A stretch of 64,000 nt of DNA from the NCBI RefSeq assembly GCF_001273775.1, contig NZ_CP011801.1, positions 372,001 to 436,000 on the forward strand, read 5' to 3'. Positions within the stretch are counted from its first letter, which is position 1. Every line of letters begins with the position of its first letter. Source of the DNA: Nitrospira moscoviensis. Lineage in GTDB: Bacteria; Nitrospirota; Nitrospiria; Nitrospirales; Nitrospiraceae. Of this stretch, positions 1-64,000 are shown in pieces. The notes beneath the pieces were generated by a model. The model was not told the origin of the DNA. It saw nothing but the letters and a program-made list of their open reading frames with translations, and did not search any database. The position numbers were made by a program, and so were the translations under genes.

Positions 1-1
1 C

Positions 2-514
2 TTCGCCTATGAACAACTGGGCGTCGAGCCGGATGTCATGACGCTGGCGAAGGGGCTCGGCGGCGGTGTGCCGATCGGCGCCTGTCTTGCGAAGGACTCC
101 GTGGCGGCCGTCTTTACGCCCGGCACCCACGCCTCGACGTTCGGGGGCAACCCTCTGGCTTGCGCGGCGGCTTTGGCGGTCTGCCGCGTGCTGCTCGAAG
201 GCCGCATGTTGGAGCAGGCCAAGCGGATGGGTGAATATCTCGCCAAGGGGCTAGCCGATTGCAAAGATCGCCATCGGGTGGTCCGCGATGTTCGGGGGCG
301 CGGGCTCCTGCAGGGCATGGAATTGGACATCGACGCCAAGGCCGTCGTCGCCGACTGCCTGGCCCGCGGCATCCTAATCAACGCGACCAGCGAGCGGGTG
401 TTGAGATTCGTGCCGCCGCTCGTGATCACGCAGCGGGAAATCGACAAGCTCGTCGACACGTTGTCTGCGATCTTCAACCAGCGGTTGTTGGCGGGAAAGG
501 ACACGCATCACTGA
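2..514 (+). CDS. argD: Acetylornithine aminotransferase, C-terminal part (left end cut by window)
   Basis: PLP-dependent transaminase of arginine synthesis: N-acetylglutamate semialdehyde plus glutamate gives N-acetylornithine. Only the last 170 residues are inside the window; the family is about 390-400 residues, and the reading frame is open to base 2. The segment TLAKGLGGGVPIG carries the lysine that forms the PLP Schiff base, and STFGGNPLACAAALAV is typical of class III aminotransferases. Its TGA shares one base with the ATG of argF, so the two are translationally coupled. ArgD enzymes often also act as DapC in lysine synthesis, but a DapL is present here, so that second role is not needed. 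Confidence 0.93.
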   Translation, partial: FAYEQLGVEPDVMTLAKGLGGGVPIGACLAKDSVAAVFTPGTHASTFGGNPLACAAALAVCRVLLEGRMLEQAKRMGEYLAKGLADCKDRHRVVRDVRGRGLLQGMELDIDAKAVVADCLARGILINATSERVLRFVPPLVITQREIDKLVDTLSAIFNQRLLAGKDTHH

Positions 515-1491
515 TGGCGGGCAAAGGTCAGAGCCTGCGCCGTTCGGCCGCCTATGCCGGGGATCTGCTCGACGTCGCGGCGATCCCGCGCCGGCAAGTC
601 GAAGCGTTGCTGCGGCTGGCTGCCTCGTTGAAGGTCAAGCAGCGACGCGGCGTGCCGCATCGGCTCCTGGCCGGGAAGACGCTCGGCCTGCTTTTCCAGA
701 AGCCCTCCACGAGGACGAGAGTCTCCTTTGAAGCGGGGATGAACCAGTTGGGCGGCCATGCGCTCAGTCTTCCGATGGCGGACATTCAACTCTCGCGGGG
801 GGAAACGGTCGCCGATACGGCCCGGGTGCTCTCGCGCTATCTGGACGGCATCGTGGTCCGGACCTACGACCATGCGACCGTCGAGGAATGGGCCCGAGAG
901 GCGACCATGCCGGTCATCAATGGACTGACCGACCACAGCCATCCCTGCCAGGCCCTGTCGGATTTGCTCACCATTCAGGAGATCAAGGGCCGCCTGAAAG
1001 GCCTGACGATCGCCTACGTCGGGGACGGCAACAACGTGGCGAACTCGCTTATCGAAGCGGCGGCCAAAATGGGCATGCGGATGACGGTCGGTTGTCCGGT
1101 GGGTTACCAGCCGGATCAGCACGTCGTCGATCGAGCCCGGGCGGAAGCGGAGACGACCGGCGCAGAAATCGAAGTCATGGACAATCCGCAGGTGGCCGTG
1201 AAGGAAGCGGACGTCGTCTACACCGACGTGTGGATCAGCATGGGGCGGGAGCGCGAACAGGCACGGCGGTTGAAGACCCTGTCGCCGTATCAATTGAACG
1301 GCCGATTGCTCCAAAAGGCCAAACCCGATGCGATCGTCATGCATTGTCTGCCGGCCCATCGCGGGGAGGAAATCACCGCGGAAGTGCTCGACGGTCCGCA
1401 ATCGGTCGTCATCGATCAGGCGGAAAATCGCCTGCACATGCAAAAGGCCATCCTCGTACAACTGCTCTCCAACAAGAAAGGCGGGACGTAG
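514..1491 (+). CDS. argF: Ornithine carbamoyltransferase
   Basis: Makes citrulline from ornithine and carbamoyl phosphate in the cytoplasm. The 325-residue product has the carbamoyl-phosphate loop STRTRVSFE (about residues 68-76), DHSHPCQALSD in the middle, and HCLPAHRG near the C-terminus, whose cysteine belongs to the ornithine site. The frame stays open upstream, but the ATG at 514 is chosen because it overlaps the argD stop as TGATG and gives the usual family length. It is the second gene of the arg run; argG follows after nine bases. Confidence 0.96.
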   Translation: MAGKGQSLRRSAAYAGDLLDVAAIPRRQVEALLRLAASLKVKQRRGVPHRLLAGKTLGLLFQKPSTRTRVSFEAGMNQLGGHALSLPMADIQLSRGETVADTARVLSRYLDGIVVRTYDHATVEEWAREATMPVINGLTDHSHPCQALSDLLTIQEIKGRLKGLTIAYVGDGNNVANSLIEAAAKMGMRMTVGCPVGYQPDQHVVDRARAEAETTGAEIEVMDNPQVAVKEADVVYTDVWISMGREREQARRLKTLSPYQLNGRLLQKAKPDAIVMHCLPAHRGEEITAEVLDGPQSVVIDQAENRLHMQKAILVQLLSNKKGGT

Positions 1492-1500
1492 CCTCCCATT

Positions 1501-2715
1501 ATGAAGCACAAACCGATCAAGAAAATCGTTTTGGCCTACTCGGGCGGGCTGGATACGTCCGTCATTCTCAAATGGCTCCAGGAAACCTATCAGGCCGAAA
1601 TCATCGCCTTCTGCGCGGATCTCGGACAGGGGGAGGATCTGCAGGCGATCAAGGCCAAGGCGCAGTCGCTGGGCGTCAAAAAAGTCTATGTCGAGGACCT
1701 CAGGGAAACCTTTGTGAAAGACTATGTGCTTCCGATGCTCCGTGGGAATGCCATGTACGAAGGCTGCTATTTGCTCGGCACCTCGATCGCCCGTCCGCTG
1801 ATCGCGCGGCGGCAAGCCGAGATCGCGCTCAAGGAAGGGGCGGAGGCCGTTTCGCACGGCGCCACCGGGAAGGGCAATGACCAGGTGCGGTTTGAAGTGA
1901 CCTATCAGGCGCTGGCCCCCAATCTGAAGATCATCGCGCCCTGGCGCGAGTGGGCGATGCGATCGCGCCGCGAACTCATCGAGTACGCGGACCGCCACGG
2001 CATTCCGGTGACGGCGACCAAAGCCAAGCCCTACAGCATGGATTTGAACCTGTTCCACGTGAGCTACGAAGGCGGCATCCTGGAAGATCCCTGGGAATCC
2101 CCGCCGGACGAAATCTTTCAAATGACCGTCTCGCCGGAGAAGGCGCCGAACAAGCCGCTCGAAGTGGAGATCGACTATGAAGCCGGCAATCCGGTCGCCG
2201 TGGACGGCAAGCGGATGAGCCCCGCGACGCTGCTGGCGCACTTGAACAAGCTCGGCGGCGCCCACGGCATCGGCCGGGTCGATTTGGTGGAAAACCGCTA
2301 CGTCGGCATGAAATCACGAGGTGTCTACGAGACGCCGGGCGGCACGATTCTGCATGTCGCGCATCGGGGTCTGGAATCGCTCACGATGGACCGGGAGGTG
2401 CTGCACTTGCGGGACAGCCTCATTCCGCGGTTCGCCGACCTGATCTACAACGGGTATTGGTTCAGCCCGGAGCGCGAAATGCTGCAGGCGGCGATCGACG
2501 AAGCCCAGAAAGACGTCAGCGGGACCGCCCGCGTGAAACTCTATAAAGGCAGCTGCACGCTCGCCGGCCGGAAGTCCAAGAACTCGCTCTACCGCCTCGA
2601 CATCGCGACCTTCGAAGAAGACGACGTCTACAATCAGAAGGATGCCGAGGGCTTCATCCGGCTCAACGCGCTTCGGTTGAAAATCAGAGCCCAACGGAAG
2701 AAAGCCTCCTCCTGA
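1501..2715 (+). CDS. argG: Argininosuccinate synthase
   Basis: ATP-dependent joining of citrulline and aspartate. The 404-residue protein has the N-terminal ATP-pyrophosphatase P-loop AYSGGLDTS (residues 12-20) and the conserved [14 protein letters not shown] segment. The length fits the family exactly. It starts nine bases after argF and its TGA overlaps the argH ATG by one base, so argF, argG and argH are read as one transcript. Confidence 0.97.
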
Positions 2716-4124
2716 TGCCGCAGGCAAAAGGAAAATCTCGGCCGCGCGGCGTGAAGAAAGCCTGGGCCGGCCGTTTTGCGGAGCAGACCGACCGGCTGGT
2801 GGAGGCCTTCACCAGATCCATCGAGGTCGACCGCCGGCTCTATCGCTACGATATCGACGGGAGTATCGCGCACTGCCGAACGCTGACGAAAGCCCGCATT
2901 CTGACCGGCCGTGAATCGGCGGCGATCATTCGAGGACTGGAATCGGTGCGAGCGGAACTGGAGCGCGATCAGTTCAAGTTTCTCCCGGAGGACGAAGACA
3001 TCCACATGGCGATCGAGCGGCGGCTGACGGAGCTGATCGGCCCGTTGGGGGGTAAGCTGCACACGGGCCGCAGCCGCAACGATCAGGTGGCGCTGGACGC
3101 GCGGGTATACGTGCGTGATCGACTCGCTGTGATGATCAACCGGCTGAAAGCATTGCAGCGGGTCCTGGTTCGCCAGGCGCAGGCCAACCGCGACGTTGCC
3201 ATGCCGGGCTACACCCATCTGCAGCGCGCGCAGCCGGTGTTGTTCGCCCATCATCTGCTGGCCTATGTCGAAATGTTCGAACGGGACAAGGGCCGATTAA
3301 GGGACGCGCGAACGAGAGCGAATGTCATGCCGTTGGGCTCGGGCGCGCTCGCCGGATCCAATTATCCGATCGACCGCCGATATACGGCTGCGCTGCTGAA
3401 CTTTCCGGCCCTGTCGCAGAACAGTCTCGATGCCGTGTCGGATCGCGATTTCATGGTCGAGGCGGTCGCCGCCATGGCCCTGCTCATGATGCATCTCTCG
3501 AGGCTGAGCGAAGAATTGATCCTCTGGTCGACGCAGGAGTTCCACTTCGTGGACCTCCCCGACGCCTTTTGCACCGGCAGCAGCATGATGCCGCAGAAGA
3601 AGAATCCGGACGTACCCGAGCTCGTGCGCGGCAAAACCGGACGGGTCTACGGGCATCTCATGGGCCTGCTGACGACCCTCAAGGCTCTGCCGTTGAGTTA
3701 TAATCGAGATTTACAGGAAGACAAGCCGGCGCTCTTTGACGCCTTCGACCAGACCGACCGTGCCGTGGAAGTGATGACGGAGCTGATGCGTCGGCTCGCG
3801 GTGGATCGTGAAGCCGTGACCAGGGCGCTGAGCGGCGGCGGTATGCTGGCGACCGAGATCGCCGATTACCTGGTGACGAAGGGCGTGCCCTTCCGGGAGG
3901 CCCATGAAATCACCGGGCGCATCGTGCGATGGGCGCTGGATCAGGGACGGGAGCTGAGCGAGCTGTCGGTCGAGGAGCTGCGACGATTTTCGGAGAAATT
4001 CGACTCGTCCGTGCTGCAGCGACTGACCGTCCGCGGCGCGATCGACCGGAAGGCGCAGATCGGGGGGACGGCGTCCAAGCAGGTGGATCGACGCCTGCGC
4101 GACTGGGCCAAGACCTTGTCATGA
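2715..4124 (+). CDS. argH: Argininosuccinate lyase
   Basis: Last step of arginine synthesis: splits argininosuccinate into arginine and fumarate. The 469-residue protein carries the fumarase/aspartase superfamily signature GSSMMPQKKNPD (about residues 289-300), with the catalytic serine in the GSS loop, and HTGRSRNDQ near residue 115. The start overlaps the argG stop by one base. The stop overlaps the next small gene as ATGA, so the operon continues into the lipoprotein gene. Confidence 0.97.
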   Translation: MPQAKGKSRPRGVKKAWAGRFAEQTDRLVEAFTRSIEVDRRLYRYDIDGSIAHCRTLTKARILTGRESAAIIRGLESVRAELERDQFKFLPEDEDIHMAIERRLTELIGPLGGKLHTGRSRNDQVALDARVYVRDRLAVMINRLKALQRVLVRQAQANRDVAMPGYTHLQRAQPVLFAHHLLAYVEMFERDKGRLRDARTRANVMPLGSGALAGSNYPIDRRYTAALLNFPALSQNSLDAVSDRDFMVEAVAAMALLMMHLSRLSEELILWSTQEFHFVDLPDAFCTGSSMMPQKKNPDVPELVRGKTGRVYGHLMGLLTTLKALPLSYNRDLQEDKPALFDAFDQTDRAVEVMTELMRRLAVDREAVTRALSGGGMLATEIADYLVTKGVPFREAHEITGRIVRWALDQGRELSELSVEELRRFSEKFDSSVLQRLTVRGAIDRKAQIGGTASKQVDRRLRDWAKTLS

Positions 4125-4384
4125 GCCGCGCGACCTGGGATTGGCGGGCGTGGTCTGTCGCCGGCGTCGTGTGCGGCCTGGTCGGGTGCGGAACCGTGGG
4201 CCCCCCCGTCCCGCCCGAGGATGTCGGCGTGGCGCCGTTGATCGAGCGGCAGAAGAAAGAGCAGGCCCGGCAAGGAGGGCCGGGATCTGCGCTTGACACC
4301 CGGCAGACCGACGGGTCACAGTTGACGGAGCCCGTCGGACAAGACGTAGATTTGCCGCCGCTGAGGCCGGTCGGCGGGCGATAA
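4121..4384 (+). CDS. Small LptM-like lipoprotein
   Basis: An 87-residue secreted lipoprotein. After a hydrophobic signal segment it has the lipobox LVGC and then CGTVGPPVPP, which fits the CGxxGP start of mature LptM/YifL lipoproteins. In proteobacteria LptM assists LPS-translocon (LptD) maturation and its gene commonly sits beside lysA, as it nearly does here. The rest is proline-rich and probably disordered. The start at 4121 is set by the ATGA overlap with argH; a longer in-frame reading upstream would destroy the signal peptide. Family membership rests on one short motif plus context, so function is inferred. Confidence 0.7.
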   Translation: MSRATWDWRAWSVAGVVCGLVGCGTVGPPVPPEDVGVAPLIERQKKEQARQGGPGSALDTRQTDGSQLTEPVGQDVDLPPLRPVGGR

Positions 4385-4465
4385 ACGAATACACAACGAA
4401 TCTCTACGCTACGGCACCGCGCATTTCCGGTGAACGAGACCGGGCGCGGCATGAGGAGGGACCAG

Positions 4466-6379
4466 ATGAAGCAGCTCATCCAGCCGACGAGGGTTGCACC
4501 GGATCATGGACGCACGGTCGCCAAACGGCGGCTGCTCTTGGTCGATCCGTACCCCCGGAACAATCCCTATCATCTGACGGCATCCGAGCGCCGTGCCGTC
4601 TGGTTTCCCAAACTGAGCCTTCCGACGATCGCCGCCTATACTCCCGACAATTGGGACGTCGATTTGGTCGATGAAGCGGTGGAGGACATCGATTTCGACG
4701 ATCCCTGCGAGATGGTCGGCCTCTCGATCATGACCTGTTATGCGCCACGGGCCTACGAAATCGCCGCGGAGTTCCGTAAGCGCGGGAAGATCATCGTGAT
4801 GGGCGGCGTCCACCCGACCTATTGTCCGGAGGAAGCACTCCAGCATTGCGACGCAATCGTGTGCGGGGAGGCGGAAGATCTCTGGCCCGAATTAGTGGCC
4901 GATTACGAAGCCGGCCGGATGAAGCGCGAGTACCGGATGACGTCGTTCCCCTCGCTGGAAAACTATCGGAGTCCCCGCGTTGAGCTCCTGAGCCCCGACG
5001 CCTATATGACGCGGCAGTGCAGCTTTACGACGCGCGGATGCCATTTCGACTGCGAGTTCTGCAGCGTCTCGCCCTTCAACGGCAAGACGACCAGGCGGCG
5101 GCCGGTGCAGGAAGTGGTCAGGGAAATCGTTCAGGTTCAACGATGGGTGCGGAGCGAGCTGATCGAGCGCATTTCGAACGAGCCGTTCTGGCAGGCGTTG
5201 AAGACCACGTTCCGCATCCGAGTCGGCATCGACGACGGCGGCATCGTGGCCTTCGTGGACGATCTGCACAACAGCAACCGCGCCTACTGCCGGGAGCTCT
5301 GGGCGGCCTTGAAGCCGCTCAAGATCAAGTGGGGTTGCCAGTCCACCTTGTTTCTCGGCGACGACGAAGAAATGGTGAAGCTGGCGGCGGAGAGCGGCTG
5401 CGTGTCGGTCTTCGTGGGCATGGAATCGCTCGACGAAGATTGCCTGGAAGAAACGAACAAGCCCTTCAACCGCGTGCAGAAGTTCTCGCAGGAGATCAAG
5501 ATGTTTCACGACCACGGGATCATGGTCAATCCCGGGATCGTCTTCGGCTTCGACAACGACGACGAATCGGTCTTCGAGCGGGCGGTGGAGTTTCTCACCA
5601 AGAACCAAGTGGAGCTGGCCTATTTCAACGTGCTCACGCCGTTGCCCGGCACGGCGCTGTTCGACCGCTACAATGCGGCCGGCCGCATTTTCGATCGGGA
5701 CTGGGCCAAGTATGACGGGAAGCACGTCGTCTTTCACCCGAGCCGCATGACGCCCGAGCAATTGCAGGAAGGCTTCCACTGGGCGAACCATCAATTCTAC
5801 TCCTTGCCGAACATCTGGCGCCGCCTGTCCGGCACGCAGCAGCGGCTGATCGCCCGCTGGGAAATGAACCGGGAGTTCCGCAAACTGGTCAAGCGCGCCT
5901 GTCCGAAAGGGCGCCTGTCCCCGACCGCCAAAGTCCTCAAGAATCTGCAGGCGAAACTGCCGACCTTCGACACGGAAAATTTGATTCCGAGCGCGCTGCA
6001 CGCCATCAAGCAACGGCTCGATCACAAGCCCGCCGCGCAGAACCTGGTGTTGAACATCAAAGCCAAGCGGCACGACAAGTTTGCGGCGCTCTTCGTCGAT
6101 CTGGAGGGCGCGCTCGACCGGCTCAACGCGCAGGAATTGCTGCAGCGCCTCAAGGAGGCGTCGGAGAAGGCTCGCATGGACGTCATCATCAATTTCGAGC
6201 ACCTCAAGCAGGCCACGCCGGATGCGTTGCGGACCTTGATCGATTCCGACGCGATCAAGGCGGCTATCCCGCACGTGAAGGTGCGCTACCGGAAGTTCCG
6301 CGACGCGTTCGAGGCCTCGCTGCAGGGCCTGTCGCTGGCGGGCATCGAATTCTTACACGAGGATTTCCAAGATGCATGA
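4466..6379 (+). CDS. B12-binding-domain radical SAM protein with STAS-like tail
   Basis: 637 residues. An N-terminal cobalamin-binding-like Rossmann domain (about 15-145, with MGGVHPTYCPEEA) is followed by a radical SAM domain whose RGCHFDCEFC holds the CxxxCxxC ligands of the 4Fe-4S cluster. The last 110 residues resemble a STAS fold (VDLEGALDRLNAQELLQRL, then a VIINFEHL strand). The substrate is unknown; relatives do methyl transfers or ring chemistry on lipids and cofactors. The ATG at 4466 is preferred because GAGGAGG lies seven bases upstream; a GTG at 4430 is also in frame. It overlaps lysA by eight bases. Confidence 0.85.
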   Translation: MKQLIQPTRVAPDHGRTVAKRRLLLVDPYPRNNPYHLTASERRAVWFPKLSLPTIAAYTPDNWDVDLVDEAVEDIDFDDPCEMVGLSIMTCYAPRAYEIAAEFRKRGKIIVMGGVHPTYCPEEALQHCDAIVCGEAEDLWPELVADYEAGRMKREYRMTSFPSLENYRSPRVELLSPDAYMTRQCSFTTRGCHFDCEFCSVSPFNGKTTRRRPVQEVVREIVQVQRWVRSELIERISNEPFWQALKTTFRIRVGIDDGGIVAFVDDLHNSNRAYCRELWAALKPLKIKWGCQSTLFLGDDEEMVKLAAESGCVSVFVGMESLDEDCLEETNKPFNRVQKFSQEIKMFHDHGIMVNPGIVFGFDNDDESVFERAVEFLTKNQVELAYFNVLTPLPGTALFDRYNAAGRIFDRDWAKYDGKHVVFHPSRMTPEQLQEGFHWANHQFYSLPNIWRRLSGTQQRLIARWEMNREFRKLVKRACPKGRLSPTAKVLKNLQAKLPTFDTENLIPSALHAIKQRLDHKPAAQNLVLNIKAKRHDKFAALFVDLEGALDRLNAQELLQRLKEASEKARMDVIINFEHLKQATPDALRTLIDSDAIKAAIPHVKVRYRKFRDAFEASLQGLSLAGIEFLHEDFQDA

Positions 6380-7634
6380 TTTCCACTATCGCGACGGCGA
6401 GCTGTACTGCGAACAGGTGCCGGTCAGCCGGATCGTCAAGGAGCTCGGCACGCCCTGCTATGTCTACAGCCATGCCACGCTGGTCCGTCACATCCGGGCC
6501 TACGACGGCGCGTTCAGGAACATTCCCCACATCATCGCCTTCGCGATGAAGGCCAACTCGAATCTGGCCATCTTGCGTCTCATGGCCAAGGAGGGGAGCG
6601 GCGTCGACATCGTGTCGGGCGGCGAGCTTTTCCGGGCGCTCAAAGCCGGCGTGCCGCCGTCCAAAATCGTGTTCGCCGGCGTGGGCAAGAATCCCGATGA
6701 AATTCGGGACGCGCTCAAGGCCGACATTCTGATGTTCAACGTCGAATCGCCGGCCGAGTTGCAGGCGATCAACGACGTGGCCGCGTCGCTGGGGCTGAAG
6801 GCGCGCGTCGCGCTGCGGATCAATCCCGATATCGATCCGAAGACCCATCCCTACATTTCCACTGGATTGAAAAAGAGTAAGTTCGGCATCGCGGCTGACC
6901 GGGCGCTGGAGGAATTCAAGATCGCATCCACCCTGCGCCACATCGAAGTCGTCGGCGTCCATAAGCACATCGGCTCCCAACTGACCGAGGTGACACCCTT
7001 CGTCGAGGCGATGAAGAAGATTCTCAAGCTGGTCGAAGCATTGAAACAGGACGGCATCGACATCCGCTACATCAACATCGGTGGCGGTCTCGGCATCACC
7101 TATGCCGACGAAACGCCCCCGCAGCCCCAGGATCTGGCGGACGCGATGTTCCCGCTCGTGCGGGACCTCAAGGTGACGCTCGTGATGGAGCCGGGACGTG
7201 TGATCGTCGGAAACGCCGGCATTTTGGTGACGAAGGCGCTGTATCTGAAGGAGGGAGAATCGAAGCGGTTCGTGATCGTCGATGCGGCCATGAACGATCT
7301 CATCCGTCCGAGCCTCTACGGGGCCTACCATGAAATCAGGCCCTTGAAAGAAGAAGCCGGTCATCGGCCCAAGCATCAAGTGGACGTGGTCGGACCGGTC
7401 TGCGAATCGGGAGACTTCCTGGCGAAGGACCGCCCGCTGCCCGACGTGAAACCGGGCGAGCTCTTGGCCGTCATGAGCGCGGGGGCCTACGGCTTCGTCA
7501 TGTCATCCAATTACAATTCGCGTCCGCGCGTGCCGGAAGCGCTGGTAAAGGACGGCGAAGTGCACGTCATCCGGGCGCGCGAGACCTATGAGGATCTGGT
7601 CCGAGGCGAGACGATTCCTGCATTCTTATCGTAA
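6372..7634 (+). CDS. lysA: Diaminopimelate decarboxylase
   Basis: PLP enzyme converting meso-diaminopimelate to lysine. The 420-residue protein has AFAMKANSNLAILR (PLP lysine, about residue 58), GGGLGITYADE for the phosphate, EPGR, and GPVCESGDFLAKDR with the active-site cysteine, then SAGAYGFVMSSNYN. Length and motif order are standard for the fold III decarboxylases. It starts inside the end of the radical SAM gene and is followed by dapA after 21 bases. Confidence 0.96.
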   Translation: MHDFHYRDGELYCEQVPVSRIVKELGTPCYVYSHATLVRHIRAYDGAFRNIPHIIAFAMKANSNLAILRLMAKEGSGVDIVSGGELFRALKAGVPPSKIVFAGVGKNPDEIRDALKADILMFNVESPAELQAINDVAASLGLKARVALRINPDIDPKTHPYISTGLKKSKFGIAADRALEEFKIASTLRHIEVVGVHKHIGSQLTEVTPFVEAMKKILKLVEALKQDGIDIRYINIGGGLGITYADETPPQPQDLADAMFPLVRDLKVTLVMEPGRVIVGNAGILVTKALYLKEGESKRFVIVDAAMNDLIRPSLYGAYHEIRPLKEEAGHRPKHQVDVVGPVCESGDFLAKDRPLPDVKPGELLAVMSAGAYGFVMSSNYNSRPRVPEALVKDGEVHVIRARETYEDLVRGETIPAFLS

Positions 7635-7655
7635 GAAGTTCACAGGAGCAGATGT

Positions 7656-8528
7656 ATGTTTACCGGTTCACTCGTCGCCATCGTCACGCCGTTTCGCAAG
7701 GGCAAGGTCGATGAGCGGACGCTCGCGGAGTTGATCGAATGGCAGATCGCCAAGGGCACGAACGGGATCGTCCCCTGCGGTACGACCGGAGAATCGGCGA
7801 CGCTGTCCCATGAGGAGCATAATCGCGTCATCGAGCTGACGGTCGAAGTCGCCAACCGGCGCGTGCCGGTGATCGCCGGCACCGGCTCGAACAGCACGGA
7901 CGAAGCGATCGCCCTCACGAAGCACGCGAAGCAGGCCGGGGCCGATGGAGCGCTGCTCATCACACCTTACTACAACAAGCCGACGCAGGAAGGGCTCTAT
8001 CGCCATTACAAAGCGGTTGCGGAGGCTGCCGACCTCCCGTTGGTCCTCTACAACATTCCCGGACGCACCGGCGTCAACATGCTGCCGGCCACCGTCGCCC
8101 GTCTCTCGGCGATCAAGACGATCGTCGGGATCAAGGAGGGCAGCGGGTCGGTTCAACAAGCCTCGGACATCGTCCAACTCTGCGGCGACCGCCTGACGCT
8201 CCTGGCCGGCGACGACTCCTTGACCCTTCCGATGATGGCGGTGGGTGGCAAGGGCGTGATCACCGTGACGGCGAATCTTTTGCCGGCGGAGATGGCGGCG
8301 CTCGTGAAGGCGTTCGCACAGGGCAAGGTGGAGGAAGCGAGGCGCCTGCACTTCCAGCTCTCGCCGCTGTTTGCCGCGCTGTTTTACGAAACCAATCCGA
8401 TTCCCGTCAAAGAGGCGCTCGGGATGATGGGCAAGATCGATCCCGAATTGCGCCTGCCCCTCTGCCCGATGGCGCAGGAGAACCGGGACAAACTGGTCCG
8501 CGTCCTGAAAGACGCCGGGTTGATCTGA
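7656..8528 (+). CDS. dapA: 4-hydroxy-tetrahydrodipicolinate synthase
   Basis: Condenses pyruvate with aspartate semialdehyde, the first committed step to diaminopimelate and lysine. The 290-residue TIM barrel has GTTGESATLSHEEH, YYNKPTQEGLYRHY, the tyrosine of LYNIPGRTGVN, and the Schiff-base lysine in VGIKEGSG (about residue 162). AGGAGC lies upstream of the ATG. It sits between lysA and dapB in one direction. Confidence 0.97.
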   Translation: MFTGSLVAIVTPFRKGKVDERTLAELIEWQIAKGTNGIVPCGTTGESATLSHEEHNRVIELTVEVANRRVPVIAGTGSNSTDEAIALTKHAKQAGADGALLITPYYNKPTQEGLYRHYKAVAEAADLPLVLYNIPGRTGVNMLPATVARLSAIKTIVGIKEGSGSVQQASDIVQLCGDRLTLLAGDDSLTLPMMAVGGKGVITVTANLLPAEMAALVKAFAQGKVEEARRLHFQLSPLFAALFYETNPIPVKEALGMMGKIDPELRLPLCPMAQENRDKLVRVLKDAGLI

Positions 8529-8554
8529 TTCAGCTGACCGAGGGGCATGGCGCG

Positions 8555-9358
8555 ATGATCAAAGTCGTGGTGGCGGGGGCGGCGGGACGGATGGGTTGCC
8601 GTCTGGTGTCGCTGGTGCGCGACTCGACCGCCTTGACGCTCACCGGCGCGCTCGAAGGCAAGGGCCACCATGCCTTGGGCGAAGACGCGGGAGAGACGGC
8701 CGGCTCGGGTCGGGTCGGCGTGCCGATCACGGATAATCTGTCGGCGCTGATGGAGCGGGGGGAAGTGGTGATCGACTTCTCGGCTCCGGAGGCCTCGTTG
8801 GAGCATCTGCGGATCGTCGCGCAGCACCGCCGCGCCATGGTGATCGGCACGACCGGATTTTCTCACGTTCAATTGGACGAATTGAAGTCGCTGGCCCGCC
8901 AGGTTCCCTGTGTGTTTTCCCCGAACATGAGCGTAGGTGTGAATCTGCTCTACAAGGTCATCGGCGAAATGGCCAGGACGCTCGGCGACGATTACGACAT
9001 CGAAGTGATCGAGGCCCATCACCGGCTGAAGAAAGACGCCCCGAGCGGAACGGCGTTGAAAATCGCCGAGGTCCTCGCGCGTGCCGTGAACCGGGATCTC
9101 AATCAGGTGGGCGTCTACGCGCGCAAGGGACTCATCGGCGAGCGGGCGAAGGGCGAGATCGGCATTCAGACGATTCGCGCCGGCGACATCGTGGGGGACC
9201 ACACGGTGCTCTTCGGCGGGATGGGCGAGCGCATCGAAGTCACGCACCGCGCGAGCAGCCGGGACACGTTCGCCCGCGGCGCCCTGCGCGCAGCCCGCTG
9301 GGTCGTTCGCCAACCGCCTGGTCTCTACGACATGATGGATGTGCTGGGCCTGCGCTGA
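8555..9358 (+). CDS. dapB: 4-hydroxy-tetrahydrodipicolinate reductase
   Basis: NAD(P)H-dependent reductase following DapA. The 267-residue protein has the dinucleotide-binding GAAGRMG (residues 8-14), VIDFSAPE, GTTGFS, SPNMSVGVNLL and the substrate signature EAHHRLKKDAPSGTALK. Length is normal. It is the last recognisable gene of the arginine-lysine run; after it come about 185 bases with no supported plus-strand gene. Confidence 0.97.
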   Translation: MIKVVVAGAAGRMGCRLVSLVRDSTALTLTGALEGKGHHALGEDAGETAGSGRVGVPITDNLSALMERGEVVIDFSAPEASLEHLRIVAQHRRAMVIGTTGFSHVQLDELKSLARQVPCVFSPNMSVGVNLLYKVIGEMARTLGDDYDIEVIEAHHRLKKDAPSGTALKIAEVLARAVNRDLNQVGVYARKGLIGERAKGEIGIQTIRAGDIVGDHTVLFGGMGERIEVTHRASSRDTFARGALRAARWVVRQPPGLYDMMDVLGLR

Positions 9359-9543
9359 CCATCTCTCGTCTTGACTCAGCCGAGACTCAGCACCGAGAAG
9401 CCCATCTTGGTAGAAGCTGGAAGCGAGGTCAGGGGAAGGCAGCAGCGGTGGGCGCCGTCACACGGCGCACGAATCGCGCCGGTTCACAAAGGCCGGAGGC
9501 GACCGTCTGCTCGTCAGTCGACGGGTTCGATTCTGTCATGCGG

Positions 9544-9696
9544 TCAATGTCTGGCCGTCAAAGGCCGAGGTTCCTGGTCCGCTGCTTTTCGACGACCACA
9601 GTTCAGGCACGCAAACACTGTGATCGCGAGTCCGGCGTCCAAATCCACCGCCCGCTCCGGCAACATTGTTCCGCGGCACTTATCGCAAGTCTTCAT
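9544..9696 (-). CDS. 50-residue zinc-ribbon protein
   Basis: A short minus-strand gene. It starts MKTCDKCRGTMLPERAVDLD and continues with a hydrophobic strand and ACLNCGRRKA. The paired CxxC motifs (residues 4-7 and 30-33) are what a small zinc ribbon needs, with about 22 residues between the knuckles. No strong Shine-Dalgarno site precedes it. The function is unknown; such proteins may act as RNA-, DNA- or protein-binding adaptors. It lies alone between dapB and the YHS gene, pointing back toward dapB. Confidence 0.55.
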   Translation of the reverse strand: MKTCDKCRGTMLPERAVDLDAGLAITVFACLNCGRRKAADQEPRPLTARH

Positions 9697-9846
9697 GGGG
9701 CCCACTCTAACATTCCCGGAAATACCAGCATATCCTTCTGAAGTACTGGATGACGAAGAGCAGAGTCCCCATGATCGGCCCTATCCATGGGCCTTTTGGG
9801 CCGCGACGGCCCGTAGTATTCCAGAAGGAGCGTGCCAGGCTTTCGC

Positions 9847-9875
9847 TTGACACCTCCCACCCTGTCTCATAGGAT
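9847..9875 (+). promoter_or_regulatory. Sigma-70-type promoter of the YHS gene
   Basis: TTGACA at 9847-9852, a 17-base spacer and TAGGAT at 9870-9875 match the housekeeping consensus well. Transcription would begin near 9882, about 20 bases before the ATG at 9902. That rules against an earlier in-frame start at 9875. Confidence 0.7.
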
Positions 9876-9901
9876 TGTGGTCCCGCAGCCTATTGCCCAC
9901 T

Positions 9902-10156
9902 ATGTATAGACTCCTGCTGATTCTCGCCCTGCTTCTGCTGCTCTACTTCCTGCTGCGCCGGGCTTTCCGTGAATTCAAGCATCGGCACCTCGATGACCGA
10001 GGGGTGTCCGGTGATCCCGACCAAATGGTGCAGGATCCGGTCTGTCACACGTTCGTACCGAGAAAGACGGCGTTCGTCGAGACGGTCGGCGGGCAAACCT
10101 ACTGTTTCTGCAGCCGCGCCTGCGCTGCGGCGTTTCAGCAACAACTGTCGCGCTAA
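9902..10156 (+). CDS. Membrane-anchored YHS/TRASH-type metal-binding protein
   Basis: 84 residues: an N-terminal transmembrane helix (about 3-18) rich in leucine, a short basic stretch, then a YHS-type module MVQDPVCHTFVPR...YCFCSRACAAAF. The cysteines in DPVCH and CFCSRAC are the presumed metal ligands. Proteins of this design occur next to many different genes and are thought to sense or pass on metals, but no partner is visible here. The start at 9902 is chosen from the promoter just upstream. Its TAA overlaps the stop of the convergent lipoprotein gene. Confidence 0.75.
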   Translation: MYRLLLILALLLLLYFLLRRAFREFKHRHLDDRGVSGDPDQMVQDPVCHTFVPRKTAFVETVGGQTYCFCSRACAAAFQQQLSR

Positions 10157-10467
10157 CAACCGGAGTAGCTATAGTCGGAGAGTTTGTCTTCCTTGTCGAA
10201 CTTCAACGTGATCTGGCACTGATTCGGAGAAAAGTTGAAGAGGGGAGGACCGGATTTTCCACCGGCGATGCGGTAATAGGTCCAGGTTTCGCCGCCGAAA
10301 AACCGCGACGCCTTGCCGTCCGGCGCGCCCCAATTTTTCTCAAACCAGGCCTTGTCCTTGCCTTGCAACTCGGCCGGCTTCAGCGAGGCTTCCAGGTAGG
10401 GATTCCCGCCGCCGCAGGCGGTGAGCAGGAGGCACAGAGACAAGAGCCAGATCGATCGTCGCATCAT
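10153..10467 (-). CDS. Hypothetical lipoprotein
   Basis: 104 residues with an N-terminal signal (MMRRSIWLLSLCLLLTAC) ending in the lipobox LTAC. The mature part has AELQGKDKAWFEKNWGAPDG and a WTYY strand, a pattern like small SmpA/BamE-type or outer-membrane-anchored lipoproteins, though no family is certain. GAGGAG sits a few bases upstream of the double ATG, which is why 10467 is preferred to an in-frame start 11 codons earlier. It converges with the YHS gene, stops overlapping. Confidence 0.7.
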   Translation of the reverse strand: MMRRSIWLLSLCLLLTACGGGNPYLEASLKPAELQGKDKAWFEKNWGAPDGKASRFFGGETWTYYRIAGGKSGPPLFNFSPNQCQITLKFDKEDKLSDYSYSGC

Positions 10468-10646
10468 GAACTCCTCGGGCGAATGGCGTATGCACATCAA
10501 CGCGGGAGCGCGTCGTCGGTTGACGGATTCTAGCGGCCGGTCGGGGACCTGTCAAACTACGCAGAAGGAATTTGCAGCGCCGTCGAGTTCACCATAGAAT
10601 AGCCGATAAGAAACGCAGCCATCTTTCCATAGCGAAAGGAATTCCC

Positions 10647-11294
10647 ATGAAATTCTATCTGGACACCGCCAGCGTCAAAGAAATTCAGGAAGCCGCGAGC
10701 CTCGGTCTGTTGGACGGCGTCACGACGAATCCGTCCCTGGTCGCCAAGGAAGGACGGGTCTTCCGTGAGGTCCTCGTCGAGATCTGCAATATCGTCGATG
10801 GGCCGATCAGCGCGGAAGTGGTGAGCATCGAAGCGGACGCGATGGTGAAGGAAGGCAAGGAGCTGGCGAAGATCCACAAGAACATCGTCGTCAAAGTGCC
10901 GTTGATCCCCGAGGGCTTGAAGGCCACGAAGCGGCTGGCCGCCGAGGGCATCAAGGTCAACGTCACCCTCTGCTTTTCGCCGACCCAGGCCCTGCTCGCG
11001 GCCAAAGCCGGCGCCTGGTGCGTCTCGCCCTTCATCGGGCGGCTCGACGACGTCAGCTCGAACGGCATGGAACTGATCCGCCAGATCCTGACGATCTACA
11101 AAAACTACGACTTCCAAACATTTGTGTTGGTGGCGAGTGTGCGACACCCCCAGCATGTCGTGGAAGCGGCGCTGGCCGGCGGCCACATCTGCACGATGCC
11201 CTTTGCCGTCTTCCAGCAGTTGGTGAAGCATCCGCTCACCGACATCGGTTTGAAGAAGTTCCTCGCCGACTGGGAGACGCAGAACAAAAAGTAG
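10647..11294 (+). CDS. tal: Transaldolase (short TalC type)
   Basis: Moves a dihydroxyacetone unit between sugar phosphates in the non-oxidative pentose phosphate pathway. The 215-residue barrel starts [16 protein letters not shown], has [13 protein letters not shown], and the Schiff-base lysine in [11 protein letters not shown] (about residue 86). [19 protein letters not shown] has phenylalanine where fructose-6-phosphate aldolases carry tyrosine, favouring transaldolase. It stands alone and converges with the uracil-DNA glycosylase gene six bases away. Confidence 0.92.
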
Positions 11295-11300
11295 CCTGCG

Positions 11301-12029
11301 CTAAACAGGACCGGCCTTGTTCAGCTCGCGCCGCGCGGCGGCGAACACCGAATGGAACATCGGGCGGGTGAGTTTCCCCGTAAACGTATTTTGCTGGCTG
11401 GGATGGTAGGAGCTGAGCAGCAACACGCTCCACGGAAGCCGGTATGAAACGCCGTGCCCGAATTTCGGAACGGGAGAGGGAATCGCCAGGCCTTCGAGTT
11501 GGCAGACTTTAAGGTAGTGGTCGAACGCGATCTTGCCCAGCGCAATTACGACCCGTATCCGATCCAGCAACCGGACTTCTTCCCGCAGAAACCGCCGGCA
11601 CCGTTCAAATTCGTCGGGCAGCGGCTTGTTATCCGGCGGCGCGCAGCGCACCGTCGCGCCGATGTAACAATCCGTGAGAGCCAATCCGTCGTCACGATGG
11701 ATCGACGTGGCCTGGTTGGCGAACCCATACCGGTGCAGCGCGCCATAGAGCCAGTCGCCGCTGCGGTCGCCGGTGAAGATGCGGCCCGTGCGATTGCCGC
11801 CATGGGCGGCGGGGGCCAGGCCCAACACGTAAAGCCTCGCGGTGGGATCGCCGAATCCGGGGACCGGCCGGCCCCAGTAGATCCAGTCCTTGAACTGGCG
11901 CCGCTTGGTTCGCGCCACCTCCTGGCGATAAGCGACCAGCCGTTCGCAGGCCGTGCAGTCCACGATCGCGGCGTTCAACACGTTGAGGCTTCGCATGCCG
12001 CCGGAGTCTACCATGAACGAGAACCGCAT
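11301..12029 (-). CDS. Uracil-DNA glycosylase, family 5 (UdgB-like)
   Basis: Removes uracil and deaminated bases from DNA. The product (242 residues from the first ATG) has LGLAPAAHGGNRTGRIFTGD, the first active-site motif typical of family 5, which lacks the usual catalytic aspartate or asparagine. SSYHPSQQNTFTGKL is the second motif. Cysteines in DCTACERL, RCAPP and RCRRF fit a 4Fe-4S cluster as in families 4 and 5. The start is uncertain: the ATG at 11996 also leaves the whole domain. Confidence 0.88.
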   Translation of the reverse strand: MRFSFMVDSGGMRSLNVLNAAIVDCTACERLVAYRQEVARTKRRQFKDWIYWGRPVPGFGDPTARLYVLGLAPAAHGGNRTGRIFTGDRSGDWLYGALHRYGFANQATSIHRDDGLALTDCYIGATVRCAPPDNKPLPDEFERCRRFLREEVRLLDRIRVVIALGKIAFDHYLKVCQLEGLAIPSPVPKFGHGVSYRLPWSVLLLSSYHPSQQNTFTGKLTRPMFHSVFAAARRELNKAGPV

Positions 12030-12111
12030 TCCGCTTGCCGGTGGTAGGGTGAGCTGTTAGCATGGCGTCGCCGGGTCACCTGCTTACGCTCTGCCGGGAG
12101 GAACGTCCTGC

Positions 12112-13170
12112 ATGATTGCCGCGACCGTACGTGTCTTCTGTTCCGCCGTCGTGCTCAGTCTCTTCATGACGATACCCTTCAAAGCCCAGGCCGTGACGGA
12201 TGCCGGAGACGGCAAAGACGCCGCCAAAGAGACGGAGCGGGATCTGATCGTGCCCGAGCCTCTCGAAGGACCGCCGGAGCCGGAGGATCGTCTGGTGATC
12301 CTGCCCGAGATCAAGCGGGAAGGGGAGCGGTTCTTCCTCAGTTCCTTCAAACTGCCCGACAAGCTCATGTTTGCGGGGCAGCCGGTTCCCTTGGACAATT
12401 GGCAGGTGCGCGAACGGATCGAGTACGAGTTCTACCAGTTTTTGGAAGACCAGGGCGAAAGCATCATTCTCGCCAAGCGCACGGGGCGTTGTTTCCCGCC
12501 GGCCGAGAAGCAGCTCGCCGAGGCGGGCCTGCCAGATGATCTCAAATACATGCTGCTCGTCGAAAGCAAATGCGTCGCGGCGGCCTATTCGCGCGCCAAA
12601 GCGTCGGGGCCCTGGCAATTCATCGGGTCCACCGGACGGCGCTATCAGCTGAAGAGCGACGCCGTCCGCGACGAGCGCCGGAATCTTGAAATGTCGACCG
12701 AGGCCGCGATCAAGTATCTGCGGTATCTGAAGGATTTCCAGCACGGCGACTGGTTCCTGGCGATGGCCTCCTACAACGCCGGCGAAGATCGCGTGCGGAA
12801 ACTGCTCAAGGAACAGAAAGTGACGGACTATTGGAAGATGCACGGGCCGCGGGAAACCATGCGCTACGTGCCGCGCATCATCGCGGCCAAGGAAATTTAC
12901 TCGCAGCCGGAGAAATATCTCGGCCTGACGAAGAAAGACCTCTATACGCCGGTGGAGACCGAAACCGTCACCGTCAATATCAAAGAAGCGCAGCGCGCGC
13001 TGACCTCCGTGGCGGAAGAATACGGGACCTATTACCTGGAATTGCGGATGTTGAATCCGGAGTTCAAGAAAGACGTGTTGCCGCGAGGGACGTACCAGAT
13101 CAAAGTCCCGCGGCAATCTTGTCCGAACCGGTGTTTTAAACAGGACAAAGCGCCCTCGCCCGCTCCGTAA
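12112..13170 (+). CDS. Periplasmic lytic transglycosylase (MltD-like)
   Basis: 352 residues with a signal peptide (about 1-27). The SLT domain at about 140-270 holds MLLVESKC, whose glutamate is the likely catalytic residue, followed by ASGPWQFIGSTGRRYQL and MASYNAGEDRVRKLL. The C-terminal 60 residues end in GTYQIKVPRQS, which looks like a worn LysM- or peptidoglycan-binding tail. The enzyme would cleave peptidoglycan with formation of anhydro-muropeptides. GGGAGGA precedes the ATG. Its TAA overlaps the start of the glycerate kinase gene by one base. Confidence 0.88.
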   Translation: MIAATVRVFCSAVVLSLFMTIPFKAQAVTDAGDGKDAAKETERDLIVPEPLEGPPEPEDRLVILPEIKREGERFFLSSFKLPDKLMFAGQPVPLDNWQVRERIEYEFYQFLEDQGESIILAKRTGRCFPPAEKQLAEAGLPDDLKYMLLVESKCVAAAYSRAKASGPWQFIGSTGRRYQLKSDAVRDERRNLEMSTEAAIKYLRYLKDFQHGDWFLAMASYNAGEDRVRKLLKEQKVTDYWKMHGPRETMRYVPRIIAAKEIYSQPEKYLGLTKKDLYTPVETETVTVNIKEAQRALTSVAEEYGTYYLELRMLNPEFKKDVLPRGTYQIKVPRQSCPNRCFKQDKAPSPAP

Positions 13171-14510
13171 TGCCGCTGCGCGTGCCAGCGTCGCCGGTCC
13201 GATCGCTTCTGCGGAAGACGATTACCGCGGGGCTGCAGGCGGCCGATCCCTTCCAGGCGGTTCTCCGCGCCGTCTCGTTCACTGGCGCCTCGCTCCGCGT
13301 CGGCCGCCGTCGATACGACCTTTCCCGGTATGACCGCGTCATCGTGATCGGAGCAGGAAAGGCGTCGGCCCGCATGGCGCAGGCGCTTGAATCACTGTTG
13401 GGTCCTCGGGTGGACGGCGGCCTCGTTGTCGTCAAGCGGGGACATGGAACCCGGACCAAGCGCATTGAGATTGCCGAAACAGGCCATCCGATTCCGGACC
13501 GTGCCGGGCTGCGGACAGGCCGGCGCATCAAAGGGATGGTCGAAGAACTGACGCCGCGCGATCTCGTCATCGTCGCCTTGTCCGGCGGCGCATCCAGTCT
13601 CTTGCCGGCCCCCCCGCCCGGCGTGAGTCTGGCGGAGAAACAGCGCACGACTCGATTGTTGCTCAGAAGCGGCGCGACGATTCAGGAGATCAACGTCGTC
13701 CGCAAGCATCTGTCGGTGTTGAAGGGCGGCGGCTTGGCGGCGTCGACGAACGCGACGATCGTGACGCTCATCCTGTCCGATGTCATCGGCGACGATCTTG
13801 GTTCGATCGGCTCCGGGCCGACTGCGGCGGATCCTTCCCGGTTCGCCGACGCCATCGCTGTGCTGCGGCGGTACAAGATCTGGAATCGGATTCCAGAATC
13901 TGTGCGCCGTCATTTACGAGGCGGCCGGCGCGGCCTCGTCCCGGAAACGGTGAAGCCCGGCGCGCGCCTGTTGCGCCGAGTCCACCACGAGATCGTCGGC
14001 AACAATCGGCTCATGCTGGCCGCGGCGGCGGATGCGGCTCAACGAGCCGGGTTCCGCACGATCCTATTATCGACGGCCATCACCGGTGAGGCGCAGGAGG
14101 CGGCGCGGCGGTGGGCGGCTCTGGCTCATCTGATTGCAAGCGGAAACAAACCGCCGTTACGGCGGCCCTGTTGTGTCGTCGCGGGGGGCGAGACGACCGT
14201 GACGGTCACCGGCCGAGGCAAGGGGGGACGGGCACAGGAGTTCGCCGCCGCGGCGGCGCTGGGCATCGCAGGCCTTCCGAAGGTCTGGGCGGCGGCGCTG
14301 GGGACGGATGGAACCGACGGCCCGACGGACGTGGCCGGCGCGGTGGTAAGCGGAGGCACGGCGGCGGTGGCTCGGATGATGGGAGTCGATCTGCGGCGCG
14401 CGCTCAAGCGGCACGATACCTATCCGGCCTTGCAAGCCCTCGGCTGCCACATCGCCACCGGTCCCACCGGCACCAATGTCAATGATCTTTACCTCCTCCT
14501 GCTTCCGTAG
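13170..14510 (+). CDS. Glycerate 2-kinase (MOFRL/GckA family)
   Basis: Phosphorylates D-glycerate to 2-phosphoglycerate. The 446-residue protein has the N-terminal glycerate kinase domain, with VIVIGAGKASARMAQALE, VALSGGASSLLPAP and INVVRKHLSVLKGGGLA, and the C-terminal MOFRL domain with GGETTVTVTGRGKGGRAQEF. Length and order are those of the bacterial GckA/TtuD type. It is coupled to the transglycosylase gene upstream and followed after 15 bases by a PEP-utilising enzyme gene. Confidence 0.93.
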   Translation: MPLRVPASPVRSLLRKTITAGLQAADPFQAVLRAVSFTGASLRVGRRRYDLSRYDRVIVIGAGKASARMAQALESLLGPRVDGGLVVVKRGHGTRTKRIEIAETGHPIPDRAGLRTGRRIKGMVEELTPRDLVIVALSGGASSLLPAPPPGVSLAEKQRTTRLLLRSGATIQEINVVRKHLSVLKGGGLAASTNATIVTLILSDVIGDDLGSIGSGPTAADPSRFADAIAVLRRYKIWNRIPESVRRHLRGGRRGLVPETVKPGARLLRRVHHEIVGNNRLMLAAAADAAQRAGFRTILLSTAITGEAQEAARRWAALAHLIASGNKPPLRRPCCVVAGGETTVTVTGRGKGGRAQEFAAAAALGIAGLPKVWAAALGTDGTDGPTDVAGAVVSGGTAAVARMMGVDLRRALKRHDTYPALQALGCHIATGPTGTNVNDLYLLLLP

Positions 14511-14525
14511 CTACTATCCGAGCGG

Positions 14526-17156
14526 ATGGCACGCCCACTCATTCTTCCGTTGTCCCATTGTTCCGATGCCAGGTTGGCTGGCGGCAAGGCGGCGGGCTTG
14601 GCTCGACTGTTGGGCGCCGGCTTTCCCGTGCCGCCCGGCATCTGTCTCACCACGGAAGCGTATCGCCGTTACGTCGAAGGGCAGGCGCTTGTCGAGCCCG
14701 GTCTCTGGCGCAGTGCCCTTGGGTTGCCGGAAGCAGAACGGCTGGCGCTGCTTGCGGATAGCCGACGCCGTATCAAAGAGCTGAACCTTGCCGAGTTGGC
14801 GGGGCAATGGGAGGCGCAGCTCGAATCGTTGCATAGCCCGCCCGATACCACATGGGCCGTCCGCTCGTCGGCGACCAACGAGGACCTCGGCGCGGCGAGC
14901 TTTGCCGGGCTCTATCGGACCCATCTCGGTCTCGCCCGTGATCGTATTGAGGCGGCCGTTACGGATCTCTGGGCATCGCTCTGGGAGGATGCGGTCGTGC
15001 GATACCTACTGCAACGCTCCGCCGCCCCTGCCGCTCCTTCCATGGCGGTGGTGGTCCAACCCACGATGGAAGCCCGAGTCTCCGGTGTCTGTTACTCGAT
15101 CCATCCGGTGACCGGACGATCCAACCGCGTGGCGGTGAACGCAGTGCCGGGATTGGCCGAACCGCTCGTCGAAGGACGAGTCATGCCGGACCAGTACGTC
15201 GTGGAAACGAGCGAGACCGGCCGCCCGGTATCCATCCGGACACGCACCATCGCCGAGAAATCGGAACGACTCGTTGTGACCCGCGACGGCCTGCGGTGCG
15301 ACCCTCTCCCGGACGCCGCCCGGCATCAGTCTGCTCTGTCCGACGAAGAGCTCCTCTCATTGGCGCACACGGCCAAGGACGTGGAGCGCGCTTTGGGCCA
15401 TCCGGTGGATCTCGAATGGTTGTTCGACGAGCGGCAATTGTGGGTCGTGCAGGCCCGGCCGATCACCGCCGTCCGGCCGTCCTCGGATCTGACGAACGAA
15501 GACTGTGAGTGGTCGCGGGCGAATTTCAAAGAGACCATGCCGGACGTGCCAAGTCCGTTAGGCCTCTCCTTCCTCGAATATTTCATGGAGGCCTATATCG
15601 TCGCGAAGTACCGCCGACTGGGCTGCCGGATTCCCCAGGGAGTGACGGCGGTGCGCACCTTGCACGGTCGTCCCTATCTAAACGTCACGTTGTTCCACAG
15701 CTTCATCGGACAATTGGGCGGCGACACCTCCTTATTGACCGAGCAACTGGGAGGCGAACCGCTGGCCCGCCCGCCGGCGGTGAAACGGCTGGCGGGGGTG
15801 AAGCTGGCCCGGGCCGCCGTCCTGATCTTTGCCGAGATGAGACGAGTCCAGAAGGATGGCCCGCGTCTGTTCGCCGAGATGGAACAGCTGGCGAGCACGT
15901 ATCGTCAGGACCGGGTCAAATCGTACTCGTTGGACGAGCTGGCGAGGCATCTCGATGAACTGGGCCGCTGGCTCGATCGCCACGAGGTGACGTTCGGCAT
16001 CGCGGCGGCAGTCGGGCAATGTCTGCAGGCGTTCAGCTCGCTCCTGCCTCGTTGGCTCGGGGACGATTGGAGAATGCTGCTGAACGATGCCCTGCGGGGG
16101 CAAGGGACCGTGATCAGCGCACAACAAATCGTTCGGCTGGCTGAGGCGGCCAACATCGCGCGGCATGAGAAAGAAATCCAGCACGGTCTGGTGCAGGACA
16201 ATTGGGATCTCGCAGCGTTGCGACGGTACGCTCCCTCGTCGACCTTTACGGCGGCGTTTGATCGATATCTGGAGGACTATGGCCACCGTGGAATTGCCGA
16301 GTCCGATATCATGTCGCCGAGAATGTCCGATCATCCGGATGCCATCCTCGACGTCATACGCACTCAGCTGCGAGGACCGGCGCGCAACCCCGAAGACATG
16401 CTTGACCGCCAACGCCGCGTGCGAACGTCGGCGCTTGCGACCATCCGCACCCGCTTGGGATGGCGATGGGATCGCCGGGCCGTCTTTTCCTGGTGGTATC
16501 GCCGCCTCTGCCGGTTCTTCGCGCTGCGTGAAGCCAATCGGCACCATCTGATGCACTATTCCACCGCCGCGAGAAACCTCTTGTTGTGTTTCGGTGAGCG
16601 GCTCGTCGAGCGCAGGATCTTCCGTTCGCCTGAGGACATCTTTTTTCTCACGGTGAACGAACGGACGGCCGTGCTTTCGGAGAGCGGACGGAACTGGGCG
16701 GCGCTGATTCAGCGGCGGCGGGTCGATCGGGAGCGCTGGCTCGCCATCCAAGTGCCGGATACCATCAGGGAGTGGGAAGAGGCGGCCGGCGGCTCGGCGC
16801 CGGCCGCCGATCCGGATCGTGACGGTCTCTTGCGGGGGATTCCGATCAGCAGCGGCATCGTGACGGGTCCCGTACGTCTCCTGCGGTCGCCGGAGGACTG
16901 GAGCCGCATCGGACGGGGCGACATCATCGTGGCGCCGGTGATCGATCCCGGCATGGCGCCGCTCTTTGCCGTGGCCGCCGGCTTGATCGCCGAACTCGGC
17001 GGCACGCTGTCGCACGGCGCGATCATTGCGCGGGAGTACGGACTGCCGACCGTCGCCAACGTGCCGGGCGCCATGGCGCGTTTGCAGGATGGACAGCGCG
17101 CCATACTGGATGCGGGCGCCGGGACGATCCGCGTCGGGGAGCCTCCTGATTCGTGA
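14526..17156 (+). CDS. PEP-utilising phosphotransferase-like enzyme
   Basis: 876 residues in the order seen in PEP synthase and rifampicin phosphotransferase. An N-terminal ATP-grasp domain (about 1-320) contains GGKAAGLARLLGAGFPVPPG, RSSATNEDLGAASFAG and EWLFDERQLWVVQARPIT. A middle domain of about 430 residues follows, then a C-terminal swivelling domain with GGTLSHGAIIAREYGLPTV, whose histidine carries the phosphate. PEP synthase would need a C-terminal TIM barrel, which is missing. The layout is therefore ATP and unknown acceptor, as in Rph. The acceptor is not known. Confidence 0.85.
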   Translation: MARPLILPLSHCSDARLAGGKAAGLARLLGAGFPVPPGICLTTEAYRRYVEGQALVEPGLWRSALGLPEAERLALLADSRRRIKELNLAELAGQWEAQLESLHSPPDTTWAVRSSATNEDLGAASFAGLYRTHLGLARDRIEAAVTDLWASLWEDAVVRYLLQRSAAPAAPSMAVVVQPTMEARVSGVCYSIHPVTGRSNRVAVNAVPGLAEPLVEGRVMPDQYVVETSETGRPVSIRTRTIAEKSERLVVTRDGLRCDPLPDAARHQSALSDEELLSLAHTAKDVERALGHPVDLEWLFDERQLWVVQARPITAVRPSSDLTNEDCEWSRANFKETMPDVPSPLGLSFLEYFMEAYIVAKYRRLGCRIPQGVTAVRTLHGRPYLNVTLFHSFIGQLGGDTSLLTEQLGGEPLARPPAVKRLAGVKLARAAVLIFAEMRRVQKDGPRLFAEMEQLASTYRQDRVKSYSLDELARHLDELGRWLDRHEVTFGIAAAVGQCLQAFSSLLPRWLGDDWRMLLNDALRGQGTVISAQQIVRLAEAANIARHEKEIQHGLVQDNWDLAALRRYAPSSTFTAAFDRYLEDYGHRGIAESDIMSPRMSDHPDAILDVIRTQLRGPARNPEDMLDRQRRVRTSALATIRTRLGWRWDRRAVFSWWYRRLCRFFALREANRHHLMHYSTAARNLLLCFGERLVERRIFRSPEDIFFLTVNERTAVLSESGRNWAALIQRRRVDRERWLAIQVPDTIREWEEAAGGSAPAADPDRDGLLRGIPISSGIVTGPVRLLRSPEDWSRIGRGDIIVAPVIDPGMAPLFAVAAGLIAELGGTLSHGAIIAREYGLPTVANVPGAMARLQDGQRAILDAGAGTIRVGEPPDS

Positions 17157-17317
17157 TCCTTAGCGAGAAGGGCTAGGGCCGATTGACTCTGGCAATTGCT
17201 GTTCTTGACGTTTGGAGATCCTTTGCGTACCCTTCGGCAGCTTTCTCCCCCGCATGATTCACCACCGATCGATGGTCAATGTTCGCGCCCGATGGCGCGG
17301 TGACGAGAGGCGAGCGC

Positions 17318-18676
17318 ATGAGTGAAATCATTACGCTTGTGACGGTCGCTGCCGCCGGCGTGCTGCTCGGCGCCGCCCTGGCCGGCCTTTGGGTCTCGGT
17401 TCGCCTGCGTGCCCAGTCGCAGCGGGCGGAAGCGACGGTCGACGAGCTCCGGAAGCAGCTGGATCGCGAACGTGACGCGGGGGCGGAGCTGCGCCGGGAA
17501 TTGGACGAGAGCCGACAGGTCCGCGTGGCCGCCGAGACGAGGCTCGCCGACACGGTCAAGCAGGTGGCCGATCAACAGGCGCTCCTCGACCAGGCGCGCC
17601 ACGAATTGGTCGCGTCCTTTCAAGCGCTGTCCGGGGAAGCGCTCAAACAAAACAACGAAGCCTTTCTGAAGCTGGCCAAGGTCTCGTTCGAGGCGCTGCA
17701 GGCCAAGGCCGAAGGGGATCTGGCCCAGCGGCAGCAGGCGATCGACGGCCTCGTGCGGCCGCTGCACGAGTCGTTGCAGCGGTACGACGAACAAATGCGC
17801 CTGTTAGAGCAGTCGCGCCAGTCCGCCTACGGCGGGCTGGATCAGCATTTGAAGCTGCTGGCGGAATCCCATCAACGGTTGCAGCAGGAGACGGGCAATC
17901 TCGTGAAGGCCTTGCGTGCGCCGACCGTGCGCGGTCAGTGGGGCGAGATTACGCTGAAACGGGTCGCGGAACTAGCCGGTATGGTGGACCATTGCGATTT
18001 TGTCGAACAAACGACGGTCGGCGGCGATGAGGGCCGGTTCCGGCCGGACATGGTCGTCAATTTGCCGGGCGGGCGGCAGATCATCGTCGATGCGAAAACG
18101 GTGCTCTCCGCCTATCTCGATGCGCACGAAGCACCGGACGACCAGCAGCGGACTGAGGCGCTGCGCCGCCATGCAGGCCAGGTCCGGAGCCGCATGGAAG
18201 AGTTGTCGCTCAAGGCCTATTGGACGCAGTTCGACCGCGCACCCGAGTTCGTGGTGCTGTTTCTACCGGGTGAACAGTTTCTCGGCGCCGCCTTGGATCA
18301 GGACCCGCGCTTGATCGAAGAAGGGTTCGCCCGCGGCGTCGTGCTCGCCACCCCGGCGACCTTGATCGCGCTCTTGCGGGCCGTCGCCTACGGCTGGCGG
18401 CAAGAGCAGCTCGCCGCGCATGCGGAAGAAGCCGGCAAGCTGGGAAAGGATCTGTACGAGCGCATGGCGGTCCTGGCGGAACATCTGAACGATGTCGGGC
18501 AGGCACTCGGGAAAAGTGTCTCGGCCTACAACCGGGCGGTCGGCTCGCTGGAGACGCGCATTCTGCCCGCGGCGCGGCGCTTCAAAGAGCTGGGCGTGTC
18601 GTCCGACAAGGAGATTCCGCTGCTGGAACCGGCCGAGCTGCTGCCGCGCAAGACGCTGCCGTTCGAATCGGAATAA
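17318..18676 (+). CDS. rmuC: DNA recombination protein RmuC
   Basis: 452 residues. An N-terminal transmembrane helix (about 5-25) is followed by a long coiled coil rich in Arg, Glu and Gln (about 30-165). The RmuC nuclease-like domain comes next, with VRGQWGEITLKRVAELAGM, RFRPDMVVNLPGG and IIVDAKTVLSAYLDA; the PD-(D/E)XK-like residues lie in the last two. RmuC limits DNA inversions. The ATG at 17318 follows GAGGCGAGC and gives the helix directly; an ATG 13 codons earlier is possible. Confidence 0.92.
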   Translation: MSEIITLVTVAAAGVLLGAALAGLWVSVRLRAQSQRAEATVDELRKQLDRERDAGAELRRELDESRQVRVAAETRLADTVKQVADQQALLDQARHELVASFQALSGEALKQNNEAFLKLAKVSFEALQAKAEGDLAQRQQAIDGLVRPLHESLQRYDEQMRLLEQSRQSAYGGLDQHLKLLAESHQRLQQETGNLVKALRAPTVRGQWGEITLKRVAELAGMVDHCDFVEQTTVGGDEGRFRPDMVVNLPGGRQIIVDAKTVLSAYLDAHEAPDDQQRTEALRRHAGQVRSRMEELSLKAYWTQFDRAPEFVVLFLPGEQFLGAALDQDPRLIEEGFARGVVLATPATLIALLRAVAYGWRQEQLAAHAEEAGKLGKDLYERMAVLAEHLNDVGQALGKSVSAYNRAVGSLETRILPAARRFKELGVSSDKEIPLLEPAELLPRKTLPFESE

Positions 18677-18686
18677 AGGAGCCCGC

Positions 18687-19118
18687 ATGACCCGCGAGCA
18701 AGCCATGGTCGAGGAGTTTCATCGCACGTTCGACATCCTGGTCCAAGATCGGCCGGCGGTTCCCGCCGCCGGGACGAAAGAGTTGCGCCTGCGCCTGATT
18801 CAGGAAGAGTTCGATGAACTGCGGGAGGCCATGGGACAAGACAATCTGGCCGCCGTCGCAAAAGAGATGGCCGACTTGCTCTACGTCGTCTATGGCACGG
18901 CGGTGTCCTATGGGATCGACATGGAGCCGGTGTTCCGGGAAGTGCATCGCTCGAATCTGAGCAAGGTCGGTGGCTACAAGCGAGCCGACGGGAAATGGGT
19001 CAAGCCGCCGACCTATTCACCGGCGTGCCTGCAGCCCATCTTGGATCAACAAGCCGAGCCCGCACTGACGACCGGCGCAGCGGCTCACCGCGGTCCATCC
19101 GATTCGCAGGTTCCATGA
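18687..19118 (+). CDS. MazG-like nucleotide pyrophosphohydrolase
   Basis: 143 residues; an all-helical MazG-like fold at about 1-110. EEFDELREAM and KEMADLLYVVYGTAVSYGID give the EExxE and ExxD pattern that binds magnesium. The C-terminal 30 residues look disordered. It would hydrolyse an NTP or similar nucleotide; the substrate cannot be read from the sequence. AAAGGAGC precedes the ATG. The stop overlaps the next gene as ATGA. Confidence 0.8.
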   Translation: MTREQAMVEEFHRTFDILVQDRPAVPAAGTKELRLRLIQEEFDELREAMGQDNLAAVAKEMADLLYVVYGTAVSYGIDMEPVFREVHRSNLSKVGGYKRADGKWVKPPTYSPACLQPILDQQAEPALTTGAAAHRGPSDSQVP

Positions 19119-19627
19119 GACACCTGCATTGTCCGACCTGTGGCACCCCCTTCGTGCGGGTCACCGCCCAGGAAGGGACTATGGAGCGGCTGCTCAATCG
19201 CGTCAACGTCTTCCCCTTCCGCTGCCAGCTCTGCACCGCGCGTTTCCATGCCTTCTGGACCGGGTCGCCGAACGGCACGCAAGCGGTCGATCGCCGGCAA
19301 TACAAACGCTTGCCGACTTCGCTGCGCGCGCAGCTGCTGGCCGACAATGCCGTACGGACGAACAATCGCGTGACGGATATTTCCATGGCGGGATGCACCT
19401 TGGAGGGCGCGACGGCGTTGCCGCGCGGCACGTTTCTCGAACTGCGGATCACCCCGGTGTCGGATGAGGAAGAGATCAAGGTCGACACGGCGATGATCTG
19501 TTCGCTTCGGCCGGATTCGACGGGCGTGCGGTTCCTGGAATTCCATGCGAACGAGAAGCAGCGTCTCAGCCGACTTGTCCTGAGCCTGCTCGTCGGCCAG
19601 AGCGTCCATCCGAATCCCTATTCGTAA
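19115..19627 (+). CDS. PilZ-domain protein with N-terminal zinc ribbon
   Basis: 170 residues. CPTC (residues 6-9) and CQLC (37-40) form a probable zinc ribbon. The PilZ domain follows, with RRQYKRLP (the RxxxR arm that binds cyclic di-GMP) and DISMAGCTLEG (DxSxxG). A cyclic-di-GMP receptor is therefore likely; the output is unknown. The start at 19115 comes from the ATGA overlap with the MazG-like gene. The earlier in-frame starts would read across that gene. Confidence 0.82.
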   Translation: MRHLHCPTCGTPFVRVTAQEGTMERLLNRVNVFPFRCQLCTARFHAFWTGSPNGTQAVDRRQYKRLPTSLRAQLLADNAVRTNNRVTDISMAGCTLEGATALPRGTFLELRITPVSDEEEIKVDTAMICSLRPDSTGVRFLEFHANEKQRLSRLVLSLLVGQSVHPNPYS

Positions 19628-19636
19628 CGCTCCACG

Positions 19637-20494
19637 TCAACGCTTCACCCCGACAGTGACCAGCAGATTATCGATGAGCCGGACGGAGCCCAGGCGCACG
19701 GAGCCCAGCAGGACGGCCCGCCTGTCTACGGCGGTCAGAGGCTCCAACGTCACCGGATCGCACACGGCCAGGTACTCGACCGTGACGGAGGCTTCGCGCC
19801 GGACGACGTCCGCCATGACGCGTTCGACGGCCGATCCCTCCCGCACGCCTCGGCGGATCGCTGCGGCGCCGGCTTGCAGGCTCCGATACAGAAGCGGCGC
19901 GGCGGCCCGCTGGTCGGCGGATAGATAGACGTTGCGGGAGCTCATGGCGAGCCCGTCCGGCTCGCGCACGGTCGGCTGCACCGCGATCTCCACGCCCAGA
20001 TTCAGATCCGTCACGAGCCGCCGGACCAGCGCGGCCTGCTGAAAATCCTTTTGCCCAAAGAGTGCGATATGGGGCCGGACGATCCCGAAAAGTTTCGTAA
20101 CGACGGTCGCGACGCCGGCGAAGTGGTGCGGCCGTGCCTCGCCCTCCCATCGGCGGGCGATTCCGGGCACCGATACGATCGTCTGGAAGCCTGGCGGATA
20201 CATGGCGGCGGCGGTCGGCTCGAAACAGATGTCCACACCCTCCGCCCGGCACAGCGCCCGATCCCGGGCAATCGGCCGCGGGTACTTCGCCAGATCTTCC
20301 TGAGGTCCGAACTGGGTGGGATTCACGAAAATGCTCACGACCAACGCGTCGCAGGCGAGCCGCGCGGCCCGGATGAGCGAGCGATGGCCGTCATGGAGGG
20401 CGCCCATCGTCGGCACGAAGCCGATCGTCACGCCTTCGCGCCGGAGGCGATCGCTCCAGGCGGTTACGGCAGCCGGGGCACGAACGATTTTCAT
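19637..20494 (-). CDS. panC: Pantothenate synthetase
   Basis: Joins pantoate and beta-alanine with ATP, the last step to pantothenate. The 285-residue protein carries VPTMGALHDGHRSLI (HxGH nucleotide motif), FVNPTQFGPQEDL, FGQKDFQQAALVRRL and MSSRNVYLS. The start at 20494 is set by its ATGA overlap with the folK stop; an in-frame GTG seven codons earlier is less likely. It is translated after folK in one minus-strand operon. Confidence 0.96.
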   Translation of the reverse strand: MKIVRAPAAVTAWSDRLRREGVTIGFVPTMGALHDGHRSLIRAARLACDALVVSIFVNPTQFGPQEDLAKYPRPIARDRALCRAEGVDICFEPTAAAMYPPGFQTIVSVPGIARRWEGEARPHHFAGVATVVTKLFGIVRPHIALFGQKDFQQAALVRRLVTDLNLGVEIAVQPTVREPDGLAMSSRNVYLSADQRAAAPLLYRSLQAGAAAIRRGVREGSAVERVMADVVRREASVTVEYLAVCDPVTLEPLTAVDRRAVLLGSVRLGSVRLIDNLLVTVGVKR

Positions 20495-21045
20495 GATTCC
20501 GCGCGTGGACTGCACGAGGGGCGGGAGCCGTAGCGGGTCGAGGGCTGCGGAAAGAGCAACCGGACTTCCGGCCGATCCGGCACCTCGGCCAGCAACTGGC
20601 TGATCGACTTATGCAACGTCGGATGTTCCCAGAGGGGATCGAGCTCGCTCATCGGCATGAGGACAAAGCGCCGGTGGTGCAGGCGGGGATGCGGTACGGT
20701 GAGGTCCGGCTCGTCGATTACCATCTGATCGTAAAAGAGAATGTCCAGATCGATGGTCCGCGGGCCCGAGCGATTCTCTTCGTCGCGCCCCAACGAGCGT
20801 TCGATCTCGCGCAGCACGGTCAAAAGGCTCTTAGGGGTCAGGTCCGTCTCCAGCCGCACCACGCCGTTGAGGAACCACCCTGTTCCCGGCTGCGCATGGT
20901 CGTAGACCGGTTCGCTTTCGTACAGCAGCGAGACGCCCGTGAGTTGAGAATGCGGCAGCAAGCTTAGCAGCGTCACGGCCCGATCGCAGAAATCGACGCG
21001 ATTGCCGACGTTCGAGCCGAAGCCGATGAAGACAGTTTCTCTCAT
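20491..21045 (-). CDS. folK: Hydroxymethyldihydropterin pyrophosphokinase
   Basis: Transfers pyrophosphate from ATP to the pterin in folate synthesis. 184 residues: FIGFGSNVGNR near the N-terminus, FLNGVVRLETDL, and RSGPRTIDLDILFYD (about residues 94-108) with the metal-binding DLD. The ATG at 21045 gives the standard start MRETVFIGFG; the longer reading upstream runs into the tandem repeat between folK and dapL. Confidence 0.95.
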   Translation of the reverse strand: MRETVFIGFGSNVGNRVDFCDRAVTLLSLLPHSQLTGVSLLYESEPVYDHAQPGTGWFLNGVVRLETDLTPKSLLTVLREIERSLGRDEENRSGPRTIDLDILFYDQMVIDEPDLTVPHPRLHHRRFVLMPMSELDPLWEHPTLHKSISQLLAEVPDRPEVRLLFPQPSTRYGSRPSCSPRAES

Positions 21046-21046
21046 A

Positions 21047-21134
21047 GCGACGAGTGACGAGTGACGAGTGACGAGACAAGCAAGGACGGACATGCACTTA
21101 CTTGTCACCCGTCACCGGTCACTTGTCACGGTAG
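21047..21134. repeat. Heptamer tandem repeat with matching inverted arm
   Basis: Three perfect copies of GACGAGT (21049-21069) and a fourth ending in A are followed, after about 20 bases, by TTGTCAC/CCGTCAC-type units on the other arm. The two arms are roughly complementary, so the stretch could fold into a long imperfect hairpin in the folK-dapL gap. Confidence 0.6.
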
Positions 21135-21135
21135 T

Positions 21136-22311
21136 TCAAAATCCCGCCTTCTTAATCCGCTCCACCGCCTCGGCCAGCCGCTCTTTGGTCGTGCAGACGG
21201 TCATGCGGATGTAGCCCTCGCCCGGGGCGCCGAACCCGTTGCCCGGCGTCGTCACGATGCCGGCCTTTTCCAACAGATGCGCGGTGAAGGACGCGGAGGT
21301 ATAGCCCTTCGGCACCGTCACCCAAATATAGAAGGCGGCGGGCGGCGGATCGACTTCGAGCCCCAGCTTTGTCAGGCCGGGGATGAGGGTGTCACGCCGC
21401 TCCTGATAAATCTTCCGGATGCCGTCCGTGACGGAATCGTCCAGCCCCAACGCCGTGATGCCGGCCGCCTGCACCGCCTCAAAGACGCCGCTGTCCAGGT
21501 TGCTCTTCACCTTACCGAGACCGGCCAAGACATCCTTGTTCCCGACGGCGAAGCCCAGGCGCCAGCCGGTCATATTATAGGTCTTGGACAGGGAGTGAAA
21601 CTCCACGCCCACGTCTTTCGCGCCATCGACCTCCATGAAGCTGGCCGGCCGTTTGCCGTCGTAATAGATCTCGGAATAGGCCGCGTCGTGGCAGACGATC
21701 ACCTGGTTCTCCTGCGCGAATTCCACGACACGCTTGAAGTAGTCCTTCGTCATGATGACCGACGTGGGATTGTTCGGCGAATTGAGCCACATCAGCTTGG
21801 CTTTCTTCGCGACGTCTTTCGGAATCGCGTCGAGGTCGGGCAGGAAGCCGTTGGCCTTCGTGAGCGGCATGATGTGAGACACCCCGCCGGAAAAGCTGGT
21901 CCCCACGGGATAGACCGGATAGCCGGGACTGGGCACCAGCACCACGTCGCCCGGATCGACGAACGCCAGATGGATGTGGCCGATACCTTCTTTCGACCCG
22001 ATCAACGTCAATACTTCGTTGGCCGGGTCGAGCGTGACGCGGAACCGCCGCTTGTACCAGTCGGCCACCGCCTTACGAAAGGCCGGCATGCCCTCGTACG
22101 ACGGATACTGATGGTGCTTCGGGTTCGTGGCCGCCTGTGCAAGGCTGTCGATGATCGGGGCGGGCGTCGGCAAATCGGGATCCCCGATGCCGAGGTTGAT
22201 GATGTCCACCCCGCGCGCAATCGCCTCCTGCTTCATTTTATCGATGGCGGCGAACAGGTACGGGGGAAGCGTCTTGATGCGGTTTGCGACTTCGATCGGG
22301 AAACCAGCCAT
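21136..22311 (-). CDS. dapL: LL-diaminopimelate aminotransferase
   Basis: Converts tetrahydrodipicolinate directly to LL-diaminopimelate with glutamate, bypassing the acylated intermediates. 391 residues: NLGIGDPDLPTPAPIIDSL, YPSYEGMPAFRKAV, WLNSPNNPTSV, and HSLSKTYNMTGWRLGF with the PLP lysine. The N-terminus PIEVANRIKTLPPYLFAAID is typical of the DapL2 branch. The ATG at 22311 fits the family start; an in-frame GTG five codons upstream overlaps the AGGAG and is unlikely. With dapA, dapB and lysA it gives most of the lysine route; dapF is not in the window. Confidence 0.88.
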   Translation of the reverse strand: MAGFPIEVANRIKTLPPYLFAAIDKMKQEAIARGVDIINLGIGDPDLPTPAPIIDSLAQAATNPKHHQYPSYEGMPAFRKAVADWYKRRFRVTLDPANEVLTLIGSKEGIGHIHLAFVDPGDVVLVPSPGYPVYPVGTSFSGGVSHIMPLTKANGFLPDLDAIPKDVAKKAKLMWLNSPNNPTSVIMTKDYFKRVVEFAQENQVIVCHDAAYSEIYYDGKRPASFMEVDGAKDVGVEFHSLSKTYNMTGWRLGFAVGNKDVLAGLGKVKSNLDSGVFEAVQAAGITALGLDDSVTDGIRKIYQERRDTLIPGLTKLGLEVDPPPAAFYIWVTVPKGYTSASFTAHLLEKAGIVTTPGNGFGAPGEGYIRMTVCTTKERLAEAVERIKKAGF

Positions 22312-22401
22312 GATAGTGTGACGCACTCCTTTCTGATATGGAGACTCAGCCTGACGCTCCGGTACGAGAGCGCCTAGGCTACTTCAGGAGTCGACCGGGA
22401 A

Positions 22402-23085
22402 TCAATTGGCGGCGGAGACGAGATGGTGAATCAGCCGGTCGGCGAACTGATGCAGCGTCGGGAGGTGCGGCGCCGCCTGGATCTTTACCTCCTGTGCCGT
22501 CAGCTTCGCCTTGATGAGATCCGGCGTGCATTCGCGGCAGAGCGCATCGATGCCGGCTGCTTCCATCTCTAAATGGAAGAGCAACCCATAGGCGCATGAG
22601 CCGTAGCGAAAGGCTTGTAACGGCGCAATGGCAGAACCGGCCAGCGGCTCGCAGCCTTGGGGCAGGTCGAAGACCTCGCCATGCCACTCGAACACCTCGA
22701 ACGAATCAGGCAGGGCCTTGAACACCGGATCGTGCCGAGCCTCCGGTGCCAGCTTGATCGGCGTCATGCCGATCTCAAGCGCCTTCCCCGGTCTGATAGT
22801 GGCACCGAGCGCCTTCGCCATGAATTGACTGCCGAGACAGACCCCAAGCACCGGTTTGCCGGCGAGCAATGCTGCGCGGATAAGAGCCGTCTCTTCGGCG
22901 ATCCATTGATCCGGATCATTCACCGACATCGGGCCGCCCATGACGATCAGCAGATCACCGGCGTCCTTCGGTAACCCGTCTTTGGGGATGAGATAGCGTT
23001 CGAGTGCCGCGCCGCGCAGAGCCAGCGAAGCGGCGAAAGCACCGGGACCTTCGAAGGGGACGTGTTGAAGACAGATGGCGCGCAT
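22402..23085 (-). CDS. Class I glutamine amidotransferase (GMP synthase-like)
   Basis: 227 residues. MGGPMSVND, then GVCLGSQFMAKALGA with the nucleophilic cysteine, and FHLEMEA with the histidine-glutamate of the triad. It is a stand-alone amidotransferase domain, like YebF/GuaA-type proteins of unknown acceptor, and not a full GMP synthase (no ATP-pyrophosphatase domain). It is the first gene of the minus strand after the dapL end; a short imperfect hairpin lies in the gap (about 22345-22378). Confidence 0.85.
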   Translation of the reverse strand: MRAICLQHVPFEGPGAFAASLALRGAALERYLIPKDGLPKDAGDLLIVMGGPMSVNDPDQWIAEETALIRAALLAGKPVLGVCLGSQFMAKALGATIRPGKALEIGMTPIKLAPEARHDPVFKALPDSFEVFEWHGEVFDLPQGCEPLAGSAIAPLQAFRYGSCAYGLLFHLEMEAAGIDALCRECTPDLIKAKLTAQEVKIQAAPHLPTLHQFADRLIHHLVSAAN

Positions 23086-23095
23086 AATCGTTCCG

Positions 23096-23125
23096 TTGAC
23101 AATTAATCAGGAGTCCTCGTACTCT
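23096..23125 (+). promoter_or_regulatory. Possible promoter of the hicB gene
   Basis: TTGACA at 23096-23101, 18-base spacer, TACTCT at 23120-23125. The -35 box is perfect, the -10 box moderate. It would start transcription about 50 bases before hicB and overlaps nothing else. Confidence 0.45.
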
Positions 23126-23180
23126 CCTACCCGATAAAGAGACTACACTGCAAGCCTATCGTCGACCGAGGAGCCGTGTC

Positions 23181-23393
23181 ATGGAGCAGAATTACACTGC
23201 TGTGATCAAACAGGACGTCGGATGGTGGATCGGCTGGATCGAAGAAATACCGGGTGTAAACTGTCAGGAGCGTAGCCGCGAAGCCTTGATCGAAACGCTT
23301 CGGGTGACCCTGCGAGAAGCACTGGAACTGAATCGCCAGGAAGCCTTAGGGGGCGGCAGGGGGAACTTTGAAGAAGCCTCAATCGCCGTATGA
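23181..23393 (+). CDS. HicB-family antitoxin (orphan)
   Basis: 70 residues with the HicB fold start YTAVIKQDVGWWIGWIEEIP, GVNCQERSREALIETLRVTL and a C-terminal helix. HicB proteins bind and block the HicA mRNA interferase, and many also bind their own promoter. GAGGAG precedes the ATG. No intact hicA follows; only a decayed C-terminal piece is found, so it is either a left-over antitoxin or one with another partner. Confidence 0.82.
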   Translation: MEQNYTAVIKQDVGWWIGWIEEIPGVNCQERSREALIETLRVTLREALELNRQEALGGGRGNFEEASIAV

Positions 23394-23490
23394 ACATCAT
23401 CCTTCACTAAACACTCGTTCTGCTGTACCGCGCCATACCGAAATCAGCGACCATCTCGCCAGAAAAATCTGCTAGGACCTAAAGATCTCA
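23392..23490 (+). pseudogene. Decayed hicA toxin (C-terminal remnant)
   Basis: Directly after the hicB stop a short stretch reads EHHPSLNTRSAVPRHTEI and then SDHLARKIC, a stop, DLKI in one frame. SxVPRHxEIxDxLARKICxDL is the C-terminal half of HicA proteins. The N-terminal third, with the glycine-rich start and the usual start codon, is missing, and TAG at 23473-23475 interrupts the last helix. The gene is dead. The call rests on motif memory, but the agreement runs over about 25 residues. Confidence 0.65.
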
Positions 23491-23550
23491 AAGGTTCCTT
23501 AGAAGAAAGTGGCCTCTTTTAGCCTATCTCGACAACGTCGCTAATGAACC

Positions 23551-24069
23551 ATGTCCGCTACAGTCCGCGCTATTCGGGCCGACATCACCACGTTGAATGT
23601 TGACGCCATCGTCAATGCCGCGAACTCTTCGCTGCTGCCCGGCGGGGGGGTGTGCGGGGCGATCCATCGGGCGGCTGGTCCGGCATTGGTTGAGGAGTGC
23701 CGGTTACTCGGAGGCTGCCAAACTGGAGATGCGAAGCTGACGAAGGGCTATCGCTTGCCCGCTCGGTATGTCATTCACACGGTCGGACCAGTCTGGCACG
23801 GAGGACGGAGCGGCGAAGCGGACCAACTGACTTCCTGTTATCGCCGCTCGATCGAAGTGGCCGCCGCACAGGGGATTACCACCCTAGCCTTCCCGAGCAT
23901 CAGCACCGGCATCTATGGATATCCCATCGATGAAGCCGCGAGTCTTGCCGTAGCGACTGTTCGCCGGTCCTTGTCTGGATTCCCCACCGTGCGCGAGGTG
24001 ATCTTCTGTTGCTTCTCGCCGGCCGACTTGGCCGTGTATGAAAGACAGCTCGGAAAACCGGAGACCTAA
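23551..24069 (+). CDS. Macrodomain protein, ADP-ribose processing
   Basis: 172 residues of a single MacroD-type domain: [16 protein letters not shown]-like start (here [19 protein letters not shown]), [15 protein letters not shown], and [16 protein letters not shown] at the ribose. The family removes ADP-ribose from proteins or deacetylates O-acetyl-ADP-ribose. The usual catalytic aspartate in GGGVDGAI is a cysteine here, which may alter activity. The start is ATG 23551; no strong Shine-Dalgarno site is seen. Confidence 0.88.
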
Positions 24070-24155
24070 GCGTGCGGCCGTTATCTTGCACGGTCGCGTC
24101 CGTCCGGCGCATGGAGTCTAGCCGTCCCCCATCAGGCTGCGTTACAATCCGCGCC

Positions 24156-24962
24156 ATGACGCATTCGATCAAATCCGAAGACGACCTGCGCTGGCTGATC
24201 GGCCATACGGGCGGGTTTCGCGGCGGGTATGTGACCGATGTCCATCTGTCGAAGCGGCGGCTGTTCGACGAAGAGTCGGGCCGCGATGTGTTGGCCGATA
24301 CGATCGTGACGATTACGATCCGCTATCAGGTTCGCGGGATCGTGCGGGTCGCCAAGCTCGTGATGAACGGGGTGACGGATTTTTCCGTCTTCGAGCAGGA
24401 AGGCGCCGATTGCTCGGCGCTGACCGTCATTCAGGCCGAGGCGACCGGCGGCCGGCTGCGGTTGTGGTTCGATCCGCAAGGAGAGTTGTACGTGGTGTGC
24501 GAAGAAGCGGAATTCGAAGAGGTCTCCGCTCCGCTGATCGAGCAGGGGCCGGGACAGGAAGTGGCGCGCTGGACCTTTCAAGGCCAAGCCGGCGAAGGGC
24601 CGGGCCTGGAGCGGCTGTTGGCGGCGCTGGACCGCGCCGGCATGCCGTGCGTCTGGCGTGAGGTGAAGCGGGGCGGCCGCGCGCATCCCGCCATCCAGTG
24701 GGAGGGGGATCTCATCCCCAGCGGCGAGTCGAGCGACCCCGCGGCGAGCCGTGTGCGGGTCATGGTCTACAGCGCGCTCGATGGAGAGGGATTCGGCATC
24801 ATGCTGCGGGTGGAGGCGTCACGCGGCGGCGCCGGCTCGCGGGTGCTGGCCGCGCTGGCGGAGCACATCACGCAGTCGTACTGCGGGCGGTGTCTGGTCG
24901 GGACGACGATTATTCCCGGAGAACAGTGGGAAAGCTGGGTCGCGCAGGCCGGCCGGCGTTAA
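24156..24962 (+). CDS. Hypothetical protein
   Basis: 268 residues, no recognised family. It starts MTHSIKSEDDLRWLIGHTGG, has KRRLFDEESGRDVLADTIVT, a run of beta-like strands (RLRLWFDPQGELYVVCEEAEF), and ends in SYCGRCLVGTTIIPGEQW. There is no signal or membrane segment. It may be a soluble protein with a beta-sandwich first half. A longer frame opens from 24072; the ATG at 24156 is chosen because the earlier start lacks a ribosome site. It converges with the methyltransferase gene. Confidence 0.6.
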   Translation: MTHSIKSEDDLRWLIGHTGGFRGGYVTDVHLSKRRLFDEESGRDVLADTIVTITIRYQVRGIVRVAKLVMNGVTDFSVFEQEGADCSALTVIQAEATGGRLRLWFDPQGELYVVCEEAEFEEVSAPLIEQGPGQEVARWTFQGQAGEGPGLERLLAALDRAGMPCVWREVKRGGRAHPAIQWEGDLIPSGESSDPAASRVRVMVYSALDGEGFGIMLRVEASRGGAGSRVLAALAEHITQSYCGRCLVGTTIIPGEQWESWVAQAGRR

Positions 24963-24972
24963 ACGAACGCGC

Positions 24973-25701
24973 TCAGACGGAATGCTCGCTGGCGTAGTGC
25001 CCGCCGGCGTTGCCGTGCGCATAGCCGGCTGCGCCGTTCCCGTTCGCATAGCTCGCTGCGGCGCCGTTCAGCACGACATAGCCGTTCTTGGCGTTCACGC
25101 ATTCCACCAGGGCCCAGAATCTGAGCGGATTCACCTGCTGCTTGCGGGCGACATGCAGGGTCGTGCCTTCCAGCACCGTGCTGAGCGACAGATCCGTGCG
25201 CCAGCCGAGATGTTTGGTGAGCGGGGAAATCACCTTCTCCACGGCGGCGATCAGCTTGTTCCCGTTGCGGAAGTGGTTCAGCATGACGATGCGCCCGCCG
25301 GGACGGCAGACACGGATCATTTCGTTGACCACCTTGCGATAGTCGGGCACCGCCGTGACCACGTAGGCGGCGACGACCGTGTCGAAGGTATCGTCGGGAA
25401 AATTCATCGCGCCGGCGTCCATGCGCTGCAGCTCGACGTGCGTCAATCGTAACGCTTCCGACCGCTCTTTGGCTTTCGCCAACATGCCTTCCGACAAGTC
25501 GATCCCGACGATGCGGCAATGGCGCGGATACATGGGCAGCGCCAAGCCGGTGCCGACGCCGACCTCGAGCACCCGCTCGTTCGGTTGGACGTTCAGGTTG
25601 CGAATCGCCGATTCGCGGCCTTCGTGAAAGACTTTGCCAAAAATCTGATCGTAGACGCCCGCATAGGAGGTGTAGACCCGTTCGACCTTCTTGAGATCCA
25701 T
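24973..25701 (-). CDS. Class I SAM-dependent methyltransferase
   Basis: 242 residues. VLEVGVGTGLALPMYPRH (SAM motif I, about 44-61), VGIDLSEGMLAKAKE and DTFDTVVAAYVVTAVPDY fit small-molecule or phospholipid methyltransferases such as PmtA. The last 30 residues are a low-complexity tail of Gly, Asn, Ala, Tyr and His (for example YANGNGAAGYAHGN), which is not part of the fold. GAGGAGAT precedes the ATG. The substrate is unknown. Confidence 0.85.
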   Translation of the reverse strand: MDLKKVERVYTSYAGVYDQIFGKVFHEGRESAIRNLNVQPNERVLEVGVGTGLALPMYPRHCRIVGIDLSEGMLAKAKERSEALRLTHVELQRMDAGAMNFPDDTFDTVVAAYVVTAVPDYRKVVNEMIRVCRPGGRIVMLNHFRNGNKLIAAVEKVISPLTKHLGWRTDLSLSTVLEGTTLHVARKQQVNPLRFWALVECVNAKNGYVVLNGAAASYANGNGAAGYAHGNAGGHYASEHSV

Positions 25702-25996
25702 AAATCCCTTATCTCCTCAACGCACCACAAGATTCACATCCTGCGCACCCCGGAGACCAGGGATGGCTGTTGCCAATGTGACCAGTGGGAGAACACCCGA
25801 AGGCGGGAAACTTATAGAGAAGTGCGAGACGCCCGCCCAACCTCTGATTTTCGTACTGTAGCCAAGTCCATACGAACGAGTCAACAGCTTCTTCATACAA
25901 GGCGGCACACCCTGCGGAATATCCTAGGGGACTCGCCGAAAGACTCTAGCCGGCGGCGGCTTGATTCGCGCTTCTTCCTGTGGGATAGGTACGCGC
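25702..25996. other. Gap without supported gene
   Basis: 295 bases between the methyltransferase start and the next plus-strand membrane gene. Short open frames on both strands show no family motif. GGATAGG lies before the ATG at 25997. No promoter stands out. Confidence 0.5.
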
Positions 25997-26620
25997 ATGA
26001 TCTTGGCCGGGTTGTTCGCGGCGATTCTCTTTCTCGGGCTGGTCGTCGGCGATTGGTTGTACTTCGTCCGTCTTACGCCCGATGCGGTTCGGTACGGCTG
26101 CAGCGTCGCGCGGGTGGAGGATCGCTTCAAAGCCACCAGCGTCGCGTCGCTGCGCGCGCGGTTTCCGGCCGACGGCCTGTTGCTGCTGCCGCACGGCGTG
26201 GCGCGACTTTCCGGCGAATGGAATTCCATCGCCATTCGCCCGCAATATCACCTCTTCTCCATGAGCTTTCGGACGGCGTGGCCGGTGAAAGGGTTGATTC
26301 ACGTGTCCGATGACGGGCAGGACGTGCGCGCGTTGTGCGTGAAGCGCATTCCGTGGTCGTCGGCGCTTCTGACGCTCGGCTGGTTTGTGGTCGTCGCGTT
26401 CGGCTCGCTCACCTTCGTCGTGCGGTACACGTTGGACGGAGGGTTCGGTTCGCTGAGCGGCATCCTGATGGGCGCGGGCATCATCGGCATCGCCCTGCTC
26501 GTCTTGGCCTTCGGTCTCGTCACGGTCGTCTTTTCGTATCGCCTCGAAAACAGCCGTTTGGCGAAAGTCTACGACGAGCTGCGCGAACGGCTGGAGTCCG
26601 GCGCGGGCATCACGCGGTAA
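25997..26620 (+). CDS. Hypothetical inner-membrane protein
   Basis: 207 residues with one N-terminal helix (MILAGLFAAILFLGLVVGDW), a 90-residue loop probably outside the cytoplasm, and two helices at about 115-140 and 150-185. The C-terminus is a short amphipathic helix. Not assigned to a family. The start at 25997 gives a compact signal-anchor; an in-frame TTG 12 codons earlier is possible. It converges with the next minus-strand gene, ends overlapping by 11 bases. Confidence 0.6.
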   Translation: MILAGLFAAILFLGLVVGDWLYFVRLTPDAVRYGCSVARVEDRFKATSVASLRARFPADGLLLLPHGVARLSGEWNSIAIRPQYHLFSMSFRTAWPVKGLIHVSDDGQDVRALCVKRIPWSSALLTLGWFVVVAFGSLTFVVRYTLDGGFGSLSGILMGAGIIGIALLVLAFGLVTVVFSYRLENSRLAKVYDELRERLESGAGITR

Positions 26621-26954
26621 AGAGCGAGAGAAAGTGGTCGTATTCGGGCGGCAGATCGAGCGCGGCGCGGTTACGCGCCAACCCGGCGATGATGCCGCGA
26701 TGCTTCTTCGCCAGACCGGACGAGTCGAACGCGCGCCGGAATTGCTCCCATTGCAGAGCGGGATCGGCGGCGATCCGTTCTTGTTCCAACGGCGGCAGCG
26801 CGTGCAGGTTCGTCGTCAACGCGCGGATCGCCTTTTCCACGCTCTCGTAAGGCGGGGCCAGCTTCAGCTGCGCGTAGAAGATCTCCAGGTGGCGGCGGAA
26901 CTCCTCCCGCAGTCGTTCGATCACGGAGATGGAAGACCGATCGGATGGCGCCAT
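26610..26954 (-). CDS. Hypothetical protein
   Basis: 114 residues, predicted helical, with IERLREEFRRHLEIFYAQL and QWEQFRRAFDSSGLAKKHRG. No signal or cysteine. The ATG at 26954 (MAPSDRSSISV) is chosen; an in-frame start 23 codons earlier reads a proline- and cysteine-rich segment that looks like noncoding DNA. Function unknown. Confidence 0.6.
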   Translation of the reverse strand: MAPSDRSSISVIERLREEFRRHLEIFYAQLKLAPPYESVEKAIRALTTNLHALPPLEQERIAADPALQWEQFRRAFDSSGLAKKHRGIIAGLARNRAALDLPPEYDHFLSLFTA

Positions 26955-27019
26955 GATCGGCGGGATGATACGGGATGGCGGTTCGCGCTGACAACCGGGG
27001 GGAGAATGGCAATCGCCAC

Positions 27020-28078
27020 TCACCGGGGCCCCGCCGGCGCCGCGGCTTTGAGCGGCATGGGAGTCCAGTTCTCGCCGCCGTCCGTCGAACGGTACAGGCC
27101 GCTGCCGTTGGTGCCGGCGAAGAGTTCTTGAGCATTGCGCGGGCTCATCGCGAGCGTGCGGATGTTGAGCGTCGCCAGGCCATTATTGATCGTCTGGAAC
27201 GTCCGGCCGCCGTCCGTGCTTTTCCAGACGCCGCCGGGCCCTCCGATATACAGGAGATCGGTTTGCGCCGGATGGATCAGGATGCTGCTCACGAAGGGAT
27301 CGGGCAGCGTCAGGCCGATCCGTTCCCAGGTTTCGCCGCGGGTCTTGGTCATGAACAATCCCTTCGTGGTGCCCGCATAGACGACGCGGGAATCGAGCGG
27401 ATCGATCACCAGCACGTTTACGCCCAGCGCCATGGCGGCCATGAGCTCCGACTCCGGAATGAGGCCGGTATTGATTTTCTTCCAGCTCGCCGCTCCGTCG
27501 TCCGACCGGTAGACGCCGCCCGTCGTGCCGGCGTACAGCACGCGCGGGTCTTTCGGATCGATCGCGATCGAGACGACGATGTGCACCTCCTTCATGCCCC
27601 CCATCCGCTCTTCCCATTCCCGGCCGCCGTCTTTCGTGTAATAGGCGCCGACCGTCGTCGCCGCATAGATCTGCTCGTTGTCGCGGGGATGGAAGACGAA
27701 CTGATTGACGAAGGAGACGTGTTCCTTCAGCCCGACGTTATGCGGCAGCCAATGCTGGCCCCCGTCGGGACTCTTGTAGACGGCGTCGCCCATCGTGCCG
27801 GCATAGACCGTCGCGGGCAGTTTCGGGTCGATCGCCACGGTCGTGACGCGGCGCGCGCTGAAACTGGGAAACCGCTCCCAGGTCGCGCCGGCGTCGCGGG
27901 ATTTATAGACCGCGTCGTTCGTGGCGACGTAAAGGATGTGCGCGTTCGTCGGATGAAGCGCGATCGAGACGATCGACTCGCTGTCCTTTTCGCAGGCCGT
28001 CAGCCAGAGGCAGGAGACAAGCGAAGCGAGCAGTCCGAGCTGCCGGAGTCGTGGATGCAGGCAAGGCCAAGGGGGCAT
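27020..28078 (-). CDS. BNR/YCF48-type beta-propeller lipoprotein
   Basis: 352 residues: signal and lipobox WLTAC at the N-terminus, then six or more repeats of the type AGTxxDAVYKSPDGGQHW, GGVYRSDDGAASW, GLFMTKTRGETW, GGVWKSTDGGRTF, GLYRSTDGGENW. Each carries the Asp-box S/T-x-D-x-G-x-x-W/F. This is a propeller like the photosystem II assembly factor YCF48 or sialidase-like domains, here outer-membrane bound. No catalytic residues can be assigned. It stands alone. Confidence 0.82.
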   Translation of the reverse strand: MPPWPCLHPRLRQLGLLASLVSCLWLTACEKDSESIVSIALHPTNAHILYVATNDAVYKSRDAGATWERFPSFSARRVTTVAIDPKLPATVYAGTMGDAVYKSPDGGQHWLPHNVGLKEHVSFVNQFVFHPRDNEQIYAATTVGAYYTKDGGREWEERMGGMKEVHIVVSIAIDPKDPRVLYAGTTGGVYRSDDGAASWKKINTGLIPESELMAAMALGVNVLVIDPLDSRVVYAGTTKGLFMTKTRGETWERIGLTLPDPFVSSILIHPAQTDLLYIGGPGGVWKSTDGGRTFQTINNGLATLNIRTLAMSPRNAQELFAGTNGSGLYRSTDGGENWTPMPLKAAAPAGPR

Positions 28079-28239
28079 GGAGCGTGATCGAACCGAGCGA
28101 CCAAAGTGGCGGGAGACCTAACCATAGGCGAGAGACGTGAGTCAAGCAGGAAGCCCCGCCGGCGCCGTGGCGCCTCGCCTTGCCCGGCTCCTGCGTTCGA
28201 GCCTAAGATGAATCAACTATTCCAACCGGGAGGTGTGCT

Positions 28240-28545
28240 ATGCCGACCTACATCAGCTTGGTCAAGTTCACCCAACAGGGCCTCACCACGATGAAGGACA
28301 AGGGCGTCGAGCGGGCGGAGCTGGTCCAGAAGCATGCCAAGGCGCAGGGCGGCCGGTTGGTGCAGGCCTATTACTGTCTGGGCGAGTACGACGTCGTGGC
28401 CGTGTGGGAATTCCCCGACAATCGCGCGGCCATGAAGGCCGCCGTGCTGAACGCGTCCATGGGACACATCCAAATCACGACGATGCCCGCGGTCGCCCGC
28501 GACGAGTGGAAGAAGCTGCTGCAGGAAACGCTGGGCAAAAAGTAA
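28240..28545 (+). CDS. GYD-domain protein
   Basis: 101 residues: MPTYISLVKFTQQGLTTMKD, GGRLVQAYYCLGEYDVVAVW and a helix. The CLGEYDVV segment is the GYD-type signature of a small dimeric alpha/beta-barrel ferredoxin-like fold. GGGAGG is well placed before the ATG. Its function is unknown; the fold is related to YCII and EthD proteins found elsewhere in the window. Confidence 0.85.
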   Translation: MPTYISLVKFTQQGLTTMKDKGVERAELVQKHAKAQGGRLVQAYYCLGEYDVVAVWEFPDNRAAMKAAVLNASMGHIQITTMPAVARDEWKKLLQETLGKK

Positions 28546-28549
28546 CGGC

Positions 28550-29110
28550 TCACCCCGCTGCCCGCAGCCGCATGCGGCAGAAGCGCCGGATCGGGTCGTC
28601 TTCCGCATCCGGATCGTCCTCGTCCCAGAGAACGGAGCGGACGTTCCAGCGGATGAGCGGATACACCAGCAGCGCCCCCGGCGAGGCGGCGAACGAGCCG
28701 AGGACGGAATAGAGGATGTCATCTTCTTCGAGTCTGGTCTGTACGCGCCGGGCCACGTCTTTGTACCAATTGCGATCATGGTTGTGCCGCCGCCGCGACT
28801 CGACCAGCCGCTGATACAGGACGTCCGGCCGATCGGCGCCGCTCAAAGAGGCCGTCTCGTCTTGCGGCGCATGCGATACCGCCCTGGCCGGCGGCGCCGG
28901 GTCGCCGAGGCCGCGCCACCGCGGCGCCGCATCCGGACCACGCGCGGACTGGCCGGCACGCCAGTCTGCTTCGAGCCGGTCCCTCGTCCGCGTGGATTCC
29001 CACACGTCGACCATCAGCGCGCCGAGACAGCGGGCTTCCTGCTCGCGCACGGTGGACAAGCAGCCGACCGACAGGATGGCAACGATGACGACAATGGGCA
29101 GAGCCCCCAT
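28550..29110 (-). CDS. Hypothetical lipoprotein
   Basis: 186 residues. MGALPIVVIVAILSVGC is a signal with a lipobox-like SVGC. The mature chain has a coil-prone RDRLEADWRAGQSARG and a central WYKDVARRVQTRLEEDDILYSVLGSF, ending in FCRMRLRAAG. It converges with the GYD gene four bases away. No family recognised. Confidence 0.55.
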   Translation of the reverse strand: MGALPIVVIVAILSVGCLSTVREQEARCLGALMVDVWESTRTRDRLEADWRAGQSARGPDAAPRWRGLGDPAPPARAVSHAPQDETASLSGADRPDVLYQRLVESRRRHNHDRNWYKDVARRVQTRLEEDDILYSVLGSFAASPGALLVYPLIRWNVRSVLWDEDDPDAEDDPIRRFCRMRLRAAG

Positions 29111-29212
29111 GGGCTCAAGCCTACGCCCGCGACGATCTGCGCTTCAAGAACACGTAGCCGCAGTCCCTACGTTGGATTCCAGGCTATCTCCCATACGTGC
29201 TGGTCGGGATCG

Positions 29213-29644
29213 CTACTTCTTGTCGGCGATCTGTGCCCTGATCCGTTCTTCCTGTTCTCGCAGCTCCGGCGTAAATTCGGCGCCGAAGTCCTCCGCTTCG
29301 AAGATTTGGCGGATTTCGATCTCGCCGTCTTTACCGTCGACGGCCGGATTGGGACAGCGCTTGACCCATTCGACTGCCTCTTCCATCGACCGGCACCGCC
29401 ACAGCCAGAAGCCGGCAATCAGCTCCTTCGTCTCAGGAAAAGGACCGTCGGTCACGGTCCGTGTATTTCCCGAGAATGTCACGCGCTTCCCCTTCGAGCT
29501 GGGCTGAAGGCCTTCGCCCGCCAGCATGACGCCGGCATTGGCGAGTTCTTCATTGAACCGGCCCATCTCGGTCAAAAGTGTCTCGCTCGGCATCACGCCG
29601 GCTTCCGAGTCCTTCGTGGCTTTGACGATGATCATGAATCGCAT
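29213..29644 (-). CDS. DGPF/YCII-family protein
   Basis: 143 residues. MRFMIIVKATKDSEAGVMPS, then TVTDGPFPETKELIAGFWLW, the DGPF signature, and a C-terminal helix EFTPELREQEERIRAQ. A small dimeric fold; its role is unknown, but it is one of the hallmark partners of ECF42 sigma factors. Upstream at 29730-29758 there is an ECF42-like promoter. It resembles the two DGPF genes at 45.5 and 49.7 kb only in fold. Confidence 0.85.
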   Translation of the reverse strand: MRFMIIVKATKDSEAGVMPSETLLTEMGRFNEELANAGVMLAGEGLQPSSKGKRVTFSGNTRTVTDGPFPETKELIAGFWLWRCRSMEEAVEWVKRCPNPAVDGKDGEIEIRQIFEAEDFGAEFTPELREQEERIRAQIADKK

Positions 29645-29729
29645 GGCAGCCAGCTCTCCTTGTTCTTTTACGGGTGAGTAGGGTTGACGAACACGCCGAC
29701 CATCCGGCGAGCCGATTGTTCTCTACCTC

Positions 29730-29758
29730 ATAGTCGAACGAACACCGAAAAATCGACC
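29730..29758 (-). promoter_or_regulatory. ECF42-like promoter (site D)
   Basis: On the minus strand: GGTCGA, 16 bases, CGACTAT. The same arrangement occurs at 50082-50110 and 45980-46008. It lies about 85 bases upstream of the DGPF gene start. Confidence 0.55.
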
Positions 29759-29843
29759 GCCATGCGGACCCATGTGGATGAGGCCAGCGCCCCGGCTTGA
29801 GCCGATCTGGTTCGATGCCGTGTTGGCCATGCGCCCCTCTCCC

Positions 29844-30806
29844 CTACGACCCAGCCAGTCGCTGATAAATCCTCCGCACATCGAGCATGATCTGGGCGCC
29901 GTAGGTCGGGCCGCTGTCTGTGCCGCCCAACCAGTCATTCCATGTTTCCACCATCCCATAAGGAAATCGAAGGGCGAGAGAGCCGAACCGCCGTTCGATG
30001 GATCGCCCAGTCGACGTGGCGAACAATCCCGAGTCGATCGTCGCCGCAAACTCCAGTTCCCAGCCCGGAGGGGTGACGCCGCCGTCATAGGCGGCAAGCG
30101 ACACGGACACCTGCCCGATCCATGACTGGGGGGCCAAGGCTGAGTTCCCATATGCGGCTCCCCCGAACACCTGCCCGTACTGTCCCATGGCGGAAAACCG
30201 GACATAACGGGAGAAGGCTTGAAGGGCGGGATTCGTCCCCATCACCGGCTGCAGCAGATCGGCCGGCGAAAGCCGTCGCAGCCCGATCCGACCGAACACT
30301 TCATGATAGAGCGACCCTGACGCAACACCGACGCTCGCGAAGCCGACGTCCGGCTGTCCGAACAGGTGGATCCATTTCGAGACCGAGCCGTTGATCATAA
30401 AGTCCGTTTCCTCGCGCCGCCGCCCGACCGGCACCGAACCGTTACCCAACAGGTGATGGACGAAGCCGTTTTGGATCGAGCGGGTCGGCTCCGGGTAGGT
30501 CGGCCCGGCACCGACCGTCAGGTTGGTATTCCAGCCCGGCCATCCCTGGAGGCGCTCGGTCCAACTGATGGTGGCAAAATTGAATCCTGCCGATTCCGTG
30601 ACCGCGCCAAACCGTTTTCCATCTTGGGTGAATTCGGTGAAGCGATTCAACGTGAGCCCTGTGACCAGCGTCCGTTCCTGATCCGGATATCCGATCGCCC
30701 CCCAATGCACGCTCGGCGCGACCGGCTCGGCCCGCGCGATGTGCACCCCTGAATGGACTGCCAGAACCGTCAAAGCTGCCGCGAGCACACAGAAAGCATG
30801 CTTCAT
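29844..30806 (-). CDS. Exported, probably outer-membrane beta-barrel protein
   Basis: 320 residues. A signal peptide (MKHAFCVLAAALTVLAVHSG, cleavage after ARA) is followed by alternating aromatic strands such as GFNFATISWTERLQGW and VRFSAMGQYGQVFGGAAYG, ending in MLDVRRIYQRLAGS. The pattern suggests a barrel or outer-membrane enzyme; no active site recognised. The ATG at 30806 is chosen because it starts the signal peptide; 67 more codons upstream lack one. Confidence 0.65.
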   Translation of the reverse strand: MKHAFCVLAAALTVLAVHSGVHIARAEPVAPSVHWGAIGYPDQERTLVTGLTLNRFTEFTQDGKRFGAVTESAGFNFATISWTERLQGWPGWNTNLTVGAGPTYPEPTRSIQNGFVHHLLGNGSVPVGRRREETDFMINGSVSKWIHLFGQPDVGFASVGVASGSLYHEVFGRIGLRRLSPADLLQPVMGTNPALQAFSRYVRFSAMGQYGQVFGGAAYGNSALAPQSWIGQVSVSLAAYDGGVTPPGWELEFAATIDSGLFATSTGRSIERRFGSLALRFPYGMVETWNDWLGGTDSGPTYGAQIMLDVRRIYQRLAGS

Positions 30807-30894
30807 GACCGTCGATCCAATGGAACGCGGTGCCCATGCGATCGCCCCATTCTTCTCGGCTGGCTTCCACCGGGACAGCGATCCCGTCACGTAT

Positions 30895-31710
30895 TCATCC
30901 GCACGACTGTTGTCGTGCGAAGGAACTCTCCAGAGAACAGCTCTGTGGGGCGAGCCGACCGAGGGTCGTCCCCTTGGCGGCCGGATCGAGTGATAGCCGC
31001 GCGGCAAGCTTGAGTCGTTTCAGGGCCGCCAGATGCAGCAGGATCGACAGGGGCACGGCATAGAGCGGCACCGCCGCCAGCGGAAATCCCGTAATCAAGA
31101 CGTTGGGGTTCTCCAAGGCAAGCGTTTGGAACGGTCCTGGTGAGGACAGAAACCCTGCGGTCACCGCCACGATGAGATCGATGAGGCCGAATATATTCCA
31201 GCCCGCCGCCGCAAGGCAGGACCAACGATAACCCTTGTAAAGCGCGTAGCCGATCGCAGGGGCCGTCAAACCTACCGCGACGTCGCCCCAGCCTGCCGGT
31301 ATCGCGAACTCACCCGGCATCCGGTCCAGGGAATACAGCACCAAGAAGATCAGTCCCACCACCCGATAGCATTGGACACCGATCAGCCAGGGCAGCGGAA
31401 TCGACGCAACCACGGTCTTCAGCACCGAGGATCGATTCAGCAGCCACGCGCCTGTGATCACCAGTAGTGCGATGCCGAATACCAGTCCCGGAAATGCCCG
31501 CGAGGGAGCGGCTTGCACTATCCCATTGCTTCCAAGGACGAAGGCGAGGACGAGCCACCCGACGAGATACGCTCCCGATGCGAGGCCAAAACGCCGCCGC
31601 GTCCCGCTGTCGAGCGCAGCGCGCCGGGCAGAGACCATGAGCAGGGCCCACACGGCACCGGCGATCACCAGAATCAACGATACGACCGTTCCTGAGACGA
31701 CTGACGGCAT
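30895..31710 (-). CDS. Integral membrane protein
   Basis: 271 residues, seven or so hydrophobic helices from SGTVVSLILVIAGAVWALLM to LYAVPLSILLHLAALKRL. The C-terminal 30 residues are polar. No family recognised. GAAGGAGG precedes the ATG. A sigma-54-like promoter (31832-31847) and two palindromes (31947-31981) lie upstream. Confidence 0.7.
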   Translation of the reverse strand: MPSVVSGTVVSLILVIAGAVWALLMVSARRAALDSGTRRRFGLASGAYLVGWLVLAFVLGSNGIVQAAPSRAFPGLVFGIALLVITGAWLLNRSSVLKTVVASIPLPWLIGVQCYRVVGLIFLVLYSLDRMPGEFAIPAGWGDVAVGLTAPAIGYALYKGYRWSCLAAAGWNIFGLIDLIVAVTAGFLSSPGPFQTLALENPNVLITGFPLAAVPLYAVPLSILLHLAALKRLKLAARLSLDPAAKGTTLGRLAPQSCSLESSFARQQSCG

Positions 31711-31831
31711 AGGGCACCTCCTTCTTCAGGATCTCTGACATCCCGCGCCATCTCCTCACCTCGCCGGGCGCCATCGTTCGCATCACCACGCTGCGACCGG
31801 CACGGAGGGCTGTCATGGTTCGGAAAGGATG

Positions 31832-31847
31832 AGCAACGACCATTCCG
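31832..31847 (-). promoter_or_regulatory. Possible sigma-54 promoter
   Basis: Minus strand reads GG-AATGGTCGTT-GC: -24 GG and -12 GC with the exact ten-base spacing and a full TTGC at -12, but the -24 half matches only in part. It sits about 120 bases before the membrane gene start at 31710. Confidence 0.4.
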
Positions 31848-31946
31848 CAAGAAGCGTCAGGCTTCCGACGGCTCGTAACACTGGATTGTCCGAGAGCTTT
31901 TCGAAAGAAGAGGCGGGGCGCAGGCGCGCTACCGCTCGCGACGCTA

Positions 31947-31981
31947 TGCCGAATTATCGGCACAGCGCCGATAGATCGGCG
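31947..31981. promoter_or_regulatory. Two adjacent palindromes, possible activator site
   Basis: TGCCGA-ATTA-TCGGCA (31947-31962) and CGCCGAT-AG-ATCGGCG (31966-31981), perfect arms, centres 19 bases apart, both with the core GCCGA/TCGGC. They are just past the stop of the FhlA-like activator gene and roughly 100-150 bases upstream of the -24/-12 element, a usual place for an enhancer. No T-run follows them, so a terminator is less likely. Confidence 0.5.
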
Positions 31982-31983
31982 TG

Positions 31984-34572
31984 TCAGTTGGGGCGGGCAA
32001 TGCCCAGTTTCTGCATCTTGGATTGGAGGGTGGTGCGTTTCATCCCAAGTTTGGCAGCTGCGCCCGATGCACCGCCGATGATCCAATGGCTGTCTTGGAG
32101 AACTTTGACGATATGCTCGCGTTCCAGGTCTTCCAGCTTCGCCGTCGCACCGTTCGTTGTGCCGGCACCGCGTTTCAGTTCCGCCAGCGGAACGGCCAGC
32201 TCGCTCCCGGATGAAAGGATCACGGCCCGTTCGATGAAGTTTTCCAGCTCCCGCACATTGCCCGGCCAGGGATACGCCTGCAGCGCCTTCATCGCCGCCG
32301 CGGGAATCGTCTCCACGCGCTTTTTCATCCGCTGGGCGAACTTCTGGGTGAAATGCCTGACGAGCAACGGGATATCCTCCACCCGCTCGCGCAAGGGCGG
32401 CACCGTGACAGGAAACACGTTGAGCCGGTAAAACAAATCGCTGCGGAATGCCTTGCCTTCCACCATGGCCGCCAAGTCCCGATTGGTCGCGGCGATGACG
32501 CGCACATCGACCCGGACGGTCTTGGTGCTCCCCAGCCGCTCGAATTCCCGTTCCTGCAGCACCCGGAGCAATTTGACTTGAAGATCCAGCGGAATCTCGC
32601 CCACTTCGTCGAGGAACAGCGTCCCGCGGTCGGCCAATTCAAAGCGTCCGATTTTTCTCGCGATGGCGCCGGTGAAAGCGCCTTTCTCGTGCCCGAACAG
32701 CTCGCTCTCCAGCAGGCCGGTCGGAATCGCCGCGCAGTTCAGTTTGACGAACGTCCGCTCGCGCCGCTCGCTCAGGTTGTGGAGCGCGCGTGCGACCAGC
32801 TCTTTCCCGCTGCCGGTTTCTCCCAGAATGAGCACCGTGGCGTCGGTCGCCGCGACGGTCTTCACCTGCGTGAGGACCTGCCTGAGCGCGCGGCTTTCGC
32901 CCACGATTTCCTCGAAGTTGTATTCCGTTTGGATTTCCTCTTCGAGATACAGCTTCTCCTTCGCCAGCTTTTCTTTGAGCTCGGCAATTTCCCTGTAGGC
33001 CAGTCCGTTTTCCACCGCAATGGCGATCTGCTGCGCGACCTGATGCAGCAGCTCACAGTCGGCCGGGGTGAAGGCTTCCTCGCGCGTCCGTCCCACGTTC
33101 AGCGCGCCCAGCACCCGGTCATGCGACAGCAGGGGCACGGAGCAGAACGAGCGGACGCCCTGAGCCAGCAGCCGCCGGGCGATGTCGGAGTCGGCCGCCA
33201 ACTGCTCCAGATCCCGCAGGCGATAGACCACGGGCTTTCTGGCGGCGATGGCCTCATCCGAGGGCGACGTGCTTTGCGGCGTGACCGGCACCTCCTCCAC
33301 AAACTCTTCCTCTTTGTCGAAATCCAGCACGTGTACGCGGCAGCGCTGCATCGCGGCCTCGTACAGCACGAGGGCCGAACCGTCGTGCCGGATGACTGTT
33401 CGCAAGCAGGCGCTCACCGCGGCAAACACGTCCCGGAGGTCCAAGTGCGAGACCACCGCGTTGTTCACTTCCAACAACAGCCGCACTCGGTCTCGCTCGT
33501 GTTCGAGCTGGCGCTGAGCCGATCTGGCGCTCTCCGCGTTCAAGACGTTGTCCACCGCCACCGCGACCTGTGCGGCCACCTGTTGCATGAATGCGATATC
33601 CGTTTCGTGGTACACGCGCCGGTGCAGGCTGCCGAACCCCATGGCGCCGAGACGCCGCTGCGCCGTCGTGAGCGGCACCACGCAGAACGACTGCACGCCG
33701 TTTTCCCGCAGCTTCGCAATCAACATCGGAAAACGTTCCTCTTGCGCGGTATCGTTCACGACCAGCGGCCGTTGGGTTTTCCACACCAGACCGCCCGGGG
33801 ATTGGTCCAGAGGGATCTCAAGCCCCGGGCTGATCGTGCTGGGCTGCGACGTCACCAAAAAACACAACCGCATGACGTCGCGCTCGGGCTCGTGCAAGAC
33901 GGCGTTGATGTAATCGAACGGCACGACATGAGGCAGCCGTTGGGCCAGGTCGTGGAAGAGCTCGTTGAGATCCTGGTGCGAGGCGATGGCCTCCGACACC
34001 TCCAGCAGGAGCCGCAACCGGTCCCGATCACGTGTCAGGTCCTGGTGGTGGAGCACATTGTCCACGGTGACCGCGATTTGCCGCGCCACCTGCCGAAGAA
34101 ACTCGACGTCCGTGTCGTCATAGGCGCCCGGCTGCACGCTGGCGAACCCGATCGTGCCCAGCCGCCGCAGCGCCGTGGTGAGGGGCAGGATGCACAGCGA
34201 GCGGATGCCGTCTTCCCGCATCCGCCCGATGACCTTCGGCCAGCGCGTCTCGTCGGAGATGTCCGTGAGGATGAGCGCCTGTTGCTGGCGCCAGACCAAG
34301 CCGGTCGGCGTTTCATCGAGCGGCTCTTCGTGGCCTCCGATGAGATCGGCGGGGACGTTGGCTTGCAGCGTGTGCAGCCGCATCACCTGGCGCTCCGGAT
34401 CGTGGAGGGACAGGGCGACGAAATTCACGGGGACGACGCGAGGGAGGCGCTGGGCGAGATCGTGGAAGAGCTCGGTCACACTACGCCGCCTGGAGATCAG
34501 ATCCGTGATCTCCAACAGCGTCTGGTACTGTTCTGCCAATGTGTCGCAGGGCGATGCGGCCGGCCTACCCAT
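31984..34572 (-). CDS. FhlA-like sigma-54 activator with three GAF domains
   Basis: 862 residues. Three GAF-type domains in a row (about 20-170, 190-345, 360-510), each with repeated motifs like [20 protein letters not shown] and [20 protein letters not shown], then an AAA+ domain with Walker [15 protein letters not shown], the sigma-54 loop [13 protein letters not shown] and [14 protein letters not shown], and a C-terminal Fis-type helix-turn-helix. The GAF repeats suggest sensing of small ligands or formate-like molecules. The ATG at 34572 follows GAGGGCC; an in-frame ATG seven codons earlier is weaker. Confidence 0.92.
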
Positions 34573-35038
34573 GGCCCTCACCGTGATGGACATCGATCAT
34601 AGTCGCCTGGGCGGCGGAACCGCAATGGCCGTGCGCCGACGCGCCGGCGGCTTCCCATGTCCCCTTCGCATAGAGATAGAAGGCCAGGCTGGCCAAAAAC
34701 ATTGCGTACCAGGTCCAATTCCGGCCCGGAATGAAATGCGCCGTGATATGAAGCGCAAAGACATCCATCCAGGGCTGATGGGCCGCCACGAGGAAGTTCC
34801 AAAGGAGATCCGGAAACATGGCAATCATATGACCGGTGAAGATCCAGAGTAACGGATGCCGCGTGCTTCGCCCCCATCCGAGTATGAGCGTCCCCATGAC
34901 GAGGAGCGCGGCCGAGGCGCCCACAAAGAAGTGCAGGAACCAATGAAACCGCGCGTCGCTCCGCTGATACGAGACGTACAAGATGACTTCGGCAGTCCCG
35001 AACAGGACCCAGGGCCAGAGAGCATGATGCGGTCTCAT
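34565..35038 (-). CDS. Membrane protein with histidine-rich tail
   Basis: 157 residues, four helices (for example [46 protein letters not shown]). The last 25 residues hold HGHCGSAAQ and DVHHGEGHG and may bind metal. It overlaps the activator start by eight bases and its own start overlaps the next gene upstream as ATGA. The likely role is unknown. Confidence 0.7.
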
Positions 35039-35574
35039 GATTTCATGTCGCTCAGGAGCAGCCGGATTTCCCAGGCGCGCCGGGCATATCCCGGATCGAG
35101 CGTGCGGAAGCGGATGGAACCGGAGGCATCCACCAGCGCATAGCCGACGGGATACCCCTTATCGATCGGCCGGCGCAGGCGGAAGGCCTCGGCGATCGCT
35201 CCGTCCTGATCACTCAGAACACGATCGATTCCAGCCTCGATGATCGGCCTCGATCTATCGGATGTCACCACGATCAGCGCTGCATTTTTCGTGATGTCCG
35301 ATTGATCCGCCAAGTCGTGGAACAGGTGTCGTCCGGCGAGGCTGCGGTCAAAGATGATGACCGCCGGGCGGCCGTGGATATCGAGAGATGAAATCGTCGG
35401 CGCCGGCTCTTGTCCGGGCGGCAACACGACTCCCGTTCGCTGCCGAGCCGCATCGGGATCGTTCAACGGATTGCGTTGGTATTCGGCCAGACCGAGAAAC
35501 CCGGCAAAGAACAGGGCCACAGCGATCCAGATCCTGACAGAGAGGTGGACGCTCTTCCCTGCCTCCTCGGACAT
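35035..35574 (-). CDS. Membrane-anchored redoxin-like protein without cysteines
   Basis: 179 residues. After a short cytoplasmic N-terminus there is one helix (IWIAVALFFAGFLGLA, about 14-29). The outside part, PAVIIFDRSLAGRHLFHDLA through VGYALVDASGSIRFRTLD, has a peroxiredoxin/TlpA-like order of strands. No cysteine remains, so redox chemistry is doubtful. The ATG at 35574 follows AAAGGCGG. It overlaps the next gene. Confidence 0.6.
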   Translation of the reverse strand: MSEEAGKSVHLSVRIWIAVALFFAGFLGLAEYQRNPLNDPDAARQRTGVVLPPGQEPAPTISSLDIHGRPAVIIFDRSLAGRHLFHDLADQSDITKNAALIVVTSDRSRPIIEAGIDRVLSDQDGAIAEAFRLRRPIDKGYPVGYALVDASGSIRFRTLDPGYARRAWEIRLLLSDMKS

Positions 35575-35593
35575 CGACCGCCTTTCTGCTGCG

Positions 35594-35713
35594 TCATCCA
35601 CTCGTCCGCGCCTTTCTTGAATTCCTCGGCAGTCCGAACAGAGACGCAAACCACTTCGCCGAGGCCCTCTTGTCGCGCGCCGGGACAATGGTGTGATTGA
35701 GCTCGATGGTCAT
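35594..35713 (-). pseudogene. Truncated glyoxalase (VOC) gene, start only
   Basis: A GAGGTGAT ribosome site is followed by MTIELNHTIVPARDKRASAK and WFASLFGLP, which is the exact beginning of VOC/glyoxalase proteins. After 29 residues the match ends, the frame runs about ten more codons into a stop, and no VOC sequence follows in any frame. The rest of the gene is missing. It lies between the nucleoside hydrolase and the redoxin-like gene. Confidence 0.65.
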
Positions 35714-35716
35714 GGA

Positions 35717-36895
35717 TCACCTCGTTGCGATGGAGACGGTGCGCTGCCGATCGCGGTCCGGCGTGCTCGTCAACCGCTCCGCCAGCCAAGCCGCCAGATG
35801 TTCGGACACGTCCGGGCAATAGAGCGCGGATCCTGCGGCCTGCGGTCGTGAGTCGGCCTGGTTGTCCGCTGCGACAAACAATCCCCGGTATCCGAGCCAC
35901 CCGAACAGCCAGGTGTCCTCCGTGACGGCGATAGGAACGTCGGCACAGTGGAGCAGCGACGGTTCGATCACATAGGCCGCCGCCACCAGATCGAAAGGAT
36001 AGAATCCCTCCAGGCCGATGTCCTCCCGCCAATAGGTGAGCCAGTGGCGGGCGCGCTGCGCGACCCAGGCGGCGGTTCCGCCGCGGTCGGCCATGCGGTC
36101 CAGTATGGCCGGGTCTACAGCGACGTCTCGAGCGGCCTCGTACGGAACCAAGGTCATCGGCAAGGCCATCGCGACGACGGCCGCCGCCGCTTCCGGATCC
36201 TCCGTGACGTTGAAATCCCGAAAGACAGGACCGTGTCCGAGGAACGAGCGCGCCGTGGCGCCTTCGATCGGGTGAAACACATGCCCCTTTCGCCGACCCA
36301 TCACCGCAACGAGGCGCGTCACGTTCGCATGCAACTCCGGGTGGTCCTTGAGCCCCAGCGCGATGTTCGTCAGCGGTCCCAGGGCGACGATCGTGAGAGG
36401 CCCCTGCCCCAGCGCCGCGCGCAATCGTTCATGGGCCGGCGGGGGAGCGGCGGCGGGCGATTCGACGTGAGCCATTGGCGCCCACGATCCACGGTACACC
36501 GGGATGCGGGGTCCGCCCTCTCCTTCGATGAACGCCATGAGCGCTCGCGTCGTCTGATCCGTGTCCACGAGCGGCGCATTGCCGAAGACCGTAGAGGCGC
36601 CGATCACCTCGACTCGCTCCTCCTGGGCGAGCAGCAGAAGGGCCAGGCAGTCATCGGGGTCGGTCCGGGGACCTTGCCCGCAGGCCGCATCCGTGTCGAT
36701 CCACAGTCGAGCCGGCGCGGGCCAGTCCGCTCGTGCCGGTGCGACGGGCAACGGGACGGTCGGAAGCTCCCCTGTCCGCCAGACCTTCACGGGCAGCATC
36801 AGTGAAACGAGCAAGAGGGCGGCGGCAGCCCCCGCGACGGCGCCGGCTGTAACCAAGGTAGTGCGAACGTACCGCATGATGTGGGATGTGGGCAT
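35717..36895 (-). CDS. Membrane-anchored nucleoside hydrolase
   Basis: 392 residues. One N-terminal helix (VTAGAVAGAAAALLLVSLML) anchors it, the catalytic domain probably outside. LWIDTDAACGQGPRTDPDD carries the calcium-binding aspartates, GPLTNIALGLKDHPEL and FRDFNVTEDPEAA complete the inosine-uridine hydrolase pattern. Most relatives are soluble. An in-frame ATG six codons later is also possible. It probably salvages nucleosides; substrate not determined. Confidence 0.82.
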   Translation of the reverse strand: MPTSHIMRYVRTTLVTAGAVAGAAAALLLVSLMLPVKVWRTGELPTVPLPVAPARADWPAPARLWIDTDAACGQGPRTDPDDCLALLLLAQEERVEVIGASTVFGNAPLVDTDQTTRALMAFIEGEGGPRIPVYRGSWAPMAHVESPAAAPPPAHERLRAALGQGPLTIVALGPLTNIALGLKDHPELHANVTRLVAVMGRRKGHVFHPIEGATARSFLGHGPVFRDFNVTEDPEAAAAVVAMALPMTLVPYEAARDVAVDPAILDRMADRGGTAAWVAQRARHWLTYWREDIGLEGFYPFDLVAAAYVIEPSLLHCADVPIAVTEDTWLFGWLGYRGLFVAADNQADSRPQAAGSALYCPDVSEHLAAWLAERLTSTPDRDRQRTVSIATR

Positions 36896-36913
36896 GATGA
36901 GGCCCGCCTCCGG

Positions 36914-38617
36914 TCACTGGGCCTGAGCTTGCTGCAGATAGGCCTGCGCCTCCCGGATCTCGACCAACTGCGGATCGGCCTGCCGCCACTGCCGGAGGAA
37001 TGTGGTATACAGCGCGGCCGCCCGGCGCGGCTCTCCGCTTTGTGCCGCGGCCTGCGCTCCGCCCAGCAAGGAACGGGCACGGTCAGGATGGCGAGCCAGG
37101 GATTTCTCGAATTGCGCGGCGGCCTCTTTGGCGCGACCGGCGCGCAACAGGATCTCGCCGAACAGTTCATAGGCGGGCTTGATCAGGGCAGGCGGACCGG
37201 ATGGCGCGGGCATGGCGTCAACGAGGGCGATCGCGTGCTCCATGCGCCTGATCGCGGCCTCGAACGTTCCTTGCTCGGCATCGCCCGCCGCGGCGATCTC
37301 CAGCGCTTGGATCCCGGCAGCCCGGCGCAACTCCTTCACAAACGGAAGAGGAACGTCCGTCTGGTCGCGGCTGATCGTTTGCAAGACCCCCATGCTCTCT
37401 TGTGCCTGAGACGATCCGCGCATCGCCGCGGCCAAGCCGCGGGCAAAGACCGAGGGGGTTTGGGTCAGCACGGCCGGCGCTTGGTACGGTCCTCCGGCGT
37501 CTCGCGTCGCGCCGGCGTCTATAGGGGGCGCGGAGCCCAGGATCCGGTCCGCCTGCTCCCACCGCTGAGTTTCCACCAACTGCGCCGCGGCCATGGAGGA
37601 CAGGATATAACCGCCGTAGGCGAGATTGCGCTGATCCTCTTTGGGAAATGTGGAGAGGCTCGCTCTCATGGTCTCCAAAAGCTTCCCAGCCTCCTCAGAG
37701 CGGCCTTGCTGCAGATACGCGTAGTGCAGCCACTGCAGGCTGTGGTAATCGCGCTCGCTGATGGGGAGCTGCCGTTGTGCGACCCAGGCGTCCGAAGCCG
37801 CCCACGACGCTTCGTTTGCCGCCGCCGTCTCCGGCCACATGCCCAGTTGCAGGAAGATATGGGACGGCATGTGCAAGGCATGCGGCGCGGCGGGCGCGAT
37901 CTCGGCGTACCGGCGAGCTGCGTCGAGCGCCAGATGCGCGTGTTGTGGATCGTCATAGGCATGGATGACATAGTGCGCGGCGCCCGGATGATCCGGCTTT
38001 CGCTCAAAGACCTGGGAGGCGATCGCGCCGGCGCGCAGACGCGCCTCCAAGCCACCCGGGCCTTTGCCGGCGCGTCCCATCAAGGCCAAGGCATAGAACA
38101 ACGCCGCCTCGGCATCGTCCGGATACTCCCGATAGATCCGCTCCATCGCGCCGGCATAGGCCTTGTCGCGCGCCGCCTTGTCGCCTTCCCCGTACAAGAC
38201 CGTGACCGCGTGGAGATAGGCGCGCTCACGCGCCGTCAGCTCCGGGGTCATCCGGATCGTCCGGATCACCTGCCGCGCCGCGTCGGTCTCCTGCGGATCG
38301 CCCCACAGCGGATGGTTGTGCGCCATCGCCTCTCCCCAGTACCCCATCATGAACTCCGGATCGCGCTTCGTGGCCGCCCGGAACTCCTCGAGCGCCACGG
38401 GATACCAAAAGGAATGGAGCGCGGCGACGCCGCGCAGAAAATGCGCCTGCGCCTCGTCCGACCGGGTCGAGGTCGGAAAATGCACCACGCCGAGTTTGCC
38501 GAGCTCCGCTCGCTCGGATGGCGGCACCGCTGTCTGATCAGCGGTCGCTTCCAGGCCGGGTACGACCAACAGGGATGCGAGCAACAGGGCCGAACCGGAG
38601 ATTCTGGTGCACGTCAT
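36914..38617 (-). CDS. Exported TPR-repeat protein
   Basis: 567 residues. A signal peptide (about 1-26) is followed by repeated helix pairs, for example QAHFLRGVAALHSFWYPVAL, PDDAEAALFYALALMGRAGK and RAKEAAAQFEKSLARHPDRA, in TPR style. The segment RDPEFMMGYWGEAMAHNHPLW is typical of a family of periplasmic proteins of unknown function. It starts a minus-strand series that ends at the sigma-54 activator. Confidence 0.8.
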   Translation of the reverse strand: MTCTRISGSALLLASLLVVPGLEATADQTAVPPSERAELGKLGVVHFPTSTRSDEAQAHFLRGVAALHSFWYPVALEEFRAATKRDPEFMMGYWGEAMAHNHPLWGDPQETDAARQVIRTIRMTPELTARERAYLHAVTVLYGEGDKAARDKAYAGAMERIYREYPDDAEAALFYALALMGRAGKGPGGLEARLRAGAIASQVFERKPDHPGAAHYVIHAYDDPQHAHLALDAARRYAEIAPAAPHALHMPSHIFLQLGMWPETAAANEASWAASDAWVAQRQLPISERDYHSLQWLHYAYLQQGRSEEAGKLLETMRASLSTFPKEDQRNLAYGGYILSSMAAAQLVETQRWEQADRILGSAPPIDAGATRDAGGPYQAPAVLTQTPSVFARGLAAAMRGSSQAQESMGVLQTISRDQTDVPLPFVKELRRAAGIQALEIAAAGDAEQGTFEAAIRRMEHAIALVDAMPAPSGPPALIKPAYELFGEILLRAGRAKEAAAQFEKSLARHPDRARSLLGGAQAAAQSGEPRRAAALYTTFLRQWRQADPQLVEIREAQAYLQQAQAQ

Positions 38618-38679
38618 GCCGACCTCCTTGTGATAGTGGAGGAAGGTTCTTCAGGATCAGCGGCGTGTTGCGAACGGGG

Positions 38680-38883
38680 TCACGAGAGGATCCCGGATTC
38701 CGCAAACAGTGTCAGCTCACGAAGACTGCGCTCGAAGAGCGGCCGCCAATCCGGCTGCGACGCATAGTGCATGGGATCGCTGAGAGACTGCCGATAGAGC
38801 CCCGCCGCCCACTGCGCCCATTGCCGGGCGGCCTCGAGCCCGTCTCGGCTGCACAGCCGTTCCAATCGGATCCGTTCATTCAT
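38680..38883 (-). CDS. Small hypothetical protein
   Basis: 67 residues: MNERIRLERLCSRDGLEAAR then WAQWAAGLYRQSL and PLFERSLRELTLFAESG, mostly helical. No signal or cysteine pair. The ATG at 38883 is preferred to one 21 codons earlier. Codon use looks coding. Function unknown. Confidence 0.55.
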   Translation of the reverse strand: MNERIRLERLCSRDGLEAARQWAQWAAGLYRQSLSDPMHYASQPDWRPLFERSLRELTLFAESGILS

Positions 38884-38985
38884 GCCCCGGGCACCGGTGG
38901 TCGAAAGCTGACTCAAACAAATCCGGCTGCGAAATACAGCTCGCAAAATACCTAGAGGACACGCGCCCGGGCTCCGCTGCGGGAG

Positions 38986-39108
38986 CTATCCCGCCGCCAT
39001 GGCATCCACGATCAGCAGCGGCTCGCGGCCCGCCGTCCCGTACGATCGGCCCCCTGTCACCGCCGTCGGCCGACGCGTACACTTGCCGGCCGGTGGTGCC
39101 GGAGTCGG
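38986..39108 (-). pseudogene. Fused relic of a BNR-repeat gene and a MoaD-like gene
   Basis: From about 39108 down, one frame reads GTTGRQVYASADGGDRGPIV RDGG, matching the end of the intact BNR protein at 41839-43020 ([20 protein letters not shown]). A second frame then reads REPLLIVDAMAAG, stop, matching the tail of the MoaD-like protein at 41466-41762 ([13 protein letters not shown]). The join suggests a deletion between two genes of a second copy of that pair. Confidence 0.7.
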
Positions 39109-39110
39109 TC

Positions 39111-39476
39111 TCACATCGAATAGAAAAACTCCTCCTTCACGACTTTTCCATTCTGGACAGTGTAGAGCCCCGTCTCGTCCAAGGTGATGCGTTGCCCTGT
39201 CTGTTTGGGGGTGACGTCGTACTTGAAATGCAGGATGAAGCGGTCGTCGTGAGGATAAGGGCCGTCGACCGAACCACCGTGAATCTCGTGATTGTCGACC
39301 CACCATTGGTTCTTGTCCTTAATGGCTTGAATACCTTTCTGAGTCCGCTCCATGCCCGGCATCGCGCAGGCTTCGATGCTCACGACGTTCGGCGCGTAGA
39401 ACCGATCGATCGCGTCTTGGTTCTTCCCCTGCTTGCACAAGGCGGCCACCTCTTTGCCGATCTCCATTGCGGTCAT
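39111..39476 (-). CDS. SnoaL-like protein
   Basis: 121 residues of the NTF2-like fold: MTAMEIGKEVAALCKQGKNQ, FYAPNVVSIEA, WWVDNHEIHGG and KVVKEEFFYSM. A small dimeric barrel; enzyme or binding function unknown. GGAGGAGGAC precedes the ATG. It overlaps the TfoX-like gene as ATGA, last gene of the small operon. Confidence 0.8.
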   Translation of the reverse strand: MTAMEIGKEVAALCKQGKNQDAIDRFYAPNVVSIEACAMPGMERTQKGIQAIKDKNQWWVDNHEIHGGSVDGPYPHDDRFILHFKYDVTPKQTGQRITLDETGLYTVQNGKVVKEEFFYSM

Positions 39477-39862
39477 GATGTCCTCCTCCTGTTGTGGTGA
39501 ACGGTCGTTGATGTGGACCGTGCTGGTTTTCGTTTCTTGGGCGGTACACCGGCGACGAAAGTGAGCCCCTTCGAAAGCCACGTACGCAATTGAGAGCCGG
39601 TCTTCACACCGCCAGGCCCGACATAGATGTAGCCCCTCATCGGCTTGCCGGTGAAATCCATCGGTCTGGTGTGTGGTTCTTTGAGAGCGGCGTCGTGGCC
39701 ATCCGCCCCGACACGGACGACCAAGTCGTCGTTCAAGATGCCGACAAACATCTTGCCCTGCGACATGTAGGCGAGTCCGCCGAACATCTTTCTCTCGACC
39801 AATGCGGGATGTCCTTTCAACAAGCTTCTGACTCGCTCGGCGAGCCGCTCATCGTAGGCCAT
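39473..39862 (-). CDS. TfoX N-terminal domain protein
   Basis: 129 residues. MAYDERLAERVRSLL, KMFGGLAYMSQGKMFVGIL and MRGYIYVGPGG match the TfoX N-terminal domain. Stand-alone members are common and mostly uncharacterised; a link to competence is not implied here. The C-terminus is basic (PPKKRKPARST). The start overlaps the end of the frameshifted membrane gene. Confidence 0.82.
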   Translation of the reverse strand: MAYDERLAERVRSLLKGHPALVERKMFGGLAYMSQGKMFVGILNDDLVVRVGADGHDAALKEPHTRPMDFTGKPMRGYIYVGPGGVKTGSQLRTWLSKGLTFVAGVPPKKRKPARSTSTTVHHNRRRTS

Positions 39863-40275
39863 GAACTGGTACTCCTCTCGCGTAGATCGCACCCATCACC
39901 GCGCCGACGAACGAGAACTGGAGCAGATAGTAAACCGTCTCCAACGCGATCCAAGTGGGGTAACGATGTCACGGTGTGTTTGGCTGCCTCGGCGATGACG
40001 GCAATGCTGGAAAAAAGTATCCCTACCAAGAGACCGAAGCGTGCACCGGTCCCCGCAGAATGAGTCCCTTGCGCGAAGAGTGGATAGGCATAACTGAGGA
40101 TGAGCCCTTGGATCAGCATCGACAGAAGGCCGAGAGGAATAATCGGCTCCCGTCTCGAAAAAATGGCCAGTTCGTCGTAGAGGGGTTTGAAGATGACCAA
40201 GTGCCAGGGCGCGGCGATAAGAAACGTACAAACGACGTAAGCCAGCACAGCGAGCCAATATGGTTTCTTGTCCAC
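39849..40275 (-). pseudogene. Frameshifted small membrane protein gene
   Basis: GTG at 40275 with GGGAGGA seven bases upstream starts VDKKPYWLAVLAYVVCTFLI, and the frame runs through helices to KHTVTSLP. There the sequence has CCCC (39957-39960 on the minus strand); with three C the next residues become TWIALETVYYLLQFSFVGAV, a fourth helix, ending at TGA 39849-39851 and overlapping TfoX. As written, the frame misreads about 35 residues. It could be a real lesion or a base error. Family not recognised. Confidence 0.6.
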
Positions 40276-40316
40276 GGTACGTCCTCCCGGTTCGTTCATC
40301 CCTCCGCGAAGGCCCC

Positions 40317-40760
40317 TTACGTACAGTGATGAACTTCCGCAGTTGAAGGGTACAGTGCCACAGCGGACTTGAATGTGAAGAGCGCATATATCTGCAGGAC
40401 GGCGAAGCAGGCGACGATATCCGCTACGATGCCGATGGCCCATAGACCTGATGTGGAGAGTGGCAAGAGCTCTCCCAGCAGCAGGAGCGCACTGCCGATC
40501 ACCCAGACACCGTCGAGTGCAATTGCACTCCACACTTCGCGGCAATCGGGAGTCGAGCGGCGACTGATAAAACCAAGCCAGAGTGCATAGACGAGCAAGC
40601 CTGGTCCAAGGGCTCGGACCATCCATGGCGCATCCAGGCCTAAAAATGTCGCGACCGGGTGAGCGGCGAGGAGAAACAGCAATCCAGAGAGGCCCGAGAA
40701 CCAGGCATTCGCCCGGAGCGAGTGCCGGAGCAGGGAAGCAGGGTCGGTGCTGGTGATCAT
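40317..40760 (-). CDS. Small integral membrane protein
   Basis: 147 residues, four helices (LSGLLFLLAAHPVATFLGL, LGPGLLVYALWLGFIS, WSAIALDGVWVIGSALLLLG, IVADIVACFAVLQIYALFTF). The ATG at 40760 follows AAGGAGG. No family is certain. It is the first gene of an operon whose start is overlapped by the TetR-type palindrome at 40786-40797. Confidence 0.72.
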   Translation of the reverse strand: MITSTDPASLLRHSLRANAWFSGLSGLLFLLAAHPVATFLGLDAPWMVRALGPGLLVYALWLGFISRRSTPDCREVWSAIALDGVWVIGSALLLLGELLPLSTSGLWAIGIVADIVACFAVLQIYALFTFKSAVALYPSTAEVHHCT

Positions 40761-40783
40761 GGCGACCTCCTTCATGTTCGATC

Positions 40784-40799
40784 AAGAACGATCGTTCAA
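40784..40799. promoter_or_regulatory. TetR-type operator
   Basis: GAACGATCGTTC (40786-40797) is a perfect 12-base palindrome, 26 bases upstream of the membrane gene start and 30 bases past the tetR stop. A near-copy lies upstream of tetR. On the 40760 side a half-site GTTCGATC adjoins it. Confidence 0.6.
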
Positions 40800-40826
40800 A
40801 AACCAGCTAAAAAAAGAGCACCTCGT

Positions 40827-41408
40827 TCAGTTCAAGACTGCCAGCGCCGTCTCTGCGGTTTGCGTAATCTGCTCCGGTGGCGCTCCAGCTTTAATCATCA
40901 CAATAGTTCCCTGCAGCATGGTCGTGAGAAAACGCGCGAGAGCACGCGGATCTTTGTCGGGGCGCAATTCACCCTGCTGCTGGGCGCGAGTCAGTAGACC
41001 GAAGAACGCGTCCTCTCCCATTTTCAGAGCCTGGTTGACTTTGCCGGCGATATTTTTCTCATGTGGTGCCAGTTCCATCACCGTATTGGCGATCAGGCAG
41101 CCGCGACGTTGCGGATCGGCGAGAGCCCCGTCGATCATACCGTGGACAAAGCGGCGGAGCAGGGGTAGGGCAGGTCCCGGCTGGTCGAGCAGCGAGAACT
41201 TTGGTCCAACGAAACAGGTGCAGTAGCGGTCCATCACTTTCAAAAACAGTTGCCGCTTGTCGCCGAACGTGTCGTAGAGCGAGCCCCGGTTGAGGTCCAT
41301 CGCCTCCAGCAAATCTTCCATCGAAGTGGCTTCATAGCCCTTGTGCCAAAAGACCTGCATGGCCTTGTCGAGTGCCTCGTCCGGGTTGAATTCTTTTGGC
41401 CGCGGCAT
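40827..41408 (-). CDS. TetR/AcrR-family repressor
   Basis: 193 residues. The N-terminal helix-turn-helix is FNPDEALDKAMQVFWHKGYE and TSMEDLLEAMDLNRGSLYDT, with DTFGDKRQLFLKVMDRY. The C-terminal domain is of the TetR_C type (CLIANTVMELAPHEKNIAGK). It probably represses itself and the operon below it, since similar palindromes precede both. Confidence 0.9.
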   Translation of the reverse strand: MPRPKEFNPDEALDKAMQVFWHKGYEATSMEDLLEAMDLNRGSLYDTFGDKRQLFLKVMDRYCTCFVGPKFSLLDQPGPALPLLRRFVHGMIDGALADPQRRGCLIANTVMELAPHEKNIAGKVNQALKMGEDAFFGLLTRAQQQGELRPDKDPRALARFLTTMLQGTIVMIKAGAPPEQITQTAETALAVLN

Positions 41409-41443
41409 GGTAATCTCCGTCGCGGCAGAGTGATTAGCACATA

Positions 41444-41460
41444 TTGGAATGATCGGTCAA
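41444..41460. promoter_or_regulatory. TetR-type operator upstream of tetR
   Basis: GAATGATCGGTC within TTGGAATGATCGGTCAA agrees with the perfect palindrome GAACGATCGTTC at 10 of 12 bases. It lies 40 bases upstream of the tetR start and points to self-repression. Confidence 0.5.
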
Positions 41461-41465
41461 TATTG

Positions 41466-41762
41466 TTAACCTCCTGCCATGGCTCCCACGATCAGCAGCG
41501 GTTCTGATCCCGTTGCCACCGCGTCCGGCAAGGGTGCATCGGGGGACTCATGCGAGAGATCCTCCTCGCAGGCGAAGAAGCGGATGAACGGCCGGCGCTT
41601 CTGCGTCACGTGGTCGCGAATCGTCCCGCGCAGCATGGGATAGCGGGCTTCCAGCGCATCGAGCACAGCCCGCTGCGTCACCGGACCTCCGACTTCCAGC
41701 GTGACTTCGCCGTCCACTCGGGCTAATGTTCGCAGATGTTGCGGCAGCACGACTCGAATCAT
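41466..41762 (-). CDS. MoaD/ThiS-like ubiquitin-fold protein
   Basis: 98 residues. [41 protein letters not shown], and the end [10 protein letters not shown] with the C-terminal Gly-Gly that forms a thiocarboxylate or conjugate in this fold. No moeB or thiF is next to it. Pairs of a MoaD-like gene and a BNR-repeat gene recur in bacteria; the second gene lies just upstream here. Confidence 0.85.
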
Positions 41763-41763
41763 T

Positions 41764-41838
41764 TCGTCTCTCGTCTCTCGTGAAGCGTCTCTCGCGGACG
41801 ACTCCTTCGCGTGCGCTTCACGAACGACGCTTCACGCC
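41764..41838. repeat. Hairpin-forming stutter repeat
   Basis: TCGTCTCTCGTCTCTCG and CGTGAAGCG on one side and two copies of CGCTTCACG on the other, complementary to the CGTGAAGCG. The same CGCTTCACG unit recurs near 62200. It fills the gap between the MoaD-like and BNR genes. Confidence 0.55.
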
Positions 41839-43020
41839 TCACAAGGTTTGAACTTCCACCGACAGCACCGCCGGCAAGTCCCGCACGATCGGCTCCCAAC
41901 TGTCACCGCCGTTGGCCGAAGCATAGACTTGCCCGCCGGTGGTGCCGAAATAGATGCCGCAAGGGTCCAATCGATCGACTGCCATGGCGTCACGCAGGAC
42001 GTTCACGTAGCAATCGCGCTGCGGCAGGCCTTTGGTCAGCGGCTCCCAGTCGTTTCCGCCCGTCCGGCTCCGATACACGCGCAGCTTGCCGTCGGGCGGA
42101 AAATGCTCCGAGTCGCTCTTGATGGGGACAACATAAATCGTATCGGGCTCATGCGCATGGACGTCGATCGGAAAGCCGAAGTCGCTCGGCAGATTGCCGC
42201 TGATCTCATGCCAGACCCCGCCCGCGTCGTCGCTCCGCAGGACGTCCCAATGCTTCTGCATGAACAGCACGTTGGGGCGGGACGGATGCATCGCGATTCG
42301 ATGCACGCAATGCCCCACGTCGGCATCGGGATCCGGGAGCTCATACTGGGATTGGAGCCCCTTGTTGATGGCGCGCCACGTCCTCCCTCCATCATCGGTG
42401 CGGAAGGCGCCGGCTGCTGAGATGGCGACATAGATGCGCTGCGGATTCGTCTGATCCAGCATGATGGTATGCAGGCACATGCCGCCGGCGCCGGGTTGCC
42501 AGAGGCGGCCATTGACGTCGCGCAGGCCCGCCAGCTCCTGCCATGTCTTCCCGCCGTCGGCGGACCGGAACAAGGCGGCATCCTCCACGCCGGCATACAC
42601 CGTATCCGGATCGGTCAGCGACGGCTCCAGGTGCCAGACTCGTTTGAATTCCCAAGGCTTTTGCGTGCCGTCGTACCATTGATGGGTCGTGAGCGGCTTG
42701 CCGGTCTCCGCCGAGGAGTCGTACAGAAACATGTTGCTGGCCCCCTTCGGCATCCCATCCGGCCCCATGAGATCTTCCGGCTTGGTTCCAGGCGCGTGCC
42801 ACGTCTTCCCGCCGTCGTCCGAGCGCTGAATGACTTGCCCGAACCAACTGCTGGTCTGTGACGCGTAGAGCCGGTTCGGGTCCACGGGAGATCCCTTGAG
42901 GTGGTAGAGCTCCCAACCGGCGAAATGCGGCCCGCTCACGTCCCAGTGTTTGCGTGTGCCATCCGCTGTCAGGATGAACGCGCCTTTTTTTGTTCCTACC
43001 AAGACTCGAATGCCATTCAT
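41839..43020 (-). CDS. BNR/sialidase-like beta-propeller protein
   Basis: 393 residues, no signal peptide. It starts [20 protein letters not shown] and has Asp-box repeats such as [56 protein letters not shown]. The family is often labelled exo-alpha-sialidase, but the catalytic arginine triad cannot be placed, so a scaffold or binding role is just as likely. It overlaps the lipoprotein gene as ATGA and is followed by moaD-like. A worn copy of its end lies at 38986-39108. Confidence 0.85.
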
Positions 43021-43268
43021 CGTCGAGCTCCTTTCCCTACGATCTGCTTTTGGCTGCCAGCCATCGGCCGTTGGCTATTCGTCATCAGCCATTTCATCAA
43101 CTGGTCGTCGGGCGGCGGCGAAATCGACATCGCAATCCGTCCGTTGGTCTTGAGCGAGCCGGCCAGAGAACCAAAATAAACCACCCGCTGGTAGGCCAGC
43201 TCCGCACAGCCGACGAGCGATAGGGCCGCGATCAGCGCCGCTCCTGCCTTGGCCGTAGATCTCCTCAT
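43017..43268 (-). CDS. Small lipoprotein
   Basis: 83 residues. The signal ends in the lipobox LVGCAEL. The mature part is [20 protein letters not shown]; the last 20 or so residues ([13 protein letters not shown]...) are read from a stutter repeat and look accidental. An ECF42-like promoter lies inside the frame at 43102-43130. It may be a shortened gene or a chance frame. The ATGA overlap with the BNR gene supports it. Confidence 0.45.
43102..43130 (-). promoter_or_regulatory. ECF42-like promoter (site E)
   Basis: Minus strand: TGTCGA, 16 bases, CGACCAG, with the same spacing as sites A, B and D, but the -10 half differs in two bases. It lies inside the small lipoprotein frame and about 80 bases before the BNR gene start. 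Confidence 0.4.
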
Positions 43269-43306
43269 GACGTTTCTCAGTTTGCATCACGACGGTTGCC
43301 GACCGC

Positions 43307-43918
43307 TTACTGTTTGCGGGTGTAGGTGATTTCCATCATTTTCATCTCTTTGCCGGAGTCTTTGCCATGGCCATGCGACCCATACATCTCAAAAATCTGG
43401 GTGTTGCTGTCGACGAGCTTCCAGATGGCGCGGTGATGCATCTGTCCTCCGCCCGGCTCCGGATGTGACCCTCGAAGGGTGATGGTCTTCCCGTCAGGGC
43501 TGCCCGTGCCTTCCATCATGAAAATCCCGGTGCCCATGGAATCCATCCAAGCGGTGACGTACTTCTTTTTCATGTTGTCGTATGCGTCGATGCCGATACC
43601 CGCGAATGGTTGTCCCATCATCTGACCGGTAAATTCCTGGTACAAAAAGCGCCCGTCCAACAACATTTTCATTTCCGCCGTGCCCTCGGATTCCGCCGGA
43701 GGCTTGCCGGGTTCCATCCACTCTTTGGTTTTGGTGGTCCAACTGCCGGCCAGGGTGGCGAACAGTTTGTGCGGTTCGCCAGGCGTCGCCAACTGCTTCC
43801 AGACCTCCATCATCGCCTGGGGATCCATCGGCTTCTCAGGCTTCTTCTCCTTCGCCAAAACCGGGGCAACAGTCAGGATGATGCACAGTGTGGTCACTGC
43901 CAAATATCGCATCTGCAT
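43307..43918 (-). CDS. Exported DUF1579-like protein
   Basis: 203 residues with a signal peptide (MQMRYLAVTTLCIILTVAPVLA). Mature part: FATLAGSWTTKTKEWMEPGK, GRFLYQEFTGQMMGQPFAGI, GIDAYDNMKKKYVTAWMDSM. This is the pattern of DUF1579 proteins, a lipocalin-like barrel of unknown ligand. AAGGAGG precedes the ATG. Confidence 0.82.
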   Translation of the reverse strand: MQMRYLAVTTLCIILTVAPVLAKEKKPEKPMDPQAMMEVWKQLATPGEPHKLFATLAGSWTTKTKEWMEPGKPPAESEGTAEMKMLLDGRFLYQEFTGQMMGQPFAGIGIDAYDNMKKKYVTAWMDSMGTGIFMMEGTGSPDGKTITLRGSHPEPGGGQMHHRAIWKLVDSNTQIFEMYGSHGHGKDSGKEMKMMEITYTRKQ

Positions 43919-44278
43919 GGTGGCCTCCTTTGATGGTGAGTGATGAGTGTAATCGAATCGTGTGATGTTGTCCTGCCTGTTACCTGCGTAAGGGAATGAG
44001 TGCGTGCGCTCCTTCTGCTCGTGCGACGGGCTCGGTACACTCACAGCTTCCCGGAGTCAGCGGTTCGCCCACGATGCGACTCGGTGAGCGCGCGGATCTA
44101 AAATCGTTCCAGTCTGGGCTCATGTCACACATATCGTGTGGTGGCGGCCCATCAACGGGCGCAGCGGCGCGTGCACCAAGTGCGCAAGCCGCGGGAACTC
44201 GCCCCGTCCAGCCCCGCTTGTGGGAGGCAGGCGTGCGGTTTGCTCGCTCAGCGCTGGTCGCCCCGTTCTTGAAAGCAA
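43919..44278. other. Gap without supported gene
   Basis: 360 bases between the DUF1579-like and PhnB-like genes. A minus-strand frame of 100 codons starting with TTG (43980-44282) has no signal or family match, and short GTGAGTGATGAGTG repeats lie at 43932-43946. Nothing else is seen. Confidence 0.5.
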
Positions 44279-44767
44279 TCAACCTTGTCGCACAGCTTCA
44301 ATCACCGCGATGTCGATTTTTGTCATATCCATCATCGCATCGAAGGCGCGCCTGGCGGCGGCAGGATCGGAGTCGGTGATCGCCTTGGTCAGCGCCACCG
44401 GAGTGATCTGCCATGACACGCCCCATTTGTCCTTGCACCAGCCGCAGGCGCTTTCTTGGCCGCCGTTATTGACGATGGCGTTCCAGTAGCGATCGGTTTC
44501 GGCTTGGTCGGCGGTTGCGACTTGGAATGAAAAAGCTTCATTGTGCTTGAACGCAGGTCCGCCATTGAGGCCGATGCAGGGAATGCCCATGACGATGAAC
44601 TCGACGAGCAACACGTCGCCTTTCTTCCCGGAGGGAAAGTCCCCCGGCGCGCGGTGGATCGCGCCAACGGCGGAATCGGGAAAAGTTTTGGCGTAAAACC
44701 GCGCCGCCTCCTCGGCATCGCCGTTGTACCAGAGACAAACTGTGTTCTTCGCAGGTTGTTTCGTCAT
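44279..44767 (-). CDS. PhnB-like glyoxalase-fold protein
   Basis: 162 residues. TVCLWYNGDAEEAARFYAKTFPDSAVG, then GIPCIGLNGGPAFKHNEAFS and WGVSWQITPVALTK. This is the type labelled 3-demethylubiquinone-9 3-methyltransferase-like or PhnB, in practice a VOC domain of unknown substrate. ATG 44767 is used; four codons upstream is another. An ECF42-like promoter (45031-45060) is 260 bases upstream, with an SRPBCC relic in between. Confidence 0.85.
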   Translation of the reverse strand: MTKQPAKNTVCLWYNGDAEEAARFYAKTFPDSAVGAIHRAPGDFPSGKKGDVLLVEFIVMGIPCIGLNGGPAFKHNEAFSFQVATADQAETDRYWNAIVNNGGQESACGWCKDKWGVSWQITPVALTKAITDSDPAAARRAFDAMMDMTKIDIAVIEAVRQG

Positions 44768-44828
44768 GTCACTTCTCAATCGTGATTGATTTTGTCGTCA
44801 TATCGTTGTTGGTCTTTGTGGTCACTGT

Positions 44829-44986
44829 TTATTTTTTGAGAACCTCCACCGTGATCAGCGGCCACCGAACGCCGAGCCCTTTCCCGGTTCCCAGGAATGA
44901 CTTCATGCTGGAAAGTACGCGCGGCCGGCCCAATATTGACGGGCGAGTTTGGGTTTGGTGATGGCAGTCCACAGTCTGCTCGCCTT
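44829..44986 (-). pseudogene. SRPBCC (AHSA1-like) gene relic
   Basis: From about 44986 down one frame reads KASRLWTAITKPKLARQYWA GRA, the beginning of an AHSA1-type SRPBCC domain (compare LWEALTxPEFTRQYWxG). It stops at 44907. The same strand then reads SMKSFLGTGKGLGVRWPLIT in another frame, like the C-terminal helix, ending at TAA 44829-44831. The middle is missing. It lies just downstream of ECF42-like site C. Confidence 0.5.
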
Positions 44987-45030
44987 TTATCAATCAGGTT
45001 CGCGGTAGCCCTGAACTGGGTCTCTATGAA

Positions 45031-45060
45031 TTAGTCGAACCAGTAGGCCTCAAATCGACA
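45031..45060 (-). promoter_or_regulatory. ECF42-like promoter (site C)
   Basis: Minus strand: TGTCGA (45055-45060), 17 bases, CGACTAA (45031-45037). It faces the SRPBCC relic and the PhnB-like gene. Confidence 0.5.
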
Positions 45061-45092
45061 GCGTCGCGCAAGCCGATTCACTCCTGCTGTCG

Positions 45093-45482
45093 TCAATGGC
45101 GATAACAAATTTCCAACCGATTGCCGCTGGGATCTTCAAAGAAGACGGCGTAATAGATCGCTTCCTCCGGTTGAGGAATTTCATGCGAGGGGCCTTCGAC
45201 GTTTCGGGCACCGGCCTGGACGGCGGCCGCCGCGAGACGGTCGACCTCCTGGATACTCTCTGCCCAAAACGCAATGCGGCACTCGTTCGCCGCATGGGTC
45301 GGAGACTCCGTGACGCCAAAAAATTCCATTGAACCATCCGAGCCTGGTGCTTCGAACTGGAGCCACTCTTCTATCGTCATATCCTGTGTGAATCCGAGCG
45401 CCGGGAGGAGCGCCCGATAAAAGGGCCGAGCTTCGGCTAGGCTGTGCACCCGAAGGTCCACGTGATCGAATCGACGCGGCAT
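45093..45482 (-). CDS. Glyoxalase/VOC-fold protein
   Basis: 129 residues. RFDHVDLRVHSLAEARPFYR, MEFFGVTESPTHAANE and YYAVFFEDPSGNRLEICYRH give the two halves of a VOC domain with histidine and glutamate metal ligands. The C-terminal FFEDPSGNRLEI is typical. The substrate is unknown; lyase, dioxygenase and resistance proteins all share this fold. Confidence 0.85.
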   Translation of the reverse strand: MPRRFDHVDLRVHSLAEARPFYRALLPALGFTQDMTIEEWLQFEAPGSDGSMEFFGVTESPTHAANECRIAFWAESIQEVDRLAAAAVQAGARNVEGPSHEIPQPEEAIYYAVFFEDPSGNRLEICYRH

Positions 45483-45545
45483 GGTTACGCTGTGGGTTGG
45501 ATGGCGTTACTCCTTCCGGATGCTCACGCTTCCTGAGCAGTCGCG

Positions 45546-45911
45546 CTATTCTCTCGGCAAGCCCGTAATCTCTCGGAGCGGCCGGACTTCCACCGACCCA
45601 ATGCGTGCGCCCGGCACGAGACCGGCGATGCGAATCGCGTCGTCACGATCCTTGGCATCGATCAGAAAGTAGCCGGCCAGTTGCTCATGGGTTTCGATGA
45701 AGGGCCCATCGGTGACGGTGGGTTTGCCGTCACGCACGCGCACGATCGCCCCGGTCGCGGCCGGTTGCAACGGCGATGCATGGACATACTGTCCCTTGCC
45801 GTTGAGTCGGTGGCAGAGCTGGATCGACTCCGCCAGCAACTGCGCACGAGTGGCCGCGCTCATCTTGGCAAAGGCTTCTTCATCGTGGTGAACCAGCAGC
45901 AGGTATTTCAT
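45546..45911 (-). CDS. DGPF/YCII-family protein
   Basis: 121 residues. MKYLLLVHHDEEAFAKMSAA, TVTDGPFIETHEQLAGYFLI with the DGPF motif, and SVEVRPLREITGLP. It is close to the DGPF protein at 49677-50036 (both MKYL..., IGSVEVRP). Site B at 45980-46008 is about 70 bases upstream, so it should belong to the ECF42 regulon. Confidence 0.87.
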   Translation of the reverse strand: MKYLLLVHHDEEAFAKMSAATRAQLLAESIQLCHRLNGKGQYVHASPLQPAATGAIVRVRDGKPTVTDGPFIETHEQLAGYFLIDAKDRDDAIRIAGLVPGARIGSVEVRPLREITGLPRE

Positions 45912-45937
45912 ATGAAACCTCGTGAAGGTCTCGGATA

Positions 45938-45972
45938 AGCTGTGAGCTATCAGACGTCAGCTGTCAGCGACC
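45938..45972. repeat. Short GCTATCAG/GCTGTCAG stutter repeat
   Basis: AGCTGTGAGCTATCAGACGT and CAGCTGTCAGC contain repeated AGCT-TCAG units that can fold back on themselves. It lies between the DGPF gene and its promoter. Confidence 0.4.
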
Positions 45973-45979
45973 TCATAAG

Positions 45980-46008
45980 ATAGTCGTCGCCGGCAGGCAA
46001 AATCGACA
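45980..46008 (-). promoter_or_regulatory. ECF42-like promoter (site B)
   Basis: Minus strand: TGTCGATTTTG, spacer, CGACGACTAT. TGTCGA at 46003-46008, 16 bases, CGACTAT at 45980-45986. Nearly identical to site A. Confidence 0.65.
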
Positions 46009-46060
46009 GGAGCGTCCGCCTCATCTCACGGGAATTGACTCGTTCCCGTAAGAGAGCGAT

Positions 46061-46147
46061 ATTCCATGCTTCTACGAACGGCTGGGCTTTCGGTTCGTCG
46101 AACGGCGCCGGTTCGGCCTGGGTGACTGCTGCGTCTACCGCCTAGAT
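46061..46147 (+). pseudogene. GNAT acetyltransferase tail (relic)
   Basis: Plus strand reads CFYERLGFRFVERRRFGLGD CCVYRLDR, in the frame of the following VOC gene. FYERLGF is the usual end of GNAT acetyltransferases, where it helps to bind acetyl-CoA. No upstream part of a GNAT domain exists; a stop lies at 46049-46051. Confidence 0.5.
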
Positions 46148-46162
46148 CGAAAGGAGAACACT

Positions 46163-46531
46163 ATGAAGGTGATCGAGATCGCATTCACGTGCTATCCGGT
46201 TACGGACCTGCGGCGGGCTCGCCGGTTTTATGAAGAGGTGTTGGGTCTGAAGCAGTCGCGGTTCTTCGGCACGGAGGACGCTGGCTTCGTCGAATATGAT
46301 ATCGGTTCCGGTACGCTCGCCATCGGCAACGGCGCGCCGGAGTGGAAGCCCTCGCCGGGCGGCGGCTCGGCCGGACTCGAAGTGGAGGATTTCGACGGGG
46401 CGATCAAGCAACTCAAAGCGAGCGGCTGTCGCTTTCACCTGGAGCCGATGGAGACCCCGGTTTGCCATATGGCCGTGGTAGCCGACCCGGACGGCAATTC
46501 GGTGACGATTCATCGCAGGAAAGCGGGATGA
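46163..46531 (+). CDS. Glyoxalase/VOC-fold protein
   Basis: 122 residues. EIAFTCYPVTDLRRARRFYE EVLGL, GTLAIGNGAPEW and VCHMAVVADPDGNSVTIHRR. A complete VOC domain, with the start set by AAAGGAG. It is the only plus-strand gene in a run of minus-strand genes. Its function is not known. Confidence 0.85.
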   Translation: MKVIEIAFTCYPVTDLRRARRFYEEVLGLKQSRFFGTEDAGFVEYDIGSGTLAIGNGAPEWKPSPGGGSAGLEVEDFDGAIKQLKASGCRFHLEPMETPVCHMAVVADPDGNSVTIHRRKAG

Positions 46532-46638
46532 ACGTCCACCACCCCGGAGGCCATAGACATGGTCAGCATTGATCCACAGGGAGGACGATCATGCCCGCTT
46601 TACAGGTCTACGCTGGAAGCACCCTCTCGGCTGACCCG

Positions 46639-47898
46639 CTAGTCCGCCAGCTCCCTCAACCGCCGCTCCAGAAACCGCCGTTCCGGCTCTTGTTTCGTGA
46701 GGGTGAGGGCGCGCTCATAGGACGATCTCGCTTCCGAGTTTCTGCCCAGTCGTCGGCAGAGATCCGCGCGGGCGGAATGGAGCAGGTGATAGTCCGCAAG
46801 CTCGCCGCCTGCCAGGATACGGTCGATCAGTTCCAGCCCCGCCGCCGGCCCGTCGCGCATCGCGACCGCCACGGCGCGGTTCAATTCGACGATCGGGGAC
46901 GGCTCCACCCGCATGAGAAGATCGTACAGGGCGACGATCTGCGCCCAATCGGTCTCGGTGGTGCTCGCGGCTTCCGCATGGACGGCGGCGATCGCCGCTT
47001 GCAACGTGTAGGGGCCGAACCGCCGCGACGACAGCGCCTGCTCCACCAGCACGATGCCTTCTCTGATGTGGTCGCGATTCCACCGCGCGCGGTCCTGCCG
47101 TTCCAAGAGAACGAGATCGCCGGTCTCCGACGTCCGCGCGGCGCGCCGGGATTCATGGAGCAGCATGAGAGCCACCAAACCCATGACCTCCGGCTCCGGC
47201 AACAGCTCCAACAGCAGGCGTCCTAACCGGATGGCTTCGCCCGACAGGTCGGCCCGCGTGAGGAACGGCCCGGACGAGGCGGAGTAGCCTTCGTTGAAGA
47301 CGAGATAGATCACGTGGAGCACGGCGTCCAACCGCTCCCGCAATTCCGACGGCGGCGGCACTTCGTAGGGAATGCGCGCGTCGCGGATTTTCGCCTTGGC
47401 CCGTACGATGCGCTGGGCCAGGGTGGACGGGGCGGACAGAAACGCCCGGGCGATTTCCTCGGTCGTGAGGCCGCAGACTTCCCGGAGCGTCAGGGCGATT
47501 TGCGCCTCCGGTTTGAGCGACGGATGGCAACAGGTAAAGATCAACCGCAGGCGGTCGTCGTCGATGTGCTCGTCCGTCTGCTCCAGCGGATCGCTGGTGG
47601 TCGTCTCGATGTGTGTGGCGAGCTCCTGGAGCGAGGCGTCGTAGCGGGCCCGCCGTCTCATGCCGTCGATCGCCTTGAAGCGGCCGGCGGAGACGAGCCA
47701 TGCTCGGGGATTGGCCGGCACCCCGTCACGCCCCCATTGCTCGACCGCCGCGGTAAAGGCCTCGTGAAGCGCTTCTTCGGCGGCGTCAAAATCGCCCAGC
47801 AATCGAATCAACGTGGCGAGGACGTGGCGCGATTCGGCGCGGTAGACGTCTTCCACCATCTGACGTGCGCGGTCGGTCGTCCCTTCGTCCACGGCCAT
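46639..47898 (-). CDS. ECF sigma factor of the ECF42 type
   Basis: 419 residues, more than twice the size of a normal ECF factor. Sigma region 2 lies at about 15-80 ([40 protein letters not shown]), region 4 at about 115-175 ([20 protein letters not shown]), and a long C-terminal extension of helical repeats ([40 protein letters not shown]) resembles TPRs. ECF42 factors have this form and control DGPF genes without an anti-sigma factor. It follows the OsmC gene by seven bases. Confidence 0.92.
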
Positions 47899-47905
47899 CT
47901 CCCCA

Positions 47906-48352
47906 TCACGCCTCCACCGTGACCTCGGTCGTCACCGAGTTCGCGATGAAACATTCGGCATGGGCCCGCTCATGCAGCTCCTTGAGCTGCTCCGGCGTCG
48001 GCGGCGTGGGCCCGCCGAACACCACGTGAGGACGCAGCACCACGCGGGTGATTGCGAGTTTGCCCTTCTGGTTCTTTTCCAGAACGCCCACGGCGCGATC
48101 TTCGTAGCGATCCACGACGAATCGTCTCTTGGCCGCCACCGCCAGGAAGGTCAGCATGTGACAGCTCGACAAGGCGGCCACGAGGGCTTCCTCTGGATTC
48201 ACATGGGCGGGATTGCCCCGATAGGCCGGCGCAGCCGACGCCGCCACGCGCGTTCCGCCTTCGAAGGTCAGTACGTGATCCCGGTTATAGGACTCATACG
48301 TGAACGTCTCCGATTCCCGCTTCCATTCGAGCGCGATCTTGTGCTCCGACAT
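47906..48352 (-). CDS. OsmC/Ohr-family protein
   Basis: 148 residues. [40 protein letters not shown] with the first redox cysteine (SSCH), and [19 protein letters not shown] with the second. Both cysteines are there, so peroxide reduction is possible. AAAGGACG precedes the ATG. It is the first gene of an operon with the ECF sigma factor. Confidence 0.87.
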
Positions 48353-48398
48353 ACGTCGTCCTTTCTGTAGGGGCGCAGCGGTCCGTGAATGGGAAGGA

Positions 48399-48427
48399 AA
48401 ATAACGGCCGGGGCTCGGGTTCGTCAA
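48399..48427 (-). promoter_or_regulatory. Possible sigma-70 promoter of osmC-ECF operon
   Basis: Minus strand: TTGACG (48422-48427), 17 bases, TTATTT (48399-48404), about 50 bases before the osmC start. Matches are moderate. No ECF42-like site was seen here. Confidence 0.35.
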
Positions 48428-48519
48428 CGAGCGCTGAGCGGGCTGGCATTTCTCCACGCCTCCGGCTACGCTCACCCGGCCACGCCATGGCCCAGGACGT
48501 CGGCGGGAGCATCGGACGC

Positions 48520-49653
48520 ATGAGCGAATCCGGCGAAGGACCGAGAATCGTCGCGCGGTATCAGCTGACCGGCCGGGAAGCAGAGGCCCGCGCCGCCGCC
48601 GACCGCGTCTGCTTCGACCAAACGGTCGAGGCCGCCGAAGAGAGCCTTCCCCCCGGTCTGCGGGCGGAGGTCGTGGGCCGGATCGAAGCCTTTCGCCTCC
48701 TGTCACCCGCCCGCTACGAAGCCGCGATCAGCTATCCCGGTCGCCTGCTCGGCGGCCGCTGCGCCGGGCTCCTGAATCTCCTGTTCGGCACGAGCAGCCT
48801 GCGCGCCGGCGTCCGCTTGCTGTCGTTCGAGCTCCCCGATGAATTGCTGTTGAGATGGCGCGGACCGCGGCTCGGCATCCGAGGACTCCGGGACGCGACC
48901 GGCGTGCATGACCGGCCGCTGGTCTGTGCGGTGCTGAAGCCGCTCGGCCGGTCGCCGCGGGATCTGGCGGAGCTGGCCGCGCAGTTCACCCGTGGCGGCG
49001 TGGATCTGATCAAGGACGATCAAGGTTTAATGGACCAGTCGTTCTGTCCCTTCGACGAACGGATCGCGCGGTGCGCGGAAGCCGTGGCGCAAGGAGCCGC
49101 GGAGCGCGGGCGGCCCTGCCTCTATTTCCCGCATGTGAGCGGTGAACCGGAAGAGATGCGGCGGCGCGCGCGACGGGCCGTGGTGGCCGGCGCCGGCGGC
49201 CTGCTCGTGGCTCCCGGCCTGACCGGATTCGGTGCGCTCCAGGAGCTGGCCGACGACGAGGCGTGCGCCTTGCCCATCGCCAGTCATCCTTCACTGCTCG
49301 GCACATACGGGGTCGATCCGGACAGCGGGGTCGCGCCCGCCGTCCTGTACGGCCGGCTGCCTCGGCTCGCCGGCGCCGACATCTCGATCTATCCCACTTT
49401 TGGAACGGGCTACGCGATGACGAGGTCGGACTGTACGGCCGTCGCGGAAGCTTGCCGCGCGCCGTGGCGCCAGATCACAGCGACACTGCCGACCGCCGCC
49501 GGCCGGATCGCGGTGGAGCACGTGGCGGAATTGGGAGCGCTGTACGGACGGGACGTGCTGTTCATACTCGGGAGCCGTATCCAACAGGATCCGGCCGGCG
49601 TGGCCGCCGCCACAGGGCGATTCGTCCGCGAAATCGAACGGGCGGTCGGCTGA
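48520..49653 (+). CDS. RuBisCO-like protein (form IV)
   Basis: 377 residues with the RuBisCO large-subunit layout. The catalytic lysine in CAVLKPLGRS is kept; GGVDLIKDDQGLMDQSFCPF retains the Lys-Asp-Asp of the metal site but has Gln for Glu; ASHPSLLGTYG keeps the histidine but lacks the arginine; IYPTFGTGYAM has no loop 6 lysine. Carboxylation is therefore excluded. Some relatives act in methionine salvage or isomerise sugar phosphates. ATGs at 48385 and 48487 are also in frame. It diverges from osmC. Confidence 0.88.
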   Translation: MSESGEGPRIVARYQLTGREAEARAAADRVCFDQTVEAAEESLPPGLRAEVVGRIEAFRLLSPARYEAAISYPGRLLGGRCAGLLNLLFGTSSLRAGVRLLSFELPDELLLRWRGPRLGIRGLRDATGVHDRPLVCAVLKPLGRSPRDLAELAAQFTRGGVDLIKDDQGLMDQSFCPFDERIARCAEAVAQGAAERGRPCLYFPHVSGEPEEMRRRARRAVVAGAGGLLVAPGLTGFGALQELADDEACALPIASHPSLLGTYGVDPDSGVAPAVLYGRLPRLAGADISIYPTFGTGYAMTRSDCTAVAEACRAPWRQITATLPTAAGRIAVEHVAELGALYGRDVLFILGSRIQQDPAGVAAATGRFVREIERAVG

Positions 49654-49676
49654 TCGATCCGCCGGCGGGAGCCGGC

Positions 49677-50036
49677 TCAGTCCGCGCAGCCGAGCTCTTT
49701 CATCGGCCGCACTTCGACGCTCCCGATGCGGGCGGCCGGAAAACTCGACGCGATGCGGATCGCGTCGTTCAGGTCCCGCACGTCGAGCATCAAAAACCCG
49801 CCCAATTGTTCCTTCGTTTCGGCAAAGGGCCCGTCGGTGACCGAGGCCTTTCCGTTCCGGACCCGCACGGTCGTGGCGGTGTCCACCGGATGGAGCGGCG
49901 AGGCGGCGAGGAGTTGGCCGGCCTTCTGCAGCTTGTCGCAGTAGGCCATCGATTCGTCCGACAGGGCCTGCCGTTCGTCCTTCGGGATCGCGTTCAACAC
50001 CGCTTCTTCGACATACACCAGACAAAGATATTTCAT
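49677..50036 (-). CDS. DGPF/YCII-family protein
   Basis: 119 residues. MKYLCLVYVEEAVLNAIPKD, SVTDGPFAETKEQLGGFLML, IGSVEVRPMKELG. AAAGGAG precedes the ATG. Site A is 46-74 bases upstream, the best ECF42-like promoter in the window. The gene converges with the RuBisCO-like gene and faces away from a sigma-54 activator gene. Confidence 0.88.
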   Translation of the reverse strand: MKYLCLVYVEEAVLNAIPKDERQALSDESMAYCDKLQKAGQLLAASPLHPVDTATTVRVRNGKASVTDGPFAETKEQLGGFLMLDVRDLNDAIRIASSFPAARIGSVEVRPMKELGCAD

Positions 50037-50081
50037 GACGGCTCCTTTTCCCGGCCCTCCGGCCGACGATGTGGTCATAGG

Positions 50082-50110
50082 ATAGTCGTCGGGAGGCCCC
50101 AAAATCGACA
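50082..50110 (-). promoter_or_regulatory. ECF42-like promoter (site A)
   Basis: Minus strand: TGTCGATTTTG, spacer, CGACGACTATC. TGTCGA at 50105-50110, 16 bases, CGACTAT at 50082-50088. Same as site B apart from the spacer. Confidence 0.7.
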
Positions 50111-50164
50111 GAACGTCGGCCCCCTTGCAACCGATTCGGCCTCCGTCCCATACTCGATTCCGCG

Positions 50165-52108
50165 ATGTCCTCCTCGTCCGGCGAATCTCCTCTTCCACTT
50201 CACGGCCTTGAAGCCGATGCAGCGTTGCGTGCGATCCTCGAAGGCACGGCCACCGAAACGGGGCACGGGTTTTTTGCCGCGCTCGTGCAGAACCTGGCCA
50301 AAGCCTTGGGCACGCACGGCGCCTGGGTCACCGAATATTTTCCGGAGACCCGCCGGCTGCGCGCCTTGGCGTTCTGGATGGACGGCGGGTGGGTCAAGGA
50401 CTATGAGGTCGATATCGCCGGCACGCCCTGCGAACGCGTGATCGACACGGCGCAACTGGTGCATTTCCCGGACCGGATTTTGGAGATCTATCCGCACGAA
50501 GAGGAACTGCGGCAAGCCGGTGCCGTCAGCTACATGGGTGTGCCTCTGCTGAACACGGACGGGACGATTCTCGGCCACATGGCGGTGATCGACCGGCGGC
50601 CGATTCCCGAAGAGCCGCGGGTCCATGCGATCTTTCGGATCTTCGCGGCGCGGGCGGCCGCGGAACTGCAACGGCTGCGGGCGGAAGCCGAGGTCCGGGC
50701 GCGTGAAGAAAAAGTCCGGCGGCTGCTCGGCAGCGCGATGGACGCCATCATCGAGTTGGACGATCACTTCCGCATCAGCAGCGTCAATCCGGCTGCGGAG
50801 AAGGTCTTTCAATGCCGATCGGACAGGATGATCGGGGAGGATTTTCGCCGCTTCATCGATCAGGAGGACGCCCGGCGGTTGGCGGGTCTCATCGCCGATC
50901 TGGATCGCCGGCCGCCCGGCCGGCAATTCTGTTGGGTGAGCGGAGGCCTGACCGCCCGCTGTCCGGAAGGATCGTCCTTTCCCGCCGAAGCCACCCTCTC
51001 GCGCTTCGAGGTGCGCCGGCAGAAATTCACCACGCTGATTCTCCGCAACGTCCGCGACCGGATCGAGGCCGAGCAGAAGATTCAGTCCCTGCAGACGGAG
51101 CGGGAGATTCTCCGTGAAGAGCTGGACGCGCTCCAGCGAGACGGCGCGCTCATCGGCGAGAGCCCGGCGCTCACGCAGGTGTTGCGGGACATCGCGCAAG
51201 TCGCGCCGACCGATGCCACCGTCTTGATCGCGGGAGAAACCGGCACGGGCAAGGAGCTGGTGGCCCGCGCCGTCCATGCCGCGAGCGCGAGGCGCGAACG
51301 GCCCTTGATCACCGTCAACTGCGCGGCGATTCCCGCCACGCTCATCGAAAGCGAGCTCTTCGGCCATGAGCCCGGCGCCTTCACCGGCGCCACCAAAAGA
51401 CGCGAAGGCCGGTTTGCCCTCGCCGACAAAGGGACGATCTTCCTGGATGAAATCGGCGAGCTGCCGCTCGACTTGCAGCCGAAGCTGCTGCGCGTCTTGC
51501 AGGAAGGCGAGTTCGATCCGGTCGGCGGCTCGGCCACCAAGAAGGTCAACGTGCGCGTGTTGGCCGCCACCAACCGCGATCTCGCCAAGGCCGTCAAGGA
51601 CGGGCGGTTCCGGGAGGATTTGTTCTATCGGCTGAACGTCTTCCCCCTCCGCCTTCCGCCCCTCCGCGAACGGGGCGACGACATCGTTCGCCTCGCCGCC
51701 GCCTTCGCCCAGCGGTTTGCCGCCAAAATCGGGCGTCCGCTCGCTCCGTTGACCGCCGATTGCGCCCGTCGGCTCAAAGCCTACGGCTGGCCCGGCAACG
51801 TGCGTGAGCTGCAGAACGTGATCGAGCGCGCCGTGATCACCGCCGCCGACGGGAAACTCAACTTGGATCGCGCCCTGCCGGAAGCTGCCGCTCCGCCGCC
51901 GATGCCGGCCGCCATGCAGGAACCGTCGGCAGGAGGCATCCGCACCGCCAAGGAGTTCGAAGAGCTGGAGCGCGCCAACATCCTGCGTGCCCTCGCCACG
52001 ACCAACTGGAAGGTATCCGGCGAGGGTGGCGCCGCGCGACTGCTCGGCATGAATCCTTCCACCCTTTCCTCCCGCATGAAGGCCCTGAAGATTCACAAGC
52101 CCTCCTGA
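50165..52108 (+). CDS. Sigma-54 activator with GAF and PAS domains
   Basis: 647 residues. A GAF domain (about 25-175), a PAS domain (about 190-305: [20 protein letters not shown]), the AAA+ domain with [15 protein letters not shown], the sigma-54 loop [17 protein letters not shown] and [13 protein letters not shown], then a Fis-type helix-turn-helix ([20 protein letters not shown]). A ligand-sensing enhancer-binding protein. It probably acts on the -24/-12 promoter at 52251, downstream of its own gene. Confidence 0.92.
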
Positions 52109-52152
52109 CCGTCGCTGACCGCAACCGTTCCTTGCGAACATTCATGATCGCG

Positions 52153-52187
52153 CTCGTGAGTTTTCATGAATCACGAGATCTCACGAG
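52153..52187. promoter_or_regulatory. Inverted repeat, probable enhancer site
   Basis: CTCGTGAG (52153-52160) and CTCACGAG (52180-52187), a perfect 8-base inverted repeat with 19 bases between them, and a further TCACGAG at 52171-52177. About 65-100 bases upstream of the -24/-12 element, as expected for an activator-binding site. Confidence 0.55.
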
Positions 52188-52250
52188 CCCCCGCTTCCCG
52201 CCTCAGCATCTAACTCGTTGAATTGTCGCTCGTGCCGCTGCGTCGTGATC

Positions 52251-52265
52251 TGGCACTGATGCTGC
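52251..52265 (+). promoter_or_regulatory. Sigma-54 (-24/-12) promoter
   Basis: TGGCAC at 52251-52256 and CTGC at 52262-52265; GG and GC are separated by the required ten bases. The -24 half is perfect, the -12 half has one mismatch. The next gene starts at 52308. Confidence 0.7.
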
Positions 52266-52307
52266 TGTAGGGCATGGCATCGGTTCAACAGCGAAAGGAA
52301 CGAGGCC

Positions 52308-52736
52308 ATGAAACGGATGCAGGATCTCGGCTGGTGGTACTGGCTCGCGACGGTCAGCCTCCTCGGCGGCGGGTTGTTCGGCTGGCCCTGGGGCCTCTGC
52401 CTCGCGATGGCGCTCACGATCGTCCAGATCGGCCACGTGTTCTGGATCACCGGCGACGTCACCGCCTTCGCGCTCCAGGTCAGGGCGGCGTATCTGGCCA
52501 TGCTCGTGGCCGGGCTGTGGGGGCCGTTGAAATGGCTCCACTGGATGCAGCTGATCGGGACGATCGCCCGGGTGGCGGCGGGCTACTGTTTTCTCGCGCG
52601 GAGTCTCTCGCTCGCCCCGTGGAACCGGCGGTACCCGCTGTCGTGGGACTTGGTGAAGCGCACCTACTTCGCGGCCGCGGCGGCCGTGCCGCCGTGCGGG
52701 GCCGTGTTCCGCCGGATGTCGCTGGAGCGGGTGTGA
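52308..52736 (+). CDS. Small integral membrane protein
   Basis: 142 residues, three to four helices (WYWLATVSLLGGGLFGW, CLAMALTIVQIGHVFWITG, AYLAMLVAGLWGPLKWLHW). The C-terminus is basic and cytoplasmic. AAAGGAACGAGG precedes the ATG. No family recognised. It is the first gene of a probable sigma-54-dependent pair with the OsmC gene. Confidence 0.75.
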   Translation: MKRMQDLGWWYWLATVSLLGGGLFGWPWGLCLAMALTIVQIGHVFWITGDVTAFALQVRAAYLAMLVAGLWGPLKWLHWMQLIGTIARVAAGYCFLARSLSLAPWNRRYPLSWDLVKRTYFAAAAAVPPCGAVFRRMSLERV

Positions 52737-52825
52737 TCATGCAATGGGACTGGTTCTGCCGGAATGCCGACCGGCTCTTGTTTCGGCAACTCACTCATCA
52801 CCGTGATGGAGAAGGAGGAACTGTC

Positions 52826-53386
52826 ATGTCACAAGCCACGATCAACACAGTCGTCAACGGCGTCGATGTGGAGCGGATGGGCGCCACCGTACAGGCGGTC
52901 CAGCAAAATCCCACCCTGGCCGCATTTCAATTCCGCGCGGCGAATCGCTGGATCACCGGCGGCCACAATCGCTCGACGATCCAAAGCTTTTACGGCGCGG
53001 GGCAGGAAGACACGGTCCGCACGCAGCCGTTCGTCCTGGACGCCGACGAGCCGCCGGTCCTGCTCGGCGAGGATCATGGAGCGAATCCGGTCGAATACGT
53101 GCTCCATGCCTTGGCCGCCTGTTTGACCACGTCGCTGGTCTATCACGCCGCGGCGCGCGGCATTCGCATCGAGTCCGTGGAGTCGCGGCTGGAAGGGGAT
53201 CTCGATCTGCGGGGCTTTCTCGGGCTGTCCGATACCGTCCGGCGCGGCTACCGGCAAATCCGTGTCCACTTCGCGATCAAGTCGGATGCGCCCGCGGAGC
53301 AACTGAAAGAGTTGACCACGTTCTCGCCGGTCCACGACATCGTGTCCAATCCGGTGCCCGTGCAGATTACGATCGAGTCGCGGTAA
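52826..53386 (+). CDS. OsmC-family protein
   Basis: 186 residues. EDHGANPVEYVLHALAACLT TSLVYHAA holds the first conserved cysteine (AACL); the second is absent in HDIVSNPVPVQI, so peroxide reduction of the Ohr kind is unlikely. Other OsmC-like proteins bind or sequester organic acids. GAAGGAGG precedes the ATG. It follows the membrane gene by 89 bases. Confidence 0.87.
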   Translation: MSQATINTVVNGVDVERMGATVQAVQQNPTLAAFQFRAANRWITGGHNRSTIQSFYGAGQEDTVRTQPFVLDADEPPVLLGEDHGANPVEYVLHALAACLTTSLVYHAAARGIRIESVESRLEGDLDLRGFLGLSDTVRRGYRQIRVHFAIKSDAPAEQLKELTTFSPVHDIVSNPVPVQITIESR

Positions 53387-53469
53387 TCGGTTCGGCCCGG
53401 GCACCCATGGGGATGCCCGGGCTGCTTCCATTCAGAGAGCGGCGCACCGGTGTGGGCGGGGTGGCGAGG

Positions 53470-56004
53470 TCAGGCGTGGATGTCCTGTCGTTGCCGCTGT
53501 GTGACCACCCGGCGGATCGTATCGCAGACCAGATTGAAGGCCGTGCCCTTCGACAGATAGGCCGCCGCGCCCGCCTCGTACATCAGCTGCTCCAGCTTCG
53601 GATCTTCGTGCATCGAGAGGCCGATGATCGCGACGTCGGGCCTGAGTTGAGTGATCTGCCGCGTGGCGTCGATGCCGTTGAGCCGCGGCATGTTGATGTC
53701 CATGAGCACGACGTCGGGGCGCAGGCTGCCCGCCAATTCCACCGCCATTTCGCCGTCGACCGCCTCGGCCACGACCTCGTAATCCTTCTCGCTCTCGATC
53801 ATGCTGCGTAGCCCCTGCCGCATGATTTGGTGATCGTCCACGAGCAGCACCCGGATGCGGGCCGCCGAGCGGTCCGGCGGTGAGGCGGCCGCCGGCTCGC
53901 CGGCCAGGCCGCTGTCCGGTGCAACGGCGTGCTCGACCCGGTCCACCGTGCGGAGCGGCAAGAGAATCGTCACCCGGGCTCCGCCGCCCGGCACGGACGC
54001 GGCGCGCATGAAGCCGCCGGCGACGGCGAGTTGTTCCCGCAAATTGAAGAGCCCGAACCCTCCGTCCTGGGTGGGAGACGTCCGGCTGCCCGCGCGGAAT
54101 CCCATGCCCCGATCGCGCACCTGCATGGCCACGTACCGGCCGAGCCGGCGGATCCGGACCGTCGCGGACGTCGTGCCCGAATGTTTCAGCACGTTGAAGA
54201 GCAGCTCATGTAAGGACTGATGGGCGATGCGCAACGCGTCGGGATCCAGCGGCTTGGGCCTCCGGTCGTCGGTCACCGTGACCGTAAGGCCGTGTCGTTC
54301 GAGCTTGGCCGTGACCCACTGCACGGCCGCCGCCAGGTCGCCCTCGTTCCCCAAGGTGGGTGGGCGCAGATCGCTCATCAGCTCGCGCGTGTAACTCAGC
54401 GCTTCCTTGAGCAAGCCGGTGACGGACATCAGAGCCATCTGGAGGGCGGCCGGCGCCGTGCGCTGCAAGGCCGCCAGCTTCATATGGCACAGGGCCAAGG
54501 TCTGGGCGAGGTTGTCGTGCAGTTCGGTCGCCAGGCGCTGGCGCACCTGTTCTTCGATCTTCCGCAGTTGCGCCGCCAGGGATTGGAGCCGCGCCTGGTA
54601 GCTCAACAGAGCCTCCGTCCGCTGCTTGCGTTCCGCGATCGCCAGACAGGTGAACACGTAGCTCGTCCGGTTGCCCGCCTCTTCCAACGGAAAGGCCGAG
54701 CATTCCACATCCAACGGGGCGCCATCTTTTCGCCGAAAGACCTGCTCCGTGCCTGTCCCGCCGCGGCCGGTCTCCAACACACGCCTCACCAGACACGGCT
54801 CCGCAGGGCAACAGTGGGAATCTTCCGGTGGATGGAGGACCTCATGCAGCGGGCGATGCAGAAGCTCGTCCGCTTCGTACCCCAGCATGGCGGCGGCCGC
54901 CCGATTGATGAAGGTGCAGCGGCCGTCTTGGTCCAGCCCGAAGATCCCCTGGTCCGTCGTTTGGAGCAGGAGATGGTACTGCGCCTCGGCCGACGTAGCC
55001 TTCAGCCGTTCGGCTTGGGCCAAGTCGCATTCGCGACGGAGGCGTCGCTGCATCCAGATCAATAAATAGAAGATCGGCGACAGAATCGCCAGACCGATGG
55101 TCCCGATCCGGAGATGATAGGTCTGGATCGGGGCGATCAGCGCCTCGGTGGGCATGCGCACGAGCACGGTCCAATGAAAGGGGTCCGCCTGTCCCCATCC
55201 GCGCGTGAGGCTGTACCCGGTCATGACGCGGATGTGGCGCCGCAGATGGTCTTCTTCGATATAGCCCGGCTCCCCGCCTTTGCTCAACTCGAAGGAGGGC
55301 AGGTGCAGGGCGGCGATATTCATGCGCCCCTTGTGCAAGAGGTCCGAATCGATGTAGGCGATCCCGTCGTTGTCCAGCACTTGATATTCGATGTTGGCCA
55401 GCATGGAGTGACGGCCCTGCAAACTGCGGATCGTTTCCACGGCGATGGCTTCCAGGACCGGGATGGACACGCGGCTGGTGATCGCCCCTTGAAAGGACCC
55501 GTCCTGATCGTAGAGGGCCGCTGAAATGGCGATCGTATCCGGCGCGCCGTGCTCCGTGACAAACGCGTCGACCCCGCCCATGAACATGGCATCGGGTTTC
55601 ACGGCCGCCCGCGCATGGATCTCCTCGAACCAGGTCGCGCGGCTCACGTCGGTCCCCTGCATCGTCGGCGGAGAGGCGGCCACGATGCGCCCCGATCGAT
55701 CCGCTACGCCGAGCCAATGATAATTGCCATAGGTCTCCCGCATGCGGTCCAGATACGTCTGGACGAACTGGGGGTCGCCGTGAGAGGGGGACGATAAGAT
55801 GCCGGCCATGATGCGCATGTCGGCATAACGCTCGAAGACCATCCGATCAAATTTGATGGCGATCTCCGAGGCGCCCAGTGCCAGCGCTTCGCCGGCCGTC
55901 TGGAGAAGGGCCCGTTCCACGTATCGCCAGCCGATGACCCAGGTAGCCACCGTCACCAGGGCGATCGCGGCAATGAGAAACGGCAAGCGGAGGTAGGCCC
56001 GCAT
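53470..56004 (-). CDS. Cache-PAS histidine kinase fused to a receiver domain
   Basis: 844 residues. Two transmembrane helices (about 5-25 and 300-320) flank a Cache-like outer domain (LGVADRSGRIVAASPPTMQG). Then a PAS (GIFGLDQDGRCTFINRAAAA), a HisKA_3-type kinase with the phosphoacceptor histidine in LATELHDNLAQTLALCHMKL, an ATPase domain, and a receiver (VLLVDDHQIMRQGLRSMI, DVVLMDINMPRLNGIDATR). The receiver is of the NarL kind but has no DNA-binding domain behind it. ATG 56004 is chosen; a start 30 codons earlier lacks a ribosome site. Confidence 0.9.
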   Translation of the reverse strand: MRAYLRLPFLIAAIALVTVATWVIGWRYVERALLQTAGEALALGASEIAIKFDRMVFERYADMRIMAGILSSPSHGDPQFVQTYLDRMRETYGNYHWLGVADRSGRIVAASPPTMQGTDVSRATWFEEIHARAAVKPDAMFMGGVDAFVTEHGAPDTIAISAALYDQDGSFQGAITSRVSIPVLEAIAVETIRSLQGRHSMLANIEYQVLDNDGIAYIDSDLLHKGRMNIAALHLPSFELSKGGEPGYIEEDHLRRHIRVMTGYSLTRGWGQADPFHWTVLVRMPTEALIAPIQTYHLRIGTIGLAILSPIFYLLIWMQRRLRRECDLAQAERLKATSAEAQYHLLLQTTDQGIFGLDQDGRCTFINRAAAAMLGYEADELLHRPLHEVLHPPEDSHCCPAEPCLVRRVLETGRGGTGTEQVFRRKDGAPLDVECSAFPLEEAGNRTSYVFTCLAIAERKQRTEALLSYQARLQSLAAQLRKIEEQVRQRLATELHDNLAQTLALCHMKLAALQRTAPAALQMALMSVTGLLKEALSYTRELMSDLRPPTLGNEGDLAAAVQWVTAKLERHGLTVTVTDDRRPKPLDPDALRIAHQSLHELLFNVLKHSGTTSATVRIRRLGRYVAMQVRDRGMGFRAGSRTSPTQDGGFGLFNLREQLAVAGGFMRAASVPGGGARVTILLPLRTVDRVEHAVAPDSGLAGEPAAASPPDRSAARIRVLLVDDHQIMRQGLRSMIESEKDYEVVAEAVDGEMAVELAGSLRPDVVLMDINMPRLNGIDATRQITQLRPDVAIIGLSMHEDPKLEQLMYEAGAAAYLSKGTAFNLVCDTIRRVVTQRQRQDIHA

Positions 56005-56072
56005 CGGTGGATGAGAATCAGAGAGGTACCGCACGGCACGGAGGCTGTACGTGAAATGCGGCCCACTAGCAG

Positions 56073-56088
56073 CTAGGAAAACCCCTAG
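56073..56088. promoter_or_regulatory. Palindrome upstream of the hybrid kinase
   Basis: CTAGG-AAAACC-CCTAG, 16 bases, about 70 bases before the kinase start. The arms are perfect. Possibly a site for a response regulator; the binder is unknown. Confidence 0.35.
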
Positions 56089-56282
56089 TTTCACGGCCGG
56101 GCCGGCGATCCTCGCCCGTCGCGCCTGCCGAAGAGCGGGTCAGCGCGGCGTGATGTCGGCTGTCATCACAGTGTAGAGAGTGCGGCTTGGTTACGGGGAT
56201 CCGGGAAGAAGCGCGGTGCCCTTGCGGCTTTCGGGAGGACGTGAGGTCGGCGCGCCGCCGGCTCACATCCTCCCGCCGACTC

Positions 56283-57137
56283 CTATTTCACCGTGAATTC
56301 TGAGATCATGCCCTCGGCAAAATGCGGTTGGCCGGTCTTCTGATCGGGGAAGAAACACATCAAGGCATAACGGCCGGGCTCGAACGTCGCCGTAAAAAAT
56401 GCCCGGCGGCCGCGGTCAAGGCCGACCAGCCCGCCGGCCAGGCGCCCGGGTGGAGGACCGGACGCGCCCGGCTCGAAGGACGCGATGAAGTCCTTGACGG
56501 AGGCGCCCGGCTCCAGTTTCACCACGACCACTTCATGCGGCTGCGTGCCGCCGTTGTTCACCTGGATGGTCTGTGTCCCCGCCGTGATCGGCTTGGACAG
56601 ATCGAAATGAAAATCCCGCGGCGTCATGATCAGGTCGGGAATCGGTTCGGACGTCGACACCGTGCGCACGGGCACCACGGTGAACGGCTTGGTCATGCCC
56701 AGCATGACATGCGGCACGCCCTGTCTGTCGGGAATGATACACAGCACCATATAATGGCCGGCGTCCAGGTTCATGGTCGCCGAGGCTCGCTCCCCCGGCA
56801 TCACCCCGTTCGGGCCTCCGGCGAAATTGACCCATCCCGGCCAGTGCACCGGGTCGGCCTTCATAGCCGACACGAAATCTTCCACCGTTTTCTCGGCGGC
56901 GAGCTTCACGATCTGGGCGTGGTGGACGTCCTGCCCGTGATTGACGATCTCGACCGTGGTCATCCCGGCCGGAATCCGATCCGGACCGGTGTACCCGTGA
57001 TCGTGGGCGACAAACTGGACCGGAGCGCCGGCCTGCCGTGGCGCCGCCGCTCCCTGGCCGGCCTCGGCCGGATTCAGCATCGCGGATCCCACAACGGACA
57101 AGCCGATCAACATGGCAGACAATGACGCGCGTGACAT
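56283..57137 (-). CDS. Exported protein with two cupredoxin-like domains
   Basis: 284 residues with a signal peptide (about 1-26). Two similar halves: HHAQIVKLAA ... GHYMVLCIIPDRQGVPHVML GMTKPFTV and PHEVVVVKLE ... GRYALMCFFPDQKTGQPHFA EGMISEFTV. In both halves a histidine, a cysteine, a second histidine and a methionine are in the order used by type 1 copper sites. Either both halves bind copper or the fold is only related. AGGAGG precedes the ATG. Confidence 0.78.
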   Translation of the reverse strand: MSRASLSAMLIGLSVVGSAMLNPAEAGQGAAAPRQAGAPVQFVAHDHGYTGPDRIPAGMTTVEIVNHGQDVHHAQIVKLAAEKTVEDFVSAMKADPVHWPGWVNFAGGPNGVMPGERASATMNLDAGHYMVLCIIPDRQGVPHVMLGMTKPFTVVPVRTVSTSEPIPDLIMTPRDFHFDLSKPITAGTQTIQVNNGGTQPHEVVVVKLEPGASVKDFIASFEPGASGPPPGRLAGGLVGLDRGRRAFFTATFEPGRYALMCFFPDQKTGQPHFAEGMISEFTVK

Positions 57138-57309
57138 AGGAACCTCCTTCCGTCTTCCACGGCCGGGTGAATCATGGATGCCTGCGGGCCGGTGCGGCCT
57201 TCACCGTCCGACAAGCGAACGCTAGCATGGGGGGCGGCGCGGCGGTTCCTAAGAATGTGCTATCGTGGCCTTAATTTTTTCTTAAACGGGCTCAGGATTG
57301 GACCGTTCC

Positions 57310-57765
57310 ATGATTCCGCCGAGCATCGTCGAGCTGCTGCAAACCGGTGTGTCCGTCGTGGTCGGGACGAGGGATGCCGCCCTCATGCCGGAGTGCACCC
57401 GCGCCTGGGGCATTCAAGTCGGAAAGGACCGGGCATCCGTCACGATCTTTCTGACGGAAGCCATTTCGCAGCAGACGCTGCGCAATCTGAAGGACAACGG
57501 CCGGATCGCCGTCAGCTGTACCAGGCCGACGGACCACGTGGCTTGCCAAGTGAAGGGCATCGTTCGCAAGATACGGTCCGCCACCAAACGGGAAGCGGAA
57601 CACAGCCGGGTGTGGCATCGGGAATTTGCGGGAGAACTGGTCGCCATCGGTGTACCGGCTGCCCTGTGCGAAGCCTGGATCACCGAGCCGGCCTTGGCCG
57701 TCGAAATCGACGTCACGGAGGTCTACCATCAGACCCCGGGTCCCGGAACCGGGGAGAGAGTGTAG
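57310..57765 (+). CDS. Pyridoxamine 5'-phosphate oxidase-related flavin-binding protein
   Basis: 151 residues. PPSIVELLQTGVSVVVGTRD, IFLTEAISQQTLRNLKDNGR and RPTDHVACQVKGIVRKI show the split-barrel FMN-binding fold. The start is ATG 57310; an in-frame TTG four codons before is possible. It overlaps nothing and is followed after two bases by the fusion gene, so the two are likely co-transcribed. Confidence 0.75.
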   Translation: MIPPSIVELLQTGVSVVVGTRDAALMPECTRAWGIQVGKDRASVTIFLTEAISQQTLRNLKDNGRIAVSCTRPTDHVACQVKGIVRKIRSATKREAEHSRVWHREFAGELVAIGVPAALCEAWITEPALAVEIDVTEVYHQTPGPGTGERV

Positions 57766-57767
57766 CG

Positions 57768-59150
57768 ATGGAACCGGCCTCGCCGCGCCTGGAAGATCTG
57801 TGGGCTTGTCTTCAAGGCATGGTCCCGGCCGCCCTCAGTACGTGCGCGGCGGACGGCACGCCGAACATCACCTTCATCAGTCAGGTGTATTACGTCGATC
57901 CGGCGCACGTCGCCATTTCGCATCAGTTTTTCAATAAGACGCACCGGAACGTGCGCGAGAATCCGTTGGCCTGCGCGATGATGTTGGACCCGCGCACGCT
58001 CCAGGGCTACCGGTTGGGCCTGCGGTTCGATCACTCCGAATCGTCCGGCTCCTTGTTCGAATCGATGTCGCTCCAGCTGCAGGCGATCGCGTCCCATGCC
58101 GGCATGGCGGATGTGTTCCGCCTGCGGGCGGCCGACGTCTACCGCGTGCTGCGCATCGAACGGATCGACGGCTTCACCCGCTTGTCCACGCCCCCGCCGT
58201 CGGAATTGCCATCGCGCCTCTTCGTGCCGGAAGATGTGGAGCGGCTGCGGCTCTGCGCCGAACGGCTGAATCGTGCGGAGTCCCTGAACGATCTGCTCGA
58301 AACGGCGCTTCAGCTGTTGGACGATGTGCTGCAATTCCGGTATGTCCTCATCCTGTTGGCCGACGAGCGCAACGGCAAGCTGTTCACGATCGCGAGTCGA
58401 GGCTACCCGGAGAACGGCGTGGGCTCGGAAGTCGGATTCGGCGAGGGGTTGATCGGCATGGTGGCCCGCTCGCGCCGGGCGTTGCGGCTGTCGGCGATCG
58501 ACCACAGCCTCCGCTACGCCCGCGCCGCGCGGGAGCAGGCGCAGGCGGTCGCCGGCGCGGAAGCCGTCTGCCGCGAAATCCCGTTTCCTGGTCTCCCCGG
58601 CGCGGCGGCGCAGATCGCCGTTCCGCTCGTGACGCGGGGGCGGCTCGTGGGAGTCGTCGCGGTCGAAAGCACCGACCCGCTCGCGTTCATGCCGCGCGAG
58701 GACACGATGCTGACGATCGTCGCCGCGCAATTGGCGACCGGCATCGAACAGCTCGGCCGCGAGGCGGACGAGTCGGCGGCCTCGTCGCCGGCGCGCGCCG
58801 AATCCCGGCCGCCGGTCGCACGGCGCACCAGACGTTTTTGTTTCTATCGCCAGGACGACTGCGTCTTCGTCGACGGGGATTATTTGATCCGCAATGTCCC
58901 GGGCCGCATCCTGTGGCGCCTGCTCAGCGAGCACCGGGAGAAGGGCCGCGTCGAATTCACCAATCGCGAGCTGCGGATGGACGCCTGGATCGGCCTGCCC
59001 GAATACAAAGACAATCTGGAAAGCCGGTTGATCCTGCTGCGCAAACGGATGGAGCAGAAGTGCCCCGACGTCCGGCTGGTCGCCCGAGGGCGCGGGCGGT
59101 TCGCGCTGGAAGCGGACGCCGCGATCGAATTGTCGGAAAAGCCCGGCTAG
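57768..59150 (+). CDS. PPOX-GAF-winged-helix fusion protein
   Basis: 460 residues. PPOX split barrel (about 8-140: ALSTCAADGTPNITFISQVY, SHQFFNKTHRNVRENPLACA), GAF domain (about 165-325: YVLILLADERNGKLFTIASR, GEGLIGMVARSRRALRLSAI), a linker, then a C-terminal segment CVFVDGDYLIRNVPGRILWR and FTNRELRMDAWIGLPEYKDN, which fits an OmpR-like winged helix. It may sense flavin or a redox cue and bind DNA. The start is ATG 57768. Confidence 0.82.
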   Translation: MEPASPRLEDLWACLQGMVPAALSTCAADGTPNITFISQVYYVDPAHVAISHQFFNKTHRNVRENPLACAMMLDPRTLQGYRLGLRFDHSESSGSLFESMSLQLQAIASHAGMADVFRLRAADVYRVLRIERIDGFTRLSTPPPSELPSRLFVPEDVERLRLCAERLNRAESLNDLLETALQLLDDVLQFRYVLILLADERNGKLFTIASRGYPENGVGSEVGFGEGLIGMVARSRRALRLSAIDHSLRYARAAREQAQAVAGAEAVCREIPFPGLPGAAAQIAVPLVTRGRLVGVVAVESTDPLAFMPREDTMLTIVAAQLATGIEQLGREADESAASSPARAESRPPVARRTRRFCFYRQDDCVFVDGDYLIRNVPGRILWRLLSEHREKGRVEFTNRELRMDAWIGLPEYKDNLESRLILLRKRMEQKCPDVRLVARGRGRFALEADAAIELSEKPG

Positions 59151-59165
59151 CGCCGGACTCGCAGC

Positions 59166-60350
59166 TCAGAGCTTTTGGGTGATGCGCTCCGCGTAGCCCG
59201 TCAGTTCGACGTAGCCGTGCCCGGCCGCCGGCCGGCCTTGTTTCGTTCCGGAGGCCGCCGCGGCGCCTTCCCAATAGGTCACCTGCGTGCTGCGGGACGT
59301 TCTCAACTCCTGATCGGCCAAGAGGGGAACCACGTCCAACGACAGGTCCAGCGACGGAATCGAAATCCGCCATCGCGCGGGATACCGGGCTCGACTGTGT
59401 GGGCTGGTCCAGAAGTCGGTGGCCTCGATCGTGAACTCGTCCAACGCGAGGTGCCGCGTCCGACCGTCCGGGCCCACGACGGTGCCGCTCGACACGGGAT
59501 CGGACGAGCCGTCGCTGCGCCGCAAGCGGTAGAGCATCAGCTCGCTGTGATCGTTCAGTTGGATGCTGAACCAATCCCACCCCACCATCTCGGCCGCCAG
59601 ATCGGCCGAGCCGAACTCATGGTCCATCCAACTGATGCCGGTCACGTCGAAGCGCTCCTGTCCCACCGTCAGCGTGCCGCTGCTGCGTAACCGGGTGAAG
59701 GAATAATAATGGGACGCCTGTCCCGGTGCCGGGCCTTTTCGGCTGACGCCGCGCTCGCCGTGGATCACGGGCGGCTTGTCCGGCTCAAGTGCGAGCGAGA
59801 GGGTCAGATCGCCGTCGCGAGCAAAAAGGGAATGGGACACGGCGCCGTCCGACGCGGTGGCGTGCCAGTCGTCGATCCAGACATGCAACCGGCCCTCGTC
59901 GGCACCCGCTTTTCCCAACCCGGCCCGGCTGAGTTTTTCGGAGAAGTGAAACCGCCGGCCGGTGACGTCGGTGACGGCAAAGTGCGCCAGGTACAGTTGT
60001 GTGACCGACCACCGCGACGGCAGCGTTTTGACGTCCTCCGGCGCGATGGCGCGCCGAAAAAACGTCAACTCGAAGCCGAAGGCCCGGCCGCCCGCGGTGT
60101 GGAGATGGCCCGTGTAGTACCACCATTCGGTGCGAAACGTCGGATGCGCGCCATGGTCCTTGGGAAAGGAGAACTGATAGCCCGCCACGGCCGGTTGAAA
60201 AGAGGCGGTCGATGAGCCGGCGTGAAGCGGCGCCCAGCTGACGAGCAGTATCGAACCGGCCAGCACGGAGGTCCATGAGCGGCTCACTGCCCGGGACCCG
60301 CTTCCGAAGGCGGGAAACGATCGAAGCTGTCGGATCGCGGCGCGCCGCAT
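59166..60350 (-). CDS. AttH/CrtC-like exported lipocalin-domain protein
   Basis: 394 residues. A signal peptide (about 18-45) is followed by HGAHPTFRTEWWYYTGHLHT, the AttH signature, EKLSRAGLGKAGADEGRLHV, GISWMDHEFGSADLAAEMVG and WDWFSIQLNDHSELMLYRLR. The family includes carotenoid 1,2-hydratase (CrtC) and AttH-type proteins. The active aspartates are present in the MDHEFG segment. No carotenoid gene is nearby, so the substrate is open. Starts at 60464 are in frame but unlikely. Confidence 0.85.
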   Translation of the reverse strand: MRRAAIRQLRSFPAFGSGSRAVSRSWTSVLAGSILLVSWAPLHAGSSTASFQPAVAGYQFSFPKDHGAHPTFRTEWWYYTGHLHTAGGRAFGFELTFFRRAIAPEDVKTLPSRWSVTQLYLAHFAVTDVTGRRFHFSEKLSRAGLGKAGADEGRLHVWIDDWHATASDGAVSHSLFARDGDLTLSLALEPDKPPVIHGERGVSRKGPAPGQASHYYSFTRLRSSGTLTVGQERFDVTGISWMDHEFGSADLAAEMVGWDWFSIQLNDHSELMLYRLRRSDGSSDPVSSGTVVGPDGRTRHLALDEFTIEATDFWTSPHSRARYPARWRISIPSLDLSLDVVPLLADQELRTSRSTQVTYWEGAAAASGTKQGRPAAGHGYVELTGYAERITQKL

Positions 60351-60450
60351 CGCGGATTCTTTATAGCACGCGCCTCGTGGATGCACAAATCGCCAGTCGT
60401 GAAGCGGTGTTTCGGCGTTTGTGACGACTGCCTCAGATTCGGGCGCGGCG

Positions 60451-60480
60451 TTGACAATTTTCACGAGTCTCGGCTATCGT
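60451..60480 (+). promoter_or_regulatory. Promoter giving a leaderless message
   Basis: TTGACA (60451-60456), 18 bases, TATCGT (60475-60480). Transcription should begin at about 60487, which is the A of the LON-domain gene ATG. No Shine-Dalgarno site precedes this ATG. Confidence 0.55.
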
Positions 60481-60486
60481 GAGCCC

Positions 60487-61179
60487 ATGCACATCGACCA
60501 CAACCGAGAACCATCGAGTCGTCCTCTGTCTTCCGAGAAAGCCGAGCCGTTTCCCATTCCGGAGCGGCTGCCCGTGTTCCCGCTGCCCAACGTGGTGTTT
60601 TTTCCGAAGACCTATTTGCCGCTCCATATTTTCGAGCCGCGCTATCGCCGCATGGTGGCCGATGCCACGGCCGGGGGACAATGCATCGCGATGGCCCTGC
60701 TCAAGGAAGGATGGGAGACGGATTACTACGGCAACCCGCCGATCTATCCCGTGGCCTGCGTCGGCCGACTGGTGAGCGTGCAGCCTTTGCCGGACGGCCG
60801 ATCGAACATTCTGCTCCAGGGACTCGAACGGTGCGACATCACGGAAGAGCACTTCGACAAGCCCTACCGGCAAGCCTCCGTCCTCACGAAGCCGCAGGCG
60901 GCCGAGCCGGAGCTGGACCGCGCCGTGCGGCGCCGTCTGGTGGAGGCGCTGGCCGAATACCTGCAAACCCGCGAGGACAGCACGGCCTGGCAGGGTTTTT
61001 TCCGCGATGAAGTCCGCGACGAGGTGCTGATCAACACCCTCTCCACCTACTTGGATTGCACGCCGCTCGAAAAGCAATTTCTCCTGGAAGCCGACGGTCT
61101 TCACCAGCGGGCGCGCCGCCTGAACGATCTGATCCAATTCATGCTGCACGATCATCACGGCGCGAAAGGCTGGGAGTAG
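60487..61179 (+). CDS. LON substrate-binding domain protein
   Basis: 230 residues; a stand-alone N-terminal LON domain with no ATPase or protease part. LPVFPLPNVVFFPKTYLPLH, IFEPRYRRMVADATAGGQ, and ILLQGLERCDITEEH are standard. It may hold a substrate or regulate another enzyme. The start is set by promoter position; 22 further codons in frame upstream are not transcribed if the promoter is right. The ABC transporter genes follow directly. Confidence 0.87.
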   Translation: MHIDHNREPSSRPLSSEKAEPFPIPERLPVFPLPNVVFFPKTYLPLHIFEPRYRRMVADATAGGQCIAMALLKEGWETDYYGNPPIYPVACVGRLVSVQPLPDGRSNILLQGLERCDITEEHFDKPYRQASVLTKPQAAEPELDRAVRRRLVEALAEYLQTREDSTAWQGFFRDEVRDEVLINTLSTYLDCTPLEKQFLLEADGLHQRARRLNDLIQFMLHDHHGAKGWE

Positions 61180-61181
61180 TA

Positions 61182-62150
61182 ATGGACCGCGCGATCGCCA
61201 TCGAGGTCAGTCATCTGTCCAAATCCTACGACGGCCACACTGCCGTCGACGATCTCTCGTTCCAGGTCTACGCCGGCGAGATCTTCGGGTTGCTCGGTCC
61301 GAACGGCGCCGGCAAGAGCACGACCCTCCGAACGCTGATCACCCTCCTGCACCCGACCTCCGGCTCGGCCACCGTGCTTGGGCATGACACGGTCCGCGAG
61401 GCCGACCGGGTTCGCCAGATGATCGGCTACGTGCCGCAGGAGCGCGCGATCGACCGGTTTCTGACGGGGCGGGAACATCTGGAGCTGCTCGGCGCGCTGT
61501 ACCATTTATCCAAAGACGACGCGCGAAAACGGATCGGCGAGTTATTGAAGCTGGTGGAGCTTGAGGCCCACGCCGACCGGCCGGCCAAGACCTATTCAGG
61601 CGGCATGAAGCGCAAGCTCGACATCGCCTGCGGCCTGCTGCCGGATCCGAAAATCCTCTTTCTCGACGAACCGACGTTAGGGCTCGACGTCCAAAGCCGG
61701 CTGCGGATTTGGGACTATGTCCGGATGTTGAAAGCGCGCGGCATGACGGTGGTGATGACGACGAACTACTTGGACGAGGCGGACCAGCTCTGCGATCGGT
61801 TGGCGATCATCGACGGCGGGAAGATCAAAACGCTCGGGGCGCCGGCAGAATTGAAGATTGCCCTCGGGGGCGACATCGTCTCGCTCACGATCAAAGAAAC
61901 CGGCCGGATTCCGGCTTTAGCGGCGGCAGTCACGAATCAGCCGGCCATCCGCACCGTGAAGACGACGGCGAACGGCCTGGATATCCGTGTGGACTCGGCC
62001 GAGAAAGCGATCCCGGCGATTTTGGACGCGGCGAACCGGCTGGATTGCCGGCTGGACTTTATCGACTATCACCGGCCTCGATTGGACGACGTGTTCATCG
62101 CCCATACCGGACGGTCCATCAAAGACGACGTGCCGGCAAAGGAGGGGTAG
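61182..62150 (+). CDS. ABC-2 transporter, ATP-binding protein
   Basis: 322 residues. Walker A LGPNGAGKSTTLRTLI, Q-loop, the signature KTYSGGMKRKLDIACGLL, Walker B ILFLDEPTLGLD. The 80-residue C-terminal extension (SLTIKETGRIPALAAAVTNQ) is like that of DrrA-type exporters. It starts two bases after the LON gene stop and pairs with the permease after about 80 bases of repeat. Confidence 0.93.
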   Translation: MDRAIAIEVSHLSKSYDGHTAVDDLSFQVYAGEIFGLLGPNGAGKSTTLRTLITLLHPTSGSATVLGHDTVREADRVRQMIGYVPQERAIDRFLTGREHLELLGALYHLSKDDARKRIGELLKLVELEAHADRPAKTYSGGMKRKLDIACGLLPDPKILFLDEPTLGLDVQSRLRIWDYVRMLKARGMTVVMTTNYLDEADQLCDRLAIIDGGKIKTLGAPAELKIALGGDIVSLTIKETGRIPALAAAVTNQPAIRTVKTTANGLDIRVDSAEKAIPAILDAANRLDCRLDFIDYHRPRLDDVFIAHTGRSIKDDVPAKEG

Positions 62151-62154
62151 ACGT

Positions 62155-62232
62155 GATGCGTGAAACGTCATGCGAGAGGCCGTGGTCTATCCGCGGCTTG
62201 CGCTTCACGCTTCACGTGTCACGCTTCACGCT
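62155..62232. repeat. CGCTTCACG stutter repeat
   Basis: GCGTGAAACG is followed by CGCTTCACGCTTCACG, then CACGCTTCACGC; the units are complementary to GCGTGAA. The same unit is in 41764-41838. It separates the ATPase from the permease gene. Confidence 0.55.
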
Positions 62233-63012
62233 ATGAAGGACTATTGGCAGGAAATATCGGCTTTGACGATGCGGTGGGTGCGGCGGTTGAGCCGCGAGAA
62301 GTTCAGCATGCTGTTCACGCTGGTCCAGCCGATGCTGTTCTGGTTGATCTTTTTCGGGAACCTGTTCCAGCGGGCGGCGGATACGCAGGTCACGCAGGCG
62401 CCGAACTACATCAGCTTCCTGGCGGCCGGGGTGGTCGTCATGACGGTGCTGAACAACGGCCTGGCCGGCGGCGTCGATCTGCTCTTCGACAAGGAGAACG
62501 GCTTTCTCGAGCGGCTCATGTCCACCCCGATCCACCGCAGCTCGGTCATTCTCAGCCGCTTCCTCTTCGTGATGACGATCACGTCGCTGCAAGTGCTAGT
62601 GATCCTCGGCGTCGCGTTCCTGTTCGGCGTCCGGCCGGCCACGGGGCTGCTGGGGGTGGCGACCATCTTGGTCATCGGCATGCTCTTCGGCGTCGGGCTC
62701 ACCGCGATCTCGATGGCCATGGCGTTTTCCGTGAAGAGCCACGGCGACTTTTTCTCCGTGCTCGGGTTCCTCTCGCTGCCGATGATTTTCCTGAGCTCGG
62801 CGCTGGTTCCCTTGGCCGCGATGCCGGGCTGGATGAGCGTTCTGGCTCAGTTCAATCCGATGACCTGGGCCATCGATGCCGTGCGGCCGTTGATCTTGTC
62901 CGGCTGGAGCGAGGCCCTGCCGCACGTCGGCATGGTGCTCGTCGTACTGGTGATCTTCGATGCGCTGTGTCTCTACGGCGGCGCCAAGGCGTTCCGCCGG
63001 GCGATGGGATGA
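62233..63012 (+). CDS. ABC-2 transporter permease
   Basis: 259 residues, six helices: MLFTLVQPMLFWLIFFGNLF, FLAAGVVVMTVLNNGLAGGV, FVMTITSLQVLVILGVAFLF, ATILVIGMLFGVGLTAISMA, GFLSLPMIFLSSALVPLAAM, VLVVLVIFDALCLYGGAKAF. FDKENGFLERLMSTPIHRS is the usual cytosolic loop. ATG 62233 is used; the upstream in-frame start would read through the repeat. Together with the ATPase it exports an unknown substrate. Confidence 0.92.
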   Translation: MKDYWQEISALTMRWVRRLSREKFSMLFTLVQPMLFWLIFFGNLFQRAADTQVTQAPNYISFLAAGVVVMTVLNNGLAGGVDLLFDKENGFLERLMSTPIHRSSVILSRFLFVMTITSLQVLVILGVAFLFGVRPATGLLGVATILVIGMLFGVGLTAISMAMAFSVKSHGDFFSVLGFLSLPMIFLSSALVPLAAMPGWMSVLAQFNPMTWAIDAVRPLILSGWSEALPHVGMVLVVLVIFDALCLYGGAKAFRRAMG

Positions 63013-63026
63013 TGCGGAGCGGGACG

Positions 63027-63887
63027 ATGATCATTCCTGAAAGCCAGATTCGCGCCTTGATCAGGCTCCTGTCCGACGAGGACGACCGGATCGTGCAGAC
63101 CATCAGCGGCAAGCTGATCGACATCGGCCCGTCCGCCGTCCCCCTTTTGCAGGAAGCCGAGATCGAACAGCCCGAGATGGCGGACCGGATCGCCTCCATC
63201 CTCGAAGAAATCCGCGGCGGCAAGTTGGAGGAGGAGCTGGCGGAACAGGCCCGGCGGTCCGACGATGCGATGAGCCTGGAAGCCGGCGCCTTCATCATCG
63301 CGCGCTATGCCTATCCGACGCTCGACGTGGCCCGGTACCGCAGCCTGCTCGATACGATGGCGCGGGAAGTGCGCGACCGCATCGGGTCCCGTGCCTCGGG
63401 AGAGGAGACGGTCAACGCCCTGAACCGGTACGTCTTCACCGAGCAAGGCTTCAGGGGCAACACCAAGAACTACTACGAGATCGAAAACAGCTATATCAAT
63501 TGCGTGATGGACCGGCGGGTCGGCATTCCGATCAGCCTCTCGGTCGTCTACCTGTTGATCGGCCATCGGCTGGCGCTGCCCCTGTTCGGTATCGGCATGC
63601 CCGGCCACTTCCTCGTCAAGTACGAGTCCGACCGCTATAAAATCTTCATCGATTGTTTCAACGGCGGCGCGCTGCTCACGGAAAAGAATTGCGCCCGATT
63701 CCTGACGGAGGCGGGCTACGGGTTCGATGAAAAATATCTCGCCAAGAGTCCCACCAGAGCCATCCTCTCCCGCATGCTCAAGAATCTGCTGGCCATCTAT
63801 GCCAAGATGGACGAGCCGGTGAAGACCGCCCGGTTGACGAAGTTCATCGAGATCCTCGGCGGAGAGCCGCGGGAAGAAGGCTTGTAA
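63027..63887 (+). CDS. SirB1-like protein with HEAT-like N-terminus
   Basis: 286 residues. An N-terminal helical part (LIRLLSDEDDRIVQTISGKL, about 1-75) like HEAT repeats, then the transglutaminase-like SirB1 domain (GAFIIARYAYPTLDVARYRS, NALNRYVFTEQGFRGNTKNY, VGIPISLSVVYLLIGHRLAL, IGMPGHFLVKYE). The family has no proven enzyme activity. ATG 63027 is chosen for the GGAG seven bases before it; ATG 63012 or 63009, overlapping the permease stop, is possible. Confidence 0.85.
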   Translation: MIIPESQIRALIRLLSDEDDRIVQTISGKLIDIGPSAVPLLQEAEIEQPEMADRIASILEEIRGGKLEEELAEQARRSDDAMSLEAGAFIIARYAYPTLDVARYRSLLDTMAREVRDRIGSRASGEETVNALNRYVFTEQGFRGNTKNYYEIENSYINCVMDRRVGIPISLSVVYLLIGHRLALPLFGIGMPGHFLVKYESDRYKIFIDCFNGGALLTEKNCARFLTEAGYGFDEKYLAKSPTRAILSRMLKNLLAIYAKMDEPVKTARLTKFIEILGGEPREEGL

Positions 63888-63900
63888 GGCGCCTCCGTTC

Positions 63901-63986
63901 GTGGTGAGCCCGTCGAACCATGCACAGTTTGTTGTGACACCTCGGGGTATGCCCTTCGACAAGCTTCCTTCGACAAGCTCAGGGCA
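63901..63986. repeat. Dispersed-repeat-like sequence at the right end
   Basis: CCTTCGACAAGCT occurs twice (63953-63965 and 63967-63979), followed by CAGGGCA, and GTGGTGAGCCCGTCGAACCA stands at 63901-63920. This is close to a CTTCGACAAGCTCAGG motif that I recall as widely dispersed between genes in many bacterial genomes. The window ends in the repeat. Confidence 0.55.
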
Positions 63987-64000
63987 GGCAGGGCACGTCT

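Follow-up and report, generated by a model that had tools for sequence, protein, structure and literature searches.

A RuBisCO-like protein of Nitrospira moscoviensis from a Nitrospirota lineage of the DeepYkr family with altered active-site residues

The genome of Nitrospira moscoviensis was found to encode, in the stretch of 64,000 nucleotides analysed here and called the window (contig NZ_CP011801.1, positions 372,001 to 436,000), an intact RuBisCO-like protein (RLP) of the DeepYkr family, the members of which so far studied are 5-methylthioribulose-1-phosphate (MTRu-1P) 1,3-isomerases. Within this family the protein belongs to a lineage made up of Nitrospirota sequences only, in which active-site residues kept by the sister lineages have been exchanged, the partner genes found beside those sisters have been lost and the gene is under purifying selection. 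The reading we prefer, which we hold tentatively and would place a little short of probable, is that the protein is a working non-carboxylating sugar-phosphate isomerase or enolase, descended from an MTRu-1P 1,3-isomerase and remodelled in the Nitrospirota, with MTRu-1P or 5-deoxyribulose-1-phosphate as substrate. A sequence-only reading of the window had named the protein a form IV RLP and had left its reaction open; the class is upheld by the clade in which the protein falls, and the reaction is still a prediction, an MTRu-1P-type isomerisation being the best one available.

RLPs illustrate the uses to which the RuBisCO fold was put before CO2 fixation and alongside it, and only for a few of them has the reaction been established. 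In this case a lineage-wide RLP of nitrite oxidisers can be traced to a family of known reaction, from which it is set apart by a small number of residue swaps and by lost partner genes; these make the question of a same or a new reaction directly testable. No paper describing this lineage, or a Nitrospira with an RLP, was found in the literature searched, and one may exist elsewhere. The comparison also brought out a widespread mtnK-mtnA-transketolase-RLP cassette; the same literature gave no paper on an RLP and a transketolase in methylthio-sugar salvage.

The gene and its setting

The reading frame is intact from the ATG at 48520 to the stop at 49653. A GTG at 48385 lies in frame and would lengthen it, but alignments of homologues to the protein begin at about residue 9, so that 48520 is the likelier start. 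The protein matched the Pfam family RuBisCO_large (E 1.7e-22) and was the sole RuBisCO-family match in the genome (4,589,485 bases, one contig). Named records carrying homologues were those of Nitrospira, for example Ca. Nitrospira defluvii FP929003.1. The gene and its neighbours are as follows.

46639..47898, minus strand: ECF-type sigma factor with DUF6596 and a TPR-like end (ECF42 type), from domain matches
47906..48352, minus strand: OsmC-like gene, divergent neighbour of the RLP gene
48520..49653, plus strand: RLP gene, 377 aa, DeepYkr family, Nitrospirota KDDQ lineage
49677..50036, minus strand: YCII/DGPF-domain gene, convergent neighbour of the RLP gene

The OsmC, DGPF and ECF42 genes claimed as neighbours by the sequence-only reading are therefore present, and it was also right that no methionine-salvage gene adjoins the RLP gene, MtnP and MtnA being encoded elsewhere in the same genome. 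In the loci compared, none of the OsmC, DGPF and ECF sigma genes turned up as a conserved neighbour of RLP genes in other genomes, and they thus tell little about the function of the RLP. The ECF42-type sigma factor forms a local module with DGPF genes, and nothing was seen that ties it to the RLP. Two YCII/DGPF-domain genes (45546-45911 and 49677-50036) and glyoxalase-type genes flank the sigma factor gene, with the OsmC and RLP genes interspersed in this module. Further along the window, a long open reading frame on the minus strand (53470-56094) was taken by eye to encode a sensor histidine kinase with a terminal response-regulator receiver domain.

Fold, family and phylogeny

An AlphaFold structure, for which 42 relatives were used alongside the window protein, was predicted with very high confidence (mean pLDDT 93, pTM 0.92). 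It superposed best on 3qfw, an RLP of Rhodopseudomonas palustris (Z 47.3, rmsd 1.4 Å over 349 residues, 38% identity), which also ranked first by sequence among the structures solved so far (E 4.3e-67). As R. palustris has two RLPs and its other RLP structure, 2qyg, bears the title rlp2, 3qfw is very probably RLP1. This DeepYkr protein is a 5-(methylthio)ribulose-1-P 1,3-isomerase, which turns its substrate into 1-(methylthio)xylulose-5-P and 1-(methylthio)ribulose-5-P in vivo and in vitro (PMC5893883).

The best-scoring NCBIfam models were those of the enolase MtnW, though both were missed (TIGR03332, 160.9 against a cut-off of 513.6 bits; NF007095, 204.9 against 409), as was the OiaX model NF042437 (88.1 against 700 bits); the RuBisCO models stayed far under their cut-offs, with 123.7 against 497 bits for form III. 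MtnW (YkrW), the 2,3-diketo-5-methylthiopentyl-1-phosphate enolase, has the superfamily and fold in common with the window protein but carries KDDE, where the window protein has KDDQ, and lies in a separate clade. OiaX (3-oxo-isoapionate-4-phosphate decarboxylase) is of the same superfamily, whereas the window RLP has no sugar-acid catabolic neighbours, and the RLP2 and Photo RLPs (2qyg, 1ykw) share superfamily and fold (Z about 45) but only about 25% identity with it.

A careful maximum-likelihood tree was calculated for 80 RLPs (supports are given as bootstrap/SH-aLRT), and a quick tree of 114 RLPs agreed with it. One clade (100/99) took in the window RLP and 3qfw, together with the RLPs linked to a cupin or a transketolase that are described below, and left out the MtnW, Photo-type and Oia-type references; the Photo-type reference, from a photosynthesis gene region (L209), stood outside on a long branch. 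Three parts were distinguished in this clade, namely (a) cupin-linked RLPs together with 3qfw (93/73), (b) a group (93/77) in which most RLPs are linked to a transketolase and which spans Firmicutes, Chloroflexi, Chromatiaceae, Planctomycetes, Spirochaetia and Lokiarchaeota, among others, and (c) a lineage of Nitrospirota only, which includes the window RLP (95/90). Parts (b) and (c) are sisters (joint clade 96/87), so that the KDDH RLPs linked to transketolase genes in Clostridium, Chloroflexi, Chromatiaceae, rhizobial plasmids and elsewhere are the sister lineage of the window RLP. The peculiarity that the sequence-only reading saw in this protein is thus real but is no one-off, being lineage-wide in the Nitrospirota and nested in a family of MTRu-1P isomerases; the protein falls into a lineage of its own that lacks residues kept by the rest of the family, and not into one of the functionally known clades with a full set of their active residues.

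The window RLP is 62-63% identical to the RLPs of another genus (L055 and L056) against about 55% inside its own. Horizontal transfer from that genus was considered and rejected, since the protein groups with its own genus in the tree; a long stem there accounts for the lower identity, and no transfer is needed.

Active-site residues

The motifs of the window protein are VLKPLG (residues 138-143), KDDQ (165-168) and FGTGYAM (294-300). Aligned with RuBisCO and with the family, the positions of interest are the following, all on the plus strand.

48937..48939: K140, equivalent of RuBisCO K175, invariant across the family
49012..49023: K165-D166-D167-Q168, equivalent of K201-D202-D203-E204; the fourth residue is His in sister lineages and Gln here
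49285..49287: H256, equivalent of RuBisCO H294, kept in the alignment
49396..49419: residues 293-300, TFGTGYAM, loop-6 region; the family motif N-[FY]-G-G-R-F-[SA]-F, with its invariant Arg297, is lost
49504..49506: R329, standing in the phosphate-binding loop where RuBisCO has G381; the KDDH members sampled all have Gly

In RuBisCO, G381 is a phosphate-binding glycine.

Residues were counted in 114 sequences (67 KDDH rows and 47 KDDQ rows), and the counts are not independent, the sequences being related and a few genomes occurring in both sets. The pattern used for the contig scan, D[ILM]IKDD[QH][GS], restricts position 168 to Q or H, and the Q/H split outside the Nitrospirota is based on the best 80 of 541 matches; a profile search of 396 genomes of the phylum, unrestricted at this position, supports the same split. 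All 114 sequences kept K140, K165, D166 and D167, and also H256 where that position was present. H168, R297, P326 and G329 were each found in 67/67 KDDH rows. In the Nitrospirota lineage, position 168 was Gln in 47/48 rows, the one further row having Ser; R297 occurred in none of the 46 KDDQ rows having that position, P326 was never present in KDDQ rows, and R329 was found in 43/46 of them. The window RLP has Q, G, A and R at positions 168, 297, 326 and 329, where KDDH members have H, R, P and G.

With RLP1 (probably 3qfw) and the R. rubrum RLP Rru_A1998, the window protein therefore has in common the fold (Z 47), the clade (100/99), K140, K165-D166-D167, H256 and the shortened KP motif, but it differs from them in KDDQ instead of KDDH, in the lost Arg of the loop-6 region and in the change of the phosphate-loop Gly to Arg. 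Loss of one arginine, gain of the other and the exchange of His for Gln suggest, from the alignment, that phosphate or metal may be held differently. The change looks stepwise, because early Nitrospirota branches have either KDDS with Gly329 kept or Q168 combined with a His or Gln in position 329. The former was observed in an early-branching RLP of the Nitrospiraceae (L065:7818-8996), possibly an intermediate.

Three of these motifs had been cited by the sequence-only reading against CO2 fixation. The replacement of the catalytic loop by FGTGYAM stands, the loop-6 lysine (K334) being absent from residues 293-300 as it is from other RLPs of the family. KDDQ for KDDE, the RuBisCO metal site with its carbamylated lysine, is a change of E204 alone, the equivalents of K201, D202 and D203 all being kept. 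LKPLG, on the other hand, is no sign of lost catalysis, since a KP motif shorter by one residue (KP-xG) is common to all 114 KDDH and KDDQ sequences, and the gap after KP amounts to a single residue, with the K175-equivalent lysine retained. The conclusion itself was correct: although the fold is common to both, the missing loop-6 lysine, the replaced E204, the low RuBisCO model scores and the grouping with RLPs make it extremely improbable that the gene encodes a genuine RuBisCO or serves autotrophy in Nitrospira, and CO2 fixation by the window RLP is for practical purposes excluded.

Partner genes in sister lineages and their loss

Five loci of one Nitrospirota family in part (a) (L074:7439-9037, L075:7204-8799, L076:7867-9450, L079:7990-9573 and L080:7346-8932) encode an RLP with a cupin fused to its C-terminus, and in L077, L078 and L081 a cupin gene follows the RLP gene. 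The cupin profile matched 3jzv (Rru_A2000; E 1e-27), which acts as MTXu-5P sulfurylase in the MTA-isoprenoid shunt and is paired with the RLP Rru_A1998 (PMC4958253). Judged by these similarities, the fusion would appear to be an MTRu-1P isomerase and MTXu-5P methylsulfurylase in one chain.

In part (b), the N-half and the C-half of a transketolase lie ahead of the RLP gene in 39 and 42 loci, respectively, among the best 80 of 541 matches, neighbours being assigned by similarity searches. In Clostridium ljungdahlii (L183) the halves are themselves preceded by mtnA and mtnK, as they are on plasmids of Rhizobium rosettiformans and Mariluticola. The widespread cassette reads (sugar ABC transporter)-mtnK-mtnA-transketolase N-half-transketolase C-half-KDDH RLP (L183:3671-9107, L212:689-6113, L214:630-6050 and also L134-L190). 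The transketolase pair holds in it the place that the cupin has in the MTA-isoprenoid shunt, and our guess is that this transketolase cleaves 1-methylthioxylulose-5-phosphate.

In part (c), none of the 47 KDDQ loci had a transketolase, cupin or MTA-salvage gene nearby. The N. moscoviensis genome, in contrast to the setting of RLP1 and Rru_A1998, has no cupin partner anywhere, a search for the MTXu-5P methylsulfurylase cupin giving no match at E <= 1e-8. It also lacks the dedicated transketolase of the RLPs in part (b): the best match to the C-half subfamily was 30% identical, against 66-100% in most genomes having the pair.

The loss of both known partner types, together with purifying selection and with the replacement of four otherwise invariant positions by residues that were then conserved (Q168 throughout the 47 rows, R329 nearly so), would fit a neofunctionalised RLP acting on another phosphorylated ketose or keto acid, in which the relocated Arg and the exchange of His for Gln would be adaptations, perhaps to a different metal or none. 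The Nitrospirota KDDQ RLPs would then be a functionally new type, which dropped both partners and now carries out another reaction based on enolisation, one found in these nitrifiers only. The catalytic lysines, the acidic pair and the histidine are unchanged, however, and no partner gene is consistently linked to the RLP, so that nothing indicates a particular new substrate. A new function is a serious possibility, which we nevertheless regard as rather doubtful.

Substrate supply and the predicted reaction

Both MtnP (C1:3490637; 339 bits against an NCBIfam cut-off of 275) and MtnA (C1:1695753, over its cut-off) are encoded in the window genome, and MTRu-1P should therefore form. The class II aldolase family gave no match there, which means that neither a recognisable MtnB nor the aldolase of the dihydroxyacetone-phosphate shunt is encoded; as the cupin is missing too, the RLP is the only recognised candidate in this genome for acting on MTRu-1P.

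In the reaction that we propose, the substrate would be a small 5-substituted ketose 1-phosphate supplied by MtnP and MtnA, the likeliest being MTRu-1P or 5-deoxyribulose-1-phosphate, its analogue without the methylthio group; the RLP would remove a proton adjacent to the carbonyl. The kept lysines (K140, K165), the acidic pair (D166, D167) and H256 would do the chemistry, with re-protonation elsewhere, and the product would pass to an enzyme yet to be recognised, the cupin and the dedicated transketolase being absent. Such a conserved isomerase is favoured by the closeness to 3qfw, by the well-supported clade with cupin- and transketolase-linked RLPs, by the cupin or transketolase partners of these sisters, in some loci with mtnA and mtnK, and by the combination of MtnP and MtnA with missing class II aldolase and cupin in a genome whose RLP gene is under selection. 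Against it, a conserved reaction would not predict the loss, in the window RLP and nearly all its lineage, of H168, R297, P326 and G329, which every sampled KDDH member keeps. The absence of MTA-salvage genes beside the KDDQ genes also speaks against it, as do the occurrence of MtnA in 375/396 genomes of the phylum whether the RLP is present or not, and the Nitrospira genomes that hold only RLP fragments. Nor do class II aldolases replace a missing RLP: this idea was tried and dropped, the family being found in 22/38 RLP-positive and 17/28 RLP-negative genomes (Fisher p = 1).

Selection, repeated loss and a frequent neighbour

Among intact Nitrospirota copies, dN/dS was 0.11-0.28 (12 pairs), and the gene is thus under purifying selection and in use. 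Its presence in Nitrospira is scattered, and several genomes retain fragments only: G025 has three pieces with the parts between them missing (L198, on G025:C16), and short fragments were found in G196 (L199), G152 (L200), G094 (L201), G127 (L202) and G222 (L203). The RLP is therefore dispensable in the genus; it is useful and yet has been lost repeatedly. These remnants, and others, could be taken to mean that the protein is catalytically dead or vestigial and on its way out of Nitrospira. The dN/dS values, the confident full-length predicted fold and the fact that the lineage as a whole has kept the catalytic residues as well as the new Q168 and R329 argue otherwise, and we consider such decay quite unlikely.

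Hardly more probable is that the RLP works with a B12-binding radical SAM protein, encoded directly downstream in several Nitrospiraceae genera, for instance in the disposal of its by-product 5'-deoxyadenosine or on the same substrate. The radical SAM gene follows the RLP gene within 0-65 bp in L057, L059 and L062, and most of L122-L135 show synteny of the two, separated by a single HD-domain gene. A close homologue is, however, present in nearly every genome searched, even in those that lack the RLP or keep a fragment of it, which makes the link weak, and in the window genome the gene lies 1.75 Mb away (C1:2176210); the adjacency is explained by shared ancestral gene order. The radical SAM protein is about 730 aa long (L057:8906-11104, L059:8933-11125, L062:5455-7719), is near-universal in the Nitrospiraceae sampled and scored well under the cut-off of every NCBIfam model that it matched. 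In G025 the RLP remnant still adjoins this gene.
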